Part shown: positions 1-50,040 of the stretch, one piece after another
Layout of the letters: every line of letters starts with the position of its first letter
How positions within the stretch are numbered: position 1 is the first letter of the stretch
Source: Acidithiobacillus sp. HP-2
Lineage (GTDB): Bacteria; Pseudomonadota; Gammaproteobacteria; Acidithiobacillales; Acidithiobacillaceae
Reading direction: 5' to 3'
DNA: 50,040 nt
Assembly: GCF_015100155.1 (NCBI RefSeq)
Contig: NZ_JACKZA010000019.1
Span: forward strand, 1-50,040
Position numbers and translations under genes: made by a program
The notes under the pieces: generated by a model
Seen by the model: only the letters and a program-made list of their open reading frames with translations
Told to the model about the DNA's origin: nothing
The model's database searches: none

Positions 1-309
<309 letters not shown>

Positions 310-402
310 AATCCAACAATTTGTTCAACTTCTGCCATATCCAGTACGATAAATCGCACCCAAATACAGCATGGGCCTAAACCCCACACATCTCCACTCG
401 GC

Positions 403-414
403 TTTTAAAGAACA
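403..414 (-). promoter_or_regulatory. boxA-like antitermination element in the rrn leader
   Basis: On the minus strand this reads TGTTCTTTAAAA, close to the E. coli rrn boxA (TGCTCTTTAACA). It lies in the leader about 95 nt before the mature 16S start. BoxA recruits Nus factors for rRNA antitermination. The position fits; function is inferred from similarity. Confidence 0.6.
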
Positions 415-460
415 TCCGGACCGGAGTCCGGTGCGGCTCAACGCCGCGTCGTGAGGGCGC

Positions 461-488
461 ATTATACGCAGGGTTCGAGGGGTGTCAA
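461..488 (-). promoter_or_regulatory. rrn promoter with consensus -35 and -10 hexamers
   Basis: The minus strand reads TTGACA (483-488), a 16-bp spacer and TATAAT (461-466), both perfect sigma-70 hexamers. The next bases, GCGCCC, form a GC-rich discriminator of the kind linked to stringent control. Upstream of the -35 (489-510) the sequence is A/T rich, like an UP element. It sits about 150 bp before the 16S start and 60 bp after the tyrS stop, so it is the likely main promoter of the rRNA operon. Confidence 0.88.
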
Positions 489-550
489 CACAATTTTTTA
501 ATATCTTTCCTGTATTCCGGGCTCGACCATCAGGAAGTCTTTATATTCTG

Positions 551-1783
551 TTAGTTAGCGTTTTTCTCCGCGCAGAGCGCCACCCTGGCAAAGTGGCGTT
601 TACCGAGTTGCAGAAGATACTCCTCCCCAATATTCAGCGTTATCGCCGGATCGCCTGCGCGTTCGCCGTTCACCCGCACAGCATTTTCGCGGATTTTACG
701 CATGGCTTCGCTGTTGCTGCTCGCCAAACCAGCCTGTACCAGCACCTGCGCCAGGCGTGGAGAGCTATCGAAGGCATAACTCTGCAAGAGTAGATCCTGC
801 GGCGTTTCATGGCGCTGAAAGCGGGCCAGAAAAGTCTTACGCGCCTCTTCTGCCTCTTCTTTGTTATGGAAACGGGTCACCAGTTCTTCGGCAAGATCCA
901 GTTTTATATCCCGAGGATTCAGCAATCCTGCTTCTGCTCCTCGCCGTAATCGTTCCTGCTCCTGAACAGAGACCCGGGAGAGCAGCGTGTAATAGCGCCA
1001 CATCAAAACATCTGAAATGGACATGATCTTGCCAAACATTTCTACAGCAGGATCTTCTACAGCAATAAAATTACCCAGGGATTTGGACATTTTCTGAACC
1101 CCATCGAGGCCCTCCAGAATCGGCATGGTCAGCACCATTTGCGCTTTTTGACTGTATTCTCGCTGGAGTTCCCGACCTACCAGCAGATTAAAACGCTGAT
1201 CAGTCCCGCCCATTTCCAGGTCCGCCTTGATGGCCACCGAGTCATATCCTTGTAGCAGGGGATAGAGAAATTCGTGGATGGCAATGGGTTGATTCGCTGC
1301 ATAGCGCTTGCTGAAATCATCGCGCTCCAGCATCCGGGCCACCGTATAACGTGCAGCAAGCTGGATCAGTGCTTCTGGAGCCAACGCGCCCAACCACTTG
1401 GAGTTAAAATGTATTTCAGTGTGCTCAGGATCAAGAATTTTGAAGACCTGGCGCTGGTAGGTTTCGGCATTGGCGGTCACCTCCTCACGACTGAGTGGCT
1501 TGCGGGTGACATTTTTGCCCGTCGGGTCACCGATCATCGCTGTAAAATCACCTACGATGAATAATAATTTGTGCCCCATATCCTGAAACTGTCGTGCCTT
1601 ATGGAGTAATACCGTATGGCCGAGGTGAAGATCAGGAGCGGTCGGATCCATACCGAGCTTGATTCGCAATGGTTCGGATTTTTCTGCCGCGAGCTCCAGA
1701 CGTTTGGATATTTCTCCTTCCGGAAGAATATCCACTGTGCCTAGCGCAAGTTGTGCTTCTGCCTGTTCTGTATTCATAGTCAT
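551..1783 (-). CDS. tyrS: Tyrosyl-tRNA synthetase (TyrZ type)
   Basis: A 410-residue class I aminoacyl-tRNA synthetase that charges tRNA-Tyr in the cytoplasm. The HIGH-type signature HLGH is at residues 53-56 and KMSKS at 231-235; an S4 RNA-binding domain fills the last 60 residues. The [10 protein letters not shown] context marks the second bacterial TyrRS class, called TyrZ in A. ferrooxidans, where I recall the gene lying just upstream of an rrn operon as it does here. The start is uncertain: the protein begins MTMNT and no strong ribosome site separates M1 from M3. The stop lies about 60 bp from the rrn -35, and I saw no clear intrinsic terminator between them, so readthrough into the rRNA operon is possible. 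Confidence 0.95.
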
Positions 1784-1957
1784 AAATAATCCGCAATTGA
1801 TCGGGTAGGCCGCATCTTAGCATTTACGCAAGCCGCGCTGAATGGAGGCGTAATCATTCATGTAACGTACCGGCCAATCTGACTATTGTTGGCCGCTAAC
1901 TTACGGACATGTAATATTATTTATGCTGTATAACCTACCAAAGAAAAGGGACGAACG

Positions 1958-2154
1958 ATGCTTAAAAAACTGTGATGTCATTGCTTTGCCTGTCCCTTGC
2001 TGTCCACGCCTTGTCATTCGCCGAAACGGCGACACATACTGTCAAATTCCTCACGCCCCACTAGGAACGCATGAAGACCTGTAATGCCGATGCCAAAGGC
2101 AAAAAAGGCGCGGAGCGTAAAACCTTGATGAAGTCCTGCCTCATCAACAAGTAA
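1958..2154 (+). pseudogene. psiF-like small exported protein, broken
   Basis: Conceptual translation gives a PsiF-type repeat: after the break it reads ERMKTCNADAKGKKGAERKT and ends MKSCLINK at 2154. An AAGGGA ribosome site precedes ATG 1958 (MLKKL), but that frame ends after five codons. The secretion-signal-like part (MSLLCLSLAVHA) begins at 1975 in another frame. That frame then meets TAG at 2062-2064, where the family usually has glutamine. A frameshift plus a nonsense codon make a functional product unlikely. PsiF proteins are small periplasmic proteins of unknown function, phosphate-starvation induced in E. coli. Confidence 0.65.
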
Positions 2155-2268
2155 TTTCCGGCGATCCAGCAGTCATCTCCCGGTTTTGGGATGGCTGCAA
2201 CCATTCCCCCATTACCCTGCAAGGGGTAAACTCAGTAACCATTAAACTTGTCGGGAGATACTCTCAAT

Positions 2269-2388
2269 ATGCTTAGTCTCTGGGGAGAAATTGTGATCAT
2301 GGTCGGAACCCCCCTGCTTCTGATCATTGTTGCGGTGGGCGTCAATCGCCTGGCCAAAAAGCACCAGCAGGATGAAGACCGCTCATGA
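2269..2388 (+). CDS. 39-residue single-pass membrane peptide preceding panD
   Basis: An ATG preceded by GGGAGA opens a 39-codon frame starting [20 protein letters not shown] and ending in a basic/acidic tail ([11 protein letters not shown]). Residues 7-25 would form one membrane helix. The stop overlaps the panD start as ATGA (2385-2388), a classic translational coupling arrangement, which supports real translation. I do not recognise the family. Its link to pantothenate synthesis is positional only. Confidence 0.55.
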
Positions 2389-2756
2389 TTTTGCTCACGT
2401 TACTCAAGGGCAAGCTGCATCGGGTTCGGGTTACCGCTGTGGAACTGGAGTATGAAGGCTCCTGCGCCATTGACGCGCACCTGCTGAAAAGCGCGGGCAT
2501 TTATCCTTACGAGCAGGTGCACATATATAACGTCAATAACGGCGACCGGTTCAGTACTTATGCCATTTCTGCAGCGCCCGGTTCGGGGATCATCTCTGTA
2601 AATGGTGCAGCCGCACGCCGCGTCGCCTTGGGCGACACTTTGATTATTGCCGCCTATGCGCAAATCGCTGAAGAAAAGGCTGCGGAATTTCAGCCTCGAC
2701 TCGTGTATGTGGACTCGCACAATCAGATTACCCGTACCCATCATGAAATCCAATAA
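2385..2756 (+). CDS. panD: Aspartate 1-decarboxylase (pyruvoyl-dependent)
   Basis: A 123-residue protein close to E. coli PanD (126 residues). It makes beta-alanine from L-aspartate for pantothenate and coenzyme A synthesis. The proenzyme cleaves itself at Gly-Ser to form the pyruvoyl group; that site is visible as YEGSCAID with G25-S26. Other family blocks are present: GKLHRVRVT at the N-terminus, [13 protein letters not shown] and [12 protein letters not shown]. The start overlaps the stop of the preceding small membrane peptide by ATGA. No other pantothenate genes are adjacent; the next gene is an MFS transporter on the same strand 28 bp on. Confidence 0.95.
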
Positions 2757-2783
2757 GCTGCTCCACTGAACCTGTCCTTCTCA

Positions 2784-4022
2784 TTGCTTTCAGACATTCC
2801 TCGCAATGCCCGCCTGCTCATGGCTGCACGAGTCGCCCGGAGTGTCGGCCAAGGTGCACTGGTCGTAGATTTTGCCCTCTATCTCCATGCCTTGCATTGG
2901 TCAGCCATCCATATCGGCGGCTTATATTCGGTTAGTTTGCTGGTAGGCGCGCTGGCAACCCTGATTGTTGGGCCACTCAGCGATCGTTTTGGCGCCAAAC
3001 GCTTTTTGTTGGGCTATGAGGGCATCCAGATTGGTGCCGCAATCATCGCCTTGAGTACGGCCCAGCCAGTCTGGCTCAGCTTGGCGGCCATTCTCGGTGC
3101 CTTTGGAAGGGGCGCTAATGGTGGTGCCGGCCCCTTCGCCCCCGCCGAACAATCCTGGATGTCCCGGAGCGTTTCCCATAAGCAATGGGGGCAGATTTTC
3201 CACCTGAATACCAGTGTCGGACTGGCAGGCATGGCCGTTGGCGCATTGCTGGCGACGCTGCCCGGACTACTGAATGGGGTGCTGCCAGGACCGGAAGCAT
3301 ATCGGTCTTTATTTATAGTCGTGTTACTGGGTTCATTGTTTTGCCTGTTTTTTTTGCTCCGCACTGGAGAGTCCTCCCTATCGGCTGAAGGTCTTGATCA
3401 GGATACCGCTCCTGCCACAAAACTGAAAAACCCTGAGATCATTGCGGGCAAGCCTTCGTCTGTAGGACGAGTTCTGCTGAGATTTGGCGCCATCAATGCT
3501 TTGAACGGATTAGGGATTGGCATGGTCGGTCCACTGATGGCCTACTGGTTTCATCTACGCTTTGGCGTAGGTCCTGCCGCTATTGGTGCGGCCATGGCTT
3601 TGGCCTTTTTCAGTGCGGCGCTCATGTCGCTTCTGGGATTACGCCTGACCAGACGTTTTGGCATGGTTGGTACGGTGACCCGCATGCGCCTGCTGGGTTT
3701 GATTATGATGTTGGCTTTACCTTTTGCGCCCGTATTCTGGCTGGCCATGCTGCTCTACATTTTTCGTGCGGCGCTGAACCAGGGCAGTATCGGATCACGG
3801 CAGGCATTGTTTCTGGGATTGGTTGGAAAAGACAAACGCGGTCTGGCAGCCACTGTAAACAGTTTATCCCTGCAAGCACCCAGAGCCATCGGACCCAGCA
3901 TTGCCGGACTGTTCTTTGAAGCCGAAATGCTGGTGACCCCGTTTTTATTGGCCGTCGCCTTGCAGGGAATGTATCTGGTCCTGTTTCGCTGGTTTTTTAG
4001 TCATCCAAAACAGGAATATTAA
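2784..4022 (+). CDS. Major facilitator superfamily transporter
   Basis: A 412-residue, strongly hydrophobic protein with about twelve predicted membrane helices in two halves joined by a polar loop near residues 195-230. The MFS motif A-like loop GPLSDRFGAKR follows the second helix. The inferred start is TTG, since no ATG lies in frame nearby; a slightly different start is possible. The substrate cannot be read from the sequence. It follows panD by 28 bp and may share its transcript. It ends 20 bp before the convergent LemA cassette. Confidence 0.85.
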   Translation: MLSDIPRNARLLMAARVARSVGQGALVVDFALYLHALHWSAIHIGGLYSVSLLVGALATLIVGPLSDRFGAKRFLLGYEGIQIGAAIIALSTAQPVWLSLAAILGAFGRGANGGAGPFAPAEQSWMSRSVSHKQWGQIFHLNTSVGLAGMAVGALLATLPGLLNGVLPGPEAYRSLFIVVLLGSLFCLFFLLRTGESSLSAEGLDQDTAPATKLKNPEIIAGKPSSVGRVLLRFGAINALNGLGIGMVGPLMAYWFHLRFGVGPAAIGAAMALAFFSAALMSLLGLRLTRRFGMVGTVTRMRLLGLIMMLALPFAPVFWLAMLLYIFRAALNQGSIGSRQALFLGLVGKDKRGLAATVNSLSLQAPRAIGPSIAGLFFEAEMLVTPFLLAVALQGMYLVLFRWFFSHPKQEY

Positions 4023-4024
4023 TA

Positions 4025-4050
4025 TTCATTAACAATCAAAAATTAATGAA
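4025..4050. terminator. A/T-rich inverted repeat between convergent genes
   Basis: TTCATTAA (4025-4032) and TTAATGAA (4043-4050) are perfect 8-nt arms around a 10-nt A-rich loop. The repeat sits exactly between the MFS stop and the stop of the convergent membrane-protein gene, where a bidirectional terminator is expected. The stem has almost no G/C, so termination strength is doubtful. Confidence 0.35.
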
Positions 4051-4519
4051 CCTTATACCATGATCCTACAGATCTTTTATTCAATAGAAACACAGTAACT
4101 CCTAGCGAGCAGAGCCATAAAACAAACTGCACAACCAAAAACCACCGAAATGATTCAAAAATGATCAGACTGGAAACGAGAACCATCAGAGATAAGGCCA
4201 TTCCCAAAACCGGTGCAAGATAAAACACCCCAAAACTGCCGATAAAAAAAACTAAAACCAAAGCAACCATGGTCGACGGTTTTTTTTCCAAGCGCGTTAT
4301 ATTCTCAGAATCTGCCGATAATCCGATGCCCTTGTGAGAAAACTCTATATGATGACGTCTATCATCGACACGTGAAGATAAAAAAAACAGACCTAGCAAC
4401 ACAAATCCGATGGCAAGTATTATCGGCACTGCGATCAGACCAACTCGTTCTAATATCATGATCTCGATATGATCTATTCCATACTGCCACAACGCTGTCA
4501 AAAAATTTCGTATACTCAT
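4043..4519 (-). CDS. Membrane protein of unknown function, LemA cassette
   Basis: 158 residues, not recognised. Hydrophobic stretches near residues 24-48, 82-105 and 108-148 suggest four membrane helices, with a polar, charged loop at about 50-80 (SSRVDDRRHHIEFSHK). It is the last gene of the five-gene minus-strand cassette and starts 11 bp after the lemA stop, so it is very probably co-transcribed. The DNA is visibly richer in A/T than the flanking core genes. It could be a membrane partner of the LemA protein, but nothing in the sequence proves that. Confidence 0.65.
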   Translation of the reverse strand: MSIRNFLTALWQYGIDHIEIMILERVGLIAVPIILAIGFVLLGLFFLSSRVDDRRHHIEFSHKGIGLSADSENITRLEKKPSTMVALVLVFFIGSFGVFYLAPVLGMALSLMVLVSSLIIFESFRWFLVVQFVLWLCSLGVTVFLLNKRSVGSWYKVH

Positions 4520-4530
4520 AACGAGCGGTG

Positions 4531-5337
4531 TTAGTCTTTTGCCAAACCTGAATCGATAGGATTCTCGATGCTTATTTCTCGTACAGGCTCTTCAATATGG
4601 GAAGGCGAATCACCAGAAGACTTATGGCTAACACTTACATCTTCTTGGCTCTCAGTTTGAGACTCTGCCAACTTTGCCTTACCCTGTTCAATCATTTTAC
4701 CCGTAGAAGACGCTAATTTATTTGCACCAGATGCAACACCAGATGTGATTCTGGTAGTTGCTGTAGACATAACCTGGCGGAGCATTTCTCCATCATCTGT
4801 TTTGAAATTTTGCAGATTATGCAAATCGTCTGCATTTTCCACATCAAAATAAGGCGCTTCTGGAAATCCTAGTTTATTAGCCCAGAGAGCATGAGGAAAC
4901 TGGACACGAGTTGCATTGTATTTGCGCACGATGGCATTGTACTGTTCGCGCCGACTCTGAATAAGGTCTTCCACCCTGGTAATTTCACCCATAAGTGTTT
5001 GATAATTTTGATTTGCTTTCAAATCCGGGAATCCCATAGCTATCGCCTGAATTCTTCCCAATGTTGATGAACCCTGTTGATACAAGTTGGCAGAGTCGCC
5101 TATCGCCGTTTGATTGCCTGAAACGGTTATCTGAGTAAGTTTTTCATGGTCTGCATAGCCAGAGACGACTGAAATAAGCTGATTGATCAGATCGGCGCGC
5201 TTTTTCATGGAAGCCATAATGTTTGAGTGATACTCCTTCACCTGCTGCGCGAGATGCTGCAAGCCGTTATAGGACTTTATTGCTATGGCAATTAGTCCAC
5301 CAAAAACTAAAATAAAAAAGAAAAATATGCCTAACAT
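4531..5337 (-). CDS. LemA family protein
   Basis: 268 residues. The N-terminal helix (residues 2-20, MLGIFFFFILVFGGLIAIAI) anchors the protein. It is followed by the LemA helical core: YNGLQHL, KKRADLINQLISVVSGYADH, then IQSRREQYNAIVRKYNATRV and the closing block FPHALWANKLGFPEAPYF. LemA proteins are membrane-anchored helical-bundle proteins; their general role is unsettled. After the core a 90-residue tail rich in Ser, Glu and Lys has no known domain and makes the protein longer than the usual 185-200 residues. An AGGAAG site lies 9 nt before the ATG. Neighbours are an unknown membrane protein downstream and a lipoprotein upstream. Confidence 0.88.
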   Translation of the reverse strand: MLGIFFFFILVFGGLIAIAIKSYNGLQHLAQQVKEYHSNIMASMKKRADLINQLISVVSGYADHEKLTQITVSGNQTAIGDSANLYQQGSSTLGRIQAIAMGFPDLKANQNYQTLMGEITRVEDLIQSRREQYNAIVRKYNATRVQFPHALWANKLGFPEAPYFDVENADDLHNLQNFKTDDGEMLRQVMSTATTRITSGVASGANKLASSTGKMIEQGKAKLAESQTESQEDVSVSHKSSGDSPSHIEEPVREISIENPIDSGLAKD

Positions 5338-5394
5338 TTTTATGGCTTCCTTTATCCACCACAGATTATCAATTTTATTAGAATCGGCGTGTTA

Positions 5395-6063
5395 TTAGTT
5401 GCTGGGCACATCCTGCAAAGCAGGGACTTGTGCAGAGGGTGCAACTGCCGCCGGACTATTACTCAAGCCAGATAGCCCATTATTTACCTGGCTGGATTCA
5501 AAATTCACACCCGCACCTATGGAACCAGAAGTTACTGTTCCGGAAAGTAACTGGTTCACTCTATCTTTCGCATCTTTAATAGCAATTTTTGTTGGATCTT
5601 GTTTTCTCATGCACCCACTCAAGTCATCAATACACTGCTTCGAGTAGGTCTCCAGCAGTTGGAAATAGGTCACTGCAGATTGCCGCGCCATAGCGAAGTG
5701 TTGTTGCTGATCCGGCTGGAGTCCACTTGCATAAAGTCCGGAAAATTGATTTGCATAGCCTGTGGCTTGAGATTTTAATTGACGCCAGCAAGCATCTGGA
5801 CTGCTATTATTTGCGTTGGATACTGCTAGACAATTAGCAAAATTCGCTTGCATACTGTGCTTCGCATTCGCCCAAAGTCCTACAAATTGACGTGTTACGT
5901 TGATACCCTGCTGTTTTTGCTGGGCATATCCCTGCGCAGAAGCCAGCGGGATAGGTAGCGGTGGTGCGACTGTTCCCTGATTCGTAGCACAGCCAGCCAA
6001 CAAGGTTGCTGCAACACCCATCCCTACAAGACTCTTAGTCTGGAACTTCATATAACGGCTCAT
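5395..6063 (-). CDS. Predicted lipoprotein of the LemA cassette
   Basis: 222 residues with a type II signal peptide: MSRYMKFQTKSLVGMGVAAT, then LLAGC with the lipobox cysteine at residue 25. The mature part is Gln-, Ala- and Ser-rich and mostly helical, with cysteines that could pair (for instance NCLAVSNANNSSPDACW and CIDDLSGC). The start is clear: AAGGAG stands 7 nt before the ATG. A second in-frame ATG (residue 5) lacks such a site. No family was recognised. The 57-bp gap to lemA and the shared strand suggest one operon, so a periplasm-facing role beside LemA is an inference. Confidence 0.75.
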   Translation of the reverse strand: MSRYMKFQTKSLVGMGVAATLLAGCATNQGTVAPPLPIPLASAQGYAQQKQQGINVTRQFVGLWANAKHSMQANFANCLAVSNANNSSPDACWRQLKSQATGYANQFSGLYASGLQPDQQQHFAMARQSAVTYFQLLETYSKQCIDDLSGCMRKQDPTKIAIKDAKDRVNQLLSGTVTSGSIGAGVNFESSQVNNGLSGLSNSPAAVAPSAQVPALQDVPSN

Positions 6064-6087
6064 ATTTTTTCTCCTTTAGTTGATCGT

Positions 6088-6870
6088 TTAACCCAATGGG
6101 GACATTAGTTGATTTAAATGCTGTTGTTCGTACTGCGCATTATTTTCTCCATGATGCTTGACTGGCGCTGGAAAGGTTTCTGGCACTACGTTTGGTTTAA
6201 TGATCTTATTAGCCGGTGGCGCGGCCTGTACCGGAGCGGCCTTTACCGGAGCAACCTGAGCAGGAGGCGTCGATGTAGGCAATGAAGGCGTGAGGATCTC
6301 TTCATGTACATTCGGCGACAGCTTGGGTATTGCATTATTTGGCTTCGCTATCGGCACGACTGGGACCTTTGGTGGTGGTGAGGTTACTGTCCTCGTTGTT
6401 GAATTTTCAGGCACCTGATTAGTCGAAGAACTGGTAACGGCCTGCTTGACCTTTGTCGTACGCGAGCTATGCGTAAGCATCGGTACAATGTATTGTTCAG
6501 CAGCTATTACTGCGGCTATTGCCAGCGCAAAACCGATGATCAACGGGAGTCTTCTTGATTTCCGAGGTGGGTCCACAGGAATCTTATCTTTTGATCTGTC
6601 GTCAGTAGGTTCTTTCCCATTTGGGCCAACGGATGGACCAATCGGATCTTTATGACCGTTATCATCCTCTCCCGAAGGACTGTTCCCCAGCTCCTCATTC
6701 TCCTTCGGGGGTTTGTCTTCGCCTGAGTCACCTCTCCTCCGTAGAGAATCGTCATCACTAACAATGGGTGCTGGTGACACTTTTTTCCCTGTACGCGGAT
6801 CAAATTTAGCGCCACGCTGGCGTAGCCATTCCTCTGAATACGGCGGCGGAGAAATATCTGCGTCCGACAT
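6088..6870 (-). CDS. Single-pass membrane protein with proline-rich periplasmic part
   Basis: 260 residues. The N-terminal 105 are acidic, proline-rich and low in complexity. One membrane helix follows a basic patch (PRKSRR) at about residues 108-130. The outer part is rich in Pro, Val and Thr (for instance PPKVPVVPIAKPN and repeats of APVQAAP-like units). This layout recalls TonB-like or cell-wall-spanning proteins, but there is no TonB C-terminal domain. A good GAGGAAG site precedes the ATG. It starts 24 bp after the Trp/Pro-rich gene and is followed 24 bp later by the lipoprotein. Function unknown. Confidence 0.65.
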   Translation of the reverse strand: MSDADISPPPYSEEWLRQRGAKFDPRTGKKVSPAPIVSDDDSLRRRGDSGEDKPPKENEELGNSPSGEDDNGHKDPIGPSVGPNGKEPTDDRSKDKIPVDPPRKSRRLPLIIGFALAIAAVIAAEQYIVPMLTHSSRTTKVKQAVTSSSTNQVPENSTTRTVTSPPPKVPVVPIAKPNNAIPKLSPNVHEEILTPSLPTSTPPAQVAPVKAAPVQAAPPANKIIKPNVVPETFPAPVKHHGENNAQYEQQHLNQLMSPLG

Positions 6871-6894
6871 CTTATAGCTTCCTCATTCAGGCGA

Positions 6895-7437
6895 CTACAT
6901 GATCGCTGGAGGAGGAGGTGGTGTCGCAGCTACGGGTGCGACTGCCAGGGTAAACGGAATACTCTGTCCGCCAGCGATCCAGCAGGGGGTTGGGCTGTGC
7001 GGGTTCCCATACCAGCCAAGTTTTGCCGGAGCTGGCGGGACTCCCGGTGCAGACTGCCAGGCGGGTTGTTGCCAGCCACTGGCATCTGTCGACCAGATCA
7101 GTCCCGTACCCGGTGGTGGAGGAACCTGCGCAGCTTGTGTGATCTGTGGCACGGGTATGGGTTGACCACCCGCCGGCAACCAGAATGCCTGACCACCATG
7201 CCAGCCCAGATTGACCAAGGTTCCACCCAATAGCGGACTTAACCAGCCATTGCCATCTGCCTGAAAGCATACGCCTCCGGGAGGTGGCGGAGGTGGAGGC
7301 GGCGTGCCAACCGGTTGCCCTTCCACAACCCCTGCCTGTCCACCCCAAGAGGAACCTTCCGTACCCTGAACAGGTGACCGGAAATAATCAACATGCTGTT
7401 CCAGCCAGTCCGGCTCGAATACTTCAGGCTTAAGCAC
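6895..7437 (-). CDS. Trp/Pro-rich two-repeat protein, first gene of the LemA cassette
   Basis: 180 residues from a GTG codon, with no signal peptide. After a polyproline run (eight Pro, about residues 45-52) come two related units of about 60 residues. Each has a DGNGW/DASGW element, then LGWHG or LGWYG, then W-x-x-GGQ-x-IP (FWLPAGGQPIPV and CWIAGGQSIPF). I do not recognise the family; the spaced Trp-Gly motifs resemble small ligand-binding modules in general. The reading frame is also open upstream of the GTG, because this DNA abuts the broken end of ccsA, so the true N-terminus is uncertain and may be chimeric. Confidence 0.55.
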   Translation of the reverse strand: MLKPEVFEPDWLEQHVDYFRSPVQGTEGSSWGGQAGVVEGQPVGTPPPPPPPPGGVCFQADGNGWLSPLLGGTLVNLGWHGGQAFWLPAGGQPIPVPQITQAAQVPPPPGTGLIWSTDASGWQQPAWQSAPGVPPAPAKLGWYGNPHSPTPCWIAGGQSIPFTLAVAPVAATPPPPPAIM

Positions 7438-7460
7438 ACATTTGTCTCTCTGAACCCGAA

Positions 7461-8093
7461 CATTACAAAGGCGCCCAGGGCACGCGCTTCATTCCGCTTT
7501 TCATAATACAGGTAAAACAAGGGCGTAGAAGCACAAAAGAGGACCAGAACCTCCCAAAGGTTGCTTACCGGAATATGCCCCCAATCCGGATGGCCCAGGT
7601 AGGTTTCCCGCCACCGTACCCCAAGGCCAATGAATCCCATGATGACGCCAGCCCAGGTCAGGGCTGTGGCCCACTGACCCACCCGTTCACGTCCGCTAAA
7701 AAGATAAAACAGATAACAGGCGGTGGCGGCGAGCAGCAGCGCGGACATCCACATAACCGCCGCGTAGCCCTGTAAAATGTCGCGCAGGAGTAGGTTATTT
7801 GCGGTGCTTTGGCCGATGCTGTAAAGCCACACGGCAAACAGGGCGGGCAACACAATACCCAAGGTCGCCAATTGCACGGGTCGCCAGGCGAGCCCAGCCA
7901 CCAGTAAGGCACCATACCAGGCAGCCAACACCACAAACTGCCAGTAACCAAAACTGCTACCGTAAAGACCCAAAATATTTCCGGCAGCAACGCTCAATCC
8001 AGCAAACCATGCCCAGTCTCTTAATTTCCACTGTGCCCACCGGCTTGGCTGCGGGCTTAATTCTGTCCAGCTTTCAACGCGTGTGTTGGTCAC
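7461..8093 (-). pseudogene. ccsA: Cytochrome c biogenesis protein CcsA/ResC, C-terminal half missing
   Basis: The N-terminal half matches System II CcsA/ResC: several membrane helices and the block HIPVSNLWEVLVLF. Homology stops at about position 7461, after GAFVM. The frame stays open to 7239 but there only reads the Trp/Pro-rich gene out of frame. Intact family members have roughly 300-390 residues and carry the haem-handling WWD motif in the part lost here, so the product should not work. No remnant of the missing half is seen at the far side of the LemA cassette. The start is probably GTG 8093, with AAGGAG 7 nt upstream, overlapping the resB end by 20 bp. Confidence 0.75.
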
Positions 8094-9939
8094 CTTTTTG
8101 CTCCTTGTATTCGGCATAATCGACGCCCAGGGCCTGCTCCAAGGTCCCGGTCCATCGCTTAAACTCTTTGGAAAAATCCAGGCGGTTGCGGTCTGCAGAA
8201 GCCCCCAACAACAACTCTACCCCCTCGGACTCCTGTCCCCGGGGACGAAGGCGGAGCCAGATACGCTTCTGGGGAATATAAAACAGGATGAAAATGCCCA
8301 GCACCAGGGCCACACATCCCCAATAAATTACAATGGTCCCCGGCCACTTGGTCACCTGCAAGCCGGCTGCCCAGCGATGATCAAAACTACTTAACGATAA
8401 AATGAAAGGCATGGGGTAATCGTGCAGTTGCACCAAGGTTTGCATACCCGCCTGCAAAAAACGGGATTGATCCGTCGTGCTCATTCCCGGAGCATGACGG
8501 GCAACAACCTGCTGGAAGGTCTCTGTGAAAATAGCCTGAGAAGCGTTGGCACCCGCACGGGCCGCAGACTGCAAGGCCGCCAGATAATCCATGAACAAAC
8601 CAATGCTCCCGTTAGGCCCGGTAGGGATATATATGTATCGGTAAGCATCTCCCAATGCCTCGCGATATCCCTGGACAAAAAAACCTTGCCCACCCCGCCG
8701 CATGGGTGTCATGTAGGTCTTGAATTCGGCGGCCTGACCATTGGGATTGTGAATGATGTAGGTAAAACTGGGGCCCAGATTGAGGGTCGGATGATCGGGA
8801 GTGGCTTTTTCGCCCACCGCCGCCTTCGGCACGATGTTGTAAAGATTGAAGTTTTTCAGATCGACAGCGTAGCCAGAATTCCCTGCATGAAGGGTTTGCC
8901 CCACCCGCCCGGAAAGTTCGCCGGGGGCGGCACCCGAGGCTCCAAGCAGATAGGTTTTCATATGCAGCAATGAACCCCCATCACTGAAGCTCGACTGATA
9001 TATATATACCCCATCATAGGCCATGGGATGATTTACGCGGACATCACCCGTTTTGAGGACTTTCCCCTGCGGGCTGTAGAGCACGACCCGGGAAGTAAAA
9101 TCCTTGGGCATTCCGGTGGAATAATAAGAAATATGAAATGATTGCAAATGAATCCGAAAAGGCAGGGGCTGCACCAGGTAACCATTACCGGCGAGTTCAA
9201 ATACCGTATTGGCGGTCTGACCTTCGGGCAGCGTGATAATCCCCCGATAGGCCGGATTGTTTTGGGACATCCAGGCCGTCCGGGGGATTTTTGAAAGCGG
9301 AAGATCAAAATTCTGCTCTGGTTTGAGTGTTCCTTGCCATTCTGCCCATTTAACGGGCACGTCGGCGTTATACAGTGCCGCCGCACAAATGACGACAATC
9401 GCAATATGGGTGAGAAAGTAGCCTAGACGATGGTAGCGGCCCTTGCGGGCAGCAATGGCCATATCGCCATCTTTTTGTTCCACGCGGGGTTTATAACCAG
9501 CGGCCCGCAACACTTGCAGAATGCGCTCTTGTGCCTGAGCCATAGGCAACGCCGTAGCCATACGCACCCAATGATCCTGACCCAAAATCACGGTATCGCG
9601 TTGACGGATTGGAAATTCGCGCATTTCGCGCAGCATCCGGGGACTGTTCCGAGTGACACAGATTGCCGTGGATAACACCAGAAAGGCCACAATCGCTGTG
9701 TACCACAAAGTGCGGTACACATTGTACAAACCGAGTTCACGGTATACCGAAAACCAGAACGGCCCAAACTGCATGGCATAATTCTGGTAAGGCTGCTGTT
9801 GACTGAGAATAGTGCCGATCACCGAAGCAATGGCCAGTAATACCAGCAGACTGACCGCCAGCCGCATGGACCCCAAAAACTGTACCAGCAATCGCCAGCG
9901 CGGGTGCTGCCAGGCAAGGCCATCTACATGTGCTTGCAA
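8074..9939 (-). CDS. resB: Cytochrome c biogenesis protein ResB/Ccs1
   Basis: 621 residues, the ResB (CcsB/Ccs1) partner of CcsA in System II haem delivery to apocytochrome c at the outer face of the membrane. Hydrophobic helices lie near residues 28-48, 70-95 and 165-185, and one near the C-terminus (IVIYWGCVALVLGIFILFYI). A large periplasmic domain lies between the third and fourth. The family opening is visible: FLGSMRLAVSLLVLLAIAS and GTILSQ. The start is TTG with AGGGAG 7 nt upstream. The gene itself looks intact, but its partner ccsA is truncated, so the pair can only work if another ccsA exists. Confidence 0.9.
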   Translation of the reverse strand: MQAHVDGLAWQHPRWRLLVQFLGSMRLAVSLLVLLAIASVIGTILSQQQPYQNYAMQFGPFWFSVYRELGLYNVYRTLWYTAIVAFLVLSTAICVTRNSPRMLREMREFPIRQRDTVILGQDHWVRMATALPMAQAQERILQVLRAAGYKPRVEQKDGDMAIAARKGRYHRLGYFLTHIAIVVICAAALYNADVPVKWAEWQGTLKPEQNFDLPLSKIPRTAWMSQNNPAYRGIITLPEGQTANTVFELAGNGYLVQPLPFRIHLQSFHISYYSTGMPKDFTSRVVLYSPQGKVLKTGDVRVNHPMAYDGVYIYQSSFSDGGSLLHMKTYLLGASGAAPGELSGRVGQTLHAGNSGYAVDLKNFNLYNIVPKAAVGEKATPDHPTLNLGPSFTYIIHNPNGQAAEFKTYMTPMRRGGQGFFVQGYREALGDAYRYIYIPTGPNGSIGLFMDYLAALQSAARAGANASQAIFTETFQQVVARHAPGMSTTDQSRFLQAGMQTLVQLHDYPMPFILSLSSFDHRWAAGLQVTKWPGTIVIYWGCVALVLGIFILFYIPQKRIWLRLRPRGQESEGVELLLGASADRNRLDFSKEFKRWTGTLEQALGVDYAEYKEQKGDQHTR

Positions 9940-10081
9940 ACCTGTTCTCCCTATTTTTTTCAGTGAATTATTCCACCTGAATTGTTTTTTCGCAGTCTAG
10001 GTCCTGGACCGAGTGGCAGCAAGCTCGCTGAGCATGACTTTCAGATTGCCAGAACCAACTGACGACGACTATGCTCTCAGC

Positions 10082-10768
10082 ATGAACCATACCAACCCAA
10101 CACCTTTCCGTTTTGCCCCGTTACGTCGGGCCAGCTTTCGCCTCAGCGTGACCCAGGCGGAACAACTCCCCCCGGATGATGGGGCCGAAGTGGCCATTGC
10201 CGGACGTTCCAACGTGGGCAAGTCCTCCACCATCAACATGCTCACCGAACGTCGCGCCCTGGCACGCGTCAGTCGCACGCCCGGCCGCACGCAGGCCATC
10301 AACGTGTTTGATCTGGATCCCGGGCAACGCCTCATCGATCTACCCGGTTATGGATATGCCAAAGTTCCCGAGGCCTTAAGGCGTTCCTGGGGTCCATTAC
10401 TGGAACAATACCTGCGCCGACGCAGCAGTCTGCGCGCCCTGATTCTGGTCATGGACATTCGCCATCCCTATGGGCCGCATGATGCTGATCTGATTGGTTT
10501 TGCTGCGGGTTGTGGCCGCCCGGTCCACGTCCTTCTCAACAAGGCCGACAAACTCAGTCGGGGGGCGGCCTTGCAGGAAATGGCCCGATTGCGGCGGATA
10601 CCGGAATTGCAGGGAGTTGCCATGCAACTGTTTTCAGCGCAGACCGGACAGGGCCTGGACGAATTGCATCAGTTGATTGCCGGCTGGCTGGCACCCGGCG
10701 AACAAAAAGAAACCCCGACTTCTGCCGGGGTTAATAACGAGCCCTCAAAGGGAGGGGAGGACTCATGA
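10082..10768 (+). CDS. engB: GTPase EngB/YihA, ribosome assembly
   Basis: A TrmE-Era-like GTPase needed for late 50S subunit assembly. Motifs: G1 AGRSNVGKS, the G2 region with TPGRTQ, G3 DLPGYGYAKV, G4 NKADKL and G5 FSAQTGQG. From ATG 10082 (MNHTNPTPFRF) the protein has 228 residues, fitting the family; the frame also extends upstream to a GTG at 10013. It diverges from resB and precedes polA in a neighbourhood (engB, polA, DUF2782, thrB) I also know from Pseudomonas. The C-terminal 25 codons are polar, and their DNA contains a GC-rich hairpin (10711-10732). Confidence 0.92.
   Translation: MNHTNPTPFRFAPLRRASFRLSVTQAEQLPPDDGAEVAIAGRSNVGKSSTINMLTERRALARVSRTPGRTQAINVFDLDPGQRLIDLPGYGYAKVPEALRRSWGPLLEQYLRRRSSLRALILVMDIRHPYGPHDADLIGFAAGCGRPVHVLLNKADKLSRGAALQEMARLRRIPELQGVAMQLFSAQTGQGLDELHQLIAGWLAPGEQKETPTSAGVNNEPSKGGEDS
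10711..10732 (-). terminator. GC hairpin inside the engB 3' end, terminator-like on the minus strand
   Basis: AACCCCG (10711-10717) pairs with CGGGGTT (10726-10732). On the minus strand the hairpin is followed by TTCTTTTTG, which looks like an intrinsic terminator. On the plus strand it has an A-rich run before it but no T-run after it. No minus-strand gene ends here, so the role is unclear; it may limit antisense transcription or act weakly for engB. Confidence 0.4.
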
Positions 10769-10833
10769 TCCGGCCAGGGAGGGTAGACCGGATCCAGACA
10801 AGCAATTCGTTACTCCTCGGGTTTGAGTGAGGC

Positions 10834-12096
10834 ATGTCGGAAAAGTTCAGTCACACGCCTCATCCCTGGCATATTTTACGCCCGAACTGGCGTAGCCGCT
10901 GGCGAGGAAGTGTTGAGCGCTGGGCAAGACGCCTGCAGCTTGACCGCTGGTATCCACATACCCCCATTGCTGCAGCGGTAGGTTTTCTGGGGCTTTTCAA
11001 CATTCTTCCGGCCATCGGACAGTTGCTGGGCCTGAGCTACGTCGGCAGCCTTGCAGACATGTCCAGCGGCTTTGTGCTGGACGCTTTTCGTGGCCTTCCG
11101 CAGGGTGCTGCAGGCATCATTCTGCTGATCATGTCGCTGGGACTGTTATTTCGTTCACGTTTCGCCTGGGCCATTGTTCTGACTATTGCATCAGCGGTTC
11201 TTGCCGTTGGTATTTACCGCCATCCCCAACATATTTCAACATTGCTTTACTACAATGCGGTTCTGGTGTTTTTTTTATGGATTTTCCGGGGTCGTTTTAA
11301 TCACAGCAGTCTCGCCACCGGCACCCTGTTTGCACTGGTGGGCGCCATTATGGTTATGGGTTATGGGGTGTTCGGTGCTTATATTCTGGGTGACGGCTTC
11401 AAACCGCATATTCATAGCCTGACGGAGGCACTTTATTTTTCCATAGTGACCATGTCTACCGTCGGTTATGGCGATGTTTTGCCCGTTTCCAACGAGGCCA
11501 GACTTTTTGTGGTATCTTTGATTGTGCTGGGAATCACCGTATTTGCCACTTCGTTATCAGCCATTATTGTTCCTGCAATCAATAACCGACTGCAATCGGC
11601 GCTACAAGGAGAGAAACGCCGCATGACTCTGAAAAATCATTACATCATTGCGGGCGATACGCCGCTGGCGCGCAACAGTTATCGCGAACTCAAAAGTCGT
11701 AATTTACCCGTCATCATGATCATGGGACACCAACCCGATGACTCCATTTATCAGGCGGATGATTTGATTATCGGTGACTCCAGTGACACCGATATATTAC
11801 GCAGTGCCGGTGCCGAGCAGGCTCTGGCGGTTCTCGCCCTGCGCGCAGATGATTCAGAAAACGCCTTCGTGGTGCTGGCGGTCAAGGAAATGGAAGGCTC
11901 TGCCAAAACCGTTGCCGCAGTCAACGACAGTAAAAATCTTGGCCGGGTGCGCAGGGTCCAGCCGGATATGATCATTGCTCCCCAGGTACTGGGTGGCGAG
12001 CTGCTTGCCATGGCACTCAACGGCGAGCAACTGGATAACAACGCCGTCATGAAAATGTTCCGCTTCAGTACTGGCGCTACGCCCAGCAAAGGCTAG
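10834..12096 (+). CDS. kch: Voltage-gated potassium channel protein, Kch type
   Basis: 420 residues, alignable over its length with E. coli Kch (417). About six membrane helices fill residues 45-245, with the pore and K+ selectivity filter TVGYGD at 209-214 (context FSIVTMSTVGYGDVLPVS). A cytoplasmic RCK/TrkA-N domain follows (DHFIV-like start NHYIIAGDTPLAR; later DSENAFVVLAVKEM and VNDSKNLGRV). It moves K+ across the inner membrane. It starts 65 bp after engB and converges with polA, overlapping its end by 4 bp. The window also holds a complete Kdp system, so two kinds of K+ transport protein are encoded here. Confidence 0.93.
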   Translation: MSEKFSHTPHPWHILRPNWRSRWRGSVERWARRLQLDRWYPHTPIAAAVGFLGLFNILPAIGQLLGLSYVGSLADMSSGFVLDAFRGLPQGAAGIILLIMSLGLLFRSRFAWAIVLTIASAVLAVGIYRHPQHISTLLYYNAVLVFFLWIFRGRFNHSSLATGTLFALVGAIMVMGYGVFGAYILGDGFKPHIHSLTEALYFSIVTMSTVGYGDVLPVSNEARLFVVSLIVLGITVFATSLSAIIVPAINNRLQSALQGEKRRMTLKNHYIIAGDTPLARNSYRELKSRNLPVIMIMGHQPDDSIYQADDLIIGDSSDTDILRSAGAEQALAVLALRADDSENAFVVLAVKEMEGSAKTVAAVNDSKNLGRVRRVQPDMIIAPQVLGGELLAMALNGEQLDNNAVMKMFRFSTGATPSKG

Positions 12097-14819
12097 CCGT
12101 GCGCAGCATCCCAATGCTTTCCCACCCCGAGGCCCACCAGTAGGGGAACTGCCAACTCTGCCACGCCTTCCATACGTTCCTTGAGGGCGGCACGGGCAGC
12201 TTCAAGACCACTCTCAGGCACCTCAAGTATCAACTCATCGTGCACCTGCAAAATCATTCGGCCCCGGCCGGGGTCTTCCTGCAACCAGGCATCTACGGCA
12301 ATCATGGCTTTTTTGATCAGATCAGCCGCCGTACCCTGCATGGGTGCGTTGATGGCAGCCCGCTCGGCGTAGTTTCGCCGTGCCGCATTACTGGAGCGAA
12401 TTTCCGGCACATACAGACGGCGACCGAACAGGGTTTCCACATAACCCTGCTGTCTTGCCAGAACGCGGGTTTGCTCCATGTAAGCAAGCACCCCCGGATA
12501 GCGCTCGAAATAACGATCCATGTAAGCCCGGGCAGCGCTCTGTTCAATGCCTAGCTGCTGGGCGAGGCCATAGGGGGTCTGGCCATATATCAAGCCGAAA
12601 TTGATGGCTTTGGCCGCACGCCGGGCATCACTGTCCACCGCCTCCGGAGCCAGATTGAACACTTCGGCAGCCGTCGCAGCATGAATATCCTGGCCCTCGG
12701 CAAAAGCCTGTAAAAGACGGGCGTCCCGGGAAAGGTGGGCCATGATGCGCAATTCAATTTGTGAGTAATCGGCACTCAGCAGATAAAATCCGTCTTCGGC
12801 AACAAATGCCTGCCGGATACGCCGACCCTGCTCGGTACGCACCGGGATATTCTGCAAATTCGGCGCACTGGAGGACAAGCGTCCGGTGGCCGCCACGGCC
12901 TGCTGAAAATGGGTATGCACCCGACCTGTCCGGGGGTTGATCATTTCCGGCAGGGCATCTGCGTAAGTGTTTTTCAGCTTGGCCATTCCCCGATATTCCA
13001 GAATCAGTCGGGGGAGATCCGCCTGAACCGCCAGCTGGGCCAACACATCCTCGCTGGTAGAGGGCTGGCCACCGGGCGTTTTTTTCAGGACCGGCAACTG
13101 CATTTTATCAAAAAGAATTTCCTGGATTTGTTTCGGTGAACCGAGATTGAACGCTTGTCCGGCTGCCTCGAAGGCCTGGGCTTCACAAGCGGCCATATCC
13201 CTGCCCAATTCCATGCTGAGGGTTTTCAACTGCTCCTTGTCCACCCGTACACCGGCCTGTTCCATACGCGCCAGCACCAGCACCAGCGGCATTTCAATGT
13301 CCATCAGGACGCGCTGCAGGCCCGGCTCACTGGCAAAGCGTGGCCACAGCTGGGCATCAATCCGCCAGCAAACGTCCGCATCTTCAGCCGCATAGGGTAA
13401 GGCCTCGGCTACGGGCACGTCGGCAAAATTGCGCGCCGATTTGCCTTTGCCCGCGACTTCTTCGTAGGTAATGTTCTGGTGCTGCAGATGGCGCTGCGCC
13501 AGAGTATCCAGATCGTGGCTATTCTGGCTGCTGTCCAGGATGTAACTTTCCAGCAGGGTATCCCGGCACAAGCCTGCCGGATGAATGTCGTAACGCCAGA
13601 ACACCCGCCAGTCATACTTGGCATTTTGGGCCAGCTTGGCGGCCAGCGGATTTTCCAGCCAGGGCCGCAACGCTGCTAAAACATGATCCAGCGCCAGCTG
13701 TGTGCAGTCATCCCGGTGTCCTACCGGAATATAAACCGCTTCAATCTGATCCCCTTCCTGCCAGGCACAGGAAATACCCACCAGACCGGCATTCAGCGGG
13801 TCCAATGCCGTGGTTTCCGTGTCCAGTGCCACCAAGTCCGCCTGCTGCAACTTTTGCAGCAGGTTTTCCAGTGCTGCGGGGGTCGTAATCGCCCGATAAC
13901 GGCTGCGATCAATGGGCATCAATCCCCCCGCAGCGCTTTCATTTACCGAAACCTCGGTATTATTCTCGGTACCCGGTTCGGCTGGATATTCCTTGAGCCA
14001 GGCATGAAAGCCCAGGCGCAGGGCGAGGCTGCGCAATTTTTGGGTGTTTTCGGGAACACGTTGATAAGATTGCTCCGGCAGATGGAGATTGCAGCGAATC
14101 GTGGCCAGATCCAGACTAAGGGGCAGATAGTCCAGAGAGGCCCGCAGTGCCTCACCGATTTTGCCACCGATTTCATCGGCGTGAGCCAGAACGCCCTCCA
14201 GACTGCCATATTGCTGAATCCATTTGGCCGCTGTTTTAGGCCCCGCTCCGGGCACCCCTGGAATGTTATCGACCTTGTCACCCGTAAGCGCCAGTAAATC
14301 GGCGATACGCTCAGGGCCCACGCCATAACGTTCCCATACCCCGACCACGTCAGTTTTGACGCCCTTCATGGTATCCAGCAGGGTGACCTGATCATTGACC
14401 AACTGGGCCATATCCTTGTCACCCGTCACGATAATCACCTGCTGGCCCGCCTGCGCAGAGCCCGCGAGTGTCCCGATGACATCATCGGCTTCCACATCCG
14501 GTACCAGCACCAGCGGCAGACCCGTTGCCTGAATCCATTCATGCAGGAGCGGAATCTGGGCGCGCAAATCCTCCGGCATGGCTGGACGCTGGGCTTTATA
14601 TTCCGGATAAAGCCGGTCACGAAAAGTCCCTCCGGGAGCATCAAAAACCACAATGATTTCATCACTGGGATATTCTTTCGCCAGGCGCCGCAGCATGTTG
14701 GCCACCCCGAATATCGCCCCGGTAGGCAGATTATCCGGCGCGCGCAAGTCCGGCAGGGCATGAAAAGCCCGGTACAGGAAACTGGAGGCGTCAACGAGAA
14801 TGCGAGGGTCTTGGGGCAT
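12093..14819 (-). CDS. polA: DNA polymerase I
   Basis: 908 residues (E. coli 928). Order: 5' nuclease/flap domain (residues 1 to about 290; DASSFLYRAFHALPDL, later DKDMAQLV), 3'-5' exonuclease domain (about 305-490; motif LVALDTETTALD with the catalytic Asp/Glu pair), then the polymerase domain with motif A ADYSQIELRIMAHLS, motif B RRAAKAINFGLIYG and motif C VHDELILE. The proofreading acidic residues are present, so the exonuclease is probably active. It fills gaps in repair and removes RNA primers. It diverges from the LOG-family gene with a 69-bp gap. Confidence 0.97.
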   Translation of the reverse strand: MPQDPRILVDASSFLYRAFHALPDLRAPDNLPTGAIFGVANMLRRLAKEYPSDEIIVVFDAPGGTFRDRLYPEYKAQRPAMPEDLRAQIPLLHEWIQATGLPLVLVPDVEADDVIGTLAGSAQAGQQVIIVTGDKDMAQLVNDQVTLLDTMKGVKTDVVGVWERYGVGPERIADLLALTGDKVDNIPGVPGAGPKTAAKWIQQYGSLEGVLAHADEIGGKIGEALRASLDYLPLSLDLATIRCNLHLPEQSYQRVPENTQKLRSLALRLGFHAWLKEYPAEPGTENNTEVSVNESAAGGLMPIDRSRYRAITTPAALENLLQKLQQADLVALDTETTALDPLNAGLVGISCAWQEGDQIEAVYIPVGHRDDCTQLALDHVLAALRPWLENPLAAKLAQNAKYDWRVFWRYDIHPAGLCRDTLLESYILDSSQNSHDLDTLAQRHLQHQNITYEEVAGKGKSARNFADVPVAEALPYAAEDADVCWRIDAQLWPRFASEPGLQRVLMDIEMPLVLVLARMEQAGVRVDKEQLKTLSMELGRDMAACEAQAFEAAGQAFNLGSPKQIQEILFDKMQLPVLKKTPGGQPSTSEDVLAQLAVQADLPRLILEYRGMAKLKNTYADALPEMINPRTGRVHTHFQQAVAATGRLSSSAPNLQNIPVRTEQGRRIRQAFVAEDGFYLLSADYSQIELRIMAHLSRDARLLQAFAEGQDIHAATAAEVFNLAPEAVDSDARRAAKAINFGLIYGQTPYGLAQQLGIEQSAARAYMDRYFERYPGVLAYMEQTRVLARQQGYVETLFGRRLYVPEIRSSNAARRNYAERAAINAPMQGTAADLIKKAMIAVDAWLQEDPGRGRMILQVHDELILEVPESGLEAARAALKERMEGVAELAVPLLVGLGVGKHWDAAHG

Positions 14820-14888
14820 GATCTGGGACTTGTTAGCGAATTTCCGTCATAATACGGAAAATCTCCATCATTGACACGGGAACGAGGC

Positions 14889-15608
14889 ATGCGGGCGCAT
14901 CTTGAGGAAGAAAAACTACGGGACGGGGGAGAAGGACGACTCACCCGCGAGGCCTGGAAAATCTTCCAGATCATGGCGGAATTTGTGCGCGGCTATGAAA
15001 AATTGGTGGACGTGGATCCCTGCGTCAGCATTTTCGGTTCCGCCCGCCTGGGTCCCGACAATCCCTGGTATCTGAAAACCCAGGAAATTGCTGAAAAACT
15101 CTCCAATGCGGGCTTTTCGGTTTTGAGCGGCGGCGGCCCCGGCATCATGGAAGCGGCCAACAAGGGGGCTTTCCACGGCACCGGCTACAGTATCGGGCTG
15201 AATATTGAGCTTCCCCATGAGCAGCACAGTAATCCTTATCAGGACATTGCCATTTCCTTTGAGCACTTTTATTCCCGCAAGGTCATGTTCATGAAATATG
15301 CGGTCGCCTATGTCGTCATGCCCGGCGGGTTCGGGACACTGGATGAGCTGGCCGAATGTCTGACCCTGGTGCAAACCGGCAAAACCCGGCGCATGCCCAT
15401 TATTCTGGTAGGCTCGGATTTCTGGAACGGGCTGATTGCCTGGTGGCAGGAAGCCATGCTCGGCCTTGGCACCATCAACCCTGAAGATCTGAATCTGATT
15501 ACCGTCATTGATGATCCTGACGAAGTCGTATCGGCTATATTCAACCATTATGAAAAGCGCGGTTTTGCCCCATCGGCCGCCGAAACAGAAGCCCTTCTCA
15601 ACCTTTAG
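14889..15608 (+). CDS. LOG family protein (TIGR00730, Rossmann fold)
   Basis: About 239 residues from ATG 14889; an upstream TTG at 14871 is also open. The two family signatures are present: SGGGPGIMEAANKGA and MPGGFGTLDELAE. The family comprises nucleotide 5'-monophosphate phosphoribohydrolases (LOG/YgdH/PpnN-like) that release a base from a nucleoside monophosphate; the exact substrate cannot be read here. An N-terminal extension before SIFGSARLG makes it one of the longer members. It is divergent from polA and is followed after 17 bp by the DUF2782 gene, probably in one transcript with thrB. Confidence 0.88.
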   Translation: MRAHLEEEKLRDGGEGRLTREAWKIFQIMAEFVRGYEKLVDVDPCVSIFGSARLGPDNPWYLKTQEIAEKLSNAGFSVLSGGGPGIMEAANKGAFHGTGYSIGLNIELPHEQHSNPYQDIAISFEHFYSRKVMFMKYAVAYVVMPGGFGTLDELAECLTLVQTGKTRRMPIILVGSDFWNGLIAWWQEAMLGLGTINPEDLNLITVIDDPDEVVSAIFNHYEKRGFAPSAAETEALLNL

Positions 15609-15625
15609 ATATTCAGGGAGTTCCC

Positions 15626-15988
15626 ATGTCTACTCATATCATGATTACCACCATGGTTGCCGCCCTTGCGCTGGGTGTCGCCGCCACTGCCCTGGCAGAT
15701 ACGGATGCTGCACTACCCAATTCAGCACAACAAAACATCCAAAAACTGCATCTGCCCAAACTTGCCCCGCAAAAAATCGGTCCCAATGCCGAGATCAAGG
15801 CACCGACCGGATCCAAAATCGAGGAATACAAGGTCAACGGCAAGGTTTACATGGTCAAGGTCATTCCACCCAAACCCTTCCCGCCCTACTATCTGGAAGA
15901 CAAGGGCGGCACCGGGCGTTTCACGGAAGTTCCGCAAACCGCTGCGGAGCACCTGAGTGTTCCGCAGTGGATTATATTTCGCTGGTGA
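15626..15988 (+). CDS. DUF2782-type exported protein
   Basis: 120 residues with a cleavable signal peptide (MVAALALGVAATALA, cleavage near ALA-DTD). The mature part has the compact basic/proline pattern of DUF2782: IEEYKVNGKVYMVKVIPP, then PPYYLEDKGG. It is probably periplasmic, function unknown. In several gammaproteobacteria a DUF2782 gene lies between polA and thrB, as here, which supports the assignment. It starts 17 bp after the LOG-family gene and ends 26 bp before thrB. Confidence 0.75.
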   Translation: MSTHIMITTMVAALALGVAATALADTDAALPNSAQQNIQKLHLPKLAPQKIGPNAEIKAPTGSKIEEYKVNGKVYMVKVIPPKPFPPYYLEDKGGTGRFTEVPQTAAEHLSVPQWIIFRW

Positions 15989-16014
15989 AGCCCTGTTAGA
16001 GTAAAACTGCATCT

Positions 16015-16947
16015 ATGTCTGTTTATACCAATGTCTCCGATCAGGAGCTCGCGCAATTTCTGGAAGACTATGATCTGGGAAAAGCGATCTCCCTGACCGG
16101 CATTTCTGCGGGCGTCGAAAATAGTAATTATTTTCTGGATACGGACCAGGGCCGTTTTGTGCTGACCCTGTTTGAGCGCCTTTCCGCCGCCAAAATTCCC
16201 TATTTTCTGGATCTTACCGACTGGTTGAGCACCCATGGCATTCCCTGCCCGCGCCCTATGCACGCCCGTAGCGGGAAAAGCCTGAATAGCTTATGCGGCA
16301 AACCTGCCGCCATTGTGCAATGCCTTCAGGGCCGGTCCATTGAAGGGCGAGCCCCCACGCTGACGGAAATTCGCGCTTTGGGGCAATTACTGGGGCAAAT
16401 GCACCTGGCGGGAGAGGACTTTCCCCAGCGCCACCCCAACCCTGCGGGACTGCCCTGGATGCAGGAGACCGCCCGTCATCTGGTGCCGCATCTGGATCCT
16501 GCCGACAACCAGATAATTATCGATGAACTGGCTTATCAAAGTCTCATTCAGCGGGAAAAATTACCGGGAGGGGTCATTCATGCAGATCTTTTCCCCGACA
16601 ACGTGCTCTTCGCAGAACAACAGATTTCCGGCACCATCGACTTCTATTACGCAGGCGATGATGCCTGGCTTTATGATCTGGCAGTCGTCGCGAACAGCTG
16701 GTGTGCACGCCCTGACGGCCAGCTGGATCCTTCTCTCAGTGTGGCACTGTGGGAGGCTTATGTGGCGACCCGTCCGCTGCGGGATGACGAAGCCCCCCTG
16801 TGGTTTGCCATGCTCCGGATAGCCGCCTTGCGCTTCTGGCTGCTCCGGCTGGATGCGGTGCACTTCCGCCGCCCTGGCGCCATCACTTTCTGCAAGGATC
16901 CGGAAGAATACCACCGGATTTTATTACAACGCCGCCAGGGGCTATAG
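16015..16947 (+). CDS. thrB: Homoserine kinase, ThrB (APH-fold type)
   Basis: 310 residues. It phosphorylates L-homoserine in threonine synthesis. This is the aminoglycoside-phosphotransferase-like form found in Pseudomonas, not the GHMP kinase of E. coli. Visible: SGISAGVENSNYFL-type opening (GISAGVENSNYF), the catalytic loop VIHADLFPDNVLF with HAD...N, and the metal motif TIDFYYAGDD. It is the last gene of the LOG-DUF2782-thrB run and converges with the comEA-like gene 16 bp on. No other threonine gene is in the window. Confidence 0.93.
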   Translation: MSVYTNVSDQELAQFLEDYDLGKAISLTGISAGVENSNYFLDTDQGRFVLTLFERLSAAKIPYFLDLTDWLSTHGIPCPRPMHARSGKSLNSLCGKPAAIVQCLQGRSIEGRAPTLTEIRALGQLLGQMHLAGEDFPQRHPNPAGLPWMQETARHLVPHLDPADNQIIIDELAYQSLIQREKLPGGVIHADLFPDNVLFAEQQISGTIDFYYAGDDAWLYDLAVVANSWCARPDGQLDPSLSVALWEAYVATRPLRDDEAPLWFAMLRIAALRFWLLRLDAVHFRRPGAITFCKDPEEYHRILLQRRQGL

Positions 16948-16963
16948 CCACTCGTTTGCGGGT

Positions 16964-17404
16964 TCAGGACGATTCCTGCAGGGAAAAATGCCGGTAATGA
17001 AAGGCATTACTGTCGGGGCCACCATCGAGAATATACCCGCGACTGCCACGGCGGACAGCATGCTCTTCTCCGGCTGGTATCGGTTTTTTTCGCGAAGCCG
17101 CTTTCCCGGCCGAACAACCGGTGCCGGACGATAGAGCCGTCGTCTGCCCATCCAGTGCCAGAGAGGGGCGCAATCTTTCCAGCAGCTTGCTGCCAATGCC
17201 ACGCACCCGGGCAAGATCATCGAGAGTTTTGAAAGATCCGTGCGCCTTGCGATATTCCACAATAGCCTGTGCCTTGGCGGGACCAATACCCGGCAAACTA
17301 TCCAGTGCAGCAACATCTGCGGTATTGATGTTGACGGATGCCCACAATGGCAGGGCAAACAAGGACAAAACCACACCCAGCAGCATACCCATCCATATTT
17401 TCAT
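16964..17404 (-). CDS. ComEA-like helix-hairpin-helix DNA-binding protein
   Basis: From ATG 17404 (GGAGG 6 nt upstream; a GTG at 17407 is too close to the site) the product has 146 residues. A signal peptide (MGMLLGVVLSLFALPLWA) precedes a tandem helix-hairpin-helix domain: VNINTADVAALDSLPGIGPA and FKTLDDLARVRGIG. Such exported proteins bind DNA during transformation. The last 60 residues, after LRPSLAL, are unlike the family and basic/polar (GYILDGGPDSNAF...), so the gene may have been lengthened by a frameshift or a lost stop. It ends 16 bp from the convergent thrB. Confidence 0.8.
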   Translation of the reverse strand: MKIWMGMLLGVVLSLFALPLWASVNINTADVAALDSLPGIGPAKAQAIVEYRKAHGSFKTLDDLARVRGIGSKLLERLRPSLALDGQTTALSSGTGCSAGKAASRKKPIPAGEEHAVRRGSRGYILDGGPDSNAFHYRHFSLQESS

Positions 17405-17483
17405 CACGCTCCTCCCATTCTCCTAAAAACGACCGTTGCTTTGACAGCTTTGCAGTGATTTTGGCAGTTTTTGCTTTTGAATG

Positions 17484-19613
17484 TCAGGGCAACTGCTGTA
17501 ATTGCACTACACCCAAAGCCAGCCACTTGGCCCCCGAACTGAACTGGACCTGGATTCGACCCTGACGACCGCCTGCCTCGTAATCCAGCACCGTCCCCTC
17601 GCCAAATACCGGGTGCTGTAAACGGGAGCCCAGCGGATACGGCATTTCCGGGGCTGCAGGTCGTAGCGCCATGGCGGGACGACTGATGCGCGCGCGCGGA
17701 CGCAAATCCTGCAAAAGCCCCTGGGGGATTTCCCGCAGAAAACGGGAGGGCATGCTCATTCTTTCACTGCCGTGCAAACGCCGGCTTTCAGCATGACTGA
17801 GCACCAGCAGGCGCATGGCCCGGGTCATGCCCACGTAACAAAGGCGGCGTTCTTCCGCGAGACCCTGACCATCTTCCAAAGAACGTTGGTGCGGAAACAG
17901 ACCCTCTTCCAACCCCACCAGAAAAACCAGAGGAAACTCCAGACCTTTGGCGCTGTGCAAACTCATCAGCTGGACGCAGTCTTCCCAGGCATCTCCGGCC
18001 CCATCGCCCGCTTCCAGCGCGGCATGGGTGAGAAACTCGGAAAGCATGTTGCCAGGTTGCGGTGCCAGCTCACCCAGTTGCGGATCAGCATGCCAGTCCT
18101 GGCCGTACGCACGCGCGGCATTGATGAGTTCATCGAGGTTTTCGAGGCGGCCTTCAGCCCGGTCGCCTTCACGACTGTGCCATTCGCGCAGGGCGGTATG
18201 CTGCAAAATAATTTCCACGCGCTTGTCGAGGTCCTGCTCTTGGGTCTGCCCGGCAAGCGCATCGACCAGATTCAAAAATCCATTGATTTTTGCCTGATTC
18301 AGTTCTCCGGCCGCCTGCCAGAGCGACAGACCCTTTTCGCGGCCAAGATTGCGCAGCCGTTCGACACTGACCGCCCCGATGCCACGCGAAGGCACATTCA
18401 CAACCCGCTCGAACGAAGCATCATCATGACGATTGGCGGTCAGGCGCAAATAGGCGAGGGTGTCCTTGATTTCCGCCCGCTCAAAAAAGCGCAGGCCGCC
18501 ATAAACCCGATAAGGCAAACCTTCACGCACCAGAACTTCCTCAAAAGCACGGGACTGGGCATTGGAACGATAAAGAATGGCACAATCCGAACGGCGCCCG
18601 CCCTGATCCTGCCACTGCTGAATCCGCCCGATCACATAACGGGCTTCATCAAATTCATTGTACGCCGTGTACAGGTGTACCGCTTCGCCACCAGGCTCGG
18701 CGGTCCATAGGGTTTTACCCATGCGCTCGGGATTGTTGGCAATAACCGCATTGGCGGCCTGGAGAATGGCAGCAGTCGAGCGATAATTCTGCTCCAGGCG
18801 CACCACCCGGGCACCCGCAAAGTCTTCACCAAACCGCAGCAGGTTCTCGACCCGTGCGCCGCGCCAGGCATAAATGGACTGGTCATCATCCCCAACCACA
18901 AAAATCTGGCCATGTCGCGCCAGCCCTTTCAGCCAGGCATATTGCACCGCATTGGTATCCTGAAACTCGTCCACCAGAATATGCTGAAAACGTCGCTGAT
19001 AATGATCCAGAATCTCCGGAGACTCCCAAAGCTTCAGGGCATACAGAAGCAAATCCCCAAAATCGAGCAGCCCGGAGCGTTGCTTGGCGACTTCATAAGC
19101 CTGATAAATCGGCACAAAAGCCGCAGCCGCCGGTCCCTCGTAGCGCAACACCTGTTCCGGTCCCCAGCCTTCGTCCTTCCAGCGGCCAATGCGCCCCGCC
19201 ATCGCCCGGGGTGGCCACTGCTTTTCGTCCATCTGCGCCTCGCGCATGAGGCGGCGCAACAAACGCTGACTGTCTTCGGAATCCAGCACCTGAAAATCAG
19301 CGGGCAACTTCAGTGCTTCATGATGCAGGCGAATCAGGCGATGTGCGAGGCCGTGAAATGTCCCCATCCACAGGCCGCGCAGTTCCATGGCGACCATTTT
19401 ATCAAGGCGTTCGCGCATGGATCGTGCCGCCTTGTTAGTGAAGGTGACGGCCAGAATTTCTCCAGGATGCACGCCTTCTTCGAGCAGATGCGCGATGCGG
19501 CTGGTAAGTACCCGGGTTTTACCGGAACCGGCACCAGCCAGTACCAGTGCCGGACCAGGGGGAAGCGTCACCGCCTCCAGCTGGCGAGGATTCAGGGTTG
19601 ACCAATCAGACAA
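17484..19613 (-). CDS. uvrD: DNA helicase II, UvrD
   Basis: Superfamily 1A 3'-5' DNA helicase for excision and mismatch repair. The frame is open from 19730, but the ribosome site GGAGG (8 nt before TTG 19613) and the family start (SDWSTLNPRQLEAV) favour 19613, giving 709 residues, close to the usual 720. Motifs: Walker A LAGAGSGKTRVL, motif Ia TFTNKAA, II LVDEFQDTN, III GDDDQSIYAWRGA, IV RLEQNYRS, V SLHSAKGLEF and VI YVGMTRAM. The C-terminal tail (LGSRLQHPVFGEGTV, then SGAKWLALGVVQLQ) is the UvrD-type Tudor-like tail, which separates it from Rep. It is divergent from cbpA. Confidence 0.95.
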   Translation of the reverse strand: MSDWSTLNPRQLEAVTLPPGPALVLAGAGSGKTRVLTSRIAHLLEEGVHPGEILAVTFTNKAARSMRERLDKMVAMELRGLWMGTFHGLAHRLIRLHHEALKLPADFQVLDSEDSQRLLRRLMREAQMDEKQWPPRAMAGRIGRWKDEGWGPEQVLRYEGPAAAAFVPIYQAYEVAKQRSGLLDFGDLLLYALKLWESPEILDHYQRRFQHILVDEFQDTNAVQYAWLKGLARHGQIFVVGDDDQSIYAWRGARVENLLRFGEDFAGARVVRLEQNYRSTAAILQAANAVIANNPERMGKTLWTAEPGGEAVHLYTAYNEFDEARYVIGRIQQWQDQGGRRSDCAILYRSNAQSRAFEEVLVREGLPYRVYGGLRFFERAEIKDTLAYLRLTANRHDDASFERVVNVPSRGIGAVSVERLRNLGREKGLSLWQAAGELNQAKINGFLNLVDALAGQTQEQDLDKRVEIILQHTALREWHSREGDRAEGRLENLDELINAARAYGQDWHADPQLGELAPQPGNMLSEFLTHAALEAGDGAGDAWEDCVQLMSLHSAKGLEFPLVFLVGLEEGLFPHQRSLEDGQGLAEERRLCYVGMTRAMRLLVLSHAESRRLHGSERMSMPSRFLREIPQGLLQDLRPRARISRPAMALRPAAPEMPYPLGSRLQHPVFGEGTVLDYEAGGRQGRIQVQFSSGAKWLALGVVQLQQLP

Positions 19614-19655
19614 AAAACATTCCTCCCACCCGACCTGGCGGGCTTGAAAACACGG

Positions 19656-19661
19656 TATAAT
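19656..19661 (+). promoter_or_regulatory. Possible -10 element of cbpA-cbpM
   Basis: A perfect TATAAT lies 69 bp before the cbpA start in the uvrD-cbpA divergent region. The matching -35 position (19633-19638) is poor, so the call rests on the -10 only. Confidence 0.35.
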
Positions 19662-19729
19662 GGCCGCATTGTGATGGCAGACCTGCAGGCTTTGACCTGT
19701 CTGCCATAACCCATGATAAGGGGGAACCA

Positions 19730-20692
19730 TTGGAATACAAAGACTACTACAAAATTCTCGGGGTGGAACGCGGGGCCGATGCCGATGCCATCAAGGCCGC
19801 GTATCGCAAAATGGCACGGAAATATCACCCTGACGTCAGCAAGGAAGCCAACGCTGAAGAGCGCTTCAAGGATTTGCAGGAAGCCTATGAGGTTTTGAAA
19901 GATCCTGAAAAACGGGCGGCTTATGACCAGCTGGGAAGTAACTGGCGCGCCGGGCAGGATTTCCGTCCACCGCCCGGCTGGGGTGGGCAGGCTGGCGGTT
20001 TTGGGGGTGGCGGTTTTGGGGGTGCAGATTTTGGCGGCAACGGCGGCTTCAGCGACTTTTTTGAGTCCCTGTTTCGTCAGCAACATGGCGGTGCTGGCGG
20101 TTTTCATGGCGGCGGCGCGGGATTTCGCAGCCAGGGCGAAGACAGTGAAGCCAGCATCCAGATCAGCCTGGAGGACGCCGCTCAAGGAGCGCAACGCGAC
20201 ATCAACCTGGAAATGCCTACGCTTGGACCCGATGGCCGGATGCGCCGGGAAGCCCGGCGCCTGACTGTCAAAATTCCCAAGGGCATTCGCGAAGGCCAGA
20301 GATTGCGCATGGCAGGACAAGGTTCACCGGGCATGGGCGGCGGACCAAGCGGTGATCTTTATCTGCAGGTGCATTTTCAGCCCCATTCCAAATTCCGGGT
20401 AGAGGGGGCCGACCTGTATCACGACCTGCACATCACCCCCTGGGAAGCAGTGCTGGGTGCCAGCGTTGAGGTTCCCACTCTGGAAGGCAGCGTCCGGATG
20501 AAAATCCCGGCGGGGAGCAGCAGCGGCCAAAAACTGCGGCTTTCCCAAAAAGGACTGCCAGGAACCAGCAGCAAACCGGCGGGTGATCTTTACGCTATTA
20601 TTCAAATAGTCGTACCCAAAAATATCAGCGATGAAGAAAAAGCTTTGTGGACCCAGTTAGGAGAAATATCCAGCTATCATCCCCGCCGTTAG
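19730..20692 (+). CDS. cbpA: DnaJ-like co-chaperone CbpA
   Basis: 320 residues starting at TTG (GGGGGAA upstream). An N-terminal J domain (residues 1-70) carries HPD at 33-35 for stimulating DnaK. A Gly/Phe-rich linker (about 80-130, many GGFGG units) and two C-terminal beta domains (about 140-310) follow. No zinc-finger domain is present, which separates CbpA from DnaJ. In E. coli CbpA also binds curved DNA in stationary phase. The next gene encodes its antagonist CbpM 15 bp on, confirming the identity. Confidence 0.93.
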   Translation: MEYKDYYKILGVERGADADAIKAAYRKMARKYHPDVSKEANAEERFKDLQEAYEVLKDPEKRAAYDQLGSNWRAGQDFRPPPGWGGQAGGFGGGGFGGADFGGNGGFSDFFESLFRQQHGGAGGFHGGGAGFRSQGEDSEASIQISLEDAAQGAQRDINLEMPTLGPDGRMRREARRLTVKIPKGIREGQRLRMAGQGSPGMGGGPSGDLYLQVHFQPHSKFRVEGADLYHDLHITPWEAVLGASVEVPTLEGSVRMKIPAGSSSGQKLRLSQKGLPGTSSKPAGDLYAIIQIVVPKNISDEEKALWTQLGEISSYHPRR

Positions 20693-20707
20693 AGAGGAGA
20701 GTGCACG

Positions 20708-20995
20708 ATGGTTTCAACGCCCATTCAGGTTATTGAAGCGGAGCTGCTGGAGGAGGGGGCTTTCTGCTTTGATTTATCGCGCTTCTGCACCTTGCTGCAT
20801 TGTGCCGAAGGCGAAGCCGTGCAACTGGTGCACTATGGCGTCATTCATCCTGAAGGCAGCGGTCCCCAGCACTGGCGCTTCCGCAGTCTGGATCTTTATC
20901 GGGCCAGACTGAGCCGCCGCCTCGCCCGTGATCTGGAAATTGATCTGGCCGGAGCCGCCCTGGCAGTGGATTTACTGGAACGCTTGCGGCATTAG
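20708..20995 (+). CDS. cbpM: Chaperone modulator CbpM
   Basis: 95 residues, MerR-HTH-like, matching CbpM. In E. coli it binds the CbpA J domain and blocks both its co-chaperone and DNA-binding activities. The sequence shows the short HTH-like N-terminal region (FDLSRFCTLLHCAEGEAVQL), an aromatic middle (HWRFRSLDLYRARLSRRLARD) and a C-terminal helix. An AGAGAGGAG site precedes the ATG. Pairing directly behind cbpA is the conserved arrangement. Confidence 0.88.
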   Translation: MVSTPIQVIEAELLEEGAFCFDLSRFCTLLHCAEGEAVQLVHYGVIHPEGSGPQHWRFRSLDLYRARLSRRLARDLEIDLAGAALAVDLLERLRH

Positions 20996-21017
20996 TGGCT
21001 CTTGCAGGGCTGAAAGC

Positions 21018-21548
21018 ATGTCTCTCAACGAATCCTTGGACTGGGGTATTCATAGGTGCAATACCCCTTTGGGGGAAATGCTCCTGGTAACTGATCCGCA
21101 AGGCATTTTGCGGGCGTTGGATTACTGGGAGGACAGCCAGCACAGTATCCTTGCAGATCTCGGTCGGTTGTACGGCACGGACCGAATCACGCTGACCAGC
21201 GGACCCCTGCCCACGCTGATACGTCATAGTCTGGAGGCTTACTGGGCGGGAGATTTGCAGGCACTGACGGTCATTCCTACAAAATCTGCCGGAACGCCCT
21301 TTCAACAGGCAGCCTGGGCTTGGTTACGCACCATTCCCGCCGGAGAAACCCGCAGCTACAAGGAACAGGCTCAGGGCATGAACCATCCTGCGGCTGTTCG
21401 CGCGGTAGGACACGCCAACAGCAAGAATCCCATTGGTATTGTCGTACCCTGCCACCGGGTCATTGGCAGCAATGGCACCCTGACTGGATATGCGGGCGGC
21501 ATAGATCGCAAACGCTGGTTGTTGCAACATGAAGGCGCCCTATCCTGA
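21018..21548 (+). CDS. ogt: Methylated-DNA--protein-cysteine methyltransferase
   Basis: 176 residues from ATG 21018. The suicide alkyl-transfer protein moves methyl groups from O6-methylguanine to its own cysteine. The active site is in VVPCHRVIG, preceded by FQQAAWAWLRTIPAGETRSY and AVRAVGHANSKNP, all typical of Ogt/Ada C-terminal domains. No Ada N-terminal regulatory domain is present, so Ogt is the better name. It follows cbpM by 22 bp and may share its transcript; nfsA follows 27 bp later. Confidence 0.92.
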   Translation: MSLNESLDWGIHRCNTPLGEMLLVTDPQGILRALDYWEDSQHSILADLGRLYGTDRITLTSGPLPTLIRHSLEAYWAGDLQALTVIPTKSAGTPFQQAAWAWLRTIPAGETRSYKEQAQGMNHPAAVRAVGHANSKNPIGIVVPCHRVIGSNGTLTGYAGGIDRKRWLLQHEGALS

Positions 21549-21575
21549 TTCGCATCATCCAGTTGGAGATTGAAT

Positions 21576-22313
21576 ATGAACGACACCCTCAACGTATTAA
21601 AGCAACATCGATCCATACGGCGCTTTAGCAGGCAACCCGTTGAACAAACCCTGGTTCAGGAAATCGTCCGCAGTGGTCAACATGCTGCAAGTTCCAGTCA
21701 TATCCAGGCCTGTACGGTCATTCAGATAAGCGATCCGCATTTGCGGGATAAAATCGCACATCTGGCTGGCGACCAGGAATATATCCGCAGTGCTGGCGCT
21801 TTCCTGGTATTTTGCGCAGATTTACATCGTGCAGCCCGTATTGGCAGCCGGGAAAATCAGACATTTGTGGCGGGCATGACCGAGCACTTCATTATTGCCA
21901 CCGTTGATGTCAGCCTGTTCGCCCAAAATTGTGTAACAGCGGCTGAATCAATGGGATTGGGCACTTGCTACATTGGCGCCGTACGCAACCATCCGCAGGA
22001 AATCAGTGATCTGCTGCATTTGCCTGAACAGGTTTACCCTGTTTTTGGACTCTGCATCGGTTATCCCGACCAGAATCCTGATCTGAAACCGCGACTGCCC
22101 CTGTCCGTAGTGCTCAAGGAAAATAGTTACGATGAAACCAGCGATGAAGCAGAAATCAGCCAGTACGATCAGCAGATGGCCGAGTACTATCGCAATCGCA
22201 ATGCTTCGCAAAAAAACAGTCGCTGGACCCAGGAAATTGCTGCTCTGGTAGGCCGGGAAGCACGGCCCCACATGCGCGGCTTTTTGGAACGGCGCGGCAT
22301 GAATACCCGTTAA
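21576..22313 (+). CDS. Oxygen-insensitive nitroreductase, NfsA-like flavoprotein
   Basis: 245 residues from ATG 21576 (GGAG 7 nt upstream; a TTG at 21570 lies too near that site). The FMN phosphate-binding pattern HRSIRRFSRQPV opens the protein. SGQHAASSSHIQACTVIQ and GMTEHFIIATVDVSLFAQNC follow, as do the GLGTCYIGAVRN and GLCIGYPD blocks. This is the NfsA/FRP-like group of NADPH-dependent nitro- or flavin reductases. The exact electron acceptor is unknown. It marks the end of the collinear core region; duplicated accessory DNA begins about 30 bp downstream. Confidence 0.88.
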   Translation: MNDTLNVLKQHRSIRRFSRQPVEQTLVQEIVRSGQHAASSSHIQACTVIQISDPHLRDKIAHLAGDQEYIRSAGAFLVFCADLHRAARIGSRENQTFVAGMTEHFIIATVDVSLFAQNCVTAAESMGLGTCYIGAVRNHPQEISDLLHLPEQVYPVFGLCIGYPDQNPDLKPRLPLSVVLKENSYDETSDEAEISQYDQQMAEYYRNRNASQKNSRWTQEIAALVGREARPHMRGFLERRGMNTR

Positions 22314-22367
22314 GGACAACCAGCCCCATTCTTCGAGATTTACGAATGCAGGGTTTGTTCCCATGCC

Positions 22368-22693
22368 TTATAGCAAATTCATGCCGCCATCGACCATCAT
22401 CACTTCACCCGTTAGATAAGTCGATTCGGTCAGCATCAGCGCCACATCGGCAATATCTTTCGGACTCGCGCTGCGGCGCATAGGCGCTTCACGTATCCAC
22501 CAATCCTGGAGCAATGGCGTTTACCCGAATACCGGGCCCCCGCCAGTGTCGCTGCTGCTTGAAGGCCTGCGGCTGAGGAAGCGCGGGAATGTAAGGCCAC
22601 CCGATATCCGGCCTGAGTCAAACGCTGTGCAATGGCGAGACCAATGCCGGAACTCGCACCGGTGACCAGTGCGACACGCGTCCGATCAGTCAT
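22368..22693 (-). pseudogene. Short-chain dehydrogenase, copy 1, internally deleted
   Basis: The N-terminus (MTDRTRVALVTGASSGIGLA) and the 3' end (positions 22368-22500) match the intact copy at 45025-45768. Two pieces are missing. One lost between GTATCCACC repeats near 22493-22502. The other lies near 22540-22550, between a GGGTCCC-like and a GGGCCCC-like sequence. The deletions remove the catalytic Ser, Tyr and Lys region, and the frame fails at about residue 55. The ATG overlaps the stop of the VOC gene (TAATG). It is not expected to give an active enzyme. Confidence 0.88.
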
Positions 22694-23088
22694 TATCGTT
22701 TAATTCCCGAGTCATAAATGGACATCTCCAGCAGATTCCCATCGGGATCCCGAAAATAGACCGAAGTAATCGGACCTGCGGCCCCAGTGCGGGGCACGGG
22801 ACCCGCTTCAAGGGCAACACCACAGTTCTGGAGATGGGCGAGCAACTCGTGAATGTCTCCCTGAGCGATGAAGCACAAATCTGCTGATCCGGGAACAGGA
22901 TGAGCCGCATGCGGAGCAATGGGACATTCTGCCGGATGCAGATTAATTTTCTGCTGCCCAAAAACCAGGGCGTTGCGCCCCTCGCCAAAAGTGACGGCCT
23001 GCATACCTAACACCTGCGAATAAAAGGCGATGGTTGCAGACATATCCTGCACGGTCAGCACCAGATGATCCAGTCGGTCGATTTGCAT
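22693..23088 (-). CDS. Glyoxalase/VOC-family protein, copy 1
   Basis: 131 residues of the vicinal oxygen chelate fold: DRLDHLVLTVQDMSATIAFY opens the first unit, and SVYFRDPDGNLLEMSIYD closes it. These are metal-dependent lyases, isomerases or dioxygenases, or antibiotic-binding proteins; the substrate cannot be assigned. It is nearly identical to the copy at 45765-46160, differing mainly in the last residues (SGIKR versus AAITS). The reading frame is intact although its partner SDR gene is broken. Confidence 0.88.
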   Translation of the reverse strand: MQIDRLDHLVLTVQDMSATIAFYSQVLGMQAVTFGEGRNALVFGQQKINLHPAECPIAPHAAHPVPGSADLCFIAQGDIHELLAHLQNCGVALEAGPVPRTGAAGPITSVYFRDPDGNLLEMSIYDSGIKR

Positions 23089-23222
23089 GGGGAGTCTCGG
23101 AAAACAAAGATGGACACCTAATTTAGCAGCTGGGATCTCTGCAATATAGCGCAGGAATCATCAATACCGCACTGCATTGGTAGGCTTTTTGCAGATGGAA
23201 TGTCCTGCCCATGGCCTGACCA

Positions 23223-25493
23223 TCACTGCGATACCTCCCACGGATTGATGAGGGGCACTCCCTCGGTCTGGAAATCCTTCGATTCATATGCAAGGAGAAC
23301 AGCTTCTTCAAGAGCCTTTTCTGCCTGTTCCACAATGCGCCAACCTGAAGCTTCTGGAGAGATTGATAACTGGTTGATCAGTTCTGCAATGGCTTTGTGG
23401 TACTCTCGATGGCGTTGATCTAATGGGCTTCCTTCTAATACACCCAGATGTTGCATCGCCCTGTGTAACGGACAAATGCCAGGGTCTACCATCTCTTTAT
23501 AGTCCATCAGGCGAAGATTCTGGCGCATGGTTTTTTCCAGAACGCTATGGATGGCAAGATGGAGAGCGTACAGCCCCAAAAAGGTATGAGGATAGTTAGA
23601 GCGCTTAACGGCTGGGCGCTGTAAGAATTTTTGCAGTTCTTTTAGTGACAAGGGTTTGGCAATTGCGTATCCCTGCAAAAGTGAGACGCCTGCAACTGTG
23701 ACGGCATCCAGGATGTCTTCTGTCTCTACGCCTTCCACAACCAGAGTGACGCCTAAATTGATAGAAAGATCCTGCACAGTATTCACAAAATAAAGATCTC
23801 GGGGTTGTTTCTCCAGTGTGCGAACAAAAGCCTGATCCAGTTTGATTTTATCAAAAGGTAGTGTTTTTAAGCGTAGGAGTGAGCTATAAGCGCTGCCAAG
23901 ATCATCTAATGCCAAATGAACACCGAGCTTTTTCATTTCCACAAGATTTTCTATTGACGAGGCCTGCTCCAGGAAGTCATCTCCTTCAAGGATTTCCAGG
24001 GTTACACGTGACGGATCAATGCAGGTTGGCGCAAGCAGAGCCCTCAAATATTCTACGCATCCGGCAGAAACCGAATGTGCATCAAGATTCACGGATACCC
24101 ACAAGGAATATCCTTGCCCATCCAGAACCGCAAGATCCACCAATGCTTGTGAAAGCACGCCCCTCGTCAATGTTGTCAGGTCCGTAGTCTGTAATTCCGG
24201 TAAAAAGTGGGCAGGGGTCCAGAGGTTCCCCTCAGCATCTTTTAGGCGTGCCAAAGCTTCGATGCCGACTATCTTGCATGTGTAGCTATCCAGGATGGGT
24301 TGATACCAGACCTCCAATGCGCCGTTATCCAGCAGAACCTGTGCCGGATTACGCTGATCTGGAAGGGGATCATCGCCGAAAACCATCCAGCAATTTTCCC
24401 GATCCGCTTTGTGGGCTTTGATTTCATAGAGTGCCTGATCAGACCAGCGCAGCAGCTGATCCGCCTGGTCTGTATCAGCAGAAGGATAGAGCGCCAGACC
24501 CATGCTTGCCCCAACCTGAACGCTTTCACCATTACTCAGAAGGATCGGTGCGGTGATGATCCCTTCAATTTTTTTCAGGAGTTGCACAAGGTCTGCATGC
24601 CCCGCCAAATCTTCCAGCAGGAGTACGAATTCATCCCCCCCGTAACGGGCAATAAAATCGGATTTGCGCAACATACCGGTCAGACGTTTACCTAAGGTCA
24701 CCAGCACTTCATCGCCAATCTCATGACCATAGGTGTCATTGATCGGTTTGAAATTGTCCAGATCCAGCATACAGACCGCCAAATGACGATTATGACGTAT
24801 GGTTCGGAGCATGGCTGGCTCCATCTGCGTTTCCAGCGCCCGTCGATTGGGAAGATCGGTTAAAGCATCGGTATGCGCCAGACTCTGGAGAGCTTCCCGA
24901 TACTGCTGTTCATTCCGACGTGTTTCCAGATGCTCCATGGCGTCAGCCATGAACACAGCCATCTTTTCCGCACTGTCGGCCATGAGTTCCGGTGGTTCAT
25001 GTTGTAAGCCACTCAAAACCAGCACACCCCATACAGAGGCATGCCGATGAATCGGCGTTGCCAGTAGCCACTGGATGCCAATGGCTTCTATAGCCTGTCG
25101 CCATCCTGCCAGATCGGGATGTTGCAAATATTCGCTGTGCGCATAGTCAGTCACGAGCAAGGTATGATCCTCAACCTGAGCCCGTGCCGTAATACTGCGC
25201 GCATGAGGGTGGTCTGGCGAAAACAGTACCGCCACATTCTCCAGAACTATTTGTTGTAATGGACCGGAAACCGCCAAAGGCCGCAAAATGTGACCAATAT
25301 CGGCCCGGGCGATGGCGCAGGTATGAAACAGCCCGCTTTGATCCAGACTGGTCAACATCTGGTCCATAAGCCGCTTTTGGGCCTGATCCCAAGGCAGGTC
25401 TACACTTCCAGTGAATGGGGCCTTACTCATGCTGGAAAAGATGTCCAACCAGATTTTCAGGGGTGATTGATTACTCATATCATTAAGACCCAT
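23223..25493 (-). CDS. GAF-GGDEF-EAL cyclic-di-GMP enzyme with a VapC-like C-terminal tail
   Basis: 756 residues, no membrane helix. A GAF-like sensor spans about 40-190. The GGDEF domain follows (205-370), with active site GGDEF at 285-289 and an inhibitory RxxD site at 276-279. The EAL domain spans about 385-620, with EAL at 412-414, catalytic-type DD in ALDDLGSAYSS and VEGVETED. It could therefore both make and degrade c-di-GMP. A helical region with His and Cys follows (620-740), family not recognised. The last 17 residues, DFQTEGVPLINPWEVSQ, match the end of VapC at 46287 and come from the duplicated segment. The start could be residue 1 or residue 6. Confidence 0.9.
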   Translation of the reverse strand: MGLNDMSNQSPLKIWLDIFSSMSKAPFTGSVDLPWDQAQKRLMDQMLTSLDQSGLFHTCAIARADIGHILRPLAVSGPLQQIVLENVAVLFSPDHPHARSITARAQVEDHTLLVTDYAHSEYLQHPDLAGWRQAIEAIGIQWLLATPIHRHASVWGVLVLSGLQHEPPELMADSAEKMAVFMADAMEHLETRRNEQQYREALQSLAHTDALTDLPNRRALETQMEPAMLRTIRHNRHLAVCMLDLDNFKPINDTYGHEIGDEVLVTLGKRLTGMLRKSDFIARYGGDEFVLLLEDLAGHADLVQLLKKIEGIITAPILLSNGESVQVGASMGLALYPSADTDQADQLLRWSDQALYEIKAHKADRENCWMVFGDDPLPDQRNPAQVLLDNGALEVWYQPILDSYTCKIVGIEALARLKDAEGNLWTPAHFLPELQTTDLTTLTRGVLSQALVDLAVLDGQGYSLWVSVNLDAHSVSAGCVEYLRALLAPTCIDPSRVTLEILEGDDFLEQASSIENLVEMKKLGVHLALDDLGSAYSSLLRLKTLPFDKIKLDQAFVRTLEKQPRDLYFVNTVQDLSINLGVTLVVEGVETEDILDAVTVAGVSLLQGYAIAKPLSLKELQKFLQRPAVKRSNYPHTFLGLYALHLAIHSVLEKTMRQNLRLMDYKEMVDPGICPLHRAMQHLGVLEGSPLDQRHREYHKAIAELINQLSISPEASGWRIVEQAEKALEEAVLLAYESKDFQTEGVPLINPWEVSQ

Positions 25494-25624
25494 ACGAAAC
25501 TATTAGAAATTTTATACCGGCACTTGGCTACCATTTAAAAATATTCTGTGAAATGCCTTATCAATTAAGTCAAGTAGAGTGCTTTTTGTTTCTCAAAGGC
25601 GGTCGATTGCGATGCCGTATATTG

Positions 25625-26068
25625 TCACCATGTCTCTGAGCAGCAGACCGAGTCATCTTGGTGCTCAGAATGGACATGCAATGTAATGATTTTCTTATTT
25701 GTCACCGACTCGACGACGCCGTCAATGAGTCCAAAACCAAAATTACAGAGTGCGTGTTTACCAATATCCACACCACGATCCCGAAGAACCAGGCCGATTT
25801 TGCAGTTCGTCAGATGCGCGCAGTCGCCATTCAGTTCTATATGGTCCATAAATTCTTTATCAATAAAGAATTCCTGCACAAGCGCACGGGCATCCTCAAC
25901 ACTTCCGCCAGCGTGCTCCTTGCCAATTTTGCGTCCCATTTTCTTGCCCGCATAACGGAACACACTAATGGCGCCTTTGTCGCCAATTAAAGAGCCCACT
26001 TCTGTAGCAATATCGCAGAGTAGCTCGACAATATCACGCGTATCCATAGCACATGTTTTTTCAGTCAT
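25625..26068 (-). CDS. Cys-containing sensory-type protein, V4R-like (weak)
   Basis: 147 residues from ATG 26068 (GGGGAATT upstream); an upstream ATG at 26080 is less likely. Cysteines cluster in GDCAHLTNCKIG, HALCNFGFGLIDGVVESV and SVCCSETW. The C-terminal pattern of C, GxxxG and late C weakly resembles V4R (4-vinyl reductase) ligand-binding domains, but I would not rely on it. The gene is 50 bp downstream of the Roadblock-like gene on the same strand, and the pair lies between the c-di-GMP gene and kdpE. A small-molecule or metal sensor is an inference. Confidence 0.6.
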   Translation of the reverse strand: MTEKTCAMDTRDIVELLCDIATEVGSLIGDKGAISVFRYAGKKMGRKIGKEHAGGSVEDARALVQEFFIDKEFMDHIELNGDCAHLTNCKIGLVLRDRGVDIGKHALCNFGFGLIDGVVESVTNKKIITLHVHSEHQDDSVCCSETW

Positions 26069-26118
26069 AATTCCCCACATGAAGCAAAGTCCAGTATTGA
26101 AGTGGTTGTCACCCAGGA

Positions 26119-26484
26119 TTATCCCAAGAGATTCCGCTCAACCACGATTTCAGAATGGGCGTGTCCCATAGCAACACAACGTGTTTGTCTGGCCCAGAAG
26201 CCCGCCTTCGAACGATTTACCTGATAATAAAACTCCAGGGTCAGATCCGGTTTCGCCGTGATGTCTGCCGTATAAAGCAATTTCATGAGTGAAGCACCGA
26301 TTCCGATCATCAGATACTCGTACCACAGCATTTCACCCAGATAACGATGTGTAGCGATAGACAGACCATCTGTAGAAATAACGTCGGAGGCTTCGATATC
26401 TGCGGAGCTACCATTGAGATCGGACAGCACAGACTGAATCATTTCTTCGCGCATCAGATACCCAACCATAGGAAATATACTCAA
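26119..26484 (-). CDS. Roadblock/LC7-like small protein
   Basis: 121 residues from TTG, or shorter from ATG at about 26469, 26454 or 26442; no ribosome site decides the start. The block MIQSVLSDLNGSSADIEAS then DVISTDGLSIA is the characteristic opening of Roadblock/LC7 (MglB-type) proteins, which regulate small GTPases or NTPases in bacteria. No MglA-type GTPase is seen nearby. It is followed by the Cys-containing gene, likely one operon. The A/T-rich stretch upstream (26485-26670) holds a possible peptide remnant and then a MITE-like element. Confidence 0.6.
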   Translation of the reverse strand: MSIFPMVGYLMREEMIQSVLSDLNGSSADIEASDVISTDGLSIATHRYLGEMLWYEYLMIGIGASLMKLLYTADITAKPDLTLEFYYQVNRSKAGFWARQTRCVAMGHAHSEIVVERNLLG

Positions 26485-26668
26485 TTCTTAGATAGTCGAA
26501 TGTAAGAATTATGCAATGATCTACTTAGGAGCACTTACAGTAAACACCATGCGTCGTTGTGTCTCGTGGGCACTTTTTCCATCATCGCTAATATACTGAT
26601 TATATAAAATTTTTCAATGGACTAATGACTTATATTCCGCTTTTATTCTCCGCAGATGACTATGAGCC

Positions 26669-26808
26669 AATGGCTAGCAGCCTGTCGGATTATTCACGTA
26701 ATCCACTGATTCTATTGCACCTGCCATTTTCTGGAAATTTTTTAAACGCATATTAATCAATGTGTTACGCTACTTCAAAACCGAAAGTCCGACAGGCTGC
26801 TAGCGAGA
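26669..26808. mobile_element. MITE-like element with 17-bp inverted repeats
   Basis: GCTAGCAGCCTGTCGGA (26673-26689) is exactly inverted at 26788-26804, spanning 132 bp with no coding capacity. If the ends are CAGCCTGTCGGA, the flanks are CTAG on both sides, the 4-bp target type known for the IS5 group. The element ends six bases from the kdpE stop codon. A non-autonomous or decayed IS end-pair is the best reading; a transcription terminator is unlikely given the 98-bp loop. Confidence 0.6.
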
Positions 26809-26810
26809 AA

Positions 26811-27545
26811 TTATTGATCAACAAGCCGATAACCAAAACCTTTTTCCGTAAGCAGATACTGTGGAGCTTCCGGATCGTCCTCGATTTTTTCCCGTAACCG
26901 TTTGATATAAAGACGTACATAATGTTTCTGTTCCATACTGTGTATACCCCATATGGATGTAAGGATGACCCGATAGGACAGTACCCGTCCCTGATTTATG
27001 GCAAGAAGATGTAACAGCTCATATTCCTTGGGCGTCAAATCAATCACCTTCCCTTTTTTACGCACACAGTGGGTAGGATCATCAATTTCCAGTTCCCCAA
27101 TAACCCAACAACGCGGGTTATCTTCCAGCACCCCTACCGGTTTTTTGCGCAGATGGGCCCGCAAGCGGGCAAATAATTCACCGATGGTAAAGGGTTTGGT
27201 CAAATAATCATCAGCGCCTTCATCCAGGGCCTGCACTTTGTCCATTTCATGTCCTCGGGCAGAGATGACCACAATGAGCGGCTGTTCTCCACTCTGAGTG
27301 CGTAGACGACGAATCATGCTTTGACCATCACCATCGGGCAAGCCCAGGTCCAGAAGCAGAAGTGCAAAGCAATGCCCTTGTTGTAATTGATATTTTTCAT
27401 AGGCTTTCCAGGCATCTCTGAGGGTACGTTCCCAATGCAGACAATAACCGGGTTCCCGGTCCATGGCAGACTGCAGAAATGCGCCAATGCCCGGATCATC
27501 TTCTACCAGAAGAATATCTATGTTTTCTTTATGGTTATTAGGCAT
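26811..27545 (-). CDS. kdpE: KdpE, response regulator of the Kdp potassium system
   Basis: 244 residues. Receiver domain (about 10-125): acidic pair VEDD, phosphorylated Asp in LLLDLGLPDGDG, and Lys in DDYLTKPF. An OmpR-type winged-helix domain follows (about 145-243; LTPKEYELLHLLAINQGRVL, then VRLYIKRLREKIEDDP). Phosphorylated by KdpD, it activates the kdp promoter. It starts 3 bp after the kdpD stop, and both are divergent from kdpFABC. The likely targets are the ATTTATA arrays at 30429 and 35699. Confidence 0.95.
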   Translation of the reverse strand: MPNNHKENIDILLVEDDPGIGAFLQSAMDREPGYCLHWERTLRDAWKAYEKYQLQQGHCFALLLLDLGLPDGDGQSMIRRLRTQSGEQPLIVVISARGHEMDKVQALDEGADDYLTKPFTIGELFARLRAHLRKKPVGVLEDNPRCWVIGELEIDDPTHCVRKKGKVIDLTPKEYELLHLLAINQGRVLSYRVILTSIWGIHSMEQKHYVRLYIKRLREKIEDDPEAPQYLLTEKGFGYRLVDQ

Positions 27546-27548
27546 TTA

Positions 27549-30290
27549 TCACTCCTCTTCGGAGGGAATAAGGGGTTCCGCTTCGCGTGGGATGGCAAAG
27601 CAGAATACCGCACCATGCACCGCAACACGGTTACGCACCCAGATACGCCCATTATGGAGTTCAATAATGGCTTTGCAGATGGCCAAACCCAGGCCACTTC
27701 CACCCAGGCCCACCGGGGGCTTGACCTGACTGAAACGACCAAATATTTCCTGCTCACGGCCAGAGGGAACGCCGAATCCATGGTCGATGACGCAAACGAC
27801 AATCTCTTTTTCATCAGCATAGGCTTCCAGTTCAATGTCGCGGCCCGGTGGACTGTAACGACAGGCATTTTCAACCAGATTGGTCAGTACCTGCACAATC
27901 AGCTGGGGATCAACATGCAGGAGTGGCAGATTTCTGGCGATTCTGGTTTGAAACGGATGCTCTGTACAAAGAGATTTTACCTGATCGCGCGCGCTGACCA
28001 ATAAATCTTCCAGCGGGGTCCATTCCTTCTGAATCTGGAGGCGCCCGGATTGGAGTGCAGCCATATGTAAAATACGTTCAACGGTATGCTCCATTTTTTC
28101 CGTTTGTTGGCGGATGTTTTCCAGAAGTAACCGATCTTCAGAGCTGAGTCCCTGGGCATTGCGCTGCAAAGTGGTTGCCGTACCCAGGACACCCGCAAGG
28201 GGGGTTCTCAAATCGTGCGATACGGCACCCAACAGGGCATTTTGTAGTTGTTCGACGCGCAAGCGCACATCCGCCTCCGTACGCTGCAAGGAAGCTTGAG
28301 CTGAATCCAGAGCGACAGCGATCAGGCGCACCACCGTTTCCAGAAAACGTAGCCAGTCAGTCGGGGCGCGGCGTAAATCAAGGTCGGCCAGCATGACCAC
28401 GCCCAAAGAGCGCTCATTGATTATCATGGGCATGAAAAGTGCCGGAAGATCGGCCAGGGTATTGGTACTCATTCCCGCATTTTTCCTGTTCTGGAAGCAC
28501 CAACGCGCAGCAGCCTGGAGTTTTCGCTGTAGTGAATCTGTCTGATCTAGTTCTGGAAACTGTTTGAGTGGGCCTTCAGATTTTTCGGTGGCGGGTAGCC
28601 AGAATGCCACAGAAATGCCCAGTGTCTGCTCCAGTTTTTCGATACTCGCGTTGAGAATCCCTTCTACCCCACGCGCACTACTCAACACCTGAACCAATTG
28701 GTAGAGGTTACGTGCCCGGCGCTCACGAATACGGGCCATCAACTCCTGTTCCCGGGAACGGGCGACCAACTGGCTGATCAAGAGAATCAGGGACAAAATC
28801 AGCGCGAAATAAGCCAGTGAACCCAAAGTCGTGGGCAAGCCCTTACCCAGCCCGAAAGAGTAATAGCTGACCGCAGCGGTTATAAATGTAATCAGAGATG
28901 GCCAGCGTCCATAGAGCAGTGCGGCACCCACCGCGCCCAGCATGTACAACATGAAAATGCCCGCAAAGCCCAGGTAGGCCGCCAGCATCCAGGCCAGACC
29001 GCTTAACCCCAGTCCCAGTAGAGCGCCAAAAATAAAATGGCGATTGCGGATATGGCGCCGTAAAGGTGAATTCATGACTCCAAGGTATTGCTGATTTCGC
29101 AAACGCTGATCTTCAGAAATCGGTTTTTTGGCAGGAATGGGGTGAATGATGATATCCATGCTGCGCTCACTGTTCAGAAGATGCGCAGTCAGTGATCCGG
29201 GCCACCACCACAAGAATTTCCGAAGACCTTGCGCCTGACCCAGCACAATCTGGGTCACGTCACGCAAACGTGCGTAGGCCAGGATTTCCGCGCCGATGTT
29301 CACGCCAGTCAGGCGAGCTGTTTCTGCACCCAGACTTTCGGCAAGGTGCAGATGATTCCAGATCCACGCCTGGGTTTCAGCCTTTTGCATCAGACCGCGT
29401 GGGGTATCTACGTGAATGACCAGCCAATCCGCCCGTTGTGCCGTAGCCAGATGATAAGTAGCCCGGACCAGATGTTCATCCTCGGGACGCCCACTGATTG
29501 CCACCAGCAAACGATCCCGGCTTCCGCCACGGCGTTCCTCCTCAGGATTTTGTAGCTGAAATTGGCGCAACTCCAAATCGACGCGGTCTGCCGCCAGACG
29601 CAGTGCCAGTTGCCGCAGCGCGATCAGATTCCCTTTGCGAAAAAAGTGCGACATCGCCCGTAAGCCACGATCTCCCAGATACACTTTGCCCTCTTTGAGG
29701 CGCTGCATCAGGTCTTCATCGCTGATATCCACCAGAACGACCTCATCGGCCTCCTGGATCAGGTGGTCGGGTACCGTTTCCTGTACTTTTATGCCCGTAA
29801 TCTGCTGGACCACTTCATGGGCACTTTCCAGATGCTGGACATTAATGGTGGTGGCTACTGAGATACCGGCATCCAGCAGCTCTTCCAGATCCTGCCAACG
29901 CTTTTTGTGACGCGATCCCGGTGCATTGCTGTGGGCCAGCTCATCCAGCAAAAGTAGCCCGGGACGACGACTGAGGGCGGCGTCCAGATCAAATTCCTCC
30001 AGCACCACATTTTTATAGGGCAAATGCTGGCGTGGCAGCATAGGGAGCGCATCTGCCAAAGCCTTTGTCTCATGGCGTTGATGGGTTTCAACGATCCCTA
30101 TCAACACGTCTGCCCCTTTAGCCATCTCCTGCTGCCCGAAACGCAGCATGGCGTAGGTTTTTCCCACGCCTGGTGCGGCGCCAAAGAAAATTTTCAGTCG
30201 ACCACGCTGTTGTTTGCTTTCCTCCTGCTGGACCTGGGCCAGCAAGGCATCAGGATCAGGGCGGCCATCGCTGCGATCATGATCGTCCAT
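27549..30290 (-). CDS. kdpD: KdpD, sensor histidine kinase for potassium
   Basis: From ATG 30290 (MDDHDRSDGR) the protein has 913 residues (E. coli 894); the frame is open to a TTG at 30377. Order: KdpD N-terminal domain with Walker A GAAPGVGKT at 37-45, a USP-like domain (about 225-350), four membrane helices (about 370-480), a GAF-like region, the HisKA box with SHDLRTPLAGVLG, then the ATPase with NLVENACRYSPPG, DHGFGVP and GSGLGLAICKAI. It senses low K+ or high ionic strength and phosphorylates KdpE. All catalytic boxes look intact. Confidence 0.95.
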   Translation of the reverse strand: MDDHDRSDGRPDPDALLAQVQQEESKQQRGRLKIFFGAAPGVGKTYAMLRFGQQEMAKGADVLIGIVETHQRHETKALADALPMLPRQHLPYKNVVLEEFDLDAALSRRPGLLLLDELAHSNAPGSRHKKRWQDLEELLDAGISVATTINVQHLESAHEVVQQITGIKVQETVPDHLIQEADEVVLVDISDEDLMQRLKEGKVYLGDRGLRAMSHFFRKGNLIALRQLALRLAADRVDLELRQFQLQNPEEERRGGSRDRLLVAISGRPEDEHLVRATYHLATAQRADWLVIHVDTPRGLMQKAETQAWIWNHLHLAESLGAETARLTGVNIGAEILAYARLRDVTQIVLGQAQGLRKFLWWWPGSLTAHLLNSERSMDIIIHPIPAKKPISEDQRLRNQQYLGVMNSPLRRHIRNRHFIFGALLGLGLSGLAWMLAAYLGFAGIFMLYMLGAVGAALLYGRWPSLITFITAAVSYYSFGLGKGLPTTLGSLAYFALILSLILLISQLVARSREQELMARIRERRARNLYQLVQVLSSARGVEGILNASIEKLEQTLGISVAFWLPATEKSEGPLKQFPELDQTDSLQRKLQAAARWCFQNRKNAGMSTNTLADLPALFMPMIINERSLGVVMLADLDLRRAPTDWLRFLETVVRLIAVALDSAQASLQRTEADVRLRVEQLQNALLGAVSHDLRTPLAGVLGTATTLQRNAQGLSSEDRLLLENIRQQTEKMEHTVERILHMAALQSGRLQIQKEWTPLEDLLVSARDQVKSLCTEHPFQTRIARNLPLLHVDPQLIVQVLTNLVENACRYSPPGRDIELEAYADEKEIVVCVIDHGFGVPSGREQEIFGRFSQVKPPVGLGGSGLGLAICKAIIELHNGRIWVRNRVAVHGAVFCFAIPREAEPLIPSEEE

Positions 30291-30428
30291 GCTGGGCTCG
30301 TGGAAATTGAGAATGCCTGGCCATCGAGAAAGTCCCTGTTTTCTGTGCTCTGGCGTTGAGCATAAGCGAAATTTCAAAGAAGACCAAGAAAACGCAAAAT
30401 TATGACAAAAATGGTGTCTTTGTAGACA

Positions 30429-30468
30429 ATTTATAGATGATTTATACGGAATTTATATGGAATTTATA
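30429..30468 (+). promoter_or_regulatory. Four ATTTATA half-sites, 11-bp period: proposed KdpE box of the kdp operon
   Basis: ATTTATA occurs at 30429, 30440, 30451 and 30462, each exactly 11 bp apart, so all lie on one face of the helix. The E. coli kdp operator is also T/A-rich with TTTATA. A -10-like TATAGA follows at 30505-30510, placing the array near and above the -35 position as expected for an OmpR-type activator. The same layout precedes the glutamate 5-kinase gene at 35803. Regulation by KdpE is inferred from position and pattern. Confidence 0.72.
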
Positions 30469-30543
30469 GATCACGAATGGTTACGCTTCCAGGGTGACAG
30501 TACCTATAGAATTCAGAGCAGTCTGAAACAGAAGGAGCAGGTT

Positions 30544-30636
30544 ATGATTGTTATTTATCTGTTTATTATTATTGCCTTTTTTATGGCATCCATGGGGATG
30601 GTACACCTTCTCGATAAACTCAGGAGTATCAAATGA
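30544..30636 (+). CDS. 30-residue membrane peptide upstream of kdpF
   Basis: AAGGAG lies 6 nt before the ATG of a 30-codon frame, MIVIYLFIIIAFFMASMGMV then HLLDKLRSIK: one membrane helix with a basic end. Its stop overlaps the kdpF start as ATGA (30633-30636). It is the first gene after the proposed KdpE-controlled promoter. Comparable unnamed peptides precede kdpF in some other kdp operons, from memory. A role in stabilising the complex is possible but unproven. Confidence 0.65.
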   Translation: MIVIYLFIIIAFFMASMGMVHLLDKLRSIK

Positions 30637-30725
30637 CTGCCTTCATATGGATAGGACTGGGTCTGGGTGCCATGCTTTTTGTCTACCTGCTGGCTTTTCT
30701 GATTAACCCGGAGAAATATTTATGA
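30633..30725 (+). CDS. kdpF: KdpF, small stabilising subunit of the K+-transporting ATPase
   Basis: 30 residues, one membrane helix, ending [12 protein letters not shown], the typical KdpF end (ALLNPEKF-like). In E. coli KdpF stabilises the KdpABC complex. It is coupled on both sides by ATGA overlaps: with the preceding peptide and with kdpA at 30722-30725. Confidence 0.82.
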   Translation: MTAFIWIGLGLGAMLFVYLLAFLINPEKYL

Positions 30726-32476
30726 TTTCCACGCTGCTACTAACCACTACTCTCCTGGTGGTAACCATTCTTCTGGGCATTCCACTCGGTGTCTATATGC
30801 ATCGGGTTTACGCAGGGGAGAGGTTTTGGGCCTCCCGGCTGCTTGGGCCTGTAGAGCGTCTTACCTACCGCCTGATCGGTACGTCTCCGGAACGGGAGAT
30901 GGACTGGAAACGCTACGCCTTGGCCATTCTCCTGTTTAACCTGGCAGGAGGGCTATTTTTATACATATTACTCCTGTTGCAAGGCCACCTCCCATTTAAC
31001 CCCATGCATTTTTCCGGCGTAGCACCGGGTTCTGCCTTCAATACGGCAGTCAGTTTTATCACCAATACCAACTGGCAGGATTATTCGGGCGGCTCCACCA
31101 TGAGCTATCTGTCCCAGATGCTGGGTATAACCGTACAAAATTTTCTTTCGGCAGCCACGGGTATCGTGATCCTACTGCCGATCATTCGTGCTTTTGTCCG
31201 TCATAACACCAAAAACCTGGGCAATTTCTGGGTGGATATGACCCGGACCGTGCTTTATGTCCTGATCCCCTTGTCGGTGATTTTTTCCTTGATATTGATG
31301 CAGCAAGGGGTGGTTCAGACCTTGAGCGGGGCCATTCATGCGGACATGGTTGCACCCTTCACTTCGGGGGGTAAAACCATTCTGCAGCAAGTCATCCATA
31401 TCGGACCGGTGGCCTCCCAGGAATCCATCATGATGCTGGGCAATAACGGCGGCGGTTTTTTTAACATGAATGATGCCCAGCCTTTTGAAAATCCCACCGG
31501 ATTGACCAATTTTCTGGAAACAATGGTGATGATTCTCATCCCGGTAGGCTTGGTTTTTCTGTTTGGACAGATGACCAAAGCCAAAAAAACCGCCTGGGCG
31601 ATTCTGGTCTCCATGCTGATTCTGTTTATCCCGCTGACCCTGGTCAGCCAGCACTTTGAACTGGCGGGAAATCCGATTTTTCATCAACTGGGTGTAACCC
31701 AGGCCAACCATGCGGCGCTTGCCGGAGGTGGCAATATGGAAGGCGTGGAAGACCGCATTGGCGCAGGGGCATCGGCCCTGTTTGCAACGGTGGCTACGGC
31801 GACTTCCACGGGTGCGGCCAACAACGCTTATGACTCACTCATTCCGCTCAGCGGCGGTATCAATCTATTTTTGATGCAACTGGGTGAAGTTGTTTTCGGA
31901 GGCGTCGGTTCCGGCCTTGCCAGTTTCCTGGCCTTCATGATTTTCGCCGTGTTTCTGGGTGGGCTGATGGTCGGACGCACTCCGGAGTTTTTGGGAAAAA
32001 AAATCGGCGCGTTTGAAATCAAAATGGTCTCCCTATCCATTTTGGTCATGCCCCTGCTCGTTCTCATTGGTACCGCCATTGCTGCCACAACCGTAGCGGG
32101 GCGCGCCGGTGTTTTCAATCCGGGTGCACATGGGTTCAGCGAAATGCTCTATGCCGTGACTAGTCCCGCCAACAATAACGGCAGCGCTTTTGGTGGACTC
32201 AGCAATGATACTCGCTTTTACAACCTGTTAACCGGGATGTGTATGTTGTTTGGTCGTTTTTGGGTGTATCTGCCGCTGCTGGCATTGGCGGGGGCTCTGG
32301 CAGAGAAAAAGAAAACACCCGCAGGATCAGGCACTTTAGCCACGCATACGCCTATTTTCATCGGCTTGACCGTGGGTGTCATTCTCCTGGTTGGCGCACT
32401 GAACTTCTTTCCGGCACTGGCGCTGGGACCGATTGCAGAGCAGTTGGCACCGGTCAGTCATGTCATGACGCACTAA
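30722..32476 (+). CDS. kdpA: KdpA, potassium channel-like subunit
   Basis: 584 residues (E. coli 557), about ten membrane helices, a member of the SKT family of four-fold pore proteins. Selectivity-filter loops are visible: [57 protein letters not shown] and [18 protein letters not shown]. It binds and passes K+ with high affinity, driven by KdpB. The start overlaps the kdpF stop; kdpB follows 13 bp on. Confidence 0.97.
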
Positions 32477-32489
32477 AGGAATCCTGACG

Positions 32490-34556
32490 ATGGAATCTAC
32501 GCATAAACATGAGGTAAAACCGATTGTCTGGAAAGACCAGAGCAAAGGGGCACTCTGGGACAGCTTTAATATGCTTTCGCCCCGGGTGCAAATGCGCAAT
32601 CCAGTCATGTTCGTCGTCTATATCGGCTCCTGGTTGCTGTTGGCTCTGTTTTTCCATGATCTGATTGCGCGTAATGGCGAAGCCCTATTCACCGGGGTCA
32701 TCGATCTCTGGCTCTGGCTGACCCTCATTTTCGCGAATTACGGAGAGGCCCTGGCCGAAAGGCAGGGGGAAGCCCAGGCGAGTAGCCTGCGGCAAAGCCG
32801 TCATGAAATGGTGGCTAAAAAATTGGCTAAATCCGAACGCAATGCGGCCTACCAGGAAGTTCCCGGAGTGAGCTTGCGCACGGGTGACGTCATTCTGGTG
32901 GAAGCCGGTGATTTTATACCGACAGACGGTGAAGCTATCACCGGTGTGGCGGCTGTCGATGAAAGTGCCATCACCGGAGAAAGTGCGCCGGTTATTCGGG
33001 AAGGCGGTGGGGACCGTAGTGCGGTAACCGGCGGCACCCGCGTGATCTCGGACTGGCTGATTATAAAGGTGACTCAGGAAGCGGGAAATACGTTTCTGGA
33101 TAAAATGATCAGCATGGTCGAGGGGGCTGCGAGACGCAAAACCCCCAATGAAGTAGCGCTCAGTATTCTTCTGGTCTTTTTGACCTTGGTGTTTCTGGTC
33201 GTGACCGTGACGATTTACCCGTTTTCCTGGTATAGCGTCCATTACGCCAGTCATTCCGGCTCCGTCATTAGCCTGCCGGTCCTGATCGCCCTGCTGGTGT
33301 GTTTGATTCCCACAACCATCGGCGCACTTTTGCCAGCCATTGGCATTGCTGGCATCGTCCGCCTCTTGAAAGCCAATGTCGTAGCGACTTCCGGTAGGGC
33401 CATAGAAGCTGCCGGGGATGTAGACATACTCATGCTGGATAAGACAGGCACCATTACTTACGGCAATCGTTCGGCGGCTGCTTTTTATCCCGTTTCCGGA
33501 ATATCCGAGGCACAACTCGCTCAAGGTGCACGTCGGGCCTCCCTGGCGGATGATACCCCTGAAGGCAAAAGTATTGTGGCATTGGCCTTGAAGCATTTTC
33601 CCGATCAGCAGGAGTCGCTGCCCACGGATGCCAATTTGATTTCCTTTACGGCCGAAACCCGTATGAGCGGGGTGGATTGGGAGGGACAGCAGCTGCGCAA
33701 GGGTGCGCCCGATTCCATGAAAGCCTGGATAAAAGATTTGCAGGGAAGCTGGCCGGAAGGCTTGGATGCCATTATCGAGAAAATTGCCGCAGGGGGCGCG
33801 ACACCGCTGGTGGTATGTTCTGGTGCCCAGGTGCTCGGGGCGATTGAGCTGCGGGACATCGTCAAAACCGGAATCAAGGAACGCTTTGCTGAGTTAAGAG
33901 AAATGGGCATCCGCACCGTGATGGTGACGGGAGATAATCCCTTGACGGCTGCTGCCATTGCGGCGGAGGCCGGTGTCGATGATTACCTTGCGGAAGCCAA
34001 ACCGGAAACCAAACTTGCGCGTATCCGTCAATATCAGAGTGACGGATATATGGTAGCGATGACGGGAGATGGCACCAACGACTCGCCAGCTCTCGCACAG
34101 GCCGATGTGGGGCTGTGCATGGCCAGTGGTACCCAGGCCGCGCGAGAAGCTTCGAATATGGTGGATATGGACTCCAACCCGACGAAATTGCTGGATATTG
34201 TCCGGATTGGCAAGCAGTTGCTGATGACTCGTGGGAGCTTGACCACCTTTAGTGTCGCCAACGATGTTGCCAAATATTTTGCCATCATACCGGCGGCTTT
34301 CATCTCTACCTATCCACAATTATCGGCCCTCAACATCATGGACTTGAGTTCGCCGGATACTGCGATCATGTCTGCCGTGATTTTTAATGCACTTATTATT
34401 CCCATTCTGATTCCTCTGGCATTGAAAGGCGTCAAATTCCGGGCGGACAGCGCGCAGAATATTTTGCGCCGGAATGTCTGGATATACGGATTGGGAGGCA
34501 TCATTGCGCCTTTCATCGGCATCAAGTTGATCGACCTGTTACTGACGGTTTTATAG
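32490..34556 (+). CDS. kdpB: KdpB, P-type ATPase subunit
   Basis: 688 residues (E. coli 682). TGES, the actuator loop, lies at 162-165; its serine is the site of inhibitory phosphorylation in E. coli. The phosphorylated Asp is D317 in [17 protein letters not shown] and [19 protein letters not shown] mark the P domain. It hydrolyses ATP to power K+ uptake through KdpA. All catalytic motifs are intact. A clear GGAATCCTGACG leader precedes ATG 32490. Confidence 0.97.
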
Positions 34557-34567
34557 GAGGATTCCAC

Positions 34568-35248
34568 ATGAACAAGCCACTCGAAAACGCTTCGAGACCG
34601 AATGCACAGGATGGGGATCATCAAGGAGTACGGGCAGCGGTGATGGGAGATCTGAAAAGCACTTTACTGCTTTTTCTCCTGTTGGTGGTGATAACCGGGC
34701 TGATTTACCCCTTAACGATGACGGGCGTCGGACAATTGCTGTTTCCTCATCAGGCAAATGGCTCGCTGATTAAAGAACATGGGCGCGTGGTGGGTTCTGC
34801 ATTGATTGGACAGTATTTCCGCGAACCGGAGTACTTCTGGAGTCGTCCCTCCGCGACTTCGCCGATGCCCTATAACGCAGCGGGTTCAAGTGCTTCCAAT
34901 CTGGGGCCGAACAATCCGGTATTGGCACAACATGTGGCTGCCCGCGTCAAAGCGCTCAAGGCTGCGGACCCTGCAGAAAAAGGCCCGGTTCCGGTGGATC
35001 TGGTTACCTCCTCGGCGAGCGGACTGGATCCGGACATCAGTATTGCAGCCGCCCGCTATCAGATACCACGCATCGCCAAGGCTGGGGGCATCAATCCGAC
35101 GGTTTTACAGCAACTGGTTCAGAAAAATACCCACTATCCCTTGCTGGGTTACATCGGAGAACCGGTGGTCAATGTCCTGAAACTCAATCTGGCTTTGCAT
35201 GCGCGCTATGCTCAGAAGCATCCTGAAGCAAATCCCGTGACCCATTAA
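34568..35248 (+). CDS. kdpC: KdpC, chaperone-like subunit of the K+ ATPase
   Basis: 226 residues (E. coli 190); the extra length is mainly an N-terminal polar extension before the single membrane helix ([20 protein letters not shown]). The periplasmic part carries family blocks [51 protein letters not shown] and [17 protein letters not shown]. It helps K+ binding by the KdpAB complex. GGAGG precedes the ATG. A strong terminator follows 24 bp after the stop. Confidence 0.96.
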
Positions 35249-35271
35249 TCCGGGTTTTTTGCAGCTTGTTC

Positions 35272-35299
35272 CTGCAGGGTTATTTCCCTGCAGTTTTTT
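35272..35299 (+). terminator. Rho-independent terminator of the kdp operon
   Basis: CTGCAGGG (35272-35279), loop TTATTT, CCCTGCAG (35286-35293), then six T. The stem is a perfect 8 bp and the T-run follows at once. It lies 24 bp after the kdpC stop and closes the operon, so the genes after it need their own promoter. Confidence 0.92.
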
Positions 35300-35393
35300 A
35301 ATCGCTTTATGACAGCTTCCACCTGAATTTTGTCTAGATTCAGCGGAAAAGCAGGATGGAAAGGAAACCCTAGACATTAAGGAGAACTCAATA

Positions 35394-35597
35394 ATGACTA
35401 CGCTGAAAGAGAGATTGCTTGAGGCAGAATGGGCTGGTTATCACTGGGCCATGGAACATCCTGATGCTACCAGAGAAGATGTAGAGAATGCCTGTGACAA
35501 CTATTATCCCCAAGCCATATCCGGGGTGCTGGCTTATGCCTTTGAAAGAGGCCGGGCAATGGCCCGTGAGGGGAAAACACCCGAACCGATGGAATGA
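35394..35597 (+). CDS. Small acidic hypothetical protein
   Basis: 67 residues, soluble and rich in Glu and Ala, no membrane helix: MTTLKERLLEAEWAGYHWAM opens it. AAGGAG lies upstream at the expected distance from the ATG. Not recognised. It stands alone between the kdp terminator and the second KdpE-like box. Codon use looks ordinary for the region, supporting a real gene. Confidence 0.6.
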   Translation: MTTLKERLLEAEWAGYHWAMEHPDATREDVENACDNYYPQAISGVLAYAFERGRAMAREGKTPEPME

Positions 35598-35698
35598 CAC
35601 GCACCGCAGTGAATGATTTTATATCCTATGGGAAGTCTTAAAAAAGGCATTGATGCGTTAGACGCGCATGCATCGCTCATTTCTGATTAATTCCGCAT

Positions 35699-35738
35699 TT
35701 TTATATAAACATTATACAACATTTATATGGAATTTATA
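35699..35738 (+). promoter_or_regulatory. Second four-half-site array: proposed KdpE box of the glutamate 5-kinase gene
   Basis: TTTTATA (35699), CATTATA (35710), ATTTATA (35721) and ATTTATA (35732) sit at an exact 11-bp period. The last two with their spacer share 21 consecutive bases with the kdp array. A -10-like TATCAG begins at 35775, 43 bp after the last half-site start, exactly as TATAGA does at kdp. The GGAGG of the gene at 35803 lies 13 bp beyond. Control by KdpE is inferred. Confidence 0.68.
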
Positions 35739-35802
35739 GATGCATCTCGGATAACCTTGCGGTGTTGAAGAAAATATCAGTTTTTGACGAATGGAGGTTT
35801 TG

Positions 35803-36780
35803 ATGATCAATAAACTGGTTGAAACCACAGCCAAGCTTTCTACATTACCCAGCCGCACCACGCTGCAGAAAAAGTCGCAGCGATGGATCATTAAAATTGG
35901 CAGCAGCTTGCTCACTTCGGAAGATTACCAACTGAATCTGGTGGCCATCCGACATTTTGTAGAACAGATATTACGCCTTCGGGAACGGGGCATAGAAGTG
36001 GTCCTGGTGTCTTCTGGGTCCGTCAGTGTGGGCAAAGGACATTTGGGTTTGGCCGGAAAAACACTGCCAGCCGAGCAAAGGCAAGCCGCTGCCAGCGTCG
36101 GGCAGGCAGCCCTGATGCATGCCTATGAAAATCTTTTGGCACAGGAAGGAGTGCATTGCGGGCAAATACTGCTGACCCAGGACAATTTCAAGGATCGTAA
36201 GCGCCGTAAAAGAACCTTATCCGCCATTAATATGCTTATGAAAATGAATATGTTGCCGATATTGAATGAAAATGATGCCCTTGCAGATCATGAAAACCAG
36301 TTTGGCAACAACGATCATCTGGCCGCAGTCATCAGCCGGTTGTGGCATGGGGATTTGATGGTCCTATTGACGGATCAGGCGGGCTTGTACGATGCAGATC
36401 CGCGTATTCAGGTTGACGCCCAGATGATTCAGGAAGGCATGGCTGGTGATCCGCGCTATGAAGAGATGGCGGGGGGAAGTGGTACTGCTGTGGGTACCGG
36501 CGGTATGCGGACTAAAGTCGATGCCGCAGCCTATGCCGCTGTTTCAGGCACAACGACAGTGATTGCCAGTGGGCACATTCCTGACGTACTGCTGCGATTA
36601 CAACAGGGTGCATGTTTGGGGACTTTTTTGCGCTCTGAAAAATTCGACCAGATGTGGCTCAAGGCACGTCGGACCACCTTACAAAAAACGACGTATTCCT
36701 TACTTGGAGTGGCTGTGAAATTGTCCAATACGAATTCCAAGCAGCACCGTTTTTATAATTCCTCATATTGCTACAGATGA
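35803..36780 (+). CDS. Glutamate 5-kinase-like protein lacking the PUA domain
   Basis: 325 residues from ATG 35803 (GGAGG 5 nt upstream). Residues about 25-270 are an amino-acid kinase domain of ProB type: WIIKIGSSLLT, VVLVSSGSVSVGKGHLGL, ILLTQDNFKDRKRR, PILNENDALADHENQFGNND and GTGGMRTKVDAA. ProB makes glutamyl-5-phosphate for proline synthesis. The usual C-terminal PUA domain is replaced by about 55 unrelated residues ending SNTNSKQHRFYNSSYCYR. No proA follows; a porin gene does. With the KdpE-like box this suggests a stress-induced paralogue. Confidence 0.82.
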   Translation: MINKLVETTAKLSTLPSRTTLQKKSQRWIIKIGSSLLTSEDYQLNLVAIRHFVEQILRLRERGIEVVLVSSGSVSVGKGHLGLAGKTLPAEQRQAAASVGQAALMHAYENLLAQEGVHCGQILLTQDNFKDRKRRKRTLSAINMLMKMNMLPILNENDALADHENQFGNNDHLAAVISRLWHGDLMVLLTDQAGLYDADPRIQVDAQMIQEGMAGDPRYEEMAGGSGTAVGTGGMRTKVDAAAYAAVSGTTTVIASGHIPDVLLRLQQGACLGTFLRSEKFDQMWLKARRTTLQKTTYSLLGVAVKLSNTNSKQHRFYNSSYCYR

Positions 36781-36802
36781 TATGCAATCAGGAGAAATAA
36801 TC

Positions 36803-37996
36803 ATGCTTCTGTGCTCGGTTCAAAAAAATAAAACGGTTTTTTTACGGCACCGTCTGATTGGTTCCGCTTGTCTGATGCTTTGTGGAATCGCGATTGCCGG
36901 CGTTGCCAATGCCAGTCCATTGACGTTACCCAACCCTTTGACGTTCTCTGCCGGACTATTGGGAAAAATTGACGTGCAAGGCATTGCCAGTGGCATGGCC
37001 TTCTATCAGGATAATCCTCAGGGGTCTCCAGGTACTTTGGGTGCCAAACGGGAGGGCGCTGATATCACCAATGGCATGGTGATTATCCAGAAAGAAAATG
37101 GCCCGATTCAGTTTGATATTCAAGCAGGGGCTTACAGCTTCCCTACGTTGGCTGCATCTATTCCCTCGGCATCTCGTAGTACCAGCGAGTTTGGTGCATT
37201 GCCCGTGGCTTATTTAAAAATTGTGCCATCATCAAATTTTTCAGTCGAAATTGGTCAATTACCGACATTGATCGGTGTTGAGGATGGATTTACCTACCAG
37301 AATATCAATATCGAGCGGGGCTTACTTTGGGATATGGAGCCCATCATCAGTCGTGGAATCCAGTTCAATGCCAGTGCAGGACCTTTAAGTGCCTCGCTTT
37401 CCTTGAATGATGGTTATTTTTCTAATCACTACAATGTCATGAGTGGATCCCTGAGTTACGCAATTAACGGTTCCAACACGCTCGGTTTTTACGCAGATGG
37501 GGCACTAGGAAAATCACGAACAACATCGAATGACTCTGCCTATAGTTCTTACGGTAACGAGAGCCAGATTTATGGTGTTGACTACGAATATAGTTCGGGT
37601 CCATGGGTGATTGAACCCTATTTCCAGTACATGCACACACCCAAGTCGACACATCTAGGCATACCGCACGCATTCGATAATTATGGCGGCGCTCTATTGG
37701 CCGACTATAGCTTTACCCAAACAATCTCTTTGGGTGCGCGTGCCGAGTATCTGGAAGTGGGCGGAAAAACGGGTGAGGGGCTTAACGCCATCGCTTCATC
37801 ACTGACTGACCTCCCCGCCGATTCCCACGCCTGGTCCATCACGCTGACCCCGACCTATCAGAGTGGCGGGTTCTTCGCCCGGGCTGAACTTTCCTATGTA
37901 GCTGCTTCCTGCCCCAAGGGTGATGGCTTTTCGGGAGCAAATGGTACAAACACGACACAACTGCGCGGCATGGTCGAAACCGGCTTCATGTTCTGA
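36803..37996 (+). CDS. Outer-membrane beta-barrel porin (bbp2/OmpL-like)
   Basis: 397 residues from ATG 36803, chosen for the AGGAG 8 nt upstream; an ATG at 36782 also opens the frame. A signal peptide (RHRLIGSACLMLCGIAIAGV, cleavage near ANA-SPL) leads into a protein of alternating amphipathic strands with many Gly, Tyr and Ser. It ends in FMF, an aromatic C-terminus typical of outer-membrane barrels. Blocks such as SVEIGQLPTLIGVEDGFTYQ and NIERGLLWDMEPI fit the putative beta-barrel porin-2 family. It starts 22 bp after the kinase gene and is probably co-regulated. The solute is unknown. Confidence 0.8.
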   Translation: MLLCSVQKNKTVFLRHRLIGSACLMLCGIAIAGVANASPLTLPNPLTFSAGLLGKIDVQGIASGMAFYQDNPQGSPGTLGAKREGADITNGMVIIQKENGPIQFDIQAGAYSFPTLAASIPSASRSTSEFGALPVAYLKIVPSSNFSVEIGQLPTLIGVEDGFTYQNINIERGLLWDMEPIISRGIQFNASAGPLSASLSLNDGYFSNHYNVMSGSLSYAINGSNTLGFYADGALGKSRTTSNDSAYSSYGNESQIYGVDYEYSSGPWVIEPYFQYMHTPKSTHLGIPHAFDNYGGALLADYSFTQTISLGARAEYLEVGGKTGEGLNAIASSLTDLPADSHAWSITLTPTYQSGGFFARAELSYVAASCPKGDGFSGANGTNTTQLRGMVETGFMF

Positions 37997-38036
37997 AACA
38001 GCGTAATGATTATGGAAAATGGTCAAGGAGTTTCTC

Positions 38037-38390
38037 ATGATTGAATCGGTAAAAGTTTCCTCAGCGCTTTGTGCGAGCCTTGCTCTGCTCGCTGTCAGAA
38101 AACGCGCCTGGTCATTCGAAAGGCTTGGCCATGAACTGGGCGTAGAGGCAACGCTGATCAGAAAGAGTTGGCATCACCTCTTGGAAAATGCATGGCGTCT
38201 CTTTCCCGAGGAGAGATTGAGTAAGCACACCTGGCAACCAGACGCCAGCATCAAAGCAATGATTGCCCTGGCCGCCTGCAGGTATGGATCGGAGCAGATA
38301 AAGGCTGTTGCCCGACAATACGGGGTGCCTGTTCAACAAGTAAAATATTGGCGCCGTATTTTATTGTCTCGCGCCGCACAAGTCTTTTAG
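38037..38390 (+). CDS. Small HTH-containing protein, unknown
   Basis: 117 residues from ATG 38037, with AAGGAG 7 nt upstream. The C-terminal part (IKAVARQYGVPVQQVKYWRR) looks like a helix-turn-helix of homeodomain or transposase type. Another helical segment (FERLGHELGVEATLIRKSWH) may be a second one. It could be a DNA-binding regulator, or the relic of a transposase-associated protein. It follows the porin by 40 bp. Confidence 0.55.
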   Translation: MIESVKVSSALCASLALLAVRKRAWSFERLGHELGVEATLIRKSWHHLLENAWRLFPEERLSKHTWQPDASIKAMIALAACRYGSEQIKAVARQYGVPVQQVKYWRRILLSRAAQVF

Positions 38391-38414
38391 CTCTGGGCCT
38401 GTAGGGAAGCAACT

Positions 38415-38846
38415 ATGTTGCCCTCATCAGGCCTCGATCTGAGTTTGCCCCGTTCAATTTTTCTATCGATCATTATCTTCATCCTTTTTTTGTTAATGCT
38501 TGGTGGCATTTACATGCTGTTTTCTTTTCATCACAAAAAGGCTTTGAGTCCGGCGATCAATGCACCGATGTTGAGCGACGAATGGTTTTCTGGATACGCC
38601 AGTGAAGCATTGAGCTCAACATCCCCCATTTTTGGTCGTTTGTTTGCACAGCCTAAAAAAGATGAAAACAAATGGATATTGTTAAAGAAAATCGATCAAC
38701 GGTTTTTATGGGTATGCACAAAAACGGCCAAAATGGGATTTTGGACATTAGATCTGGAAGGGACCCCTTTATGGAGAGAAGTGCCATTGGATCGATTAGC
38801 CTTGTCAGGATATTTGTGTGCGGAAAAAATACAAGATTTAAAATAA
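38415..38846 (+). CDS. Single-pass membrane protein, unknown
   Basis: 143 residues. One long helix (residues about 14-37, IFLSIIIFILFLLMLGGIYML) is followed by a basic HHKK and a soluble domain of 105 residues rich in Trp, Lys and Leu. Not recognised. The DNA is more A/T rich than the genes before it. It is the last gene before about 200 bp of A/T-rich non-coding DNA (38847-39060), where I see no feature, and then the IS30 element. Confidence 0.55.
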   Translation: MLPSSGLDLSLPRSIFLSIIIFILFLLMLGGIYMLFSFHHKKALSPAINAPMLSDEWFSGYASEALSSTSPIFGRLFAQPKKDENKWILLKKIDQRFLWVCTKTAKMGFWTLDLEGTPLWREVPLDRLALSGYLCAEKIQDLK

Positions 38847-39060
38847 AAATATTGTTTATATAAATTAAATTATACTTCAGTAACGGCGGGTGCAACGTAA
38901 CATTCCAAGTTGCATGCAAGATAAATTAAGGGTCAATCTTCTTCTCCAGCCACCCCAATCATGAAGACAGGTCGAATGACGTCATTTGCCTTCCGCCGAT
39001 GAATGACCGCTATCGGTCTTTACCAGTCATCAGATCATAGAGAATGGGCGCGCTCTAAAA

Positions 39061-40109
39061 TGAAGTGCAACACCTCTGGTCGAAGGCAGACGGAGGTGAG
39101 AGATGGCCAGAAAATACAGGCAATTGATGCCCGATCAGCGAAACCAGATACAGCGTGGATTGAATCAGGGGCTGAGTATTCGTGGCATTGCCAGGCAGTT
39201 GGGCCGAAGCCCTAGCACGATCAGTCGGGAGATTCAGCGAGGTCGTGTGGAAGAGACCTATGACGCCGTATGCGCTCGGGAAGAAGCGCAGAGGCGCCGA
39301 CGCAAGGGAGTCAGGAAGTTGACTGAAGGTTCGCCTTTAACCCTCGCGGTGACACACGCTATTCTGCAAAGGAAGTGGTCACCGTAGCAGATAGCGGGGA
39401 GGTTGCGGATGGACTATCCCGAAGACAAACAGTGGCACGTCTCTCATGAGACTATTTACCAGTTTATCTATGCCCACCCGGCGGGTGAACTGCGCAAGGC
39501 ATTGATTGCAGGGCTGCGCAGAGGGCACAGCAAACGCAAGCCCCGCACACGAGGTAAAGACCGTCGTGGCGGGATCACGAACATGCGTTCGATCCGTGAG
39601 CGCCCGGAGGAAGCACAAGCCCGCGAAGTACCCGGTCACTGGGAAGGCGACCTGATCAAGGGGGCATTCAATGCCAGTGCTATTGGCACGTTAGTGGATC
39701 GTAGCAGTCGCTTCGTCATCCTCGCGCGAGTGGAGGATGCTACGGCAGAGGCGATCCTGGAAAGCTTTACGCGGCGTTTGCGAACGCTGCCCAAGAGCTT
39801 CCGGCGAACGCTTACCTATGATCAGGGCCGCGAAATGGCTCGGCATCAGGAACTGGAGCGAAATACGGGCATACGTGTTTATTTTGCTGACCCACATAGC
39901 CCCTGGCAGCGTCCGACCAATGAAAATACGAATGGCCTACTGCGTCAGTATTTCCCCAAGGGCACGGACTTATCCGAATATTCACAACGGCGTTTGACTC
40001 AGGTAGCGGAGGAACTCAATAATCGGCCCAGGAAGTCCTTGGGATTCCGAACACCAGCCGAAGTGATGGCACAGCAAATCAGGCAGTTAAACAGCGGTGT
40101 TGCACTTCA
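39061..40109 (+). mobile_element. IS30-family insertion sequence (transposase interrupted)
   Basis: A 1049-bp element bounded by the 14-bp inverted repeats TGAAGTGCAACACC (39061-39074) and its exact reverse complement at 40096-40109. AA flanks both ends, a possible 2-bp target duplication. It inserted at the very 3' end of nudC. The transposase frame carries an amber codon, so this copy is probably not autonomous. Confidence 0.88.
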
Positions 40110-40116
40110 AACTTGA
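39103..40116 (+). pseudogene. IS30 transposase, in-frame amber at 39385
   Basis: Residues 1-94 hold the N-terminal HTH (LNQGLSIRGIARQLGRSPSTI). A TAG at 39385-39387 falls in the conserved block KWSP-x-QIAGRLR, where the family has Glu or Gln. The same frame continues after it with the DDE core: HWEGDLIKG (D), TLTYDQGREM (D) and NENTNGLLRQYFPKG (E). Without the amber the protein would be 337 residues, normal for IS30. The stop codon (40114-40116) lies outside the element. The second part has its own possible ATG at 39409. Confidence 0.88.
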
Positions 40117-40832
40117 AACCGCCCACTTTGAATCATTTGATAAGCAAGCGTAGAAGGATGTGGCAAAGAAGGTAATTCATTTTTTTTAAACCAGCGTAGA
40201 TCTTCAATTTCATTAATTTGGGGGAGTATTTCGCCATCCGCATAGTCAGCTATAAAACCTATCATTAATGAGTCTGGAAATGGCCAAGACTGGCTCCCGA
40301 ACCAGCGAATGTTTTTAATTTCGATACCAGCTTCCTCCCGAACTTCACGACGCAAACATTGCTCAACTGACTCGCCCACCTCAACAAATCCGGCTAACGC
40401 ACTATAGATCCCAGGCGGGAAATGTGGTGATCGTGCTAATAGCATCTCATTTCCCTTCATTACCAAGCCAATGGAAACAGGCGAAATTCTTGGATAGATT
40501 TTGTGTTTGCAGGAGGTGCATTCACGAATCGGCTCATCCGGACGGGTTTGCATTGGTTGTCCACAAACGCCACAAAATTTGTTTTGGCACAACCATGCGG
40601 CAAGTTGTCGAGCCCTGGACATAGCATCAAGTTCCCCTTGTGCCCATAACCCAAAAAGGTGGAAGGAATCTGCTCGAATAAGACCAGCTGGAATTGCAAG
40701 GTTTTCTGGCCAAATCGTCATCTTGCAGGGTATGCCCCCTAAATAACCAAAGATGAGGGTCTCGCAACTCTGCCCAAGTGTTTCAAATTTAATATTCACC
40801 TGAGATGGAAAAGTTTTGGCCTCTCCAAGCAC
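40107..40832 (-). CDS. nudC: NADH pyrophosphatase NudC-like, 3' end altered by IS30
   Basis: 241 residues. A zinc ribbon (CGVCGQPM, then CTSCKHKIYPR) precedes the Nudix box GFVEVGESVEQCLRREVREEAG. SQSWPFPDS corresponds to the SQPWPFPxS signature that marks NADH pyrophosphatases, which in bacteria also remove NAD caps from RNA. The start is GTG 40832, but the frame is open further upstream with family-like sequence (SIEFTFVGQDL) and no ATG, so the true N-terminus is unclear. The TGA stop is made by the first bases of the IS30 inverted repeat, so the last residues may be lost. Confidence 0.85.
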   Translation of the reverse strand: MLGEAKTFPSQVNIKFETLGQSCETLIFGYLGGIPCKMTIWPENLAIPAGLIRADSFHLFGLWAQGELDAMSRARQLAAWLCQNKFCGVCGQPMQTRPDEPIRECTSCKHKIYPRISPVSIGLVMKGNEMLLARSPHFPPGIYSALAGFVEVGESVEQCLRREVREEAGIEIKNIRWFGSQSWPFPDSLMIGFIADYADGEILPQINEIEDLRWFKKNELPSLPHPSTLAYQMIQSGRFQV

Positions 40833-40924
40833 TAAATCCTGCCCAACGAATGTAAATTCAATAGAGTGATCGGAACTATGGAATACGCCATAATCAGGGG
40901 TAAATGGTGATGGATGCGAGTCGA

Positions 40925-41032
40925 TTATTTGTCACTCCTGATAAAACCGTAAGCAATTAGAAAGGAAGTTGCCAGTGTGAGCACTATGATTCCCAAAGTG
41001 AATCCAATGGTACTATAGATGCCGTATAACAT
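40925..41032 (-). CDS. 35-residue membrane peptide
   Basis: From ATG 41032 (AGGA upstream) the peptide MLYGIYSTIGFTLGIIVLTL continues ATSFLIAYGFIRSDK: one membrane helix with a basic end. The frame is also open upstream to 41173, but that part shows no helix and resembles a non-coding remnant at 26521-26606. The family is not recognised. It ends 92 bp before the nudC start on the same strand. Confidence 0.4.
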   Translation of the reverse strand: MLYGIYSTIGFTLGIIVLTLATSFLIAYGFIRSDK

Positions 41033-41224
41033 GGGATGATCTTCCTGTGGGCGTACGAGACGCAATGCACCATTCTGTCTCGTGAGTGTTTTCCCTTTAT
41101 TGCTAATGTACTGATTCTCACAATACCAGGCAAGCCGAAAAACTGAGTATAATGAGACATTACTGTTAATCATAATCAGCGTTATCTGTTAACCACCCGT
41201 CAGCGTCAGGATTTTACCGCACTA

Positions 41225-41338
41225 TGTCACGAAAATTGGCTCCCCAACTCGCTGAAGAAGAGTAGGAAATGCCAGAATATTGATCTGGTCTTGGATGAAC
41301 AATCTTGACGCTGATCTCTGCTGAAAACTGACCAATCA
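41225..41338. mobile_element. Isolated IS21-like end with multiple terminal repeats
   Basis: Three related direct repeats, GAAAATTGGCTC (41231), GAATATTGATCTG (41275) and GAAAACTGACCAATC (41323), lie 44 and 48 bp apart, starting with TGTCA at 41225. Multiple terminal repeats of this kind are a hallmark of IS21-family ends. No transposase genes are nearby, so it is a solo end or relic. It replaces the 3' third of the DJ-1 gene. Confidence 0.45.
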
Positions 41339-41756
41339 CAAGACGCCGGACGGGTATCGCATCTAATTCGGCGAGCAGATCGTGATACCGCCAGTGCGTC
41401 GTCGCGCGTCGCCCGCTGAGCAGTCCCGCCGTGCCGAGCAGCAGAGCCCCCGTGCAAACAGCGGTGACAAATTGCGCCGTCATCGCCTGGCGTTGTACCC
41501 ATGCCTGCACTTCCTGATCAAGCAGCAAGGCATTGATACCGGCTCCGCCGGGAATACAGAGAACATCCACTGGCGGCCCTTGGTCCAGTGTGGTTGTCGG
41601 GTAAAAGCGCATACCCGTCGAACAAGCCACTGATTCCCGTGTTTTCCAGAACAGGTGGATCTCGCAATCCGATAAAGCGGCAAACATCTCATAAGCTCCC
41701 GCCAGATCCAGCAGTTGCAGTCCGGGAAACACTAAAAAGCCTACCGTCAAATTCAT
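41339..41756 (-). pseudogene. DJ-1/PfpI family protein, C-terminus lost
   Basis: The N-terminal 140 residues match DJ-1/PfpI proteins of the isonitrile hydratase/AraC-regulator type: TVGFLVFPGLQLLDLAGAYE, VDVLCIPGGAGI and the nucleophile elbow TAVCTGALLLG, then RRATTHWRYHDLL. After VRRLVI the sequence changes to the IS21-like end, and the frame runs on to 41214 with unrelated residues. About 60-70 family residues are missing. The ATG overlaps the paiB-like stop (ATGA). Activity is doubtful. Confidence 0.72.
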
Positions 41757-42413
41757 TGGGAAGACCCATTTTTACTGCCTTCCAGGCGGGTCCGAACCTG
41801 TTCGGCCATGGCTTCTGAGTCCGGTTGATGGCACTGCTCAAGATGTGTCAGCACACTATCCCGGTTAAGGCGTGGCCGGTTCTGGCTGACTTTCCACTTG
41901 CCCTGCCAGCGGGTGATGGGAATTTCTATCCCCACTATCTGCTGAATGAGCTGTTCCGTAAAGTCATGGGGGGCATCCTCCACCTGCCAGGGCAAAGGCA
42001 AATTCTTTTCCTGCTGCGCTGTCAGCGCAGACATCTGTTGTCGTATCCACGCCGGATCATCCCGGACCTGCAGAGGGCCATAGGCATGGATCACCACATA
42101 AGTTCCAGGTGGGCGCCACCTTGCCGGTTTCCGCCTTGGTCGCGTACCAGGAGGGGCTGATGTAGTGCTCTGGTCCCTGAAAGATTGCCAAAACTTCTGC
42201 GTTCGAATGGGCCTCTTGCCACAGTGGGTTGGCGCGGGCGACATGCCCCTGCAGGACCGGTTGAGAGCCTGTATCTGGAGCAAGGTACAGGGGAATATGA
42301 TTGGCCTCCAGACCATGGTCACCCAGGCTGACCAGCGTTGCCAGAGGATGCGACTGGATCAAGGCCCGTAAAATTTCCGGTCGGGTTTCTGCAAATGCGT
42401 CAGGGCAATACAT
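41753..42413 (-). pseudogene. PaiB-like FMN-binding protein, single-base frameshift
   Basis: From ATG 42413 (AGGAG 7 nt upstream) the frame reads MYCPDAFAETRPEILRALIQ and continues to ISPSWYATKAETGKVAPTWN. The family then requires a YVVIHAYG block, which is present one frame away (YVVIHAYGPLQVRDDP) and continues to the end. One extra T (an A on the plus strand near 42100-42102) explains the break. PaiB proteins bind FMN-like cofactors; B. subtilis PaiB was described as a regulator of sporulation and degradative enzymes. A sequencing error would restore the gene. Confidence 0.8.
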
Positions 42414-42426
42414 CGGCAGTCTCCTG

Positions 42427-43077
42427 TTATTGCTGCATGCTCGGCGCGGCGGGTGCACTGACACATGAATCCGTGGCAGGTGGGCAGGCGTCAATAGGAT
42501 GGGCTCGATATTGCGTTATGTTTGGCAGATGTTCCATGGCAGTGACCAATTCTGGCCAAGGCTCGGCCCACACTTCCGGATAATCATGCTCACCAATGTA
42601 CCTGGTCGGAAAGGCCAGATTCTCCTGTCCGGGTATAAATTCGCAGTGGATTCCGGGCTTGCTGTTGCCGCGCGCATCACAACGATACCAGCCCTGGTCA
42701 TCCAGCCAGACTGCGGTGAAACCATGTGTGCAGTAAGGCGGATTGGGGCCATCCAGCGTCAGCCGTTGATAGCAAAATCCGGCAGGGATTTGGTTGGCAC
42801 GCCACAAGGCCACGAGCAGATGACTTTTCGCGGTGCATAGGCCAGTTCCCTGCTGCAACACCTCCGACGCGGCACAGGTCACTTCTTCTCGGTGGAAATC
42901 CATGCTGTGCGCAATGTGATCGCGTACCCATTCGAAGCAATGCCTGGCGGTTGTCGTTGGATCGTCAGATGACAGCGTGGCGGCCAACTTGCGGATATCG
43001 GCATGGGTATAATCGACGATGGCACTTTCCATCAGGAAGTGCGGCGACGGTTGGGTATCGAATTTTGCGGGTTTCAT
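42427..43077 (-). CDS. Transglutaminase-like cysteine protease-fold protein
   Basis: 216 residues from ATG 43077 (AGGAAA upstream; an in-frame ATG at 43116 lies inside the cupin gene). The transglutaminase-core triad is visible: Cys in GTGLCTAKSHLL, His in YCTHGFTAVWLD and Asp in GWYRCDARGN. Members act as proteases, amidases or crosslinkers; the substrate is unknown. There is no signal peptide, so it is cytoplasmic. It sits between the cupin and paiB-like genes with 10- and 13-bp gaps, within one operon. Confidence 0.82.
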   Translation of the reverse strand: MKPAKFDTQPSPHFLMESAIVDYTHADIRKLAATLSSDDPTTTARHCFEWVRDHIAHSMDFHREEVTCAASEVLQQGTGLCTAKSHLLVALWRANQIPAGFCYQRLTLDGPNPPYCTHGFTAVWLDDQGWYRCDARGNSKPGIHCEFIPGQENLAFPTRYIGEHDYPEVWAEPWPELVTAMEHLPNITQYRAHPIDACPPATDSCVSAPAAPSMQQ

Positions 43078-43087
43078 CGGTTTCCTG

Positions 43088-43573
43088 TTATCTCTTCGGG
43101 GATTCGCGCAACACATGGATATCTGCCATATCTACCAGATTCCATTCCCCATGATTACGGTACAGGCGTTTATGCTGGTTCGGGTAATCCGTGACGTCCT
43201 GATCCAGGCGCTGACCGATGACCAGGCACTCAAGTATTTCTGTCCCATCGTTGATGATGCTGTGCGCGGCTGCATGGCAAGGAAAACCGACGAAGTCACC
43301 ATGGGCGATGAGATACTGATCATCCCCCATGGTGAGCGTGCCCTTACCAGGCAGCACGTACACGGCTTCTTCTTCATAATGATGCAGGTGGTACTCGGTA
43401 CTTTCTTTACCCGGTTCAATCTGGATGAGATGTATACCCATATGACAAAGACCTACCGCATCGCCTAAAGACTTATTGATTCGAACGGCACCGGGATTGA
43501 GGAAATGGACCTTATGTTCGCCCTTCATCTGACTCATTTCCTGTGCGGTGAGCAGCAGTTTTCGGGTATTCAT
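43088..43573 (-). CDS. Cupin-domain protein
   Basis: 161 residues from ATG 43573 (AAGGAG upstream). The conserved cupin motif 1 pattern appears in ESTEYHLHHYEEEAVYVLPGKG with His, His and Glu metal ligands, and motif 2 in GDFVGFPCHAAAHSIIND. It is a single-domain, probably metal-binding protein; such proteins serve as isomerases, dioxygenases or sugar-binding modules. It starts 1 bp after the SRPBCC stop. Two genes in a row (SRPBCC, cupin) often point to small hydrophobic or oxygenated ligands, which is inference. Confidence 0.85.
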   Translation of the reverse strand: MNTRKLLLTAQEMSQMKGEHKVHFLNPGAVRINKSLGDAVGLCHMGIHLIQIEPGKESTEYHLHHYEEEAVYVLPGKGTLTMGDDQYLIAHGDFVGFPCHAAAHSIINDGTEILECLVIGQRLDQDVTDYPNQHKRLYRNHGEWNLVDMADIHVLRESPKR

Positions 43574-43574
43574 G

Positions 43575-44060
43575 TCAGTATTGCTCCTTGGAGATGTCAT
43601 CATACGCGGGGCCAATATGGTCATTCGCCTCCGCGCGATTCTTCAATGCCTGATTCATGGCCTGAAAACCTGCTTTTGTCGCTGCTTCCATACTGGATAG
43701 GAACACGCCCACCAAAATACCTGAGAATTGCTCTCCCTGAGTAAACCGCGTGTGTCCATTGCTGATCGTAGTGAGTTGAAAGTAGTGCTCGCCGTCAAAG
43801 AGGCCCGGGATTCCCAAATGGCCGAGCCAGCGTAGTTCTTGTTGATTGGCTGCTTTCATTACCTTCGGCCGGAAGGTCATGGCCCGGCGTCCCTCGGGCT
43901 GAATGGTCACACGCAACTTTTCTCCCGGCTTTGCTGCTCCGGAAATCGCGTGAATGAAGGGATTCCATTGTGGATAGGCGGGGAAATCCGTAAGGATGGA
44001 CCACACACGCTCTGGTGATGCCGCAATATCAATCTGTGTCACGATTTGATGCATGGTCAT
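43575..44060 (-). CDS. SRPBCC (START-like) domain protein
   Basis: 161 residues. The family opening is clear: HQIVTQIDIAASPERVWSIL then TDFPAYPQWNPFIHAISG. ELRWLGHLGIPGLFDGEHYF and ILVGVF follow. These helix-grip proteins bind hydrophobic ligands or act as cyclases/dehydratases. It is the first gene of the operon SRPBCC-cupin-transglutaminase-PaiB-DJ-1. A degraded copy of its 5' part exists at 44911-45009. Confidence 0.87.
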   Translation of the reverse strand: MTMHQIVTQIDIAASPERVWSILTDFPAYPQWNPFIHAISGAAKPGEKLRVTIQPEGRRAMTFRPKVMKAANQQELRWLGHLGIPGLFDGEHYFQLTTISNGHTRFTQGEQFSGILVGVFLSSMEAATKAGFQAMNQALKNRAEANDHIGPAYDDISKEQY

Positions 44061-44145
44061 CCTTTGTCGTAGTAAGAAAGTACATTAACCTTCGCTACGA
44101 TGCGCCATAGAATACTAAATTACATTTAATTTCTGAGTACGATAA

Positions 44146-44677
44146 TTACTGGGAAACGCTCTGCAACTGATTCCCCATCGGGGCGTATACACATATTCCT
44201 TCCGCTTTCAGATGAGGCGCAGGATCCGGTAGGTTGCAGGAAATCGCCACCCAACGTTCCATTGGTGTTCGATCTAATCCTGATGCCCATAGATGTAGCA
44301 CTTGAAAACCAAGCGCTCTTAATGCGTCACCACTTTCATTGCTAATCAATAATCGCTGATCACTTATGACATCTGGGAACCGTTCGCCCCCCCCCATAAA
44401 TATTCCTGTGCCAGTTTGTAATCATGGGTTGCCATTTTGCAAAATTGCCGCCGCCATTTTGGCGATAATCAGCACTTTCAATAACCTTTTCATTGGCAAT
44501 AGTATGAATAGCGAGATAAGTGGGCACCGAATTTATACCATCGGACAATTTAAATCGCTGTGAGGTGCGAAATCCTCTAACAGAAATTAACGCAGGCAAT
44601 TTTTCATTGCTGTAGAAAGTGTTCCATTCATCTTCTGCGGATGGGTCAGTGAAGCTGCATTCAACTGTGTAAATCAT
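44146..44677 (-). pseudogene. Hypothetical protein split by a nine-G tract
   Basis: From ATG 44677 the frame reads MIYTVECSFTDPSAEDEWNT and runs on to HRNIYGGGRTVPRCHK, stopping at 44360. Removing one G from the run 44387-44395 (nine C on the plus strand) continues it as IYGGGERFPDVISDQRLLI... to a stop at 44146, about 177 residues in all. The N-terminal half looks like a small ferredoxin-like-fold domain of DUF4286/Dabb type (weak). Either the gene is dead, or slippage switches it, or the base count is an error. Confidence 0.6.
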
Positions 44678-44910
44678 GTGTACATCCTTCAGATTCCGTC
44701 AGCACCATAAACGGTCTTGTTCCGTCATTGTTCCACAAATCGCTTCAGATCTTGAGATGGCGGTTATACTCTGCCTGAGCGCGTGAGTTTGCCTCCATCA
44801 AAGGCGCAACGCCACCAAACCATAGCAGGCAACCCCAAACTGCTGACCTTGAGATCAGCCCCCCTCATTCCAAGGCTGGGAAATACTAAGACCAACATAG
44901 TCTGGCTGGC

Positions 44911-45009
44911 AAGGGATTCCATTTAGCATAGACGGGAAATCCATGAGAATGAACCACACACGCTCTGGTAAAGCTGCAATCCCTATTTATGTTTCGATCC
45001 AATGCAGGG
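44911..45009 (-). pseudogene. Degraded fragment of the SRPBCC gene 5' end
   Basis: About 100 bp align with the first third of the SRPBCC gene (43950-44055), including the shared run CCACACACGCTCTGGT. Read on the minus strand it gives IGIAALPERVWFILMDFPS with a stop before it. The fragment ends where the second VOC-SDR repeat begins (45001). The rest of the gap 44678-44910 shows no feature. Confidence 0.7.
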
Positions 45010-45024
45010 CTTGTTTCCCATGCC

Positions 45025-45768
45025 TTATAGCAAATTCATGCCGCCATCGACCATCATCACTTCACCCGTTAGATAAGTCGATTCGGTCAGCATCAACGCC
45101 ACATCGGCAATATCTTTCGGACTCGCGCTGCGGCGCATAGGCGCTTCACGTATCCACCGCGCACGAATATCGCCCCAATTCTCGGTCAGCGGCGTATCCA
45201 CCAATCCTGGAGCAATAGCGTTCACCCGAATATCGGGTCCCAGGGTTTTAGCCAGTAAACGGGTAACATGATTCAGTGCGGCTTTGCTGGCAGCGTAAGG
45301 AATAGAAGCACCCTTGGGCCGCACTCCGGCATGCGAGCTGATGTTTAACACGGATGCCGGTTGTTCATCTGTCGATGCGGCGCGCAGGTAAGGCTCGCCA
45401 AGGGCAATAAGCTGCCAGGGTGCGACCACATGGAGCTCATAGAGGCGATGCCAGATGTCCGGGGTTGCGGCCCATAAATCATCATGCGCAATCACGCTGG
45501 ACGCACCCGCATTATTGACCAACACATCCAGCCGACCATAGTGCGCAATCACTTGATGGATCAGTTCACGGCGTGCGGCCTCGTCCAGAAGATCCGCCTG
45601 AAAATAATGGGCCCCCGCCAGTGTCGTTGCTGCTTGAAGGCCTGCGGCTGAGGAAACACGGGAATGCAGGGCCACCCGATATCCGGCCTGAGTCAAACGC
45701 TGTGCAATGGCGAGGCCAATGCCGGAGCTCGCGCCGGTGACTAATGCAACACGCGTCCGATCAGTCAC
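45025..45768 (-). CDS. Short-chain dehydrogenase/reductase, intact copy
   Basis: 247 residues, classical SDR. Cofactor motif TGASSGIG (residues 11-18), NNAG, then catalytic Ser in LNISSHAG and Tyr/Lys in YAASK. It ends with MMVDGGMNLL, usual for the family. A 3-oxoacyl-ACP-reductase-like or sugar/alcohol oxidoreductase is possible; the substrate is unknown. The start is GTG, overlapping the VOC stop by GTGA. Confidence 0.92.
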   Translation of the reverse strand: MTDRTRVALVTGASSGIGLAIAQRLTQAGYRVALHSRVSSAAGLQAATTLAGAHYFQADLLDEAARRELIHQVIAHYGRLDVLVNNAGASSVIAHDDLWAATPDIWHRLYELHVVAPWQLIALGEPYLRAASTDEQPASVLNISSHAGVRPKGASIPYAASKAALNHVTRLLAKTLGPDIRVNAIAPGLVDTPLTENWGDIRARWIREAPMRRSASPKDIADVALMLTESTYLTGEVMMVDGGMNLL

Positions 45769-46160
45769 GATGTAATCGCCGCATCATAGATGGACACTTC
45801 CAGCAAATTGCCATCGGGATCCCGAAAATAGACCGAAGTAAGCGGACCTGCGGCCCCAGTGCGGGGCACGGGACCCGCTTCAAGGGCAACACCACAGTTC
45901 TGGAGATGGGCGAGCAACTCGTGAATGTCTCCCTGAGCGATGAAGCACAAGTCTGCTGATCCGGGAACAGGATGAGCCGCATGCGGAGCAATGGGACATT
46001 CTGCCGGATGCAGATTAATTTTCTGCTGCCCAAAAACCAGGGCGTTGCGCCCCTCGCCAAAAGTGACGGCCTGCATACCTAACACCTGCGAATAAAAGGC
46101 GATGGTTGCAGACATATCCTGCACGGTCAGCACCAGATGATCCAGTCGATCGATTTGCAT
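45765..46160 (-). CDS. Glyoxalase/VOC-family protein, copy 2
   Basis: 131 residues from ATG 46160 (GGGGG-rich upstream). Same VOC fold as the copy at 22693; differences are limited to a few residues, mainly the C-terminus (SIYDAAITS). It is coupled to the SDR gene by GTGA overlap, so VOC and SDR are probably made together, perhaps for a shared detoxification step. Confidence 0.88.
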   Translation of the reverse strand: MQIDRLDHLVLTVQDMSATIAFYSQVLGMQAVTFGEGRNALVFGQQKINLHPAECPIAPHAAHPVPGSADLCFIAQGDIHELLAHLQNCGVALEAGPVPRTGAAGPLTSVYFRDPDGNLLEVSIYDAAITS

Positions 46161-46286
46161 GGGGGAGTCTCGGGCAACAAAGATGGACACCTAATTTTGC
46201 AGCTGGAAACGTTGCAATATAGCGCTGGAATCACCAATACTGCATTAGTAGGCGTTTTTGCAGATGGAACGCCCATGGCCTGACCA

Positions 46287-46715
46287 TCACTGCGACCGCT
46301 CCCACGGATTGATGAGGGGCACACCCGTAGACTTAAAATCCGCGACGTTGCGCGTGACCACCGTCATGCCATGCACCAGGGCGGTTGCCGCGATGAGTGC
46401 ATCGCGCTCTCCACGCTTGTCGGGTACATGCAGCCTGGCGCAGCGTTGTGCCACAGCGGTATCGACTGACAACGTGCGCCTGGAGAACTCAGGCAATACG
46501 TGCTGCTCCAGCCATGTGCGCAACAAGGCCCCCTGCGTAGCGTCCTTTCGCTCAATCGACAGCACGCCAAGCTCAAGTTCCATGATGGTGATGGCCGACA
46601 CAAAGAGGTCGGTGGCATCCACACTTTCCGCCCATGCCGTCACGTTCATATCGGCCTTACCAAGCCGCACCTTGCGCAGTTCAGACACCACGTTGGTATC
46701 GAGAATCAACCTCAT
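46287..46715 (-). CDS. vapC: VapC-type PIN-domain toxin
   Basis: 142 residues, PIN fold. MRLILDTNVVSEL has the first catalytic Asp, MELELGVL the Glu, and RGERDALIAATAL the later Asp. It ends STGVPLINPWERSQ. VapC toxins are Mg-dependent RNases; the target is unknown. The ATG overlaps the vapB stop (ATGA, 46712-46715), the usual TA layout. The 3' end is repeated as the tail of the GGDEF-EAL gene at 23223. Confidence 0.93.
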   Translation of the reverse strand: MRLILDTNVVSELRKVRLGKADMNVTAWAESVDATDLFVSAITIMELELGVLSIERKDATQGALLRTWLEQHVLPEFSRRTLSVDTAVAQRCARLHVPDKRGERDALIAATALVHGMTVVTRNVADFKSTGVPLINPWERSQ

Positions 46716-46966
46716 GAAAAATCAGCCGGACGCCTTTCAATAGCCACACGCGGCGGCTCAAACTCAATGTCAGCAATACCCGGCATAGCCAGCGCATCAG
46801 CAATGTTACGGCGCTGCTGCGTGAGCCGCTGATAATCCTCAAAGCTCATCAGCACATGGGCCGGTCGGCCTCGATCCGTGATAAACACCGGCCCGTTGTT
46901 GGCGGCCCGTTTGGCCTCGCTCGCCCTTTGGTTGAACTCGCGACTGGTTAAGGTGGTAATGGTCAT
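46712..46966 (-). CDS. vapB: Phd/YefM-type antitoxin of the vapBC module
   Basis: 84 residues, Phd/YefM fold: TSREFNQRASEAKRAANNGP then VFITDRGRPAHVLMSFEDYQ is the typical DNA-binding N-terminal domain. The C-terminus (IEFEPPRVAIERRPADF) would neutralise VapC. GAGGGTG precedes the ATG. It likely autoregulates from the 174-bp gap upstream (46967-47140), where no other feature was seen. Confidence 0.92.
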   Translation of the reverse strand: MTITTLTSREFNQRASEAKRAANNGPVFITDRGRPAHVLMSFEDYQRLTQQRRNIADALAMPGIADIEFEPPRVAIERRPADFS

Positions 46967-47140
46967 GATGACACCCTCGCACGCTGGATGAATGTAGAAA
47001 CGTTACTACGCCGATCCAGCGGGTGCAAGCGTTTCAGAAGTTGTAACCAGTAAGCAATTAATCCACGTTCGGCAAGCTGGTTCGGATTTCGTGGGGATTT
47101 TTGCCTCAAAGGAGTATCACTTGTTGGGCATTACTGAGCG

Positions 47141-47473
47141 TTACTGAACAGACAACTGGACGTGTTTGCCTGCTCTCGCCAGCATATCCACCAATGCGTC
47201 AATGGTGAATTTAATGGCCTTCTTGTTGACTACGTCAGAAACACGCGGACGGGTCACTCCCAGGATTTCCGCCGCTTCAGCTTGCTTGAGCTGCTTCGCT
47301 TCAATCCATTCTGCCAGCTCTGTCATCAGTGAATCCTTGATGGCCAGCTTTTCAGAGATGATGCGTTGTGATTCGGTCTTCAGGGCTGCCGCTTCTTCTG
47401 GTGCAAATCCCAAGTCCGCGAACACCTTGCCGCCGACAGGGGTGATGTGCATGGATTTGGTTTCGATGCTCAT
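47141..47473 (-). CDS. higA: XRE-type antitoxin, HigA-like
   Basis: 110 residues. The HTH lies at about 60-85 (KQAEAAEILGVTRPRVSDVV), preceded by a helical N-terminal region. This matches the HigA group whose toxin is of the phage-derived Gp49 type. Its ATG overlaps the toxin stop (ATGA, 47470-47473). Because the toxin gene is broken it now appears as an orphan antitoxin. Confidence 0.85.
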   Translation of the reverse strand: MSIETKSMHITPVGGKVFADLGFAPEEAAALKTESQRIISEKLAIKDSLMTELAEWIEAKQLKQAEAAEILGVTRPRVSDVVNKKAIKFTIDALVDMLARAGKHVQLSVQ

Positions 47474-47816
47474 TGCTTACTCCTTTCCTGGATAACAGAC
47501 TTGTAACGCGCAGCCGTGCTGTCCTTGTCGTGTTTGCTGGTTGAACTCGTCTTCTTCTTGAAGCAGTGCAACACGTAAACCGCCTCCGGAAACTTGGCGA
47601 CGTACATCACGCGGAACCAACCATCGTCGAGATTGATGCGAATTTCTTTGGTTCCCGCGCCCACCACGTCAAAGGGCTTCCAGTCATCGGGTTCAAGTCC
47701 TGCCTACACCTGACTAAGCTGGTGTCCAGCCTCCTTGCACGCATTAGGGGTGAAGATTCGTCGTCCTTGATGTCTCGCAGCGTAGATCCTCGCCAGTCAA
47801 TCGGTTTTTCGCTCAT
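47470..47816 (-). pseudogene. higB: Gp49/HigB-type toxin, frameshifted with an amber
   Basis: From ATG 47816 the frame reads MSEKPIDWRGSTLRDIKDDE, then loses phase near 47754-47760; one T is missing. In the corrected frame it continues FTPNACKEAGHQLSQV, meets TAG (47702-47704) where QVQAG is usual, and goes on as AGLEPDDWKPFDVVGAGTKE to the end. The C-terminal part (VMYVAKFPEAVYVLHCFKKK) is well kept. Two lesions make toxicity unlikely. Confidence 0.85.
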
Positions 47817-47823
47817 ACACTTG

Positions 47824-48846
47824 AACGCCCATTTTGCCAAACAGATTCACGATCAGCACACCGAGAAACTGGTCAGGCGCGTCATCACCCAAAATGAGGG
47901 TGGCACAATTGGAGAATTCATCCACATCTTTGACACCCAGATACTGCAGGAACGGCGCTCCAAAAAAGGCAAGTCCCTGGCAGAAAAAACCCTTCGTGAA
48001 TATCGCATCATGTTGCGCACGATCGGCCAGGAATTTGGTAAGGACGACTGGGAACAAGTTACCCTGAAAAGGGTGGCCGTCTTTCTGGACCAGCTTCCAG
48101 CCAGATCATCCAATGCACATCGATCCTTAATGATCCAGGTATGGAGACATGCCATCGCCAAAGGCATTATCCCACCCCAAAACATTCCAGAAATGACCAT
48201 CCCCAAAGATCACGTGGTGGAACGGCAACCATTGTCATTAGAGTGGTTTCGGTCGATTCGTGAAGCAGCAGAACCCTGGTTTCAAAATGCGATGGATCTT
48301 GCCCTGCAAACATTGCAACGGCGCGAGGATCTGGTTCTGTATCGCTTTGACGCCATACAGACCATCAATGGTGTCCAGCACCTTCCTGTCTGCCAGAAGA
48401 AAACAGAAAACACCTCAGAATTCGGAAGACTGCTGCTTCCTGTTGGTGACGAATTGCGCAGGGTTATCGATCAATGCCGTGATGAAATCCTGAGCCCATT
48501 CCTGATTCACCGAAAACCTCATAAAAGAAGGCGGGAATATCTCGACAAAAAAGAACACTGGACGGCAGTACAGCCGGAAATGCTGACTCGGGAATTTACC
48601 CGGCTACGCGACCAAACCGGAGTCTGTAATGAGCTCACACAGGAACAGCGTCCAAGCTTTCACGAGATTCGCGCATTGGGAGCTGAACTGTACCGTCAGG
48701 CTGGATGGGCGGACGACCCGATCCAGAAACTGCTGGGCCACTCAACCGAAAAGATGACAAAACACTACCTGGATAAACACCAGGAACCTTCGGGTTATCC
48801 CTACTGGTTTCCCCATTATAAACCCAAAGTTTACCCACAGATATAA
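47824..48846 (+). pseudogene. Phage-type tyrosine recombinase (integrase), 5' end lost
   Basis: About 340 residues of a lambda-type integrase: HLNAHFAKQI starts the homology, then the SAM-like core-binding domain. The catalytic Arg is in LQRREDLVLY, HEIRALGAELYRQAG holds HxxR, and LLGHSTEKMTKHYLD holds His and Tyr. The arm-binding N-terminal domain (about 60 residues) is missing. The frame is open upstream to 47566, but that part is the antisense of the dead toxin gene. The catalytic core is intact, so a shortened product could still be made. Confidence 0.82.
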
Positions 48847-48891
48847 CTTATGGCCCATAAAAATTATATCATTATGATTCATATAGTAAAA

Positions 48892-48938
<47 letters not shown>

Positions 48939-49417
48939 TTTGTGGGCAATACCCATTCATCAGTATGTTTTTTAATGGTTTTTATCATCTTATGATAAGA
49001 GCAAAAACAGCAAAACGCAGCATTTTGAATCAATAGGTTACAGACTGGTTTACCAAAGCGTTTCTAAGCTCTAATCTCGTGTTAATTGGCGATTCATCTT
49101 ATCCAATCAACCAGCGAGAAAATCACAATAACGATCCTCTGCTGAACTGCGGCTAAAAGCAAGATTGACTCAATACTGTCAATACGAGCTTTGAATTCGA
49201 TGTATGGTGCCATGAGTAGTGAAAAGTCGTTATGGGCGGCAAATCCGCCGTCATCGGGACCTCTCTCATCCCCATCAAAAAGAACTTTTCAGACCATCAC
49301 TTCCCGCGTGGGATCGCTGTCGCAATCCCACGCTTCTCCAGAACCGTGTACTCCCAGAACAACCGTGGGACGTTCCCGCCGTTTCGGCCTCAAATAACTC
49401 GGGACATGGCACCTAAT
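48939..49417. other. Unassigned accessory DNA
   Basis: No gene recognised. A possible 40-residue peptide (49091-49213, minus strand, MAPYIEFKARIDSIES...) has no other support. A perfect 9-bp hairpin, GCGTGGGAT (49306-49314) with ATCCCACGC (49325-49333), may belong to a lost mobile element. Confidence 0.4.
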
Positions 49418-49708
49418 TTATTGCGGGACGTAACACTTGGTGTGAATGTCTTTGTGTATTGAAATAATCTGTTCAACATACGGCAAACACTTCTCAGTGA
49501 AGAACTCCCTGGACCGATTAATACGATAGGGATCAAGCAACTTGTGAATGGACTGCTCAAGCTCGTAGTAGTTTTTTGTTTCGAATTCTTTGATTACTCG
49601 AAACCGGAACGGAACTCCTGTTGTGTAAAGCTGGTTGATTCGGCTATCGACAGTTCCGGTGGTGATTCCAATCTTTACGATCTCTTCACCGCTCTTTGTA
49701 TAAAGCCC
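49418..49708 (-). pseudogene. T5orf172 (GIY-YIG-like) domain protein, N-terminus removed
   Basis: The minus strand encodes EEIVKIGITTGTVDSRINQL, then TTGVPFRFRVIKEFETKN, YYELEQSIHKLLDPYRINRS and REFFTEKCL, ending at 49418. This is the T5orf172/Mug113 pattern, a branch of the GIY-YIG nuclease fold found in phage and mobile DNA. The first part (YxL...) is absent: homology stops at about 49708, where the IS3-like element begins. No start codon remains. Confidence 0.72.
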
Positions 49709-49710
49709 CC

Positions 49711-50040
49711 GGTGTCAGGGTAGTTGTCGCCTCTCTGAAATGGAGTCAGGTGTAGGGTGGGGGCGGAAAGTGGATTATCGAGATGAAGAGTTATTCAGCA
49801 GAACGTAAGGCCGCTGTATTGCAGAAGATGTTACCGCCCACCAGTTTATCTGTGCCAGAACTGGCCAAACAGGAAGGGATTTCTGATGTGACGCTGTACC
49901 ATTGGCGTAAGCAGGCGATAGCGAGTGGGACGATGAGTGCAGTGACCAAGAAGACCGCAGAGTGTTGGTCTGCCGAGTCCAAGTTGGCAGCGGTGGTGGA
50001 AACGGCACTGCTGTCCGAGGTGGAGTTGAGCGCATATTGC
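49711..50040 (+). mobile_element. IS3-like insertion sequence, left end (runs off window)
   Basis: The terminal sequence begins near GGTGTCAGGG (49711-49720) and is followed 63 bp later by a transposase OrfA. It cuts off the T5orf172 gene. The right end is outside the window. Confidence 0.65.
49783..50040 (+). CDS. IS3-family transposase OrfA, partial
   Basis: 86 codons to the window end, no stop. MKSYSAERKAAVLQKMLPPT and VPELAKQEGISDVTLYHWRK form the N-terminal HTH; WSAESKLAAVVETALLSEVE continues as in OrfA proteins of the IS3 family. OrfB with the DDE core should follow. ATG 49783 is the only well-placed start. Confidence 0.8.
   Translation, partial: MKSYSAERKAAVLQKMLPPTSLSVPELAKQEGISDVTLYHWRKQAIASGTMSAVTKKTAECWSAESKLAAVVETALLSEVELSAYC

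Follow-up and report, generated by a model that had tools for sequence, protein, structure and literature searches.

In Acidithiobacillus sp. HP-2, two matched arrays of ATTTATA-type half-sites, one upstream of the kdp operon and one upstream of a neighbouring glutamate 5-kinase/porin operon, suggest that the response regulator KdpE jointly induces K+ uptake, a porin and a glutamate kinase insensitive to proline, a reading to which we assign a probability of roughly 0.7. The stretch of DNA analysed (the window) comprises 50,040 nucleotides of contig NZ_JACKZA010000019.1. An earlier note on this DNA had proposed that a single regulon joins the two operons, and comparative sequence tests among relatives lend this proposal support.

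Gene content of the kdp region

The two regulatory genes lie on the reverse strand: kdpE (26811–27545), an OmpR/PhoB-type response regulator which we propose as the reader of both arrays, and kdpD (27549–30377), encoding the sensor kinase (KdpD domain 307.7 bits, HisKA, HATPase_c). All other features discussed are on the forward strand. Just 5' of kdpF is s30 (30544–30636), a conserved hydrophobic ORF of 30 amino acids which has a tblastn match in 16 of the 22 fetched loci holding the start of the kdp operon, and matched no Pfam or NCBIfam family. The assignment of kdpF (30633–30725) is based on its position before kdpA and on Potass_KdpF (E = 9e-4) and TIGR02115 (E = 8e-5) matches, both below cut-off. 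It is followed by kdpA (30722–32476; PF03814, E = 2e-226), kdpB (32490–34556) and kdpC (34568–35248), the latter two conserved in relatives and annotated under these names at the A. caldus match. A terminator-like hairpin with a T tail after kdpC (35272–35293) would separate the two operons, the number of terminator-like sites in the region being no higher than chance (four, compared to 4.4 in shuffles).

The kinase/porin module includes s67 (35394–35597), a conserved small protein of 67 amino acids (its alignment includes 8 homologues drawn from four genera, and a search of 367 genomes of the class gave one weak match of 20 residues beyond the family), the kdp-linked glutamate 5-kinase paralogue (35803–36780) and an outer-membrane porin (36782–37996), which the earlier note had recognised as a porin and which can now be placed in the BBP2 family (PF07642, 230.8 bits, cut-off 26.2). 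Two further genes stand behind the porin in some relatives: h123 (38019–38390), a possible HTH protein with weak, below cut-off matches to MerR and IS66 TnpA and with tblastn matches in loci L036, L041 and L042; and h143 (38415–38846), a conserved protein in which a hydrophobic stretch at the N terminus is visible by eye, with tblastn matches in L036, L042 and, weakly, L054, and no Pfam or NCBIfam family matched. Neither proA nor proC is present in the kinase/porin operon.

Two matched arrays of half-sites

Array 1 (30429–30468), the candidate KdpE-type operator of the kdp operon, has ATTTATA starting at 30429, 30440, 30451 and 30462, while array 2 (35699–35738), the candidate operator of the kinase/porin operon, comprises two degenerate half-sites (TTTTATA at 35699, CATTATA at 35710) and two perfect ones (ATTTATA at 35721 and 35732). 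The positions bear out the previous description of four half-sites with an exact 11-bp period at both loci, as does the run of 21 identical bases (ATTTATATGGAATTTATAGAT) common to the two. Under a matrix trained on the kdp arrays of Acidithiobacillaceae genomes, array 1, itself a member of the training set, scores 57.2 and array 2, which lies outside that set, 43.5, with 0 of 10,000 shuffles equal in each case.

Three tandem half-sites with at most two mismatches were found five times in the window, in each case inside one of the two arrays or at its border, compared to a shuffle expectation of 0.00 (100 shuffles). A search of the whole genome (3.2 Mb) for three TTTATA boxes in tandem, allowing up to three mismatches, gave nine matches: five with 0–1 mismatch, again confined to the arrays and their borders, and four elsewhere with 3. 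The reversed control of this pattern gave 21 matches in the same genome at the same threshold (mismatch split not shown), and therefore only the low-mismatch class is informative; the three-box search revealed no further array with fewer than three mismatches in the 3.2 Mb. A single exact half-site pair is by itself weak evidence, being near chance in this genome (four matches, versus three in the reversed control). Among 29 family genomes there were 50 exact pairs, versus 12 in the reversed control, and 48 of the 50 lie within kdp or module arrays. The two pairs that lie outside these arrays (G003:70934 and G010:19250) have, by eye, a transketolase and a DNA methyltransferase as neighbours. 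A looser pair search allowing two mismatches returned fewer matches than its control (137 versus 177) and is therefore uninformative. That the arrays are a chance product of A+T-rich DNA is ruled out by the shuffles of both arrays together with the conservation in relatives.

Resemblance to the E. coli KdpE operator and promoter layout

The arrays are best read as predicted KdpE operators, in keeping with their initial designation as KdpE-like. They are TTTATA/TTTACA-type direct repeats 5 bp apart (11-bp period), agreeing in half-site and spacing with the published E. coli KdpE site at kdp (TTTATA-N5-TTTACA), and the family matrix recovers the E. coli site as a two-half-site array (1/2000 shuffles equal); as a four-half-site array, the region upstream of E. 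coli kdpF scores –8.6 (158/1000 shuffles equal). The regulator has receiver (Response_reg) and Trans_reg_C domains and is encoded with KdpD, and the DNA-contact residues corresponding to E. coli R193, R200 and T215 are retained in the 11 family KdpE proteins aligned with that of E. coli. A supposed tie between a recognition-helix residue of KdpE (K/Q) and half-site type was dropped, as the second kdp locus of genome G020 does not fit it. Compared to the E. coli kdpFABC operator, the operators here have four half-sites rather than two, lie closer to the presumed –10 element, and include a second copy before another operon. Class II promoters controlled by PhoB likewise carry tandem 11-bp direct repeats (the Pho box) in place of the –35 element at a fixed distance to the –10; the repeat layout is shared, whereas the half-site sequence and the signal are different.

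The probable –10 elements are TACGCT (30482–30487) and TAACCT (35752–35757), each starting 20 bp past the start of the last half-site. TANNNT at this spacing is found in all 25 arrays of the window's genus (14/14 kdp and 11/11 module arrays), and is spelled TACAAT in 9 of the 11 module arrays; it is found at 20 bp in none of the six g4 arrays and none of the three g2 arrays, two of the latter having it at 19 bp. The earlier note had placed the –10 boxes 43 bp downstream of the last half-site start, where the hexamers do exist (TATAGA at 30505, TATCAG at 35775), but these are not conserved, being lost even in the sister genome G015, whose kinase is 97% identical to that of the window, and at the kinase arrays of other species, and so were rejected. 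The –10 boxes probably lie 23 bp closer to the arrays.

Conservation of the arrays in Acidithiobacillaceae

Of the family genomes, 12 encode an intact kdp-linked kinase, and in every one of them a four-half-site array precedes the kinase/porin module; none has kept the gene and lost the array, the outcome that the earlier note had itself named as counting against its proposal. The 12 module upstream regions, which were left out of matrix training, score between +28 and +46 (0/1000 shuffles equal in each), while the regions upstream of the two other glutamate kinase genes of the HP-2 genome score –13 and –28 (305 and 29/1000 shuffles equal). In 541 kb of relative regions, chosen around these loci, 36 arrays score above 20, of which 21 precede kdp and 15 the kinase/porin module, with none at other positions. 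When the window is compared with the less closely related species of its genus, identity is 77–84% in the arrays and 14–39% in the ungapped flanks.

Gene order and half-site spelling vary between genera. At base 5 the half-site has A throughout g1 (kdp 56/56, module 44/44), T throughout g4 (kdp 16/16, module 8/8) and mostly T in g2 (kdp 3/4, module 8/8); as read from these sequences, the kdp and module operators have changed spelling together, genus by genus. On the megaplasmid of A. caldus ATCC 51756 the order is kdpABC-array-porin-s67-proB, and in G017 and G018 there is no array directly before the kinase, the array instead preceding the porin, which is the first gene there. A copy of the module at another place in G007 is also preceded by an array. 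The porins of G020, G021 and G022 had no array before them in the matrix scan, and G020 retains s67 and the start of a porin behind kdpC without one (214 and 533/1000 shuffles equal). An intact kdp-linked kinase is missing from 9 of the 21 family genomes with kdp, several of which are drafts, and at three loci (G007 copy a, G013 and G008) it is truncated, a fragment or reduced to two remnants. Arrays also stand before an amino-acid permease-proB1 operon in two g2 genomes, G017 and G018, and were absent before permease-proB1 in the matrix scan of G003, G022, G025, G026 and G027.

The kdp-linked glutamate 5-kinase

The kinase gene was correctly assigned to its family in the earlier note (TIGR01027, 262.1 bits, cut-off 186), but is a special paralogue, the third of its genome, with an AA_kinase domain only and without the GDND motif. 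A C-terminal PUA domain is found in only some glutamate 5-kinases; it is present in both other glutamate kinases of this genome, and in neither the window's kinase nor the three other kdp-linked kinases scanned. All 12 intact kdp-linked copies have GNND (D148N) where the 26 other kinases compared have GDND. At the residue equivalent to E. coli D107, Asn is found in 8/8 copies of the window's genus and not in the four g2 and g4 copies. Counterparts of E. coli K10, D137, D150 and K217 are retained in the kdp-linked kinases, with K10, D150 and K217, which we take to be catalytic residues, accounted for in 12/12 copies. In a tree with long branches, the kdp-linked kinases fall on one side of a branch with support 93/98, and dN/dS of 0.12–0.41 in six pairs indicates that they are under purifying selection. 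A class-wide search gave matches in 287 of 369 genomes, the best 30 loci including 28 with GDND and two with GNND, namely the kdp-linked kinases of the window and of G018; a scan of genome contigs gave no matches beyond A. sulfurivorans and a distant Hydrogenedentes ProB. The broken glutamate kinase of G026, which lacks kdp, was rejected as a decayed kdp-linked copy, as it has GDND and lies behind a permease gene.

D107N reportedly abolishes allosteric regulation and proline feedback in E. coli ProB (PMC5418603); the kdp-linked kinase of the window's genus resembles this feedback-resistant enzyme, with the differences that its Asn is natural and is accompanied by D148N and the lack of a PUA domain. 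Excerpts from the literature also describe D148/N149 as the proline-binding motif of the E. coli kinase. With no PUA domain and changes at two positions linked to proline feedback, the kinase should therefore feed glutamate into proline despite high proline. A second glutamate 5-kinase paralogue, ProJ, is stress-induced beside biosynthetic ProB and not feedback inhibited in the osmoadaptive ProHJ route of B. subtilis, as far as the excerpt of PMC5425972 goes; we propose a similar stress-induced role here, as a likeness that need not mean one lineage; the linkage here is to Kdp, a porin and a KdpE-type operator rather than to a proline reductase.

D148 is reported, again in excerpt, to bind glutamate as well, and D148N could therefore reduce activity or alter the substrate. 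It is conceivable, if unlikely, that the arrays are KdpE operators and the kinase does not make proline, instead using another substrate through its Asn148 or acting as a subunit that modulates housekeeping ProB. The confinement of GNND to kdp-linked copies, their long branches, an operon without proA or proC and the lack of detectable proline in A. caldus would all fit this explanation, although it sits poorly with the retained K10, D137, D150 and K217 counterparts, with a TIGR01027 score far above cut-off, and with N107 being a known proline-desensitising change in a true glutamate kinase.

A predicted KdpE regulon

Under the co-induction reading, K+ limitation or loss of turgor would lead KdpD to phosphorylate KdpE, which would occupy the four head-to-tail half-sites as two tandem dimers, with the last half-site replacing the –35 box 20 bp upstream of the TANNNT –10. 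Both kdpFABC and the separate kinase/porin operon would be turned on, the kinase serving as a dedicated stress glutamate 5-kinase, such that the cell would trade K+-glutamate, which needs scarce K+, for a neutral solute, with the pump and porin importing the remaining K+. As the operator is repeated before the kinase/porin genes, K+ shortage probably also triggers the synthesis of proline, a protective solute, and since the same signal would induce both the pump and a naturally feedback-desensitised kinase, proline may replace K+-glutamate at low K+. Overexpression of proB1, proB2 or proC in A. caldus gave no significant growth advantage under NaCl, the proB2 and proC overexpression strains showed a little more sulfate, and no proline was detected inside the cells; these results argue against proline as a bulk solute in that species, whose proB1/proB2 may or may not include the kdp-linked kinase.

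Part of the literature, including the accessible text of PMC8886135, discusses the Kdp of these acidophiles in terms of acid resistance, and the system may conceivably serve acid and membrane-potential homeostasis (a K+-reversed potential), with porin and kinase as accessories of K+ uptake and no osmotic role. We consider this doubtful, as it leaves the feedback-resistance-type changes of the kinase unexplained and the logic of the arrays points only to KdpE, whose stimulus is K+ or turgor. It is improbable that the arrays are read by an OmpR/PhoB-type regulator other than KdpE: 11-bp head-to-tail repeats do serve other members of this group, and the best NCBIfam model for the regulator, KdpE, scores 175.4 bits, below its cut-off of 325, but array 1 is flanked by kdpD and kdpF, the half-sites are identical to those of E. 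coli KdpE, and the E. coli site is picked up by the matrix. Finally, that array 2 is a functionless passive copy of array 1, arising by duplication or gene conversion, might be suggested by their 21 identical bases and 5-kb separation, but is very hard to reconcile with unrelated flanks, an array in every kinase genome at varying distances and before different first genes, the co-drift with kdp by genus, and the array retained by the displaced G007 module.

Implications

In the accounts of KdpDE available to us it regulates one operon, kdpFABC, and the excerpted description of Acidithiobacillia kdp clusters in PMC8886135, where forms are described by context, has the same kdp genes with no kinase, porin or operator link. 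The comparative evidence points instead to a small conserved regulon which would couple K+ uptake to the committed step of proline synthesis and to outer-membrane permeability. More tentatively, and at a little under even odds, KdpE of the Acidithiobacillaceae may be a K+-to-proline solute switch, its regulon kept despite rearrangement and drift, to which the caldus lineage may have added a second glutamate kinase with an amino-acid permease. The kinase would be nature's equivalent of the feedback-resistant ProB of proline engineering. The trade between K+ and organic solutes in acidophiles, which may be relevant to salt tolerance in biomining, can be tested exactly and cheaply here on a 40-bp operator and a single enzyme marked at two residues.

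Two candidate operators in the window

The earlier note placed two candidate KdpE operators at 30429-30468, before the kdp operon (array 1), and at 35699-35738, before a glutamate 5-kinase/porin operon (array 2); both were recovered there, and each has an 11-bp period. Array 1 consists of four perfect ATTTATA boxes, and array 2 reads TTTTATA, CATTATA, ATTTATA and ATTTATA in that order. Three tandem boxes with ≤2 mismatches are matched five times in the window, each time inside an array or at its edge, compared to 0.00 times in shuffled sequence. In the strain's own 3.2-Mb genome, all 5 three-box matches with ≤1 mismatch fall at these arrays; the remaining four contain three mismatches each, a class that is noise since a reversed control yields 21 three-box matches at ≤3 mismatches. 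Exact single pairs are uninformative alone (4 in the genome versus 3 in the reversed control).

The genes kdpE and kdpD occupy the minus strand, reading leftward from 30377, and to the right of kdpD lie array 1, a 30-aa ORF, kdpF, kdpA, kdpB and kdpC. A terminator-like hairpin 3' of kdpC (35272-35293) is followed by s67 (a 67-aa ORF), array 2, the kinase gene (start at 35803, preceded by GGAGG), a BBP2 porin gene and genes for two small conserved proteins; we refer to the kinase, porin and s67 with their array as the module. The hydrophobic 30-aa ORF (30544-30636), immediately 5' of kdpF, is matched at 16/22 kdp loci and is perhaps an unrecognised small Kdp subunit. The s67 product (35394-35597) belongs to a 67-aa protein family present near kdp, kinase or porin genes in four genera of Acidithiobacillaceae. 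An integrase-core (rve) transposase gene lies 3' of the module (39403-40116), and a recent insertion may limit the kinase/porin operon.

Operator identity and promoter geometry

Upstream of kdpF, E. coli K-12 carries TTTATA-N5-TTTACA, half-sites described in part of PMC3264566 as those bound by the KdpE DNA-binding domain. An 11-bp matrix trained on the best four-box stretch 5' of 13 family kdp operons, the window's among them, ranks this site best within 300 bp (1/2000 shuffles equally good). Counterparts of E. coli R193, R200 and T215 are conserved in 11 family KdpE proteins aligned with E. coli KdpE; the top NCBIfam model for the window's regulator is KdpE, with a score below that model's cut-off.

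In the window's genus, a TANNNT hexamer starts exactly 20 bp past the last half-site start in 25/25 arrays (14 kdp and 11 module, comprising 22 distinct downstream sequences, many related), making TACGCT (30482-30487) and TAACCT (35752-35757) the candidate -10 elements of arrays 1 and 2; the hexamer is TACAAT in nine module arrays of this genus. The same spacing occurs in 2/2 kdp arrays of genus g3 and is missing in 3/3 arrays of the caldus-type genus (two have TANNNT at 19 bp) and 6/6 of genus g4. The -10-like hexamers 43 bp downstream, described in the earlier note, are not conserved in the sister genome. The last half-site would occupy the -35 box position, as for PhoB at Pho boxes. The geometry of the E. 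coli kdp promoter is different.

Conservation of array and module in the family

KdpA exceeds its cut-off in 20/29 family genomes, to which G012 adds kdpB and kdpC fragments. All 12 genomes with an intact kdp-linked kinase (eight of the window's genus including the strain itself, two caldus-type and two g4) belong to the 21 that bear kdp; the other nine, several of them drafts, have no intact copy, and in the eight kdp-less genomes the kinase matches resemble housekeeping kinases in identity and length, with residues checked in part of these. A four-box array lies 5' of the module in 12/12 genomes with the intact kinase (0/1000 shuffles equally good in each), so that a kinase kept without its array, which the earlier note had named as evidence against itself, was found in none of them. 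Module upstream regions were outside the matrix training set, although this test is partly non-independent because arrays 1 and 2 have sequence in common. Upstream of the strain's two other glutamate kinase genes the scores are -13 and -28 (305 and 29 of 1000 shuffles equally good).

Module order varies, being array-porin-s67-kinase in the caldus-type genus, while the array lies 5' of the kinase in G021 and 359 bp 5' of it in G022. G020 has s67 and the beginning of a porin gene 3' of kdpC, with array and kinase not found up to the contig end. Both array and intact kinase are lost in G013, where a kinase fragment persists; the kinase is truncated in copy a of G007, and G008 retains two kinase remnants (28 and 65 residues) 3' of an intact array. 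G007 and G011 also carry an extra diverged kdpFA copy beside the regular one, with an array before each (L042, 15605-17439, minus strand).

The fetched regions, 541 kb in all, contain 36 arrays with scores >20; of these, 21 precede kdp and 15 precede the module. Two further arrays score 19.7, one in front of the second kdp locus of G020 and the other in front of the permease-proB1 operon of G018. As these regions were picked around such loci, the genome-wide claim rests on the scan of the strain's own genome and on exact pairs across the family, 48/50 of which lie within kdp or module arrays. When the window is compared with the more distant congeneric species, array identity is 77-84%, as opposed to 14-39% in ungapped flanks.

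On megaplasmid mpAca1.1 of A. caldus ATCC 51756 the order is kdpABC-porin-hypothetical-proB (ACAty_RS14135 to RS14160), with the array between kdpC and porin. G017, seemingly the same strain, has an equally scoring module copy on a large contig (C1; compare locus L141). In two caldus-type genomes (G017, G018) an array also lies 5' of an amino-acid permease-proB1 operon (L136, 6973, minus strand; L068, 3480-3525, plus strand; 0/10000 shuffles equally good in each); none was found there in five other genomes carrying that permease gene. Judged from sequence, this operon is a possible third regulon member in the caldus-type genus.

The kdp-linked kinase

The window's kinase exceeds the TIGR01027 cut-off and is the third glutamate 5-kinase of its genome, the other two being at 51%; A. 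sulfurivorans RW2 has a kinase with 97% identity to it. The PUA domain present in both paralogues is absent from this protein and from 3/3 other kdp-linked kinases scanned. Kdp-linked kinases form one side of a branch (support 93/98, long branches flagged), and six pairwise comparisons (dN/dS 0.12-0.41, with dS near-saturated in the lowest) show purifying selection on them. Counterparts of E. coli K10, D137, D150 and K217 are conserved in them. Among 38 aligned sequences, E. coli positions 147-150 read GNND in the 12 kdp-linked kinases and GDND in the other 26, and position 107 is N in the eight kdp-linked kinases of the window's genus and D or E in the other 30. Part of PMC5418603 reports D148/N149 as a proline-binding motif, predicts D148, N149 and D150 to bind glutamate, and describes D107N or E143A as abolishing allosteric regulation of E. 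coli ProB. ProB1, the second PUA-bearing kinase (L064 and orthologues), has Ala at E143 in 8/8 aligned copies from the window's genus; E143A is the other substitution said there to abolish proline feedback.

Joint change of the two operators and a proposed role

The fifth base of the repeat unit is A in the window's genus (kdp 56/56, module 44/44), T in g4 (16/16 and 8/8) and mostly T in the caldus-type genus (3/4 and 8/8). In a comparison of genus matrices using part of the arrays (kdp plus module: 3+3 for the window's genus, 1+2 caldus-type, 3+2 g4), module half-sites of the window's genus score 10.6 with their own kdp matrix versus 6.8 and 3.7 with the others, and those of g4 score 12.0 versus 10.1 and 5.0; for caldus-type half-sites the scores are 8.3 on their own matrix, 9.0 on that of g4 and 4.5 on that of the window's genus. 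Such joint change in two operators with unrelated flanks is what would be left by one common reader.

Freed from proline feedback, the kinase would divert glutamate, the usual K+ counter-ion, towards proline, which unlike glutamate requires no counter-ion; proA and proC, encoded elsewhere, would complete the route. Results from A. caldus in part of PMC10599003 speak against this K+-to-proline mechanism: overexpression of proB1, proB2 or proC gave no significant growth gain under NaCl, and no proline was detected. Among five solutes tried, however, proline performed best when added. Among the papers listed for these topics (KdpE regulon, porin, proline biosynthesis; Acidithiobacillus KdpE, glutamate 5-kinase), no title or abstract opening links KdpE or kdp to this kinase and porin, and the part of PMC8886135 on kdp gene contexts in Acidithiobacillia ties no kinase, porin or operator to kdp; an earlier report of the link is conceivable. 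Low K+ or turgor would probably lead to phosphorylation of KdpE and induction of both operons, with pump and porin importing K+.
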